IMG/VR virus record: IMGVR_UViG_3300037227_000009
Coordinates: 1-32,147 of that record
DNA length: 32,147 nt
Source: a virus
Reading direction: 5' to 3' (one strand)
The position numbers and the translations under genes are program-made. The notes under the pieces were generated by a model that did no database searches, was not told the origin of the DNA, and worked only from the letters and a program-made list of their open reading frames with translations. Each line of letters opens with the position of its first letter. Positions within the stretch are counted from its first letter, which is position 1. Shown here piece by piece: positions 1-32,147 of the stretch.

Positions 1-86
1 CTTTATATTTGCTCCGGGGGGACTTTTGGCACAATCAATTCACTTTTCAATCTATTGGATGACAACAAACACACAAGGAGAAGCAA

Positions 87-446
87 ATGAGTGATCATGT
101 ACCTAACATCTTGCATCAAACTGACGTCGAGGCAGTCATTCGCGATGTTGTAACCGATGTGGATCAAGGTCCTTCGGCGTATGACATTGCCGTTGACGCA
201 GGTTTCATCGGCGATGAGGCAGCATGGCTTGCTTCATTGGTTGGTCCAACAGGTCCGGCTGTCGTCCCGGTGGTTTCAACGTCAACCGCTCTTGAAGCAG
301 TAGCCAACGCTATCAACACCACCGGTAAGGTTGTAGGAAAAGTGGTATTCAACTCCACGACAGGCGCTCCAGTGTGGGCTACTGGTGTTGCTGCAGCCGA
401 TGTCTGGAACGATGCCACTGGGACGCTCGCACACACTCCAGTCTAA
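87..446 (+). CDS. Short collagen-like tail fibre protein
   Basis: The 119-residue product carries one copy of the unit SAYDIAVDAGF-IGDEAAWLASLVGPTGP (about residues 30-56), a repeat common in actinophage tail fibres and present four times in the fibre gene at 3338. The C-terminal half (GKVVGKVVFN, then a GAPVWATG segment) is a short beta-rich end that I do not recognise. AAGGAG lies six bases before the ATG, which supports the start. The gene lies in a run of tail genes, so a structural role at the tail tip is inferred. Thirty-five bases (201-235) are identical to part of the 3338 gene, pointing to exchange of the module. It could be a chaperone or a fibre tip instead of a full fibre. Confidence 0.7.
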   Translation: MSDHVPNILHQTDVEAVIRDVVTDVDQGPSAYDIAVDAGFIGDEAAWLASLVGPTGPAVVPVVSTSTALEAVANAINTTGKVVGKVVFNSTTGAPVWATGVAAADVWNDATGTLAHTPV

Positions 447-622
447 CTAGTCTTTTATGTTCGGGTCCGATGAGAACGCGGGTCGCAACCGTAAGCCCGA
501 GGTTTTGGCTGAGACGAACCTCTGGATAACTCTCAGCACCTAGTCGAAACTAACCTATAACTAATCCATAAGGAACCAGGAACCTCTCAGATCTATACTC
601 ATTCCTCATGAAAGGCTTAAAC

Positions 623-964
623 ATGTTCGTTGATACTGCACTCGATGTTGGCACCAACGCAATCATTGCTGCCTACCCATACTTGTCCATCCACACCACC
701 GGTGCAGTAACTTCATCCGCGAATGAGTCTGCTGCCGCTCGAGTTGCTGCCAACTGGTCCGCTTCTTCAGGTGGTGACACCGCAGTCACCTCAAAGAACT
801 TCACAGGTGGTGCTGCGTCAGGACCAGCCATCCGAGTTGGTTACTGGTCGTTGGCCACAGGAGGCGTCTACGGTGGTGGATCACTCTTGACTGGCGACCA
901 GACATTCAACGCTGCCGGTGAGTACACAGTTACTGGAATTGCCGAAGGCTCCTCGTCCACTTAA
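623..964 (+). CDS. LSLHT-type minor tail / tail fibre protein
   Basis: The product (113 residues from this start) begins MFVDTALDVG and contains YLSIHTTGAVTSSANESAAARV followed by a beta-rich region ending GEYTVTGIAEG. This matches the small phage tail family with LSLHT...NEA, of which a second member lies at 23433. I chose ATG 623 over the in-frame ATG 608 because AAAGG sits seven bases upstream of 623 while 608 has no ribosome binding site. The 176 bases before it hold no clear gene. The protein is probably a virion component at the tail tip, by position and family; its ligand is unknown. Confidence 0.7.
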   Translation: MFVDTALDVGTNAIIAAYPYLSIHTTGAVTSSANESAAARVAANWSASSGGDTAVTSKNFTGGAASGPAIRVGYWSLATGGVYGGGSLLTGDQTFNAAGEYTVTGIAEGSSST

Positions 965-1001
965 CCAAACTAAAACACAGTCCAGGAATGAGAGGTGAGA
1001 G

Positions 1002-2585
1002 ATGAACGTTGACGTAGGGTCCTTCACCAAGATCAGTGGACCCACCACGGGTAATCAGGACATCGTGATCCCACGAGACATGACTGCTGCGGCTGCCGGG
1101 ACATGGGCGATCATCTTCTGGACAGCAGGGTCAGATCAGGCAAGTGGCACGTGGGATGCAGGGTATGAGTCGTGTATTGGTTTTACTACTGGTGCTGTGA
1201 ACTCGTTTAGTAAGTCTGCGACGTCTACGGACGCTGTTGCCACTGCTTCTTGTTCAAGAGAGTCGGAAGCATTCTGTATAGATTTGGTTGCAATTGGTGG
1301 TGTTGAGAAACAAGCCTCATTCGTCTCGTTCCCTGACAGTTCTCACATGCGTCTTAACTGGGTTGTGAATACTAATGATGCTCTGTTTAATACTATAGTT
1401 ATTAATTATATGGTTCTCTCTGGATTGACTGGCGCGAAAGTTATTAACTGGACTTCACCTGCTACTGCGATAGATAAGATTGTTACAGGAGTTGGGTTCT
1501 CTCCTGATCTTGTTCTATCATCCATTTATAACAGTTCGGGTGATGCGCAGAACACTATTGGACTAATGAACAAACATGGGCAGCAATGGGCAAACGGATT
1601 CTATGGGACTAACGGAAATCCATCTAACACCTCAAGAGGACAACAGACTGACGCTACTCTTTATTCTGTTGGTTATAACGATAGCAATACTGTCCAAACT
1701 CATTTTAAGTCAATGGATGCTGATGGGTTTACAGTTAATTTCTCCGCTGTCAATCCTAACGAATCCTCATCAATTTCTCTCTGTCTAAAAGGCCTCTCCT
1801 CCAAAATCGGAGCATTCACCGCACCAGTCGCCCCCGCCTCACAAGTCATCGACACTCGTCAGGGATTCATCCCCAAGGGTGCCCTGTTCTCCGGCATTGG
1901 GCTGTTCTCCACCAGCGCCCCGGCAGCAGGAGCAGTGTGGTCGCTAGGTGCAACCGACCTGACCAACCATCGTGCGGTGGCCCTTGTCGATGTTGATAAT
2001 GTCTCACCCACGCAGGTTAAGTCGGTGGGCTACTCCGATAAGGACATCATTGCTGGGGGAAACGTAACAATAGTGGTCGGCACCAGTCCCCGTAGTGTAG
2101 CAATAACCTCAAATGGTGCATACGCCTATATCGTGACCACCAACAACGTAAGTGTCATCCGCACCTCAGATAATACGGTAACCGCTACAGTAGCAGTAGG
2201 TACTGGTCCACGTGGTCTAGCAATAACCCCTGACGGTGCATATGCTTATGTCACTAACTACAACACCAACAACGTCAGTGTTATCCGCACCTCAGACAAC
2301 ACAATCGTAGCCACAGTTTCAGTAGGTACCGGTCCATATGGTATAGCAGTAACCCCCAATGGCTCATACGCCTATGTTACCAACTACACCTCCAATAATG
2401 TCAGTGTTATCCGCACCTCAGATAACACATCCATTTACACTCTAGATGCAGGCTCAGTCTCCGCAGCAAGCCTTACCCAGACGACGATCAACTGGACAAC
2501 CAAGGACGCAGTGGCTCGGGAGTATCTGTACATGCTCCTGGGAGACGCAGGCGTCGACACCTTTCCGGCTAAGGTGGATGTCTGA
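1002..2585 (+). CDS. Minor tail protein with inserted YVTN propeller repeats
   Basis: This 527-residue protein has an N-terminal region of about 270 residues (WAIIFWTAGSDQ; later QQWANGFYGTNG) and a region resuming at about 275-350 (FIPKGALFSGIGLF). Three near-identical repeats of about 42 residues follow (357-476), each with VGTGPxGxAxTPxGxYAYVTN and NNVSVIRTSDNT, the signature of the 40-residue YVTN beta-propeller family. The C-terminus then returns to tail-type sequence (INWTTKDAVAREYLYMLLGD). Three blades are too few for a closed propeller. GAGAGGTGAG precedes the start. Base composition is mosaic: AT-rich at roughly 1340-1790, richer in GC after about 1795. The likely role is host-surface or glycan binding at the tail tip, inferred from position and fold. 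Confidence 0.75.
   Translation: MNVDVGSFTKISGPTTGNQDIVIPRDMTAAAAGTWAIIFWTAGSDQASGTWDAGYESCIGFTTGAVNSFSKSATSTDAVATASCSRESEAFCIDLVAIGGVEKQASFVSFPDSSHMRLNWVVNTNDALFNTIVINYMVLSGLTGAKVINWTSPATAIDKIVTGVGFSPDLVLSSIYNSSGDAQNTIGLMNKHGQQWANGFYGTNGNPSNTSRGQQTDATLYSVGYNDSNTVQTHFKSMDADGFTVNFSAVNPNESSSISLCLKGLSSKIGAFTAPVAPASQVIDTRQGFIPKGALFSGIGLFSTSAPAAGAVWSLGATDLTNHRAVALVDVDNVSPTQVKSVGYSDKDIIAGGNVTIVVGTSPRSVAITSNGAYAYIVTTNNVSVIRTSDNTVTATVAVGTGPRGLAITPDGAYAYVTNYNTNNVSVIRTSDNTIVATVSVGTGPYGIAVTPNGSYAYVTNYTSNNVSVIRTSDNTSIYTLDAGSVSAASLTQTTINWTTKDAVAREYLYMLLGDAGVDTFPAKVDV
2070..2430 (+). repeat. Three in-frame YVTN-type repeats
   Basis: Three units of 117-126 bases encode the YVTN blades of the 1002 gene. The most conserved part codes for NNVSVIRTSDNT and recurs at about 2145, 2268 and 2394 with only third-position changes. 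Such similarity at DNA level suggests recent duplication and could allow copy number to change by recombination. Confidence 0.85.
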
Positions 2586-3022
2586 TGGGCACCTCAGGAG
2601 CGGTAACTAGCTCCCTAGCGACTGGGTCATCTACTCACCTTGGCACGGCAACTGGTAAGCATATTTCAAAAGGATCAGGATCGGGAACCATAATTTGGTT
2701 TGGCAGTGCAACAGGTAAACGCCGACCAAAAGGTTTGGGTCTTGGTTCCACTACAAGGTATGGTATTGCGGTTGGTAACAACGGCCGTCTTATGTATGGT
2801 CATGGCATAGGCGAGACTCTAAGAGTAGGCTCCGCCACAGGCATCATGATCCCCAAAGGATTCGGCGAAGGATCTACCGAGTATGTTGGCCATGCTATTG
2901 GCACATTGCACAACATCACCGTAACAGCCACACTGCTTCAACATAGGTGGGAAGCTACTCTTAAAGATCAAAGATGGGAAGGGTCCATTCAACAAAGACG
3001 CTGGGAAGGACATCTTCTATGA
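2585..3022 (+). CDS. Glycine-repeat tail protein with RWE motifs
   Basis: The 145-residue product overlaps the previous stop by one base (TGATG), so the two are translationally coupled. It has two internal repeat systems. Residues 20-107 show five units of about 20 residues around G-S-A-T-G-K and K-G-x-G-x-G-S-T. The last 26 residues carry RWE at 121, 130 and 139, an exact nine-residue period. Both patterns suggest a regular beta structure such as a trimeric fibre or beta-helix. I recognise similar short repetitive minor tail proteins in actinophages but cannot name a family. A tail-tip structural role is inferred from context. Confidence 0.6.
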   Translation: MGTSGAVTSSLATGSSTHLGTATGKHISKGSGSGTIIWFGSATGKRRPKGLGLGSTTRYGIAVGNNGRLMYGHGIGETLRVGSATGIMIPKGFGEGSTEYVGHAIGTLHNITVTATLLQHRWEATLKDQRWEGSIQQRRWEGHLL

Positions 3023-3291
3023 GTTATCAACGTGAGACGAAGGAATACCAACCCTTCCGAGTTAAACTAAACAAAGTTAAAGTTCTGGAAGGCGTTGAGG
3101 TTGCTCTTCTATCCCCGGGATCCAGACCTGTCTCAGATACAGAATGGGCACAACCAGTTACTCTTGATGGCGAACTTTGCGTCAAGGTTGATGGATTCGG
3201 ACCTGCGAGTTGGAATGTGTGGGTTCGTGTTACCTCATCGATAACTGACGAAGTGCCTGTCATGTATTGCGGAAACTTCGAAGTAACCTGA
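3019..3291 (+). CDS. Small minor tail protein, unknown function
   Basis: Translation from ATG 3019 gives 90 residues (MSYQRETKEYQPFRVKLNKV...). The start overlaps the previous stop as ATGA, and GGAAGGA lies about nine bases upstream. A longer in-frame version from 2974 would overlap the upstream gene heavily and has no better signal. The sequence is predicted beta-rich with no cysteine motif, membrane segment or repeat beyond a single CVKV and MYCG. It sits between two tail-fibre genes and is probably a tail-tip or chaperone component. No specific family is recognised. Confidence 0.6.
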   Translation: MSYQRETKEYQPFRVKLNKVKVLEGVEVALLSPGSRPVSDTEWAQPVTLDGELCVKVDGFGPASWNVWVRVTSSITDEVPVMYCGNFEVT

Positions 3292-3337
3292 TGTGCATAT
3301 CACTTAATCGAAACTATCACAGAAGGGAAGGCCTCTT

Positions 3338-5026
3338 ATGACTGGCGTCTATCCAAAGTCATCAAAAGTTGGAACTCCGCGGGTCCCGCATCAAGATTCA
3401 ATACAAACTCTTATCGATAAGTCGATCTCAGACTACAGAGTAAAGCATTTGCACGATGGCGGAGACGGTCTTGATGGTAAGTCTGCCTACGAACTTGCGG
3501 TTTCTGATGGTTTCGTTGGGACCGAAGTAGAGTGGATCGCATCGCTAGTTGGACCTGCTGGTGAGTCGGCTTATCAGGTCGCTGTTGATACTGGTTTCCA
3601 AGGTGACGAAGCCGCATGGCTCGCTTCCCTCGTAGGTGCTGCTGGTGAGGATTCGGTCGTCCCAGGGCCTCCCGGTGATTCAGCTTATGATGTTGCGGTT
3701 GCTGAAGGTTTCATCGGCGATGAGGCAGCATGGCTTGCTTCCCTCGTCGGTACTGCTGGTGAGGATTCAGTCGTTCCTGGTCCTCAGGGCGAGTCGGCAT
3801 ATGACGTTGCGGTTGCTGAAGGTTTCGTCGGTGACGAGGCCGCATGGTTGCTAACTCTTGTGGGTCCCCCCGGAGAGAGTAGTAACTCAGGTTCATCCTT
3901 CCGAGGCGAATGGTCTGGGTTATCTGTTGTAAAGTCATATGATTTTACGGATGGGATTCCCCAGGAGTTCACGAATGTCGGTCCGTTTACTGTTGTAGCA
4001 AATCCTGGTGGTGTAGGAGCTCCACCTATCGGGATGATTGTTCAAGGTCCTGAGAATAATTCCTCTACTTTAGATCTTACTGTTCCTGCTGATGTTTCAT
4101 CGGTTCGTTATTACTCGGCAGAAGTGGTTCAAAACAGTTTCTGGAGTAACCCAGCCGGGTTTAAAGTTAACGATACCATTGTGCATGAAGCTATCGGTTG
4201 GGAGTGGATTCAGAAACAGTTCAGTTGCGCTCCAGGTCAAACTCTGGAATGGTTTTGTAATGCAATTCATGTCGGTTGGGGAGGCCAATTGTCTTTAGGC
4301 CTCATTGAGTTGCTTGGCGCTACTGACCCATATTTGGTCGGTGATGCGGTAACGTATGACGGTTCTCTGTATGTTTGCGCCAGCGCTGCAACCGGTTCAA
4401 CACCAGGCGTAGATGGAGCATGGACCAAACTTCTTGAGACCTTTGCAATTGGAACCACACCGGGAACTGTCGCTGCTGGTGATGACGCTCGTATTGTCGC
4501 TGGTGGTACAGCGGTCCAACCAGAAGCACTTGGTGATTCTTCGGGTCTAGATGTAGGGGATAGTGCAGGAACAGTTGCTTCAGGCGATGACCCTCGTTTC
4601 AACGTGTTAGTTCCTGTTCAGGATGCAGGCGGAATCATTACCGAAACAACTGCTATTGCGTATTCGGCAATCACAGCGGCTGCTGGTGTGACGTTTGCTG
4701 CTCCACCATCAGGTATGGTCATGGCCTATTTGGACATCCACTTGAAGTCAGGCGTTGCTGGCACAGAGGCTAGGGCTGGCCTTTGGGTTAAAGAAGGTTC
4801 TGTGATTGGATCAGGCACACTTGATCAAACCATCGAACCCATGGCTGCTAATGCGACTGATCAGTGGATCAAGATTGGTGGTTCTCGACTCATTACCGGT
4901 TTGGTTCCGAGTTCAGATTATAACATTCAGGCATGTTTCGCGTCGGAAACCGTAGATATTTCGGTGGCTGCTTCTCACTACGTTCTTACTGTTGTTCCAG
5001 TTCCAGGAGAGGCGCTTCCGGCATGA
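3338..5026 (+). CDS. Collagen-like tail fibre protein
   Basis: This 562-residue fibre begins with a short N-terminus. Four GFxGDEAAWLASLVG units follow at about residues 49-176, separated by collagenous linkers EDSVVPGPPG and EDSVVPGPQG with a 38-residue period. Next comes a beta-rich domain (190-325), then a short segment like a carbohydrate-binding module (YLVGDAVTYDGSLYVC, 332-347, with an AWTKL ending). Two GTVAAGDDARI-type units at about 376-420, typical of phage fibres, precede a C-terminal domain of about 130 residues, perhaps the receptor-binding head. GAAGGGAAGG precedes the start. Its role is probably host attachment, by family and context; the receptor is unknown. Confidence 0.8.
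   Translation: MTGVYPKSSKVGTPRVPHQDSIQTLIDKSISDYRVKHLHDGGDGLDGKSAYELAVSDGFVGTEVEWIASLVGPAGESAYQVAVDTGFQGDEAAWLASLVGAAGEDSVVPGPPGDSAYDVAVAEGFIGDEAAWLASLVGTAGEDSVVPGPQGESAYDVAVAEGFVGDEAAWLLTLVGPPGESSNSGSSFRGEWSGLSVVKSYDFTDGIPQEFTNVGPFTVVANPGGVGAPPIGMIVQGPENNSSTLDLTVPADVSSVRYYSAEVVQNSFWSNPAGFKVNDTIVHEAIGWEWIQKQFSCAPGQTLEWFCNAIHVGWGGQLSLGLIELLGATDPYLVGDAVTYDGSLYVCASAATGSTPGVDGAWTKLLETFAIGTTPGTVAAGDDARIVAGGTAVQPEALGDSSGLDVGDSAGTVASGDDPRFNVLVPVQDAGGIITETTAIAYSAITAAAGVTFAAPPSGMVMAYLDIHLKSGVAGTEARAGLWVKEGSVIGSGTLDQTIEPMAANATDQWIKIGGSRLITGLVPSSDYNIQACFASETVDISVAASHYVLTVVPVPGEALPA
3480..3870 (+). repeat. Four fibre repeat units (GFxGDEAAWLASLVG)
   Basis: Four in-frame units encode SAYxxAVxxGFxGDEAAWLASLVG. 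The last two are nearly identical over about 90 bases with a 114-base period (start of EDSVV at 3647 and 3761). The single unit in the gene at 87 shares an exact 35-base stretch (3707-3741 here). Confidence 0.8.
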
Positions 5027-5394
5027 TAACCGCAACGATAAACATGGATCCATCCCCAACCTTGCTCAAATATCTTCCAATGAAGGGCGTGACTATCACG
5101 GGTCCAGTTGAGGGGATCTGGACAATCGCTTCTTCGAATGGTATAACCCAACCACAGTTGGACTCGGCTCGTGACGCAGTCCTTGCATTCGCTGCAGAGA
5201 TTGCAAATAAAGTTATTCTTATTGGCGTAGCTAAGGATTCTCTTGCTGTCAACATTGATTTCCTGGCGAACTTTGACGTTGAGAATCCTGATCTAGGCGT
5301 TGCTGTTACTCAGTTGATTGCAGTGACCAAACAATCCACAGCGGCTCTGAGGGTTTTGACTAGTAGTTTGGAGAACACGACCGGGGCTGTGTGA
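5023..5394 (+). CDS. Small tail-module protein, unknown function
   Basis: The start ATG overlaps the fibre stop as ATGA and is preceded by GGAGAGG; a longer in-frame version from 4933 is less likely. The 123-residue product (MITATINMDPSPTLLKYLPM...) has a beta-like first 40 residues and then an alpha-helical stretch rich in alanine, leucine and isoleucine (SARDAVLAFAAEIANKVILI and following). It has no obvious membrane anchor or catalytic motif. Coupling to the fibre gene suggests a fibre assembly chaperone or attachment protein. That is inference; no family is recognised. Confidence 0.6.
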   Translation: MITATINMDPSPTLLKYLPMKGVTITGPVEGIWTIASSNGITQPQLDSARDAVLAFAAEIANKVILIGVAKDSLAVNIDFLANFDVENPDLGVAVTQLIAVTKQSTAALRVLTSSLENTTGAV

Positions 5395-5440
5395 TCAAAC
5401 CAAAACCCATCCGAAACTAACCTAGAAGGGAGTTGATTCT

Positions 5441-5794
5441 ATGGTTACCCGTCGGGTTAATACCCCAAAAGAAAAGATATCTCGGCGAAGACCAGCGACA
5501 ACTCCTGAGGCTCGAGAAAACCAAATGATCGCATACGCTGTTGATCTAGCAGAGAAACAACTCTTAGATGGAACAGCTACTGCTCAAGTTCAAACTCATT
5601 ATTTGAAACTTGGTTCATCACGAGAGAAACTCGAGCAAGAGCGACTATCAAAAGAGAACAGTCTATTGGATGCTAAGAGAGAAAATCTTGCTTCTGCAGC
5701 GCGTGTTGAGGAGTTGTACAAGTCTGCACTAGATGCAATGCGTTCATATTCTGGACAAGAACCGCTGGAGATTTCAGATGAGTTCGATGATTGA
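5441..5794 (+). CDS. Conserved phage coiled-coil protein near the terminase
   Basis: The 117-residue product has a basic N-terminus (RRRPATTPEARENQMIAYAVDLAEKQL) and a charged helical region (SSREKLEQERLSKENSLLDAK), ending in an acidic tail EISDEFDD. I recall this ATTPEARENQ/AVDLAEKQL pattern as a small conserved protein of siphoviruses placed near packaging genes. Some pipelines label it as a small terminase subunit, but nothing here proves DNA recognition. GAAGGGAG precedes the ATG. It is followed by the DUF6527-like and HNH genes, which fits a packaging-associated block. No separate small terminase is otherwise visible in the window. Confidence 0.65.
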   Translation: MVTRRVNTPKEKISRRRPATTPEARENQMIAYAVDLAEKQLLDGTATAQVQTHYLKLGSSREKLEQERLSKENSLLDAKRENLASAARVEELYKSALDAMRSYSGQEPLEISDEFDD

Positions 5795-6119
5795 TTGGCA
5801 TCGAGACCCAGAACTTGATCTTGGATCAAATCATGAACTTCGTTTTGTTAGTTGGGCACCAGATCGTGAATTAAATCCTCAGTATGGTGATAATGTCCTT
5901 GATGTCGAACATTACGGTGCAATCATAACGCATCTTAATCATGAAGATGAATTATGCGAGGGTTATATAACGTTTGATAGTCCTACTTCACAACAGGTCG
6001 AGCCTAATAGACCCAAATGGATTGTAGAATCGTGGGATCCACTAACTATCTCTCCTAGTATTTTATGTGAATGTGGAGATCACGGTTTCATACGTAAAGG
6101 CAAGTGGGTCGTCGCATGA
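5778..6119 (+). CDS. DUF6527-like protein
   Basis: From ATG 5778 the product has 113 residues and overlaps the previous gene by 17 bases; ATG 5787 is a possible alternative, and GGAG lies eight bases before 5778. Conserved blocks are WAPDRELNPQY, HYGAIITH, GYITFDSP, WxVESWDPLTISPS and a C-terminal ILCECGDHGFIRKGKW. The Cys-x-Cys plus His could bind a metal. The pattern matches my recollection of DUF6527, a family of unknown function frequent in phages next to HNH and terminase genes. The neighbourhood here agrees, but the activity is unknown. Confidence 0.65.
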   Translation: MSSMIDWHRDPELDLGSNHELRFVSWAPDRELNPQYGDNVLDVEHYGAIITHLNHEDELCEGYITFDSPTSQQVEPNRPKWIVESWDPLTISPSILCECGDHGFIRKGKWVVA

Positions 6120-6523
6120 TTAAGACATATTCAGAACTAAGACATCTAGATGAGTTCGAGGAACGATATCGCTATCTCGCTCTTCGTGGAAACGTTGGTG
6201 TTTCTACTTTCGGTTACGATCGTTACATAAATCAACAGTTCTATAACTCACGTCAGTGGCGTCAAGTTCGACACCAGATCATTACTCGAGATAATGGTTG
6301 TGACTTGGGCATTGACGGCTACGAGATCCATAGCGGGATTCTCATTCATCATATGAACCCGATGAATGCAGAGGCAATCACGCATGGTGACTCAAGTATT
6401 CTCGATCCCGAGTTTCTAATAACAACAACACATCGAACCCACAAAGCCATCCACTATGGCGACGAGAAACTACTTCCCCGGCCTCTCGCTGAACGTAGAC
6501 GTGGTGACACATTATTGTGGTAA
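6116..6523 (+). CDS. HNH endonuclease
   Basis: The 135-residue product starts at the ATGA overlap with the gene upstream. It shows FYNSRQWRQVRHQIITRDNG (residues 42-61), then LIHHMNP (H78, H79, N81) and THRTHKAIH (H106, H109), the order expected of a phage HNH nuclease with a beta-beta-alpha metal site. There is a single cysteine (C62), so a zinc-ribbon form is unlikely. HNH proteins encoded close to the large terminase are known to assist genome cleavage during packaging in HK97-like phages, which is the probable role here. A homing endonuclease is less likely because the gene sits neatly in the operon. Confidence 0.85.
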   Translation: MIKTYSELRHLDEFEERYRYLALRGNVGVSTFGYDRYINQQFYNSRQWRQVRHQIITRDNGCDLGIDGYEIHSGILIHHMNPMNAEAITHGDSSILDPEFLITTTHRTHKAIHYGDEKLLPRPLAERRRGDTLLW

Positions 6524-6539
6524 CCGAAAGGAGAACAAC

Positions 6540-6770
6540 ATCAGCATAACTGCCAAGATCAAAGTTACTGGCAAAAATCCAATCGGTGATAATCAGACCA
6601 CTCTTAGATTTGGTGTCAACTATACTGATGACAAGAACAAGGAGTGGGCTAGGTTTACCCCAATTCTGAACTTCAGCATCGTTGTTCGTGATTCTGTTGC
6701 TAAAAAGTTCGAACTCAATCGACCGTATATTCTTATACTAACACCAGATGTTGTTCCAGAAGCCGAATGA
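6540..6770 (+). CDS. Small conserved protein, apparent ATC start
   Basis: The reading frame is open from an ATG at 6456, but that start has no ribosome binding site and lies deep in the HNH gene. A strong GAAAGGAG (6526-6533) sits just past the HNH stop. Six bases after it comes ATC (6540-6542), giving 76 residues that read ISITAKIKVTGKN. Homologues I recall begin MSITAKI, so initiation at ATC, a rare start codon, or an ATG-to-ATC mutation or base error is likely. An ATA at 6546 is a second option. The body contains VNYTDDKNKEWARFTP and KKFELNRPY, a pattern of small phage single-domain proteins of unknown function. Confidence 0.6.
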   Translation: MSITAKIKVTGKNPIGDNQTTLRFGVNYTDDKNKEWARFTPILNFSIVVRDSVAKKFELNRPYILILTPDVVPEAE

Positions 6771-7009
6771 TTGCTCTCGCCTTTCTTTCGCATTTCATAG
6801 GCGACTATCTTCTTCAGTCAGATTGGATGGCACAGGAGAAGACTAAACGATGGTGGCCAGCGATTGCACATGCGTTAACCTATGGACTGCCATTTTTGGT
6901 TGTAACGAGGTCAATCCCTGCAATTGCAGTCATCATTGTTACCCACGTCATAATCGATCATTACCGACTTGCTCGTCATGTTGTCTGGGTTAAAAATCTG
7001 ATGGCGTGA
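6767..7009 (+). CDS. Membrane protein (DUF3307-like), truncated by frameshift
   Basis: The start overlaps the previous stop as ATGA. The 80-residue product has HFIGDYLLQSDWMAQEKTKRWWP, a hydrophobic segment (TYGLPFLVV), a second one (IPAIAVIIVTHVIIDHY) and RLARHVVWVKN. This is a phage membrane-protein family I associate with DUF3307. Homologues I recall continue past this point with a segment ending in WLxIIADNTxHxxIN. Here TGA interrupts, and exactly that segment is found in the +1 frame (7002-7127). The protein is therefore either truncated or completed by frameshifting. It is encoded just before the endolysin, so a lysis-related role is possible but unproven. Confidence 0.65.
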   Translation: MIALAFLSHFIGDYLLQSDWMAQEKTKRWWPAIAHALTYGLPFLVVTRSIPAIAVIIVTHVIIDHYRLARHVVWVKNLMA

Positions 7010-7127
7010 ATGTCAGCCAACTGGATATCCAATAACTCGTCCGCCATTCATGGCGGTTTGGCTTATGATTATCGCTGACAATACGATCCACAACATAATA
7101 AACGTTTCTGCGATTACCTGGTTTTAA
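7002..7127 (+). pseudogene. Displaced C-terminus of the 6767 membrane protein
   Basis: In the +1 frame relative to 6767-7009, bases 7002-7127 encode WRECQPTGYPITRPP followed by MAVWLMIIADNTIH and NIINVSAITWF before a TAA. This is the expected C-terminal part of the same family, including the last membrane segment. That frame is open only from 7002, since TGA stands at 6999-7001, so the frames can join only within about ten bases. The join could be a +1 frameshift at GCG-TGA-A, a one-base insertion mutation, or a sequencing error. Confidence 0.6.
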
Positions 7128-7150
7128 TGTTATAACAGGAAGGAATCATC

Positions 7151-7306
7151 ATGACTGCACAGAACTTTGATGTCGTAGATGTATTATCGGCTCTTGGAAG
7201 AGACACCAAAGATGGTCCTGGAACTGATGATCTCTCCTCTCTTCCCCCAAGTAACTTCGTCGCCTTCGCCACAGATGATGTTGAGAAAAAGGAGGACGAC
7301 AAATGA
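7151..7306 (+). CDS. Small acidic protein upstream of endolysin
   Basis: This 51-residue ORF starts MTAQNFDVVDVLSALGR and ends DDVEKKEDDK. AGGAAGGA lies seven bases before the ATG, and its stop overlaps the endolysin start as ATGA, so it looks translated and coupled to the lysin. The AAAAAGGAGG near its 3' end serves as the ribosome binding site of the endolysin. It has no membrane segment, cysteine or recognisable motif, and the composition is acidic. I do not recognise a family. A lysis accessory role is only suggested by position. Confidence 0.5.
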   Translation: MTAQNFDVVDVLSALGRDTKDGPGTDDLSSLPPSNFVAFATDDVEKKEDDK

Positions 7307-8124
7307 CCACCATTGCTTATGATCAACCAGTAAAGGATCTAATTGCACAACTCGATGCGACATATCATGTAACACATACAGCTTACAGGAAGACGTCAGT
7401 TACACTTCACCATAATGGAGGTCGTCTTTCACACGAAGGTGTTCTCGATGTGTGGCGCACTCGTGAGGCGTCGGCTCACTTTGACTCAGATTTGTCAGGA
7501 GCAATTGCTCAGTTTGTCAGGGTGAATGAGTATGCCTGGGCTGTTGGTGACACTGAAGGCAATATGAGTTCAATCAGTATTGAGATGGCAGACTCAACAC
7601 TTGCTCCTAGTTGGATTGTTGCTGATGCAACATGGAAGTCTGCTGCTCGTCTTGCCGGTTGGCTTTTCGCAAGGGTTATCGGAGCACGGCCAAGTTCGAG
7701 TAATTTTTTCGTGCACAGTCACTGGTCTTCCACTGATTGTGCTGGCCCATATATTCGTTCTATTTGGAACTCGATCATGGCTACGACTCAGGTTGCTTAC
7801 GATTTCTTTACTGGAAGTCATCCAGTTCCGCCAGTCAATCCTCCGGTCATTAAGGCGCCAGCCTTTCCACTACCTCCAGGGTGGTATTTCGGTCCGAGGA
7901 CCGGTCCTTCGGATTGTATTTCTGGATACTACTCGTACAAAGGAGCTCTTGCTCCATGGCAGGCTCGGATGGCAGATCGTGGATGGGCTATTACAGTTGA
8001 CGGTCTGTTCGGAGATGAAACAGCGAATATTGCTCATCGGTTCCAGGTAGAGAAGGGTCTTGTACCAGACTCACTTGTTGGTGTTCGAACTTGGAACGCT
8101 GCTTGGACTTCACCTGTGACCTAG
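7303..8124 (+). CDS. Endolysin: N-acetylmuramoyl-L-alanine amidase
   Basis: The 273-residue product has an N-terminal Amidase_2/PGRP domain (about 1-165) with the zinc-site residues expected of T7-lysozyme-like amidases: H36/H37 in VTLHHNGG and, near the end, H138/H140 with C146 in VHSHWSSTDCAGPY. A proline-rich linker (about 172-198, PVPPVNPPV) leads to a C-terminal peptidoglycan-binding-like domain containing MADRGWAITVDGLFGDET and RFQVEKG. It should cut the amide bond between MurNAc and L-alanine at the end of infection. No signal peptide is visible, so it needs a holin. AAAAAGGAGG precedes the start. Its place upstream of the terminase, away from the membrane genes at 29372-30131, is uncommon. 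Confidence 0.9.
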   Translation: MTTIAYDQPVKDLIAQLDATYHVTHTAYRKTSVTLHHNGGRLSHEGVLDVWRTREASAHFDSDLSGAIAQFVRVNEYAWAVGDTEGNMSSISIEMADSTLAPSWIVADATWKSAARLAGWLFARVIGARPSSSNFFVHSHWSSTDCAGPYIRSIWNSIMATTQVAYDFFTGSHPVPPVNPPVIKAPAFPLPPGWYFGPRTGPSDCISGYYSYKGALAPWQARMADRGWAITVDGLFGDETANIAHRFQVEKGLVPDSLVGVRTWNAAWTSPVT

Positions 8125-8152
8125 TCAACTAACAACCAAGGAGGTGACCGGC

Positions 8153-8527
8153 ATGAGTGACAGTATTTTAAACAGTACTAAGAAGATCCTCGGCCTTAAT
8201 GATGATTATACAGCGTTTGATGCTGATGTTCTTATGCATATTAACTCTATACTCGCAACTTTGAATCAACTAGGCATCGGGCCCGAGAACGGTTTTGCGA
8301 TCGAGGACGCTGTCTCTACGTGGGATGACTTTCTTGGTGAAGATCCGCGCTTGAATTCAGTCAAGACTTATGTCTATCTACGCGTGCGTCTACTTTTCGA
8401 TCCGCCAGCAACGTCATACGTTATCACTTCGATGAATGAACAGATTCATGAACTCGAGTGGAGACTCAATGTTCAGAGAGAGGGAACATCATGGACGGAT
8501 CCAAATCCGGTAGTCGTGCGACCGTAA
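8153..8527 (+). CDS. gp6-like head-tail connector protein
   Basis: From ATG 8153, seven bases after AAGGAGGTG, the product has 124 residues; an in-frame GTG at 8144 lies inside the ribosome binding site and is rejected. The sequence ILNSTKKILGLNDDYTAFDADVLMHINS, LNQLGIGPENGF and SVKTYVYLRVRLLFDPP matches the helical gp6-like connector family that forms a ring under the portal. The C-terminal ELEWRLNVQREG is also typical. It lies before the terminase instead of after the capsid gene, unlike many HK97-type phages. The role is well supported by family pattern; the ring order is inferred. Confidence 0.75.
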   Translation: MSDSILNSTKKILGLNDDYTAFDADVLMHINSILATLNQLGIGPENGFAIEDAVSTWDDFLGEDPRLNSVKTYVYLRVRLLFDPPATSYVITSMNEQIHELEWRLNVQREGTSWTDPNPVVVRP

Positions 8528-9345
8528 CTGAGATTCTTTCCCATATTAGTACAAAACCGTGGAGTGATTATACGGCTGCAGATTATACACTTGAACAATG
8601 GCATGCTGCTTGTCTTATTCACCAACACGTAGGACCTCCAACCACAAAGGGCGAGTGTAAACTCCCAGTCCGAACCCCAAACGGTGCAATAAACCAAAAT
8701 GGTGTTTACGCCGCTGCTGCAGCATTGGCTGGTGCACGTGGTGGTGTTAACGCCACCCTAGATGAAAAAGCAAAAGCAGCAAAAGCTCTGGTTCAGATGT
8801 ACAAAGATATGAAGAAAGAACCACCACCATCATTACTAAGCCTTTCGGTATCGCAAGTCCTTGCTCATCATGGCGTTTTGGGTATGCACTGGGGAGTTCG
8901 AAAGAGTACTGAGGGGCATCGAAGTGGAGACACTGGGAAAGATCGTGGTAAAAAGAGTACCACGCCCACGCCAGTCACCATTGGAACAAAAAGAATGGGT
9001 CGCCCTGGAATTAAAACTTCTGGAGGAAAGGGCCATCCAGCAACTGCAGATGCAACAAGACACGCTATAGCTAAACAGACCGCAAAGAAAAGCTCTACAG
9101 ATTCTCTTTCTGATAAGGAGTTGAAGGATTTAGTTAACCGTATGAACATGGAACAGTCATATGACAGAATGAGGTCTGATCCAGGAGGTATTGGTAAGAG
9201 GTTTGTTGGAAAACTCCTTGGTAATGTTGGTAATCAACAAGCATCAAACTATGCTAATGCTAAAGTGAGTTCAGCAATTGCAGCCTCGGGGGCAAAGAAA
9301 GCAGCAAGAGCTGCACAGGTTGCCGCAGGGTTAGCAATGATATAA
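8491..9345 (+). CDS. Head-associated protein with GMHWGVR motif
   Basis: The start ATG 8491 follows GAGAGAGGG and overlaps the connector gene by 37 bases. The 284-residue product has an N-terminal domain (about 23-115) with WSDYTAADYTLEQWHAACLI, CKLPVRTPNGAINQNGVYAA and ALAGARGGV, a module I recall beside or fused to phage capsid proteases. At 126-137 stands HHGVLGMHWGVR, the H-GxxGMxWGVR signature found in many phage minor head proteins. A basic, low-complexity middle precedes a helical tail (LSDKELKDLVNRMNMEQSY). It is probably a minor head or maturation-linked protein. The enzymatic protease domain itself is in the gene at 13066. Confidence 0.65.
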   Translation: MDGSKSGSRATVTEILSHISTKPWSDYTAADYTLEQWHAACLIHQHVGPPTTKGECKLPVRTPNGAINQNGVYAAAAALAGARGGVNATLDEKAKAAKALVQMYKDMKKEPPPSLLSLSVSQVLAHHGVLGMHWGVRKSTEGHRSGDTGKDRGKKSTTPTPVTIGTKRMGRPGIKTSGGKGHPATADATRHAIAKQTAKKSSTDSLSDKELKDLVNRMNMEQSYDRMRSDPGGIGKRFVGKLLGNVGNQQASNYANAKVSSAIAASGAKKAARAAQVAAGLAMI

Positions 9346-9361
9346 AAGAATGGAGGGGGTG

Positions 9362-11104
9362 ATGAGTCTATCTAATAAAACTGTACCTATTTACTATGGG
9401 CAGTTTCGTGAAGCAGTTCTAAATGGTGATATCCCAGTTAATCGGGAAGTAACCATGGAGATGAATCGAATAGATGCTCTCATCGCCAACCCAAATATCT
9501 ACTATGACGATAAAGCTGTAGATGGTTTCATTCTTTATTGCGAGAACGAACTTACATTGACTGATGGAGCTGATCTTCATCTACTACCTGTATTCAAATT
9601 ATGGGCCGAACAAGTGTTTGGATGGTGGTATTTCATTGAACGAAGCGTCTATGAGCCTTCGTCGGATAATCATGGCGGGCGTTATGTTCAAAAGACGATC
9701 AGGAAACGTTTAACAACCAAACAATTCCTAATAGTCGCGCGTGGTGCAGCTAAGTCGATGTATGCTATGTGTATTCAAGCATATTTCCTAAATGTTGAGA
9801 CTGAGACTACACATCAAATTACAGTCGCACCCACAATGAAGCAATCAGAAGAGGTAATGCAACCTTTTCGTACAGCCATTACTCGAAGTCGAGGTCCACT
9901 TTTCAAATTCTTAACCGAGGGATCTATGCAGAACACGACTGGTTCTCGAGCTAATCGTGTGAAACTTGCTTCGACTAAAAAAGGTATTGAGAATTTCCTA
10001 ACAGGTTCTCTTCTTGAAGTTCGCCCAATGACAATCAATAAACTTCAGGGTCTTAGGCCTAAGGTATCAACTGTTGATGAATGGTTATCTGGTGATATTC
10101 GAGAAGATGTTGTTGGTGCTATTGAGCAAGGCGCGTCAAAACTTGATGACTATTTAATCATTTCAATAACATCAGAAGGAACCGTTCGAAACGGTAGTGG
10201 CGATACAATTAAAATGGAATTAGCGGACATTCTTAAAGGCGAATTTATTGCGCCACACGTTTCGATCTGGCATTATAAACTTGATGATATTGAAGAAGTT
10301 AAAGATCCATCTACTTGGCCTAAGGCAAATCCAAATCTTGGCAAGACAATTTCCTATGAGACATATCAACTTGATGTTGAGCGAGCTGAGAAAGCACCCG
10401 CATCAAGGAACGATATTCTTGCTAAGCGTTTCGGGATTCCGATGGAAGGTCTAACTTATTTCTTCCCATACGAAGAGACACTTCCGCATAGACCCCGTGA
10501 ATTCTGGAAGATGTCTTGTGCCCTTGGCGCAGACCTTTCACAGGGTGACGACTTCACAGCCTTTACATTCTTATTTCCTTTGCGTAACGGATTCGGTGTA
10601 AAAACTAGAAGTTACATTACCTCTTTAACTTTAATGAAACTTCCTGGAGCAATGCGTCATAAGTATGACGAGTTTATTAACGAAGGAAGTCTTCAGGTAC
10701 TTGATGGAACAATTTTAGATATGATGGAAGTCTTTGATGACTTGGATGTTTTTATTCAACAGTTTGAGTATGACGTCCGTGCAGTTGGTTTTGACCCATA
10801 TAATGCTAAAGAGTTTATGACTCGATGGGAAGCAGAAAACGGACCTTTTGGCATAACCAAAGTGATTCAAGGCGCTAGGACTGAATCAGTTCCTCTTGGT
10901 GAACTAAAGCATCTCAGCGAGGAAAGACTACTCATATTTGATCAAGACCTGATGACTTTTGCTATGGGCAACGCGATTACTATGGAAGATACAAACGGAA
11001 ACCGTAAACTCATGAAGAAGAGACAAGATGAAAAGATTGATAATGTCTCTGCTCTCATGGATGCTTATGTTGCCTGGAAAGAAAATCGTGATGCATTCGA
11101 GTAA
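9362..11104 (+). CDS. terL: Large terminase subunit
   Basis: The 580-residue product (from ATG 9362, preceded by GGAGGGGG; an in-frame ATG at 9350 lies in that signal) is the packaging motor. The ATPase domain shows a Walker A variant, LIVARGAAKS (about 123-132), and Walker B VSTVDE (235-240, D239/E240). The C-terminal RNase H-like nuclease has acidic residues in ALGADLSQGDD (D391), AVGFDPYN (D478) and EKIDNVSALMDA (D560, D567). Length and motif order fit HK97-type terminases. It cuts concatemeric DNA and pumps it through the portal encoded next. No certain small subunit is visible nearby. A slightly earlier start would change only four residues. Confidence 0.95.
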   Translation: MSLSNKTVPIYYGQFREAVLNGDIPVNREVTMEMNRIDALIANPNIYYDDKAVDGFILYCENELTLTDGADLHLLPVFKLWAEQVFGWWYFIERSVYEPSSDNHGGRYVQKTIRKRLTTKQFLIVARGAAKSMYAMCIQAYFLNVETETTHQITVAPTMKQSEEVMQPFRTAITRSRGPLFKFLTEGSMQNTTGSRANRVKLASTKKGIENFLTGSLLEVRPMTINKLQGLRPKVSTVDEWLSGDIREDVVGAIEQGASKLDDYLIISITSEGTVRNGSGDTIKMELADILKGEFIAPHVSIWHYKLDDIEEVKDPSTWPKANPNLGKTISYETYQLDVERAEKAPASRNDILAKRFGIPMEGLTYFFPYEETLPHRPREFWKMSCALGADLSQGDDFTAFTFLFPLRNGFGVKTRSYITSLTLMKLPGAMRHKYDEFINEGSLQVLDGTILDMMEVFDDLDVFIQQFEYDVRAVGFDPYNAKEFMTRWEAENGPFGITKVIQGARTESVPLGELKHLSEERLLIFDQDLMTFAMGNAITMEDTNGNRKLMKKRQDEKIDNVSALMDAYVAWKENRDAFE

Positions 11105-11141
11105 TTACACATGACCATATCCTTCAGAAAGGAGGTGACTT

Positions 11142-12488
11142 ATGGCCAAACTCACTGATCGATTGGTGCATGCTTGGAACTCCTTTATAAACCCAAACGA
11201 GACCAATGCTGATACGTCATTTGGGGCTTTAGGAGCGAGTTATGGATCTCGACCTGATCGGGTAAGACTTCGATTCTCGAACGAACGTTCAATTATTTCG
11301 TCCATATATACACGTCTTAGTATTGATATTGCCTCAGTTGACGTTCGTCACGTTCGCTTGGATCCCAATGCTCGTTATGTCGCTGATATGGACACGGGTC
11401 TCAACTCATGTCTTACTGTTGAGGCCAACCTTGACCAAGCGGCTCGAGCGTTCCGTCAAGATATTGCGATGACTGTATTTGATAAAGGTGTTGCTGCCAT
11501 AGTTCCGGTTGACACAACACTTGACCCAGCAACAACTGGTGCATTTGATGTCAAGACTATGCGTGTCGGAGAAATTGTCGCTTGGTATCCACATCATGTT
11601 CGTATCAGTCTTTACAATGAGGCCGTTGGTTATCGCCAAGAGATAACTCTTAATAAATCGTTTGTTGCAATCGTCGAGAACCCGCTTTATTCGGTTATGA
11701 ATGAACCGAACTCTACTCTTCAACGTCTTATCCGTAAACTTAACATGCTTGATTCTGTTGATGAGCAATCAAGTTCTGGCAAACTTGATTTGATTATTCA
11801 ACTGCCATACATAATAAAATCTGAGTCTCGTCGGAAACAAGCAGAGCAACGTCGTGCAGATATTGAGTTTCAATTAAAAGGTAGTAAGTACGGCATTGCT
11901 TATACTGATGGCACTGAGAAAGTAACTCAACTTAATCGACCTGTTGATAACAATCTACTTGAACAAATAACATACCTTACGACTATGTTGTACGGACAAC
12001 TTGGTCTCACCGAAGAGATAATGAATGGGACGGCTAATGAGGCCTCCATGCTTAATTATATCAATCGAACTATCGAACCGGTTATGGCTGCAGTTACAGA
12101 AGCCATGAAGCGAACATTCTTGACAAAGACGGCACGTTCACAATTTCAGTCAATTATGTACTTCCGAGACCCATTTAAGCTTGTCCCGATTACCAATATT
12201 GCGGAGATCGCAGACAAATTTGCTCGGAATGAGATTATGAGTTCGAATGAGATCAGACAAGTCATTGGTATGAAGCCGTCGACCGATCCAAAGGCTGACA
12301 AACTACAAAATAGTAACATGCCGATTCCAGTTGTGTCAACGTCAACGACAAACACAGCACAATCTACAAGTGCAGCGCCACAACAAACAACGGCGCCAAT
12401 TGATTCTGCTGCTCAAGATGCAATAGTTAATGGCGTGTTCTCCAATCTAGAGGATCATATCAATCAACTAGCTAACACAGGAGGTTGA
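11142..12488 (+). CDS. Portal protein
   Basis: The 448-residue product directly follows the terminase and has a strong AAAGGAGGTGA before its ATG. It has NERSIISSIYTRLSIDIASVD near the N-terminus, a central region with KGVAAIVPVD and WYPHHVRISLYN, and LYGQLGLTEEIMNGTANEASMLNYINRTIEP, a helical stretch typical of HK97-family portals. A low-complexity C-terminal tail rich in S, T, Q and A (about 395-425) follows. Twelve copies should form the ring at the capsid vertex through which DNA enters and leaves and to which the connectors attach. Both the order (terminase then portal) and the motif content support the call. Confidence 0.85.
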   Translation: MAKLTDRLVHAWNSFINPNETNADTSFGALGASYGSRPDRVRLRFSNERSIISSIYTRLSIDIASVDVRHVRLDPNARYVADMDTGLNSCLTVEANLDQAARAFRQDIAMTVFDKGVAAIVPVDTTLDPATTGAFDVKTMRVGEIVAWYPHHVRISLYNEAVGYRQEITLNKSFVAIVENPLYSVMNEPNSTLQRLIRKLNMLDSVDEQSSSGKLDLIIQLPYIIKSESRRKQAEQRRADIEFQLKGSKYGIAYTDGTEKVTQLNRPVDNNLLEQITYLTTMLYGQLGLTEEIMNGTANEASMLNYINRTIEPVMAAVTEAMKRTFLTKTARSQFQSIMYFRDPFKLVPITNIAEIADKFARNEIMSSNEIRQVIGMKPSTDPKADKLQNSNMPIPVVSTSTTNTAQSTSAAPQQTTAPIDSAAQDAIVNGVFSNLEDHINQLANTGG

Positions 12489-12495
12489 GTGACTT

Positions 12496-12990
12496 ATGGG
12501 TGAAAAAGTTGAGGACGTCATTCAGCACTTTGTATCGGCATACTATGATCCTGTAAAAGCTCATGATTATTATATGAGAACTCGTCAACTAACAGGTCGG
12601 AAACCTTCGATTACTAAAGGCATGACCAAGGAGCAGAAGCAAATATTTGCTGTGTCAAAAAGTAATATTGGCGTCGCGAAAAAAGCTGAAGTGGTATCTA
12701 ATCGTAGTGCAGAAGTAGCAAGGTTAAATGCTCTTCGACAGACAGCCAAAGAGGCTCAAGATAAAATCAAAGCCCAAATGACAGCATTGTTCGCTTCCTT
12801 TCAAGGCGATAAGGTAAAAACGGCAGTTGCAAAAAAAGATGCGGCCGCAAAAAAACTCCAAATTGCCGGTGCTTTAAAAACTATTCTAGCCCAAGCAAGG
12901 GCATCATATAAACAGCAAACAAGTGATGTTAAATCCAAGTACGAGCAGATCACGACAACTGAGGCGCAAAACATTCTTAAGGGTGTTTGA
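12496..12990 (+). CDS. Coiled-coil head-module protein
   Basis: The gene starts eight bases after the portal stop with AGGAGG overlapping the portal end. The 164-residue product opens with AYYDPVKAHDYYMRTRQLTGR, a motif I recall in head-operon proteins. It continues as an alanine-, lysine- and glutamine-rich helix (SNRSAEVARLNALRQTAKEAQ and onward) with strong coiled-coil character. Its place between the portal and the protease-capsid gene suggests a scaffolding or internal head protein, but no definite family is recognised. The 75 bases that follow hold no convincing gene. Confidence 0.6.
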   Translation: MGEKVEDVIQHFVSAYYDPVKAHDYYMRTRQLTGRKPSITKGMTKEQKQIFAVSKSNIGVAKKAEVVSNRSAEVARLNALRQTAKEAQDKIKAQMTALFASFQGDKVKTAVAKKDAAAKKLQIAGALKTILAQARASYKQQTSDVKSKYEQITTTEAQNILKGV

Positions 12991-13065
12991 CGATGAATAG
13001 CAACTTGCCGGCTCCGTCGGAGTCAGCAACTTCAGCACAATCAAGTTAGGAAGGAGACAGTCAAA

Positions 13066-15423
13066 ATGGAAGCTGATTTCAGCGGTTATGCCACTAAGGC
13101 TGGGCTCAAGTGCTCCGACGGTCGGACCATCATGCCTGATGCATTCAAGGACAATGATGGACAGAAGGTTCCGCTCGTCTGGCAGCATGGGCACAATGAA
13201 CCATCGAATGTTCTTGGACATGCACTACTCGAGAACCGGAAAGATGGAGTGTATGCTTACGCATACTTCAACGAGACCGGCGCGGCAACAAACGCCAAGG
13301 CTCTCGTTCAACACGGGGATATCACAGCACTCTCCATCTATGCCAACCAACTGGTTGAACGCGCCAAGAGTGTCTTTCATGGCAGCATCAAAGAGGTAAG
13401 TCTGGTACTCTCTGGTGCCAACCCCGGAGCACTTATCGACAACATCAGTCTTGCGCATGCTGATGGCGATGTCGAAACACTTGAAGATGAGGCCATCATC
13501 TACACCGGTCTTGAACTCGAGCACGAGGACAAGCCCTCCGGAAAATCTGATGACGACGATGACAAGACTAATAGTGAAGGTGACGACAAGATTGGCGACT
13601 CGTCTACGGAAGACGTCTTCGACACATTCACTGAAGAGCAGAAGAGTATCGTTCACGACTTGCTCGCTTCTGCTGCTGGTCTTACGCCAACACATGTCCA
13701 GGATAGGACTGTTCAGGACGTTTATGACTCGTTGACTCAAGAACAGAAAGATGTCGTCAACTACATGATTGGCGCAGCTTTGGAAGAAGTCACTCAAGTT
13801 TCTCAACCAGATCAGACAAACATCGTCGCGGCATCCGACACAGTTCAACACGATGCCCTGACGGCTGCCAACCAAGCATTGGTAGCTGCTAGTAAATTCC
13901 CTGTGTTTATGGGAAGTCAGAAGATGCTTGACGCTGGTCAAGCTTTGATGGATGCTAACAAAACAGGCGATAACAAAACTTTGTTAGCTGCACACAATGC
14001 CCTAACGGATGCCAAGAAGAAAAAAGACTCAAAAGCTATGGTGGTTGCTAGCAAAGCCATGCTGGATGCTGCCGCAGCCATAGTGTCTGGCAGTACTGCA
14101 ACACACTCCTCCGACGACAATGCCGATGAGGGCAAAACCACTGATGAGGGCGACCTCAAACACACGGAAGGAACCGATGACATGCCTAACGTCTTCGAGC
14201 AGAACGGCATCACGAAGCAGCACAACGGCCCTACTCTCTCGCACGACCAGCTAAAAACCATTGTCGAGGATGCCCAGCGGATCGGTTCCCTCAAGGAGTC
14301 CTTCCTTGCTCACGCTGTTGAGTATGGCATCGAAGACATTGATATCCTGTTCCCGGATGCACAGAACGTTACCTCTCAGCCGGACGTCATCAGTCGTCGG
14401 ATGGAGTGGGTTCAGTCGGTCATCGGCGGAGCAAAGCACTCGCCATTCTCACGAATCAAGTCCACCGCAGTCGACATGACTGCCGAAGAGGCCCGTGCAA
14501 AGGGTTATGTCAAGGCGACTCTCAAGAAGGAAGAGGTCATCAAGCTTCTCAAGCGAGTGACCACTCCGACCACTGTCTACAAGAAGCAGAAACTTGACCG
14601 GGACGACATCATCGACATCACGGACCTTGACGTTGTGGCTTGGCTCAAGGCTGAGATGCGCGTCATGTTGGACGAGGAGCTTGCCCGTGCAGTCCTGATC
14701 GGTGATGGTCGTGACCCTGAAGCTGAGGACAAGATCGATGAGTCTTGCCTTCGTCCGATCGCATTCGACGACGAAATGTATGCACACCTGGTTACGGTAG
14801 CATCAAACATTTCTGGTGAAAGCATCGTCGAGTCGATTCTTCGTGCACGTACCTACTACAAGGGCACTGGAACTCCGACGCTCTATACCACGGATTCCAT
14901 CCTCACCGACATGATCCTGCTTAAGGATGGTGTGGGTCGTCGTCTCTACCCGACCGAGGTCGAGTTGGCTGCGGCACTTCGCGTCGACAGTATTGTCGTC
15001 GTTGAGGTCATGGAGTCTGTTCCTGATCTGCTCGGTGTCGTTGTTAACATTGCTGACTACACCATGGGTGCAGATCGCGGTGGTGTCATCTCGATGTTCG
15101 ATGACTTTGACATCGACTACAACCAGTACAAGTACCTGATTGAGACTCGTGTCTCTGGTGCACTGACGAAGCCGAAGTCGGCCATCGTTATTCGACGCAT
15201 TTCTGGTACCTTGGCTACGCCTACCGTTCCGACATACAACCCGGGCACTCATACGATCACGATCCCGACCGTTGCTGGTGTTCTGTACCAGATTGACGAT
15301 GAGACGGTGTCTCCCGGACCGGTTGTCATTGAAGAGACCACGGACGTCATGGCTGTTCCGGACACGGGTTACCACTTCCCGCACAACATTGAGACCGACT
15401 GGACCTTCATCTACACGGCCTAG
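13066..15423 (+). CDS. Prohead protease - major capsid protein fusion
   Basis: This 785-residue polyprotein has three parts. Residues 1-145 are an HK97-type prohead protease, with likely catalytic H41/H43 in VWQHGHNEP and S112 in IKEVSLVLSGANPGA. Residues 150-372 are an acidic, helical, alanine-rich linker with two TxEQKxxV segments (about 189 and 224), probably acting as internal scaffold (delta domain). Residues 373-717 are an HK97-fold capsid protein (VFEQNG; KKQKLDRDDIIDITDLDVVAWLKAEMR). Residues 718-785 form an Ig-like decoration domain similar to the end of the major tail protein. Self-cleavage should remove protease and scaffold. AAGGAGA precedes the start. Codons are richer in C/G than in neighbours, as expected for an abundant protein. 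Confidence 0.88.
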   Translation: MEADFSGYATKAGLKCSDGRTIMPDAFKDNDGQKVPLVWQHGHNEPSNVLGHALLENRKDGVYAYAYFNETGAATNAKALVQHGDITALSIYANQLVERAKSVFHGSIKEVSLVLSGANPGALIDNISLAHADGDVETLEDEAIIYTGLELEHEDKPSGKSDDDDDKTNSEGDDKIGDSSTEDVFDTFTEEQKSIVHDLLASAAGLTPTHVQDRTVQDVYDSLTQEQKDVVNYMIGAALEEVTQVSQPDQTNIVAASDTVQHDALTAANQALVAASKFPVFMGSQKMLDAGQALMDANKTGDNKTLLAAHNALTDAKKKKDSKAMVVASKAMLDAAAAIVSGSTATHSSDDNADEGKTTDEGDLKHTEGTDDMPNVFEQNGITKQHNGPTLSHDQLKTIVEDAQRIGSLKESFLAHAVEYGIEDIDILFPDAQNVTSQPDVISRRMEWVQSVIGGAKHSPFSRIKSTAVDMTAEEARAKGYVKATLKKEEVIKLLKRVTTPTTVYKKQKLDRDDIIDITDLDVVAWLKAEMRVMLDEELARAVLIGDGRDPEAEDKIDESCLRPIAFDDEMYAHLVTVASNISGESIVESILRARTYYKGTGTPTLYTTDSILTDMILLKDGVGRRLYPTEVELAAALRVDSIVVVEVMESVPDLLGVVVNIADYTMGADRGGVISMFDDFDIDYNQYKYLIETRVSGALTKPKSAIVIRRISGTLATPTVPTYNPGTHTITIPTVAGVLYQIDDETVSPGPVVIEETTDVMAVPDTGYHFPHNIETDWTFIYTA
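14166..14184 (+). promoter_or_regulatory. Possible internal ribosome binding site for capsid protein
   Basis: GGAAGGAA (14166-14173) lies eight bases before an in-frame ATG (14182), which is exactly where the capsid domain begins (MPNVFEQNG). Internal initiation would give a free capsid protein of 413 residues ending at 15423, in excess over the protease fusion. This is inference from spacing and position only. Confidence 0.4.
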
Positions 15424-15438
15424 TCAAGGAGTATCACC

Positions 15439-15780
15439 ATGGCAAAGTTCTACGGTGAAATTGGCTATGGCGAATCTGTGGAGAAGGCCGACGGGGTGTG
15501 GGAAGACGTCATTGTCGAGTATAAATACTATGGCGATGTGGTCAGAAACACCCGAAGCATCAAAGAGGGCGATAGTGTCAACAACGATCTCTCCGTCGGA
15601 AATTCTATCAGTATCGTCGCCGATGCATATGCCAACGAACATTTCTTTGCCATTTGCTACATCAAGTGGGCGGGGACTTTATGGACGGTTTCAAACGTCG
15701 ATGTACAGAGTCCCCGCCTACTCTTGACGTTGGGAGGTGTCTACAATGGGCCAAAGGCTCCAACTACAAGTTATCCTTGA
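15439..15780 (+). CDS. Head closure / connector protein
   Basis: The 113-residue product begins MAKFYGEIGYGESVE and has VIVEYKYYGDVVRNTRSIKEGDSVNNDLSVGNSISIVADAYA, HFFAICYIKWAGTLWTVSNVDVQSPRLLL and GGVYNG. This pattern belongs to a small beta-barrel family that I recall as the head-to-tail stopper in actinophage neck modules. AAGGAG precedes the start by seven bases. The position between capsid and tail-terminator-like genes fits a role in closing the head and joining the tail. The exact ring layer is inferred. Confidence 0.7.
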   Translation: MAKFYGEIGYGESVEKADGVWEDVIVEYKYYGDVVRNTRSIKEGDSVNNDLSVGNSISIVADAYANEHFFAICYIKWAGTLWTVSNVDVQSPRLLLTLGGVYNGPKAPTTSYP

Positions 15781-16051
15781 GGGGGTACTTGGTAGTGGAC
15801 AAGTATACTTCCAACCACCAGCCAATGTGCAAATGAATTATCCGTGTATCGTTTATAAGCGAGATATCGCGGCCACTAAGTTCGCTGGAAATAGTCCATA
15901 TCGTTATACTAAGCGATATATGGCAACTGTCATTGACCGGGATCCTGATAGTGAGATTCCAGATAAAATCGCCGCTCTGCCGATGTGTTCTCACAATAGG
16001 TTCTTCACGGCGAACAATCTCAACCACGACGTTTTCATAATCTACTTTTAG
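15746..16051 (+). CDS. Tail terminator-like protein
   Basis: ATG 15746 lies seven bases after GGGAGGT and overlaps the previous gene by 35 bases; an in-frame GTG at 15737 is less likely. The 101-residue product (MGQRLQLQVILEGVLGSGQVYFQPP) contains NVQMNYPCIVYKRD, YRYTKRYMATVIDRDPDSEIPDKIAALPMC and NRFFTANNLNHDVF, a family repeatedly found after the head-closure gene. Such proteins usually cap the tail tube before it meets the head. A head-tail connector role in general is secure; calling it the terminator rests on gene order. Confidence 0.65.
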   Translation: MGQRLQLQVILEGVLGSGQVYFQPPANVQMNYPCIVYKRDIAATKFAGNSPYRYTKRYMATVIDRDPDSEIPDKIAALPMCSHNRFFTANNLNHDVFIIYF

Positions 16052-16063
16052 AAAGGAAAGACC

Positions 16064-16936
16064 ATGACGAAAGTTGCATGGGATCAGGTCGGAGAGCGGA
16101 CCTATGAGACCGGTGTAGACCACGGAGTTCTGTTTATCCCGAACGTTGGCGGGGTATACGACACGGGTTTCGCGTGGAACGGTTTGACGGCCGTAACCGA
16201 GAAGCCCACTGGTGCAGATGCAAACCCACAGTATGCCGACAATCTTAAGTACCTGAACCTCATTGCGGCAGAAGAGTATGGCGGTACCGTTGAGGCATTC
16301 ACTTATCCGGAGGAGTTTGCGCAGTGTGATGGAACAGCAGCACCCACACCAGGTGTTACTGTCGGTCAACAGTCGCGTAAGACTTTCGGTTTGACTTACC
16401 GTACTCAACTCGGTAATGATGTCGATGGTACTGACTTTGGTTACAAGTTGCACCTGATTTATGGTGCTATCGCATCGCCAACCGAGAAGAAGTATGCCAC
16501 AGTCAACGATAAGCCTGAAGCTATGGCATTCAGTTGGGACATCACAACAACGCCTGTTTCCGTTCCAGGTTATAAGCAAACGTCCGTTATGACCATCGAT
16601 TCGACAACGGTAGATGCTAATGGGTTGGCTGCGCTCGAGAATGCACTCTATGGTTCGGTGGGTGTCGAACCTTTGCTTCCTACTCCTGCGGAGGTAATCG
16701 CGTTCTTTAGTGGTACGGTCGTTGAGACTGTTCCTGTTGCCCCGACATTCACCTCACTCACCAACACCATCGTGATTCCGACGGTAACTGGACTCGTTTA
16801 CAAGATCAATGGTGCTGGCGTGAGTGGTTCGGTTGTTATCACGGAAGACACAGTGGTAACTGCTGTACCCATCGCTGGTTATAAACTCCCCGAGGTTACG
16901 GACAACGACTGGTTCTTCGAATTCGTGGGAGCATAG
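16064..16936 (+). CDS. Major tail (tube) protein
   Basis: The 290-residue product starts MTKVAWDQVGERTYETGVDHGVLF and contains AWNGLTAVTEKPTGADANPQYADNLKY, EDYG-like AEEYGGTVEAF and YPEEFAQCDG, FGLTYRTQLGNDVDG and the matching strands of a long-tailed phage tube protein. Residues from about 223 form a separate Ig-like domain (TIVIPTVTGLVYKING...) similar to the last 68 residues of the capsid protein. GAAAGGAAAG precedes the start. It should polymerise into the tail tube around the tape measure. Codon use is richer in C/G than that of its neighbours, in line with high expression. Confidence 0.85.
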   Translation: MTKVAWDQVGERTYETGVDHGVLFIPNVGGVYDTGFAWNGLTAVTEKPTGADANPQYADNLKYLNLIAAEEYGGTVEAFTYPEEFAQCDGTAAPTPGVTVGQQSRKTFGLTYRTQLGNDVDGTDFGYKLHLIYGAIASPTEKKYATVNDKPEAMAFSWDITTTPVSVPGYKQTSVMTIDSTTVDANGLAALENALYGSVGVEPLLPTPAEVIAFFSGTVVETVPVAPTFTSLTNTIVIPTVTGLVYKINGAGVSGSVVITEDTVVTAVPIAGYKLPEVTDNDWFFEFVGA

Positions 16937-16962
16937 AACAGTAACTGAAAGGAGGCCGGAGA

Positions 16963-17505
16963 GTGCTCACGATAAAGGTTCCAATAACGGAATCGTTTGA
17001 TGAAGAAGCGAATGAGTTCGTAACTTCCGAATGGTTCACTTTGGATTTGGAGCACTCTCTGGTCTCACTTTCAAAATGGGAGTCTTTCTTTGAGAAACCG
17101 TTCTTAGATTTGAATGAAAAGACTACGGAAGAAACTTTGTGGTACATTCAAGCCATGACACTTACTTCTAAAATTCCCCCGGAGGTTTTTCAGAAATTTT
17201 CAAATGATAACATCATAGCAATTAATGATTACATTAACGCTAAGATGACGGCTACTTGGTTCAGTGATATAGAAAATAAAAGTCGTAATCATGAGATCAT
17301 CACTGCTGAGATTATCTATTACTGGATGATTGCATTGAACATTCCTTTCGAGTGTCAGTCTTGGCATCTAAATCGATTACTTACTTTGGTTAGAGTTTGT
17401 AACAATAAGAATGCTCCACCAAAGAAGATGAGCATGCGTGAACTTGCACAGAGGAATCGTGCTCTTAATGAAGCACGAAAAATACAGATGCACACTAAAG
17501 GCTAG
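16963..17505 (+). CDS. Tail assembly chaperone
   Basis: The gene begins with GTG nine bases after the core of AAAGGAGG. The 180-residue product is mostly helical, starting [19 protein letters not shown], with [22 protein letters not shown] and [12 protein letters not shown], a pattern shared by G-type tail assembly chaperones placed between tube and tape measure genes. The C-terminus [20 protein letters not shown] is basic. Many such genes give a longer product by -1 frameshifting; here the -1 frame stops a few codons on and I see no slippery heptamer with an overlapping partner ORF, so a single product is likely. Confidence 0.7.
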
Positions 17506-17529
17506 TTTCATCAAGAAACGGGGGCCTAC

Positions 17530-17907
17530 ATGTTCTCTTTTACATCGAGAGGTTCCTTCGATCACACGGAGTCTTTCCTTAAGGCTATGACCAAACTGAA
17601 CCTCCTAGGTTTATTAGATTCGTATGCCGAAGAGGGTGTTACAGCATTGGCCCACGCAACACCAGTCGATACCAGGTTGGCGTCATCATCGTGGGGTTAT
17701 GACGTTAGTCAGTCCGGAGGGTCATACACCCTGTCTTGGACAAACACCGATATTGAGAATGGTTTCCCTGTAGTCATCATGCTTCAATACGGCCATGGAA
17801 CTGGTACTGGCGGGTATGTTCAAGGTCAGGATTATATCAATCCTGCTATAAAACCTGTATTTGATGATATTGAAGACAAGGTATGGAAGGCGGTGACATC
17901 AGCATGA
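17530..17907 (+). CDS. HK97 gp10-like neck/tail completion protein
   Basis: The 125-residue product starts MFSFTSRGSFDHTESFLKAM and contains YAEEGVTALAHATPVDTRLASSSWGYDV, SGGSYTLSWTNTD, VVIMLQYGHGTGTGGYVQG and YINPAIKP, the typical layout of gp10-like proteins of siphoviruses. Such proteins are involved in head-tail joining or tail completion. GGGGGCC lies about four bases before the ATG, a modest signal. It sits after the chaperone instead of in the connector cluster, and its stop overlaps the tape measure start as ATGA. Confidence 0.7.
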   Translation: MFSFTSRGSFDHTESFLKAMTKLNLLGLLDSYAEEGVTALAHATPVDTRLASSSWGYDVSQSGGSYTLSWTNTDIENGFPVVIMLQYGHGTGTGGYVQGQDYINPAIKPVFDDIEDKVWKAVTSA

Positions 17908-20900
17908 GCAGTATCGACTCTCGCGTTGTTGAGATGCGGTTCGATAATGGGCAATTCGAAGACGGAATTAAACAAACTCTTAGTTCACTAGATACTCTTA
18001 AAAAAGGACTTAGTCTCACTGGTGCTTCTAAAGGCCTCGGCGATGTCGCAACTGCAGCCCAAAATGTCTCACCTTCACTTTCAGGGATTGCTTCTGGTGT
18101 TGACAACATCTCCTCGAAGTTCAATGCCTTTGGCGCAATAGGTTTCTCAGTTCTTCAGAATCTAACAAGTTCTGCCATGAATTTCGGGTCGAATTTACTT
18201 AGTTCGATAGTTGATCCTTTAGTTCAGGGTGGAAAAACACGTGCTCTGACAATCGAACAGGCTAAGTTTCAGTTTCAAGGTCTTGGCATGGATGTTGCTG
18301 CAACTATGGCTAACGCCAGGACGGCTGTGCTTGGTACTGCCTACAGTCTTGCTGATGCTGCGAAAGCGGCGTCAATGTTTGGTGCTTCTGGTATAAAAGC
18401 CGGACCGCAAATGGTGAGTTCTCTGCGTGCTATCGCAGGCGTTGCTGCCATGACCGGAAGTTCATATTCAGATATATCTGACGTTTTCACATCGGTTGCT
18501 GGTCAGGGTCGCTTAATGGGTCAAGATCTCCTGCGGCTTTCGGATCGAGGTATCAATGCTGCAGCGACACTTGCTAAATCACTTGGTAAGACCGAACCTC
18601 AAATTCGGGACATGGTCACCGCAGGACAGATTAGTTTTAAACAGTTCTCTGATGCCATGGATGGTGCTTTCGGTGCCCATGCTCAGGATGCCAATAAAAC
18701 CTTTGCTGGTTCATTAGCAAACATGCAGGCGGCATTAGCTCGTCTTGGCGCCGAGGTCGCTGCGCCTGCTTATGAGGCTCAACGAAAAGTATTCAACGCT
18801 TTAACACCAGTAATTGATAACATTCACGCGGCGCTTCTACCACTGATATCGGCTTTCGGCACATTCCTGAATCTCAATAGCGATAAACTTGTCACTTCAC
18901 TTAAGAGTTTAGATTTTACTGGATTAACCAAATCAATACCGTCAGTTCTTGGCATAATTAAAAATGTCTTTTCTGCAATTGGCGCTATATTAGCTCCGAT
19001 TAAGAATGCCTTTCAAGAGATCTTTCCTCCTGGCGCAGGTAAGCCAATTGAAGACATTGCCAAGACTATTGAAGTATTCAGTGCAAAGTTAATAATTGGT
19101 GAAACCACAGCAAACAACCTAAGACGAACCTTTGCTGGAGTCTTTGCTGTTTTCGATATTGGATGGCAGATTCTCAAGAAGGTCATCAATATGTTTTCCG
19201 ATCTCTTCCATTCAACTGGTGTGAGTTCGGGAGGTATTCTCGACTTTACAGGTAATATTGGTGACTTCCTCGTCAAAGTCGATGAGGCAATTAAACGAGG
19301 AACTGGTCTAACGACTTTCTTCAATAAACTTGAAACTGTTCTCGAGATCCCGATTGCTCTTGTCAAAGGATTTGGGGTACTTCTACAGTCGGCTTTTGAT
19401 AAACTGAGTGGTGTTGACACTGGCGGAATAGACGCCCTTGGTACGCGGTTGCAAAAGAGTTTCGCACCGCTTACAAAACTTGGCGACATGATAACTTGGA
19501 TTTGGACTAAAGTTGGTACTGTCTTTAAGGCTGTATGGGGATTCTTCGAACCAATGGCTTCGGCTATGGCAACAGGTTTTGAGAATCTAACCACTAGGAT
19601 CTCAGATGCCATGAAGGGTATGAAGACTGGCGACGTCCTTGGTATGATGAATACGGGTCTATTCGCTGCGGGTCTCCTTATGATTCGTAACTTTGAGACT
19701 AAAGTTGTCGGATTGTTTACAGGACAATCAAAGTTTACAGTGATTGCTTCACTCAAAGCGACCATCACCCAGTTGACAAACAGTCTTCGAGTAATGCAGA
19801 ACTCTCTTAAAGCCGGGACTCTACTAATGCTTGCGGCAGCAGTTGCTCTACTTGCTGCTTCTGTTGTAGCCCTTTCTTTGATCGATCCAAAGAAATTGGC
19901 ATCAGCTTTAACTGGTCTTGCTATGTTGTTTACACAATTGTTTGTAGCCATGACCGTTTTCCAGAAGATTGCCGCTAAAGGCGGGGGTCTTCAAATGCTT
20001 ATGATGGCTGCTGGAATGATACTACTTGCTATCGCGGTTGATATTCTGGTCTCGGCTGTTAAGAAAATGTCTGATCTAAATTGGAACGAGTTGTCTAAGG
20101 GTCTGCTCGGGGTTACTGTGCTTCTTGGTGGTCTTTCAGTCGCAGTTAAGGCTATGTCTGGTAATAATGAGAAGATGGTCTCGACTGGGGCGGGTCTCTT
20201 ACTTCTGGCTATAGGTATAAAGATTCTTGTAAGTGCTGTAACTGATCTTTCAGGCCTAAGTTGGGCTGATATGTCCAAAGGTCTTGTTGGTGTTGGAGTT
20301 CTTCTGGGATCACTGGCACTTTTCACCAAGTTTGCCGAGACGGACAAAGGTGGCATCTCTCAAGGTATTGGGCTTATTTTGCTTGCAACAGGAGTCAAGA
20401 TTCTTGCAAGTGCTATGGGTGTCTTTGCGGCTCTTAGTTGGGAAGATATTGCTAAGGGTTTAGTCGGTATGGCTGGTGGTCTTGCGATTATGGCGTTGGC
20501 ATTAAAACTTATGCCTCCGTCATCACTGCTTTCGGCAGCCGCCATTCTTATTGTTGCATCTTCTCTAGGGATAATTGCAACAGCACTCGGCGCAATGGGT
20601 GGAATGTCTTGGGAAGCTATCGGTAAGGGACTCGTGTCTCTTGCTGGTGCTCTAGGTATAATTGCTGCAGCGCTCGCGCTCCTGCCGCCGTCGACACTGC
20701 TTTCTGCAGCGGCAATTCTTATTGTGGCATCTTCTCTTGGTCTAATTGCGAATGCACTTGGAACAATGGGTGGAATGTCTTGGGAAGTGATTGGCAAGGG
20801 TCTTATTGTTCTTGCTGGTTCGCTTGGTATTATCGCTATTGCGATGTATGCAATGACGGGAGCGCTTCCTGGAGCTGCGGCATTACTTGTTATTGCGGCC

Positions 20901-22571
20901 TCTCTTGCTGTTCTTGCACCAATTCTTATGGTCTTTGGGAACATGTCTTGGGAACAGATGGGTAAAAGTCTTCTCATGCTTGCTGGAGTCTTTGCGGTAC
21001 TTGGTATTGCAGGTCTCTTACTTACGCCAATGGTGCCAACACTTCTTAGTTTGGGTATGGCGGTTCTCCTTCTTGGTGTAGGAATGCTTACCGCTGGCGT
21101 TGGTCTTTCTCTGTTCTCGGTAGGTCTCACAGCTCTTAGTATCTCTGGCGCAGCAGGCATTGCAACTCTTGTGGCTATTGTTGCAGGTCTTGTTGGCTTA
21201 ATCCCAATGGTCATTCAGAAGGTTGGTCAAGGTCTTATACTATTAGTTATAGTAATTGCACAGTCTAGTGCGGCGATTACGCAGGGAATTACTGTTATTC
21301 TTCAGGCTCTTATCACGTCGATAGCAACGTTGACACCGTTGATTATCACCACATTGATGCGTCTCATTGTGATGTTGCTCGCTGCATTAGTTGTCATTGC
21401 ACCACAGTTAATTGAAGCGGGTTGGAAGATTCTCCAAGATCTTCTTACAGGTATCCAAAACCACATTGGTGATATCACCACAACTGTGGCAAACATTATT
21501 GTGAATTTCCTTACAGCTCTAACGGCTGCTCTTCCGAGGTTAACTACAGCGGGTGTTAACTTCATTGTCGCGCTATGTCAAGGCATCGCAGCTAATATTG
21601 GTACGATTGTTACGTCAGCAACAAATGTTATGGTGAACTTCCTAAATGGTCTCGCTAATAATATAGGTCGGATCATTACGGCAGGTGCTAACCTTATCGT
21701 CAAGTTTATTGAAGGTATCGCTGGTAATCTCAGTAAGATAATTACTGCAGGTGCTGATCTAATTGTTAAGTTCCTTGAGGGTATTAGTGATCCTAAAAAC
21801 ATTGCCAACATTCTAGATGCCGCTGCTACCTGTATTCTCAATTTCATTAATGGTCTTTCTACAGCGATTGACAAACATTCAACAGAAATAGGAAAAGCTG
21901 CTGGAAAGTTGATGGTGTCACTAGGTAGGGGTCTCAAGGATGGTTTCGGTGCTGCCATTCGCGAAGTAGCAAATGGTGTTGGCGGGCCGATGGGCTTCCT
22001 TCTTGGAAAGATGGCCGATGCTTTAGGTGCTAAATCTCCTTCGACAAAAACGTTCACGTTTGGTATGGATTTGGCTCAAGGTATTAGTAATGGATTGACT
22101 TCATATTCTGGAGTCGCAGAAAAGTCGGCAGAAGGTGTTGGTCATGCGACTATAGAGTCAATGCGGAAGTCTATTAGTGGAATGTCAGACCTTATGTCTG
22201 AACCAATTGACATTAACCCGACGATTACGCCGGTATTGGATTTGACAAATGTGCAAAAAGGTGCTGGACAACTAGGGAGTATGTTGACCACTAAGCCAAT
22301 CTCAGTTGGCACAACATATTCTAATGCTAATACTGTATCAACTGGTCTTACACTTCCCGCCAATTCTGCAAAAACGTTAGCTGATACTTTAACAGCAGCA
22401 CTTGCTGCAAAACCAGTAACTACAACTAAAACTACTCCTCGTCCAGTCGAGTTCCATATCGGCACTATTCAGGACGGAGATAGTCTTCTACGTCGAGCTA
22501 GAGCAGCTAACACAATGGTGTCATTGGCTGAAGGCGGAGACTCGACACAGATTGTGGGGTTGGGGATATGA
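17904..22571 (+). CDS. Tail tape measure protein
   Basis: The start ATG 17904 overlaps the previous stop as ATGA; an upstream in-frame ATG at 17883 is less likely. The 1555-residue product opens SSIDSRVVEMRFDNGQFEDG, a common tape-measure start. It continues with a helical region containing QAKFQFQGLGMDV and RAIAGVAAMTGSSYSDI, then a long hydrophobic middle with six repeats around SWExIGKGL. Several IxxAGAxLIVKFxEGI units follow, then DALGAKSPSTKTFTFGMDLAQGISNGL, a typical C-terminal motif. It sets tail length; at the usual 0.15 nm per residue this implies about 230 nm. No lysozyme or peptidase domain is evident. Confidence 0.93.
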   Translation: MSSIDSRVVEMRFDNGQFEDGIKQTLSSLDTLKKGLSLTGASKGLGDVATAAQNVSPSLSGIASGVDNISSKFNAFGAIGFSVLQNLTSSAMNFGSNLLSSIVDPLVQGGKTRALTIEQAKFQFQGLGMDVAATMANARTAVLGTAYSLADAAKAASMFGASGIKAGPQMVSSLRAIAGVAAMTGSSYSDISDVFTSVAGQGRLMGQDLLRLSDRGINAAATLAKSLGKTEPQIRDMVTAGQISFKQFSDAMDGAFGAHAQDANKTFAGSLANMQAALARLGAEVAAPAYEAQRKVFNALTPVIDNIHAALLPLISAFGTFLNLNSDKLVTSLKSLDFTGLTKSIPSVLGIIKNVFSAIGAILAPIKNAFQEIFPPGAGKPIEDIAKTIEVFSAKLIIGETTANNLRRTFAGVFAVFDIGWQILKKVINMFSDLFHSTGVSSGGILDFTGNIGDFLVKVDEAIKRGTGLTTFFNKLETVLEIPIALVKGFGVLLQSAFDKLSGVDTGGIDALGTRLQKSFAPLTKLGDMITWIWTKVGTVFKAVWGFFEPMASAMATGFENLTTRISDAMKGMKTGDVLGMMNTGLFAAGLLMIRNFETKVVGLFTGQSKFTVIASLKATITQLTNSLRVMQNSLKAGTLLMLAAAVALLAASVVALSLIDPKKLASALTGLAMLFTQLFVAMTVFQKIAAKGGGLQMLMMAAGMILLAIAVDILVSAVKKMSDLNWNELSKGLLGVTVLLGGLSVAVKAMSGNNEKMVSTGAGLLLLAIGIKILVSAVTDLSGLSWADMSKGLVGVGVLLGSLALFTKFAETDKGGISQGIGLILLATGVKILASAMGVFAALSWEDIAKGLVGMAGGLAIMALALKLMPPSSLLSAAAILIVASSLGIIATALGAMGGMSWEAIGKGLVSLAGALGIIAAALALLPPSTLLSAAAILIVASSLGLIANALGTMGGMSWEVIGKGLIVLAGSLGIIAIAMYAMTGALPGAAALLVIAASLAVLAPILMVFGNMSWEQMGKSLLMLAGVFAVLGIAGLLLTPMVPTLLSLGMAVLLLGVGMLTAGVGLSLFSVGLTALSISGAAGIATLVAIVAGLVGLIPMVIQKVGQGLILLVIVIAQSSAAITQGITVILQALITSIATLTPLIITTLMRLIVMLLAALVVIAPQLIEAGWKILQDLLTGIQNHIGDITTTVANIIVNFLTALTAALPRLTTAGVNFIVALCQGIAANIGTIVTSATNVMVNFLNGLANNIGRIITAGANLIVKFIEGIAGNLSKIITAGADLIVKFLEGISDPKNIANILDAAATCILNFINGLSTAIDKHSTEIGKAAGKLMVSLGRGLKDGFGAAIREVANGVGGPMGFLLGKMADALGAKSPSTKTFTFGMDLAQGISNGLTSYSGVAEKSAEGVGHATIESMRKSISGMSDLMSEPIDINPTITPVLDLTNVQKGAGQLGSMLTTKPISVGTTYSNANTVSTGLTLPANSAKTLADTLTAALAAKPVTTTKTTPRPVEFHIGTIQDGDSLLRRARAANTMVSLAEGGDSTQIVGLGI
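20070..20990 (+). repeat. Six tandem ~57-residue hydrophobic repeats in tape measure
   Basis: Units around SWExxxKGL recur near 20081, 20261, 20434, 20608, 20779 and 20947, about 57-60 codons apart. Two units beginning at 20526 and 20697 are highly similar at DNA level (171-base period). Each unit carries one or two membrane-like helices. Confidence 0.75.
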
Positions 22572-23005
22572 GTAGATCAGTAGTAGTATCAAGAACAGAA
22601 CTTGGTTTATCCGATCTTCAGTTGGAACAGAAGGATAAATATTATCTCCCAGATGGAACTTTTGGTGCTGGTGAAACTGGACACACTCGTGTTACATCAG
22701 ACAGTCCGATGGTCAAGGGACGATACCTATCCAGTATTGTTGAGTCCGATCGTACTGGAAACATTGCCGTTCACGTTATATCTACAGAAGCTAATCTTCA
22801 GGCTGATTGTCAGACCATTATCGATGCGATGACACAATTCCGATTTATGTTGGCTTGGTCATGGGACGGATTGAGCGGAACCTGGCAATGTGAGACTGCC
22901 GACTGGGCTGTTGGTCAAACTGGGATTGTTCATGTTGGATTTCTTAAGTTGCATACTCAAATAGTCTATTTTACAGTCCCTCACAACAGAATAAGTGGGT
23001 TCTGA
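22568..23005 (+). CDS. Distal tail-like minor tail protein
   Basis: The start overlaps the tape measure stop as ATGA. The 145-residue product (MSRSVVVSRTELGLSDLQL) has VTSDSPMVKGRYLSSIVESDRTGNIAVHVI, an ADCQTIIDAMTQFRFMLAW segment and an aromatic-rich C-terminal half. The first gene after a tape measure usually encodes the distal tail protein, and beta-rich content agrees. No diagnostic motif identifies the family with certainty, so it could also be another minor tail protein. Confidence 0.55.
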   Translation: MSRSVVVSRTELGLSDLQLEQKDKYYLPDGTFGAGETGHTRVTSDSPMVKGRYLSSIVESDRTGNIAVHVISTEANLQADCQTIIDAMTQFRFMLAWSWDGLSGTWQCETADWAVGQTGIVHVGFLKLHTQIVYFTVPHNRISGF

Positions 23006-23006
23006 C

Positions 23007-23420
23007 ATGGCCAACGGACACATCAGTGATGCGTTTGCTGACAGCATTCTTTCGGCAGTCTTTCCCGGTCAATCTTGGAATCTTCCATATGGTTTTAATA
23101 TCGGATTGACGCTTGATCTTCCGTCTGATGTTAATGGAACCGGATTGGTTGCTCCGAGTGCGATTGACTATGCTCAAGTCTGGATTCCAGCAGATTCAGG
23201 GTCATGGGGGTCTATGGGTGTTGGTTCTCGATCTATGGAGTCGTTAACTGATGTTGTATTTGAACAAGCAACAGTTGATTGGGGTCAAATTCTTGGATAC
23301 ACAATCTACGATCCATATGGTGTGTATCTTGGGTATGGCATAACAAACCCATATTTGTTGAAAGCTGGTATGACAGCACGGCTTCCTGCCGGGCAAATCG
23401 TTATCACAATGCCCATATAG
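23007..23420 (+). CDS. Minor tail protein
   Basis: ATG 23007 follows the previous stop by one base, with only a weak AGTGGG signal, so it probably depends on coupling. The 137-residue product (MANGHISDAFADSILSAVFP) contains YGFNIGLTLDLPSDVNGTGLVAP, WGSMGVGSRSMESLTDVVFEQATVDWGQILGY and YDPYGVYLGYG. This is a pattern I recall from small minor tail proteins that resemble the LSLHT family in their strands. The gene next door (23433) is of the LSLHT type. The role in the tail tip is inferred from position. Confidence 0.65.
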   Translation: MANGHISDAFADSILSAVFPGQSWNLPYGFNIGLTLDLPSDVNGTGLVAPSAIDYAQVWIPADSGSWGSMGVGSRSMESLTDVVFEQATVDWGQILGYTIYDPYGVYLGYGITNPYLLKAGMTARLPAGQIVITMPI

Positions 23421-23432
23421 AAAGGAACCACC

Positions 23433-23831
23433 ATGACAACTTTGATGGCTGATGCAGATCGGAATGCTATAGCTGATTTTGAGGCTGGACGTATTCAATT
23501 TCTATCACTTCATACGGCAAGTCCCGGTATTGATGGATCAAACGAAGCGGCAGGAGGTACTCCACCATATATTCGTCTAGCAGTAACATTCACTGCAGCG
23601 GGCGTTGAAGGTGTTCTTGGAACAGTAAAACAACCCGCTACGGTTGGTGTCGCATGGAGTAGTGAAGTAGTGTTTGATGCTCCAGCAGGAACATATACGT
23701 ACTGGGGTGGCTGGGATTCTGAAGAAGATGGTGTATACAGAATGGCGCACCAACTTGAACAGACCGAAACTGCGGTTGCCCAGACTGAGATCACCGTAAG
23801 TTGTGGTATCGGTCAAGTATCTGGAGCATAG
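23433..23831 (+). CDS. LSLHT-type minor tail protein
   Basis: The 132-residue product starts MTTLMADADRNAIADFEAGR and contains FLSLHTASPGIDGSNEAAGGTPPYIRLAVTF, the signature of a widespread small phage tail family. TYTYWGGWDSEEDGVYRMAHQL follows, then a C-terminal strand TAVAQTEITVSCGIGQVSGA. GAAAGGAACC precedes the ATG. The gene at 623 is a divergent paralogue. A structural role in the baseplate or side fibres is inferred; the ligand is unknown. Confidence 0.72.
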   Translation: MTTLMADADRNAIADFEAGRIQFLSLHTASPGIDGSNEAAGGTPPYIRLAVTFTAAGVEGVLGTVKQPATVGVAWSSEVVFDAPAGTYTYWGGWDSEEDGVYRMAHQLEQTETAVAQTEITVSCGIGQVSGA

Positions 23832-23833
23832 TT

Positions 23834-25333
23834 ATGGCGGCCATTCTCGTCGCCGGTGGAGCACCATCATATCCATATGGCGGAGCCCCAATTACATATT
23901 CATACGATGGTGTTAATTGGCCCCATGGTAGCCTTGGCGTTGGGGCGAACATTGCCACTTATGGTTCGTGTTGGTCTCCTGAATTGGGATTGTTTGTAAT
24001 CGTTGGGAATGGTAGTGGGAATGACTATTATGTGACACGTAAAGGTTGCATACTTACATCCCAAGATGGTGTTGCTTGGACATCAAGAACAAATGATCTC
24101 GGTTATATCTTCGATGTGGTTTGGATTTCAGAACTGTCTATATTTGTCGCTGTTGGCACGCCTAGTCCTACTCATCCAGCATTTGTTGCCACATCTCCTG
24201 ACGGAATAGTCTGGACTAATCAGTCAAGTGGTCTTGAGACATTATCTTATGGACTGAATAATATTTGTTGGTCTCCTGAGTTAGGGTTAATGGTAGCGGT
24301 TTCTGGATTCATCAACCCTGGGATGGCCCATTCATCCGATGGTATTAACTGGACACCTATTGACGGTGGCTTTGGATCTAACAGCATTTATGACCTTGCT
24401 TGGTCTTCTTTGCTTGGCGTATTTGTTGCTGTTGGTGGAGGTATGAATGAGAGTTACCAATACATCAAAGATATAGCATATTCAGTTGATGGTATCAATT
24501 GGACACACGCAGTAACTTTGGGTGAGGGTGAGAAAACTGTTGCGTGGTCTCCTGAGTTAGAAATGTTCCTAGCCATTGATGATGGATCAGATACCATTAA
24601 ATCGGTTGATGGTATTAACTGGACAAACGGTTCATCCCTTGCGCTTCATGTTGAACAGGTTCTTTGGTCCGTAGAATTTCATCTGTTTATACTCATAGGC
24701 TATCTTCAAGGTGTTGGAAGAGTTTCCACATCTCCTGATGGGACCTATTGGACGTACCATGACATTGACGCTTGGCCTTTCGCAACCTATATGAACACAG
24801 TTGTTTCTGGTTTGGATTCTCCTGCTACACCATCACCAATTCGAATCTCAGCGTCAACCAGATCACATGGTCCTATCTTCAATCATTCGCCATTCACAAT
24901 CGGTGCATCCACAAGATCTCACTCGCCAATCTTCAACCTTGCGCCAATCTCTATCGAAGCATCTGGTGTATCATCTCAAGGCGGATCACTTGAAGGTTAT
25001 ACGGGTGAACCAAGTGATATTTTGATATCCATTTTACTTACTGGACGTATCGATCCGGCTCAACCTACGCCAACCCCACCGGTTGACTTTCCTGGCATTC
25101 CCAATCCAATAGTCGCTCCAATTTGTGTAGCCTCTGACACCGCGGATGGTCACTTGGCGGCTGGAACATATCGTTATGCATATGCCGCATGGGTTGGTGA
25201 TATTGGCCAAGCAACTGCACCATCGCCTTTGTCTGAACCGGTAACCTTGACAACAGAGGATACTGTAACTATGACATACCCTGTTATCTTAGGAGCCGAT
25301 GGATATATAGTCTATAGACGGGAGATGGATTAG
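23834..25333 (+). CDS. Seven-bladed beta-propeller tail protein
   Basis: ATG 23834 is eight bases after GGAG; an in-frame start at 23801 would overlap the previous gene. The 499-residue product has seven motifs SxDGxxWT at residues 25, 78, 123, 169, 219, 259 and 302, and six WSPELGLFVAVG-like strands between them. This is the pattern of an Asp-box-type propeller with seven blades filling residues 1-310. After it come two ASTRSHxPIFN repeats (about 346-375), a proline-rich linker (PAQPTPTPPVDFPGIP) and a fibronectin-III-like end (GTYRYAYAAWVGD ... GYIVYRR). A receptor- or glycan-binding role at the tail tip is likely. No sialidase arginine triad is evident, so I do not call an enzyme. Confidence 0.75.
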   Translation: MAAILVAGGAPSYPYGGAPITYSYDGVNWPHGSLGVGANIATYGSCWSPELGLFVIVGNGSGNDYYVTRKGCILTSQDGVAWTSRTNDLGYIFDVVWISELSIFVAVGTPSPTHPAFVATSPDGIVWTNQSSGLETLSYGLNNICWSPELGLMVAVSGFINPGMAHSSDGINWTPIDGGFGSNSIYDLAWSSLLGVFVAVGGGMNESYQYIKDIAYSVDGINWTHAVTLGEGEKTVAWSPELEMFLAIDDGSDTIKSVDGINWTNGSSLALHVEQVLWSVEFHLFILIGYLQGVGRVSTSPDGTYWTYHDIDAWPFATYMNTVVSGLDSPATPSPIRISASTRSHGPIFNHSPFTIGASTRSHSPIFNLAPISIEASGVSSQGGSLEGYTGEPSDILISILLTGRIDPAQPTPTPPVDFPGIPNPIVAPICVASDTADGHLAAGTYRYAYAAWVGDIGQATAPSPLSEPVTLTTEDTVTMTYPVILGADGYIVYRREMD

Positions 25334-27781
25334 ATGACCACAAGCGTAGCTCCAATTGTTTTTAATGCATCATCAGAAGTACTCCTTCTGCCGTATCCTC
25401 CATCTGTCGATGTTACTTTCTCAATAAATAGTGGAATAGTTACTTCGGTGGACACTGGCGTTCCTGTTGGGTCTTACTCAGCAGATGGAACTCAGGTCGA
25501 TAATACATATACCCCGTATCCTGTGGGTACAGTACTTCTCAATGATGGTGATGGTCATCCTAAACTGTCTGGCGATAATGTTAGTCCAAATCCAACCATC
25601 ACGATAAATGCAACACAAACCTGGGCTGTTTCTGAAGTAGAGTTGCGACGTGAATCTTTGTTGTTCAACAAACCTGCAATATTCGGACGGTTCCACATCC
25701 CAGTCAACTGGACACCAGTCAACAAGATCAGTGAAGTTTGGGGTAAGATCCAGATCATCATTGACGGTAAGGATGTCACGTATTTCCGTGCCCATCCGTC
25801 TGAGATGGGGCCATGGTCGAGCAACGAACCAAATGGCGATGCCGCAACGTCAATCCACTTTCCTCAAGTCAGTTGGTTTGAACGGCCAAATCATGGCGAG
25901 TTGGCTTGGATCGCCGGTGGCGTTGATGTCAACATTATTCTCCATCGTCAAAATGGTACCCAAAAGACCTTATTTGAAGGACTTGTGGTTGGCGTTGGAC
26001 ATGATGGACAAGGAATGGGCATCACAGTTAATGTTCTTGGCGTTTTGTATCAGGCTGATCACACTCCATACATTCAAGAGTTGTATTTTATGCATAGAGA
26101 TATTGGTACCGCGATTGCTGATATCATGGATGGGACAATTAGTCGTCACTTCCTGCCATGTAATCGTCCAGTTACCGGAATAACCACGAATATTCGTGGT
26201 ACTGGTGATGCTCGATTGACTGGGGCAGTTCAAAGTTTATTGTCTACAGCCTTCGTCGCCGATGGAACTAACCAATGGACTATCACAAATCTTCCCGGTC
26301 GTCGTCCTAGTATTCAGTTGAAGGACAAGACAACAAAACATTGGTCAATGGCTATAGGTCACCCTGGATTGAAATTGAAGTTGGACAATGATTTTCAGCA
26401 GATGATGGGAATGATATGGGGAGGCGGTGTAGACGTAGACGGAGGCTCTTGGTTTAACGCTAAGTATCCGGGCGTTCGTATTGATGATGCACCGTTGTTT
26501 CCATTGCCTGTTGGCGAGGTATTCTCAGCCGGTGATGGTCATACTGGATTTGATGCTCTTGCTGATGAGTTACGTACTCATGGGTATCGGATGGTATCTG
26601 GTGATACTTATGTGGTCAGTGATGTCGCTAGTGTACGTAACGCACAACTCAATTATGGAATCACGGTCGATGGCGTTGTTGGAGCACAAACTTGGGCCGC
26701 ATTCTTTGGTTGTGGCGGGTCTATTCCGTCTCTAGATGGCGCCCATATCGCTCCATTGGCAGCAGTTACTGAGAATGTGCAATTTCTTGAGCGTCTTGAC
26801 GGCTCGATCATAGGTCCTAACCCGCAATACAATAAGTCTAATTTGGCTATTGGACGATTTGTAGACTATGGAGCAGGTGTAAGTAAGAAAGAAGGACTAG
26901 CATTTGCCCTCGGTGAAATTCAACCAAGAACTATCTATGATCCACTATGGGTTGGTTCTGCTACGTTGGCTATGGATCCAGAAGAAGGATCACGTTGGGA
27001 AATGAAAGCGGGTCAGAATCTATTCGCCAAATTCATGTATCCACCTCTTAAATTGCTTGGTGTTGAGGACGGGTTGCTTCTGCATATTAGTCAGGCCTCG
27101 ATTACTCCTGGAGGAGAGGCTAGTCTCACGTTGAGTTATCTCGGTCATGACATGACTACTCTTGCTGCAATTATGAAACGTAACAAAGATACTCTTGACC
27201 CAGGACGTCGTGCTGGTAAAACACCGTCTCCTGCGGTAACGAAGGTTACTGTTGTGCCGTGGGATGAAGAGGCTGGTGGCGGTAAGATACCGCTTCACAA
27301 CCTACAAGGTGGTTTCTGGACTGTCGTTCGTATTCCTGCCGGACAGATAGGCACCATTGTCACGACGAGATATATGTGTTCTTCAGCGTTGACATCATAT
27401 GCACAAATCGACAATGCATTTACGTCAGAAGAACCTTTAGTCGATGCTCACGAGTTCTGCATTGCCATATTTGGTCAGCCGATAACGTCTAATTTCTTGT
27501 GGAATCTTGTTGGTGACCCATTGTCTGCTGCTAGAGTTTGGACTAAAAAGGCTACCCAATTGACGGCTGCTGGTTTGCTTCAGGCTTATGGCGCATCTGA
27601 CCAACCTGCAGGTCACTGGCCAGGCGCTGGTAGTGAGGGTGATGCATTGACTGGAAAGTTGATGGACGGATCATCTTGGGATTGGGAGTCCACATCCCCA
27701 CCATATTTGTGGGTTGCTGAGTACTGTAACCAATCTACTCGGGTTGCCGGTCAATTCCGTAATTCACCATTAGGGAGTTGA
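25334..27781 (+). CDS. Tail hub-like protein with peptidoglycan-binding segment
   Basis: The ATG follows the previous stop immediately, with GGGAG upstream. The 815-residue product is the largest tail protein after the tape measure. An N-terminal beta domain (about 1-110) is followed by hub-like sequence (FGRFHIPVNWTPVNK, VVGVGHDGQGMGITVNVLGVLYQAD). Embedded at about 408-460 is a peptidoglycan-binding-like segment (GYRMVSGDTYVVSDV, then NYGITVDGVVGAQTW). Another hub-like region follows (ERLDGSIIGPNPQYN; SYLGHDMTTL) and a C-terminal domain from about 640. It probably caps the tail tube and contacts the cell wall. No hydrolase active site is visible, so wall binding is favoured over cleavage. 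Confidence 0.7.
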   Translation: MTTSVAPIVFNASSEVLLLPYPPSVDVTFSINSGIVTSVDTGVPVGSYSADGTQVDNTYTPYPVGTVLLNDGDGHPKLSGDNVSPNPTITINATQTWAVSEVELRRESLLFNKPAIFGRFHIPVNWTPVNKISEVWGKIQIIIDGKDVTYFRAHPSEMGPWSSNEPNGDAATSIHFPQVSWFERPNHGELAWIAGGVDVNIILHRQNGTQKTLFEGLVVGVGHDGQGMGITVNVLGVLYQADHTPYIQELYFMHRDIGTAIADIMDGTISRHFLPCNRPVTGITTNIRGTGDARLTGAVQSLLSTAFVADGTNQWTITNLPGRRPSIQLKDKTTKHWSMAIGHPGLKLKLDNDFQQMMGMIWGGGVDVDGGSWFNAKYPGVRIDDAPLFPLPVGEVFSAGDGHTGFDALADELRTHGYRMVSGDTYVVSDVASVRNAQLNYGITVDGVVGAQTWAAFFGCGGSIPSLDGAHIAPLAAVTENVQFLERLDGSIIGPNPQYNKSNLAIGRFVDYGAGVSKKEGLAFALGEIQPRTIYDPLWVGSATLAMDPEEGSRWEMKAGQNLFAKFMYPPLKLLGVEDGLLLHISQASITPGGEASLTLSYLGHDMTTLAAIMKRNKDTLDPGRRAGKTPSPAVTKVTVVPWDEEAGGGKIPLHNLQGGFWTVVRIPAGQIGTIVTTRYMCSSALTSYAQIDNAFTSEEPLVDAHEFCIAIFGQPITSNFLWNLVGDPLSAARVWTKKATQLTAAGLLQAYGASDQPAGHWPGAGSEGDALTGKLMDGSSWDWESTSPPYLWVAEYCNQSTRVAGQFRNSPLGS

Positions 27782-27824
27782 TCTATGAGTATCAGAAGAC
27801 CACCAGACTCAAAGGAGTAAGGCT

Positions 27825-29354
27825 ATGCCGAACAATCTCGTTCTTACTCCGGGCGGATACCGTGACGCCGCACTGGTGCATCACGTGGCCGCGGATACGG
27901 TGATCGACACGTCTCAGGGTCGCCTCCGTCAACTGAGTCTTACGGGAGACGTGCTCGCCGATCACGGACCGTTGCGCCCTTTGAACATCTATGCACCCGA
28001 AGAGAAGATCGTACCTGCCTTCGGCAGCGGCTGGATCACCTACGCATCGTGGACGAACGACATCGGTACCCCCGTATCCCGCTTTGCAACGACCTGGACA
28101 GTACCGCCAGAACCCTTGACATCCAACGGACAGACGATCTTCCTGTTCAGCGGGATCCAGAACTCCACGATGATCTACCAACCCGTCCTTCAGTGGGGGC
28201 CGTCAGCCGCCGGTGGCGGAGCAAACTGGGCTGTCTCGAGCTGGTACGCCGCCTCGACCGGCCATTCCTTCTACACTACTCCCGTGAATGTCAACGTCGG
28301 TGATGTTCTGACCGGGGTCATGGTCATGACCGGCACCAGCGGCGCCCAGCACTCCTACAGTTGCGAATTCGACGGCATCGCGAACACAACACTGAACATC
28401 ACCAACGTTGAAGAACTGACCTGGTGCATCGAGACACTAGAGGCCTACAGCATCACGGCCGCCACGGACTACCCGAACACCTTCAGTACCCCGATGACCG
28501 GCATCAACCTCACCACTGGCACCACCCATCCGGCCATCACCTGGACTGCGACTGATGTGGTTACCGACTGCGGTCAGCACACGATCGTCGTCGACAACAG
28601 CTCTACCTCAGGCGAGGTGGATATCTGCTACAAGGTCGGTTCCGTAACGCCCACTTTTGGTGTTCGGATCTTCCGACCAATTTTCGATCATGAGGGCATG
28701 AATCAACTCCATGCTCGTGGTTGGCAGAACATTGATGGTACTGGCGGAGGGATGTCAGATCAGAATGATGATACTTATCTTGAAAATAGTGCAGGTTCAG
28801 TACAGGATGAGTGGTTTGACCCTACCAGTGACTGCGGTCGCATCACTCTTTCAGGGATGCCCGCTAGACTTAGACTGTTCGTCAGAGTATCTCTTGAAGT
28901 GTATACAGAAGATCAACCGCAGGTCTTGGGCAATTTCATCAATCTACGGATTGTTGGTTCTTCTTCCCTCGCAGTTACGGCGTACTTTGGAGATTCGTTA
29001 GGGTATGAGGGTCCCCTAACAGGGGTGCCAGCTAACTGTGATACCGGCCCTATGATCGGAGGTAACGGCATTAACCTTACCGGCTCTCTGGCAGATCTCG
29101 GCTCCGGACCTTCTCAGTTCTATCTAGACGTAGTTGGCTGGGAAAACATCAATGGTTCGGGTCTTCGAATTCATGACTGGTGGATTGAGGTTGCTGGTGG
29201 AGTACCACCACTTCGTCAGCGAGCACGCAACGATGGCGTAACTACCGATACCCGACAAGAAGTAAGACAAAAAAGCGCATCTCCATTGTTAGTTCCTGAT
29301 CTTTGGTGGGTTGGTGGTGAAGGTGGAGGGTTTTATCAGTTATTCCATGATTAA
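27825..29354 (+). CDS. Mosaic tail-tip protein with glutamic-peptidase-like domain
   Basis: AAAGGAG precedes the start. The 509-residue product has two halves of different base composition. Residues about 64-269, encoded by clearly GC-rich DNA (to about 28650), contain ATTWTVPPEP, YQPVLQWGPSAAGGGANWAVSSWY, VNVGDVLTGVMVMTG and VEELTWCIETLEAY. This recalls secreted jelly-roll proteins and the G1 (eqolisin) peptidases, with Q119/Q123 and E197/E203 in the places of the catalytic Gln and Glu. The second half (about 300-480) is AT-richer tail-like sequence (DEWFDPTSDCGRITLSG; FYLDVVGWENINGSG). The function may be binding or cleavage of a host surface layer; peptidase activity is only a hypothesis. 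Confidence 0.65.
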   Translation: MPNNLVLTPGGYRDAALVHHVAADTVIDTSQGRLRQLSLTGDVLADHGPLRPLNIYAPEEKIVPAFGSGWITYASWTNDIGTPVSRFATTWTVPPEPLTSNGQTIFLFSGIQNSTMIYQPVLQWGPSAAGGGANWAVSSWYAASTGHSFYTTPVNVNVGDVLTGVMVMTGTSGAQHSYSCEFDGIANTTLNITNVEELTWCIETLEAYSITAATDYPNTFSTPMTGINLTTGTTHPAITWTATDVVTDCGQHTIVVDNSSTSGEVDICYKVGSVTPTFGVRIFRPIFDHEGMNQLHARGWQNIDGTGGGMSDQNDDTYLENSAGSVQDEWFDPTSDCGRITLSGMPARLRLFVRVSLEVYTEDQPQVLGNFINLRIVGSSSLAVTAYFGDSLGYEGPLTGVPANCDTGPMIGGNGINLTGSLADLGSGPSQFYLDVVGWENINGSGLRIHDWWIEVAGGVPPLRQRARNDGVTTDTRQEVRQKSASPLLVPDLWWVGGEGGGFYQLFHD

Positions 29355-29371
29355 TAAACGTTAGGAAAGAG

Positions 29372-29794
29372 ATGATCGCAACTGCATTAGTAACAGACAC
29401 ATCAATATTAGCTGACCTCGACTGGACGTCGATCATACTCGGAGTAATCACATCTATAACAGCGATGTTTGCAGCATGGATGGCAAAACAGGCTGCCGCT
29501 CAGTCCCGTCAGAACAACCAACTACTCAAGACAAATAGTGGATTGACCATTGGTCAACACATTGAGAGACTCGAAGAAGGCGAAATCGTCTTACGTACTG
29601 AGTTGCAGGCCATCGCTCGAGCCAAGTTGGAGGCGGATGCTGTTCTCGCTGCTGAGAGTCTCAAAGCAATCGCTAAACTAACTGCTGCGGCTGACATTCA
29701 CATGCAGGAAACTGCCGACGCTGCTGCCGCTGCATTAACAGACGAAGCGGACAAGACTGCCACCGAACTAGAAACTACTTTGAACAAAGAGTGA
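29372..29794 (+). CDS. Membrane-anchored coiled-coil protein, possible holin partner
   Basis: AGGAAAG lies just before the ATG. The 140-residue product has one membrane segment at about 18-38 (WTSIILGVITSITAMFAAWMA), then AKQAAAQSRQNNQLLKTNSG and a long charged, alanine-rich coiled coil. This layout is typical of small proteins after the tail genes in actinophages, often grouped with holins. The lysis role is inferred from position and topology only. The next gene encodes another membrane protein and may act with it. Confidence 0.6.
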   Translation: MIATALVTDTSILADLDWTSIILGVITSITAMFAAWMAKQAAAQSRQNNQLLKTNSGLTIGQHIERLEEGEIVLRTELQAIARAKLEADAVLAAESLKAIAKLTAAADIHMQETADAAAAALTDEADKTATELETTLNKE

Positions 29795-29819
29795 CGAACA
29801 GTCAGATGGAGGCGTCAAA

Positions 29820-30131
29820 ATGGTAGTAATTAAGACGATGTTAAGCCCAAAAGCCAGTAAAGCATATGTTGCTGCGCTAGTCTCTCTACTAAGTTCCGCT
29901 AAACTTTCTGCACCAGATGGGTTTACAACAGTCGAGATCCTTACCATAGCGATTGCAACCATCGTTGCGTTCCAGGCCACCTATTGGACAACCAACTCTA
30001 AAGGTGAACCCGACGGCGATATAGATGTGATTCAGCAAGAAGACGGTAAGAAGACTTTCTCACTTAACCTTAACTCTGATCCAAACGATCTAGACAAGAA
30101 GAACCAGATTGTCTTCAAAGTTAACAAATAA
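29820..30131 (+). CDS. Holin-like membrane protein
   Basis: GATGGAGG lies seven bases before the start. The 103-residue product has a first hydrophobic region (AYVAALVSLLSSA), a second and clearer membrane segment (TTVEILTIAIATIVAFQATYW) and a polar, acidic C-terminal half (GEPDGDIDVIQQEDGKK). Two membrane segments and a charged tail in about 100 residues fit a class II holin, which would release the amidase encoded at 7303. The family resembles holin-like actinophage proteins I recall, but proof is absent. Confidence 0.6.
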   Translation: MVVIKTMLSPKASKAYVAALVSLLSSAKLSAPDGFTTVEILTIAIATIVAFQATYWTTNSKGEPDGDIDVIQQEDGKKTFSLNLNSDPNDLDKKNQIVFKVNK

Positions 30132-30145
30132 TTCATGTTGGTGGG

Positions 30146-30171
30146 CTCGCGGTTTAAACATCGCCTATAAT
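30146..30171 (+). promoter_or_regulatory. Promoter P1 of the CTCGCA-N14-TATAAT family
   Basis: CTCGCG at 30146 is followed after 14 bases by TATAAT (30166-30171) and GAGACC. It lies between the holin-like gene and the 95-residue gene at 30198. No TTGACA-like box is present at the usual place. Five further copies with identical spacing follow downstream. Confidence 0.8.
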
Positions 30172-30197
30172 GAGACCACCTATGAAAAGGAGAAAGC

Positions 30198-30485
30198 ATG
30201 TTCACTAAGAAGACCCTGCATGAACCGTCAAGACTTGAGAAAGTTATCGACGACTTGCTCAGCGAGATGAACTCGGTAATGAGTGATACCGAAGAGTATT
30301 CAAAGATGGCGGACCAACTAGTCAAGCTTTATGCCCTAAGGGATGGAGATCGCCCTAAAGGAATAAGTCCTGACACGATGGCCATCATCGCTGGAAACCT
30401 CCTCGGAATTCTGATCATCGTCGGATTCGAGCGAGCAAATGTCGTGACTTCGAAAGCCCTGAGTTTTGTGCTCAAACTTCGATGA
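30198..30485 (+). CDS. Small conserved actinophage protein
   Basis: The 95-residue product starts MFTKKTLHEPSRLEKVIDDLL and has a helical, acidic first half (VMSDTEEYSKMADQLVKLYALRDGDRP). The second half reads ISPDTMAIIAGNLLGILIIVGFERANVVTSKAL, with one membrane-like segment. I recall close relatives in many actinophage genomes near the start of the non-structural region; their function is unknown. AAAAGGAG precedes the ATG, and promoter P1 lies 27 bases upstream of it, so this is the first gene of its own transcript. A strong hairpin follows at 30517. Confidence 0.7.
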   Translation: MFTKKTLHEPSRLEKVIDDLLSEMNSVMSDTEEYSKMADQLVKLYALRDGDRPKGISPDTMAIIAGNLLGILIIVGFERANVVTSKALSFVLKLR

Positions 30486-30516
30486 AGTGCTGATCACTTG
30501 AAAGGAAGATCAAATG

Positions 30517-30557
30517 TAGAGGGCGTGTGAGAACTAAACACTCTTGCACGCCCTCTA
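30517..30557 (+). terminator. Strong hairpin terminator
   Basis: TAGAGGGCGTG (30517-30527) pairs perfectly with CACGCCCTCTA (30547-30557), an 11-bp stem with a 19-base loop, followed by TGTTTGCTCC. The T-run is short, but the stem is strong and the place, after the 30198 gene and before promoter P2, fits termination. Just upstream AAAGGA is followed by ATG TAG (30514-30519), a start-stop pair. Confidence 0.75.
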
Positions 30558-30601
30558 TGTTTGCTCCTCACTTTACAAGGGTTCTAATTTTTGCCTAACA
30601 T

Positions 30602-30627
30602 ATCGCAGGATTTACATGGTATATAAT
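30602..30627 (+). promoter_or_regulatory. Promoter P2 of the CTCGCA-N14-TATAAT family
   Basis: ATCGCA (30602) is followed after 14 bases by TATAAT (30622-30627) and GAGACC. The spacer (GGATTTACAT...) is nearly that of P3. It lies 37 bases upstream of the 47-residue ORF at 30664. Confidence 0.8.
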
Positions 30628-30663
30628 GAGACCACAACCATATTCTACACTAAGGACCCCAAA

Positions 30664-30807
30664 ATGTTTTATACACCAATCTCCTCCTTCGTCGACCACT
30701 CCGACGTCATTGTCAACAACACACGTATGACACGACGTCAGGACCCGGCCCTCGAAGAGGAAACGAATCGATACTACCTTTGGCTTCTCGACCACGAAGA
30801 ACGCTGA
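30664..30807 (+). CDS. Small protein, unknown function
   Basis: The frame is open further upstream, but promoter P2 lies inside that extension, so the first usable ATG is 30664, preceded by AAGGA about nine bases upstream. The 47-residue product (MFYTPISSFVDHSDVIVNNT) is acidic and aromatic at the end (NRYYLWLLDHEER) with no membrane segment. It has its own promoter, which suggests early expression. Small proteins in this position often alter host functions, but nothing here shows which; no family is recognised. Confidence 0.55.
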   Translation: MFYTPISSFVDHSDVIVNNTRMTRRQDPALEEETNRYYLWLLDHEER

Positions 30808-30849
30808 ATCTCAAGAACCGACAGCCCCTAGCCAGGACTTTAGGTTTGT

Positions 30850-30875
30850 CTCGCAGGATTTACATGCCTTATAAT
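30850..30875 (+). promoter_or_regulatory. Promoter P3 of the CTCGCA-N14-TATAAT family
   Basis: CTCGCA (30850) is followed after 14 bases by TATAAT (30870-30875). It directs a short stretch without a usable ORF: the only ATG (30874) overlaps the -10 box itself. Confidence 0.8.
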
Positions 30876-30881
30876 GAATAG

Positions 30882-30958
30882 AATACCCTTAGAACAGGTA
30901 AGCAATCGACAGGCCAAAACGAACCTCGACTACTGAGGTTCCACGGCTTTCTATTTTG
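30882..30958 (+). ncRNA. Candidate small RNA from P3
   Basis: Transcription from P3 should begin about seven bases after TATAAT, near 30882, and stop after the hairpin at 30921-30941 and the T-rich tract ending near 30958, giving roughly 75 nt. No start codon with a ribosome binding site lies inside. The function is unknown; the ends are inferred. Confidence 0.45.
30921..30958 (+). terminator. Hairpin with T-rich tail
   Basis: GAACCTC (30921-30927) pairs with GAGGTTC (30935-30941) around a seven-base loop. CACGG and then a T-rich tract (CTTTCTATTTTGTTT) follow. The gap before the T-run makes it a weaker terminator than that at 31241. Confidence 0.55.
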
Positions 30959-30999
30959 TTTGCCTCAATTTTCCCGCGGAGGAAGAATTCGACTAAGGT

Positions 31000-31025
31000 C
31001 TCGCATAAATATCACGGCTTATAAT
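31000..31025 (+). promoter_or_regulatory. Promoter P4 of the CTCGCA-N14-TATAAT family
   Basis: CTCGCA (31000) is followed after 14 bases by TATAAT (31020-31025) and GGAGACC. The spacer is the most divergent of the six. It lies 28 bases before the membrane protein gene at 31054. Confidence 0.8.
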
Positions 31026-31053
31026 GGAGACCCCAACGAAAGAAAGGAACGAG

Positions 31054-31239
31054 ATGAACACCACGACATCCGTCGTCCTCATCACGCTTTCCTCTTTAAG
31101 CCTAATCGCTTCTACAACCACTCTAGCCATTGTGCTAGTTGGTTCTAGGAAGATGAAGTCTGAGATGGAAGAAGTGAAGACGAAGACGAACAACACGGTC
31201 AACAACATCAAGTTCGCTCTGGATAACCTGGAGCTCTAA
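31054..31239 (+). CDS. Small membrane-anchored coiled-coil protein
   Basis: ATG 31054 follows GAAAGGAACGAG; an in-frame ATG at 31024 overlaps the P4 -10 box and cannot be used from that promoter. The 61-residue product has one membrane segment (about 6-29, SVVLITLSSLSLIASTTTLA and after), then a basic turn (GSRKMK) and a charged helix (SEMEEVKTKTNNTVNNIKF). It has its own promoter P4 and a terminator directly after the stop, so it forms a one-gene unit. No family is recognised; a membrane-located role during infection is possible. Confidence 0.65.
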   Translation: MNTTTSVVLITLSSLSLIASTTTLAIVLVGSRKMKSEMEEVKTKTNNTVNNIKFALDNLEL

Positions 31240-31240
31240 G

Positions 31241-31269
31241 CAGGAAGCCCTAACAAGGCTTCTTGTTTT
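31241..31269 (+). terminator. Rho-independent terminator
   Basis: CAGGAAGCC (31241-31249) pairs with GGCTTCTTG (31257-31265) around CTAACAA, followed by TTTT. It lies directly after the stop of the 31054 gene and just before promoter P5. Confidence 0.8.
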
Positions 31270-31271
31270 AC

Positions 31272-31297
31272 CTCGCAAGAAAATCATGCCCTATAAT
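31272..31297 (+). promoter_or_regulatory. Promoter P5 of the CTCGCA-N14-TATAAT family
   Basis: CTCGCA (31272) is followed after 14 bases (ending CATGCCC) by TATAAT (31292-31297). It begins three bases after the T-run of the preceding terminator and drives a segment without a convincing gene. Confidence 0.8.
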
Positions 31298-31303
31298 GAA
31301 AGG

Positions 31304-31391
31304 AAACTATGGTATCTTAGATAGTAATGTCGAAGACTAATCGCGTCATAGTTATAAGGCCCGAGCAACACCAGTGACCTCCTTTCTTTTT
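31304..31391 (+). ncRNA. Candidate small RNA from P5
   Basis: The expected start is near 31304 and a T-rich tract (CCTTTCTTTTT) lies at about 31380-31391, giving about 88 nt. A 16-residue ORF (31327-31377) lacks a ribosome binding site, so an RNA product is more likely. I see no clear terminator stem here, so transcription may run on into the next unit. Confidence 0.4.
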
Positions 31392-31393
31392 GC

Positions 31394-31419
31394 CTCGCAG
31401 AAAAAACATGCCCTATAAT
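31394..31419 (+). promoter_or_regulatory. Promoter P6 of the CTCGCA-N14-TATAAT family
   Basis: CTCGCA (31394) is followed after 14 bases (ending CATGCCC, as in P5) by TATAAT (31414-31419). Again no gene follows within the next 90 bases. Confidence 0.8.
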
Positions 31420-31425
31420 AGAGAG

Positions 31426-31512
31426 ATCTATTAAACCACAACGTTTAATGCCACGCTACCCGCAGATGCAGTGACATGAAATTGAACGATTGGAAATAGG
31501 TCTTTCCTTTTT
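31426..31512 (+). ncRNA. Candidate small RNA from P6
   Basis: Transcription from P6 should begin near 31426 and end at the hairpin and T-run at 31492-31512, giving about 87 nt. It holds only a tiny ORF without a ribosome binding site. The stretch 31240-31571 therefore contains a terminator, two promoters and two putative RNAs but no protein gene that I can support. Confidence 0.45.
31492..31512 (+). terminator. Short hairpin terminator
   Basis: GGAAA (31492-31496) pairs with TTTCC (31503-31507) around six bases and is followed by five T residues. The stem is short but the T-run is immediate. Confidence 0.55.
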
Positions 31513-31571
31513 CGCCAATATTAAAGAACCATCATTATCAAAACAGCAACACTAATTATAAGGAGATTGTC

Positions 31572-32147
31572 ATGCCTGCTGGATATCCCAAAGATCCTGC
31601 TGCTCATGCTGAGAAGATGGCTGCCCTTTCAAGAGAACGTTCCGCAGCCAAAGTCGCAAATGGTGGTCAGCCTGTCAAACGCACCTACTACAAGAAGGTG
31701 GTTCATCACAAGACGACGCCACCAACCCAAACCGTTACCACCGTCGAACGGAAGCCTAGGAAACCTGCGACCATGAAAGTTACCCAGAAGGGGACTGGGA
31801 GGACCGCGACGGTCTCTGAGAGGTCCACGGCGATCTTGGTTGGAAAACTTACTCGGGAACTTGCCGAGCGTGACAAGACCATCCAAGAACTGTCAACCGA
31901 ACTCAAAGAGGCATTGTTGAAGGGCGATAGACTCGCAGGTGGACTCGCTGATTCAGAAGGCAAACTTTCGGAGAGTAACGCGACCATACAGAATCTCGAA
32001 AACCTGCTCGACGTGGCACAAGCACGAGTTGAAGTTCTTGAGAGGCAAATGCTTCGTCTTGATTCAGATCTTCGCGAGTTGAACGACACCATCGACGAAG
32101 TCGCCGCGCAAACCCGTCTAGTTCATCGACGAAGTCGCCGCGCAAAC
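31572..32147 (+). CDS. Coiled-coil protein, cut by the window edge
   Basis: ATG 31572 follows AAGGAG by seven bases, and the frame stays open for 192 codons to the last base. The N-terminus MPAGYPKDPAAHAEKMAAL is followed by a basic, threonine- and proline-rich segment (about 35-75). A long helical coiled coil from about residue 85 (LVGKLTRELAERDKTIQELS and onward) has regular leucines. The last residues (RLVHRRSRRAN) break this pattern because a 34-base repeat unit shifts the frame, so the end may be wrong. The function is unknown; coiled-coil proteins here may be regulatory or DNA-associated. Confidence 0.6.
   Translation, partial: MPAGYPKDPAAHAEKMAALSRERSAAKVANGGQPVKRTYYKKVVHHKTTPPTQTVTTVERKPRKPATMKVTQKGTGRTATVSERSTAILVGKLTRELAERDKTIQELSTELKEALLKGDRLAGGLADSEGKLSESNATIQNLENLLDVAQARVEVLERQMLRLDSDLRELNDTIDEVAAQTRLVHRRSRRAN
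32090..32147 (+). repeat. 24-bp direct repeat at the window end
   Basis: The same 24 bases (beginning CATCGACGAAGTCG) occur at 32090-32113 and 32124-32147, 34 bases apart, and the second copy ends exactly with the window. The spacing is not a multiple of three, so the copies are read in different frames of the open gene. This may mark an assembly break at a repeat. Confidence 0.85.

Follow-up and report, generated by a model that had tools for sequence, protein, structure and literature searches.

Six promoter-like elements (P1 to P6) that carry TATAAT, lack a TTGACA box and follow one another on a single strand raise the question of which RNA polymerase reads them. The elements lie in a stretch of viral DNA of 32,147 nt, referred to here as the window. 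The pattern MTCGCR-N14-TATAAT matches the window six times, all on the + strand and at the positions claimed in the earlier note, against a mean of 0.02 matches in 100 dinucleotide shuffles; no further copies are present in the window. The "CAT-like core" described before the -10 is real and corresponds to [A/T]CA, placed 11 nt after the start of CGC in six of six elements. The reported lack of TTGACA upstream of P1 to P6 was also borne out. A TTGNCT sequence at 18 bp in P3 and P6 is at the chance level, as is the outcome of a generic promoter scan of the window (4 promoter-like sites, 3.4 expected). Taken alone, the six copies have the A at -11 and the T at -7 that are characteristic of a sigma-A -10. 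The features discussed below are collected in Table 1.

Table 1. Features of the window and of related phage loci (columns: feature, position, strand, remarks; positions without a contig or locus name refer to the window).
P1 promoter motif CTCGCG-GTTTAAACATCGCC-TATAAT	30146..30171	+	pattern match; 95-aa gene downstream
95-aa gene, phrog_5818	30198..30485	+	P1 unit; hydrophobic C-terminal stretch (by eye)
Strong hairpin, 28-nt arms	30505..30569	+	closes P1 unit; z -7.65
P2 promoter motif ATCGCA-GGATTTACATGGTA-TATAAT	30602..30627	+	pattern match
47-aa gene	30664..30807	+	P2 unit; family search without match
P3 promoter motif CTCGCA-GGATTTACATGCCT-TATAAT	30850..30875	+	pattern match
P3 RNA candidate, ~82 nt	30876..30957	+	5'/3' closing helix, inner hairpin GAACCUC..GAGGUUC, then U-run; z -2.9
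P4 promoter motif CTCGCA-TAAATATCACGGCT-TATAAT	31000..31025	+	pattern match
61-aa gene, phrog_28025	31054..31239	+	P4 unit; hydrophobic N-terminal stretch (by eye)
P5 promoter motif CTCGCA-AGAAAATCATGCCC-TATAAT	31272..31297	+	pattern match
P5 RNA candidate, ~92 nt	31298..31389	+	closing helix GAAAGGA/UCCUUUC, then U-run; z -1.55
P6 promoter motif CTCGCA-GAAAAAACATGCCC-TATAAT	31394..31419	+	pattern match
P6 RNA candidate, ~93 nt	31420..31512	+	12-bp closing helix GAGAGAUCUAUU/AAUAGGUCUUUC, then U-run; z -4.45
24-nt direct repeat	32090-32113, 32124-32147		window end
Polymerase gene	G001:855-3551	-	outside the window
Motif copy L039	G001:12745-12769	-	hairpin and U-run ~30 nt or less downstream
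Motif copy L045	G004:4005-4029	-	hairpin and U-run ~30 nt or less downstream
tRNA-like RNA	L049:1518-1605, L050:1635-1718, L066, L067, L068, L069, L070, L071, L072		behind motif; Gordonia DJ and Pepy6/Poco6 phages
tRNA-like RNA, Lactococcus phage 1706	L111:11104		closing stem and U-run, TACTATAGT just before
Three-armed RNA	L050:7707-7817, L067:7300, L074:11153, L078:11480, L077:5781		behind motif
Third conserved non-coding element	L072:4322, L073:4601, L074:2528, L075:3538, L076:2651, L077:3092, L078:2891, L070:4061		behind motif; Gordonia and Rhodococcus phages

The window, an IMG/VR fragment, comes from a phage for which a longer contig is available (G001, 57.7 kb). This contig is 99.98% identical to the last 26,876 nt of the window and extends beyond it. 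It contains 12 copies of the motif by the frame pattern and 0 on the other strand. The last nucleotides of the window fall within a direct repeat of 24 nt. G001 has this repeat too, and the assembly therefore probably broke off there. Relatives include the Gordonia cluster DJ phages (Deejayvirinae), the Rhodococcus phages Pepy6 and Poco6, and others. The tail genes are followed by a region of small genes that carries the motif and then by the replication genes.

The motif has a fixed frame, in which CA lies 11 nt and the hexamer 18 nt after the start of CGC. In 15 named relatives, CGCR-N14-TATAAT was found 140 times in forward orientation, with 0 reverse matches and 0 matches to a mirror control; a search in related genomes had been set beforehand as a test, and this result excludes occurrence at random frequency. 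The consensus over 185 distinct sites is TCGCA nn AA[A/T][A/T]ACA[C/T]G[C/T]CC TATAAT GAGACCCC. Although it lies outside the search pattern, ACA is 95-99% conserved in these sites, and the columns not imposed by the search hold about 24 bits of conservation (analyst's sum). The 185 sites show no conserved -35, and specifically no TTGACA-like box at 16-19 bp, apart from a weak T-richness at -39 to -35. Likewise, the canonical TTGAC-N16-19-TANNNT is absent from the forward strand of AlainaMarie, where 2.3 matches are expected.

A weight matrix built from the 185 sites detects 6 to 13 forward copies and at most 1 reverse copy per phage in phages of Arthrobacter (Circum, Gordon, Linda), Streptomyces (Kardashian, Moozy, Scarif), Curtobacterium, Microbacterium and Bifidobacterium. 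In Lactococcus phage 1706, 6 copies were found by the weight matrix, and 7 forward, 0 reverse and 0 mirror matches by the relaxed pattern. The hosts of the phages that bear the motif are Gordonia, Rhodococcus, Arthrobacter, Streptomyces, Curtobacterium, Microbacterium, Bifidobacterium and Lactococcus, to which Faecalibacterium is added by a form with CTTTAT. Most genomes contain 4 to 15 copies, almost only on the coding strand. In IMG/VR, at least 119 stretches have the correct spacing, compared with 3 for a control pattern with one spacer 1 nt shorter; most of the motif-bearing records are phylogenetically non-independent. Judged from these alignments and counts, the motif is a lineage-wide signal, of single orientation, in phages of Actinobacteria and Firmicutes.

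The hexamer varies much more than the rest of the frame. When sites were located by CGC and ACA only, a TANNNT hexamer that fits the sigma-A -10 was found in 115 of 117 sites of the Gordonia DJ phages and in 27 of 28 sites of the Rhodococcus phages, whereas only 6 of 12 copies in Kardashian and 2 of 5 in Pippin15 have A at -11. The Faecalibacterium phage FP_oengus has the form CGCG-AAAAA-nn-CA-n5-CTTTAT-G (11 forward, 0 reverse, 0 mirror), with CTTTAT in 10 of 11 copies, T at -11 in all 11 and A at -11 in none. Patterns based on TATAAT gave zero matches in this phage, which had been considered as a counter-example (polymerase without motif) and was dropped as such after a motif-free k-mer search had found the CTTTAT form; CA is in register there, although the search did not ask for it. 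Upstream of the polymerase gene in IMG/VR contigs, the same frame carries TATAAT, TTTTAT (7 copies), TGTAAT, TATTAT or CTTTAT, and TTAGAT occurs among the variants of other relatives. The motif family as a whole does not keep the A at -11 and T at -7 of sigma-A promoters. Because the spacing of CGC and CA is invariant and the hexamer is replaceable, the reader appears to travel with the phage and not with the host. The proposal in the earlier note that CTCGCA is read by something other than an ordinary polymerase is well supported by this retention of the frame, but not of the hexamer, across host phyla; over the three options that it offered (a phage-modified polymerase, an activator or an unusual host sigma region), the data favour a polymerase encoded by the phage itself.

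Such a polymerase is encoded by these phages. AlainaMarie gp91, a protein of 900 aa recorded as "hypothetical protein", scores 1304 bits against phrog_4291 "RNA-dependent RNA polymerase" and shows weak similarity to helix-turn-helix domains close to both ends; its homologues are annotated as "hypothetical" or "HTH protein". The sequence SGADFDGD, the metal-binding signature of two-barrel RNA polymerases (compare PMC5467207), is invariant across 30 homologues. A PDB sequence search gave nothing useful, but a fold search succeeded: the predicted structure (mean pLDDT 80) has QDE-1 as its best match (Foldseek E 1.9e-7; VIA-align Z 12.1, 338 residues aligned, 4.2 A), and the phage gp64 RNA polymerase is next (Z 10.7). 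With a double-psi-barrel fold and a DxDGD motif, gp91 is, on the basis of its structural model, a single-chain two-barrel RNA polymerase of the QDE-1/YonO type, for which DNA-dependent RNA synthesis is predicted.

Homologues of gp91 are present in 250 of 50,697 phage records. The polymerase is encoded in 25 of the 26 motif contigs longer than 40 kb; the 26th, of 46 kb (G021), may lack it because it is a fragment. Fifteen of 16 polymerase records match the relaxed motif pattern, and the 16th is FP_oengus. A motif copy lies upstream of the polymerase gene in 32 of 65 loci, mostly at a distance of 0.88-1.07 kb (reverse control 2, mirror 0). Of the genes that recur from Gordonia DJ through to Lactococcus 1706, only the polymerase has a function in transcription. 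A primase-polymerase, a helicase, a Cas4-like nuclease and the AlainaMarie proteins gp56 and gp92, both of unknown function, are as widely conserved. The polymerase gene accompanies the motif independently of the host, a co-occurrence that is confounded by common ancestry and does not set the polymerase apart from the lineage's other core genes. In GenBank, the 1706 homologue is labelled "structural protein", which suggests that it is packaged in the virion. The sequence LxHYGxxRxSGRYPWGSG is nearly invariant at the polymerase N-terminus from Gordonia to Lactococcus phages (residues 8-26 of AlainaMarie gp91) and could be a virion-targeting tag.

Other readers have to be weighed against this polymerase. 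The main rival is a host polymerase helped by an activator: host sigma-A polymerase would use TATAAT as its -10, and a phage activator or sigma-appropriating protein, comparable to T4 MotA at -30, would read CGC..CA in place of a -35. The intact TATAAT of most lineages agrees with such a mechanism, which explains the perfect hexamers of the Gordonia phages; CGC at about -30 is where a MotA-type factor would bind, and gp56 or gp92, as conserved core proteins, could be the motif reader instead of the polymerase. The mechanism is nonetheless unlikely, as it does not explain the CTTTAT and TTTTAT found elsewhere, which a sigma-A -10 should not tolerate any more than the TGTAAT and TTAGAT of several lineages. 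A scan of 30 AlainaMarie proteins, the larger or unassigned ones, gave no sigma or activator family, MotA/AsiA-like proteins included, and the same phages bring a polymerase of their own.

Actinobacterial promoters often have no clear -35, which counts in favour of the interpretation published for the cluster DJ motif, namely that host sigma-A polymerase acts alone on strong promoters with an optimised spacer. The TATAAT -10 and the precedent of the reports on Vardy, Conley and Pherobrine/Burley point the same way. This reading is quite improbable for the motif family, however, since the frame is retained in Lactococcus and Faecalibacterium phages, the constrained sequence far exceeds the need of a sigma-A promoter, and the -10 diverges in some lineages. 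Least credible, and very improbable, is that the motif serves chiefly as a repeated site for regulation or recombination (repressor, stoperator, cassette exchange) and contains TATAAT by coincidence. The contents of the units differ between related genomes, as if they were exchangeable one-gene cassettes bounded by the motif; but its orientation is strict, a ribosome-binding site and a start codon follow within 85 nt in 217 of 260 motif units (43 are without), and the phages are lytic, with no reported repressor or integrase gene (PMC9671010, PMC9753669).

It is considered fairly probable, from comparative sequence evidence, that the six elements are promoter copies of the phage-encoded single-chain two-barrel RNA polymerase of the QDE-1/YonO type. 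The polymerase would read a fixed frame of about 30 nt, with CGC[A/G] at about -30, CA at about -19/-18 and a T/A-rich hexamer immediately in front of the start. The CA would sit one helical turn beyond CGC, with both read on one helical face, and the polymerase would melt the hexamer, which is usually TATAAT but in some lineages departs from a sigma-A -10. Each copy would start a short, mostly one-gene transcript, giving small, mainly hydrophobic proteins or small RNAs in which the 5' end is paired to the 3' end before a U-run. Virions would probably carry this polymerase and inject it, and in that case the central cassettes would be early genes. The near-universal perfect sigma-A -10 in Gordonia and Rhodococcus phages speaks against recognition by this polymerase, as does the transcription of late genes by YonO (PMC5467207), compared with the apparently early cassettes here.

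The units behind the six elements are of two kinds, as had been noticed earlier. P1, P2 and P4 precede open reading frames of 95, 47 and 61 codons, and no open reading frame with a ribosome-binding site follows P3, P5 or P6, the best one behind P5 having 16 codons. The P1 gene is related to AlainaMarie gp37 and to genes in Circum, Kardashian, Moozy and BitterVaud1. The hairpin that closes the P1 unit is likely a terminator or processing element. At 30490-30569, AAAGGAAGATCAA ATG TAG places a ribosome-binding site and a start codon directly before a stop, leading into this hairpin. The idea of terminators between the units held in part: a generic terminator scan of the window gave nothing above chance, whereas the P1 hairpin and the U-runs that follow the end-closed helices of P3, P5 and P6 agree with it. 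The anti-host island suggested in the earlier note stays conjectural.

In the predicted folds of P3, P5 and P6, the 5'-most bases are paired with those just before the U-run, at which the 3' ends were chosen by the analyst. The mean probabilities of end pairing are 0.65 (P3), 0.75 (P5) and 0.90 (P6), and were matched by 1, 3 and 0 of 100 shuffles, respectively. With a longer 3' end, P3 folds preferentially into another structure. ARAGORN and Rfam detected no tRNA or known RNA family in the window, and the Rfam matches were at chance. According to these folds, P3, P5 and P6 look like small RNAs with paired ends before a U-run, as the earlier note had supposed; the structural support extends to P3 and P6 and is weaker for P5.

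The units in comparable positions of relatives also seem, by sequence comparison, to hold RNAs that look conserved, and P3, P5 and P6 are not visibly members of their tRNA-like or three-armed families. A closing stem was found in 19 of 43 non-coding units, against a mean of 11.4 and a maximum of 17 in 200 swap controls; the excess is modest because the 5' ends of the units share GAGA, and such a stem is therefore not claimed for every unit. The pair counts that follow are based on few, related sequences. The tRNA-like RNA has an intact D-arm and T-arm, a short tetraloop (GCAA, GAAA, others) in place of the anticodon loop, and a 5' end that pairs with the 3' end in front of a U-run. It shows two-sided changes in 7 of 16 predicted pairs, scores 31.5 bits with Rfam tRNA and is annotated "tRNA-OTHER" in Poco6; ARAGORN did not detect it in the loci scanned. 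An identity as Y-RNA or Ro-like RNA was considered and rejected, with no such match in Rfam and no Ro protein among the proteins scanned. The same type of unit is found in a Firmicutes phage, Lactococcus 1706.

The three-armed RNA has three similar hairpin arms per genome, with a loop that differs between genomes, and two-sided changes in 17 of 36 pairs; it could be a multivalent decoy. The third conserved element (GUAGGUGAAA..CCUAC core) has weak covariation and no Rfam match in the loci tested (L073, L078). Covariation is weak in RNA family F2 (4 of 25 pairs). The motif copies L039 and L045 would be promoters whose product is either a tiny RNA or a transcript that is attenuated.

A wider reading is put forward tentatively and is quite possible: the motif would be the cognate promoter that a polymerase of the QDE-1/YonO type, borne in the virion, uses in a lineage of phages that infect Actinobacteria and Firmicutes, and would serve an injected early programme of one-gene cassettes, some of which would make end-closed RNAs, including tRNA mimics with a tetraloop for the anticodon loop. 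The motif provides a precise candidate, with hundreds of natural copies, for the promoter question left open for YonO-type polymerases (PMC5467207), and a set of unreported candidate phage small RNAs is opened up. Gordonia cluster DJ and Arthrobacter AM/AU phages in teaching collections offer a cultivable system. If the polymerase reads the motif, the YonO-type promoter question can be reduced to a one-day in vitro test, a protein so far annotated as "hypothetical" or "HTH protein" can be given a role in about 250 phage genomes, and a host-independent promoter of 30 nt with a single-chain polymerase becomes a possible expression tool for actinobacteria.

Promoters of the T4 middle class have a MotA box at about -30, no -35 and TATAAT at -10. 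The present motif shares this geometry, whereas its -10 changes in some lineages and the scan of AlainaMarie proteins gave no relative of MotA or AsiA. An intergenic motif of 50 bp (43 bp) has been published for Gordonia cluster DJ phages (Vardy, PMC9671010; Conley, PMC10868162; Pherobrine/Burley, PMC9753669). Like the window motif, it lies in the central region between genes, contains TATAAT and precedes the same small membrane-protein genes. The reports describe 5 copies, read TATAAT as a sigma-70 -10 and link the motif to genes only. By the present pattern Vardy has 8 copies, and the identity of the two motifs rests on this match and on the text of the paper. Compared with those reports, the motif is found here in phages of two phyla, its hexamer is replaceable, a polymerase is proposed as its reader and some copies would drive candidate RNAs. 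No paper tying the motif to a polymerase was found in a literature search outside of which many subscription papers lie.

YonO of the Bacillus prophage SPbeta is a single-chain DNA-dependent RNA polymerase that transcribes late genes and for which the promoter sequence was left open (PMC5467207); it shares the double-psi-barrel core, and its late transcripts differ from the apparent early cassettes described here. To the virion RNA polymerases (N4, crAss phi14:2, P23-45 gp96), the only counterpart here is the GenBank label of the 1706 homologue. The Thermus phage P23-45 has two-barrel polymerases, gp96 and gp64, with AT-rich and GC-rich promoter motifs (PMC10770324). Both systems have a QDE-1-like single-chain phage polymerase and repeated phage-specific motifs tied to it by genome location. 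They differ in the motif, in the polymerase subfamily and in the tail-tape fusion, which is absent here, and the present link is comparative, whereas that of P23-45 comes with ChIP-seq and start sites. P23-45 is thus a precedent for two-barrel phage polymerases that have motifs of their own.
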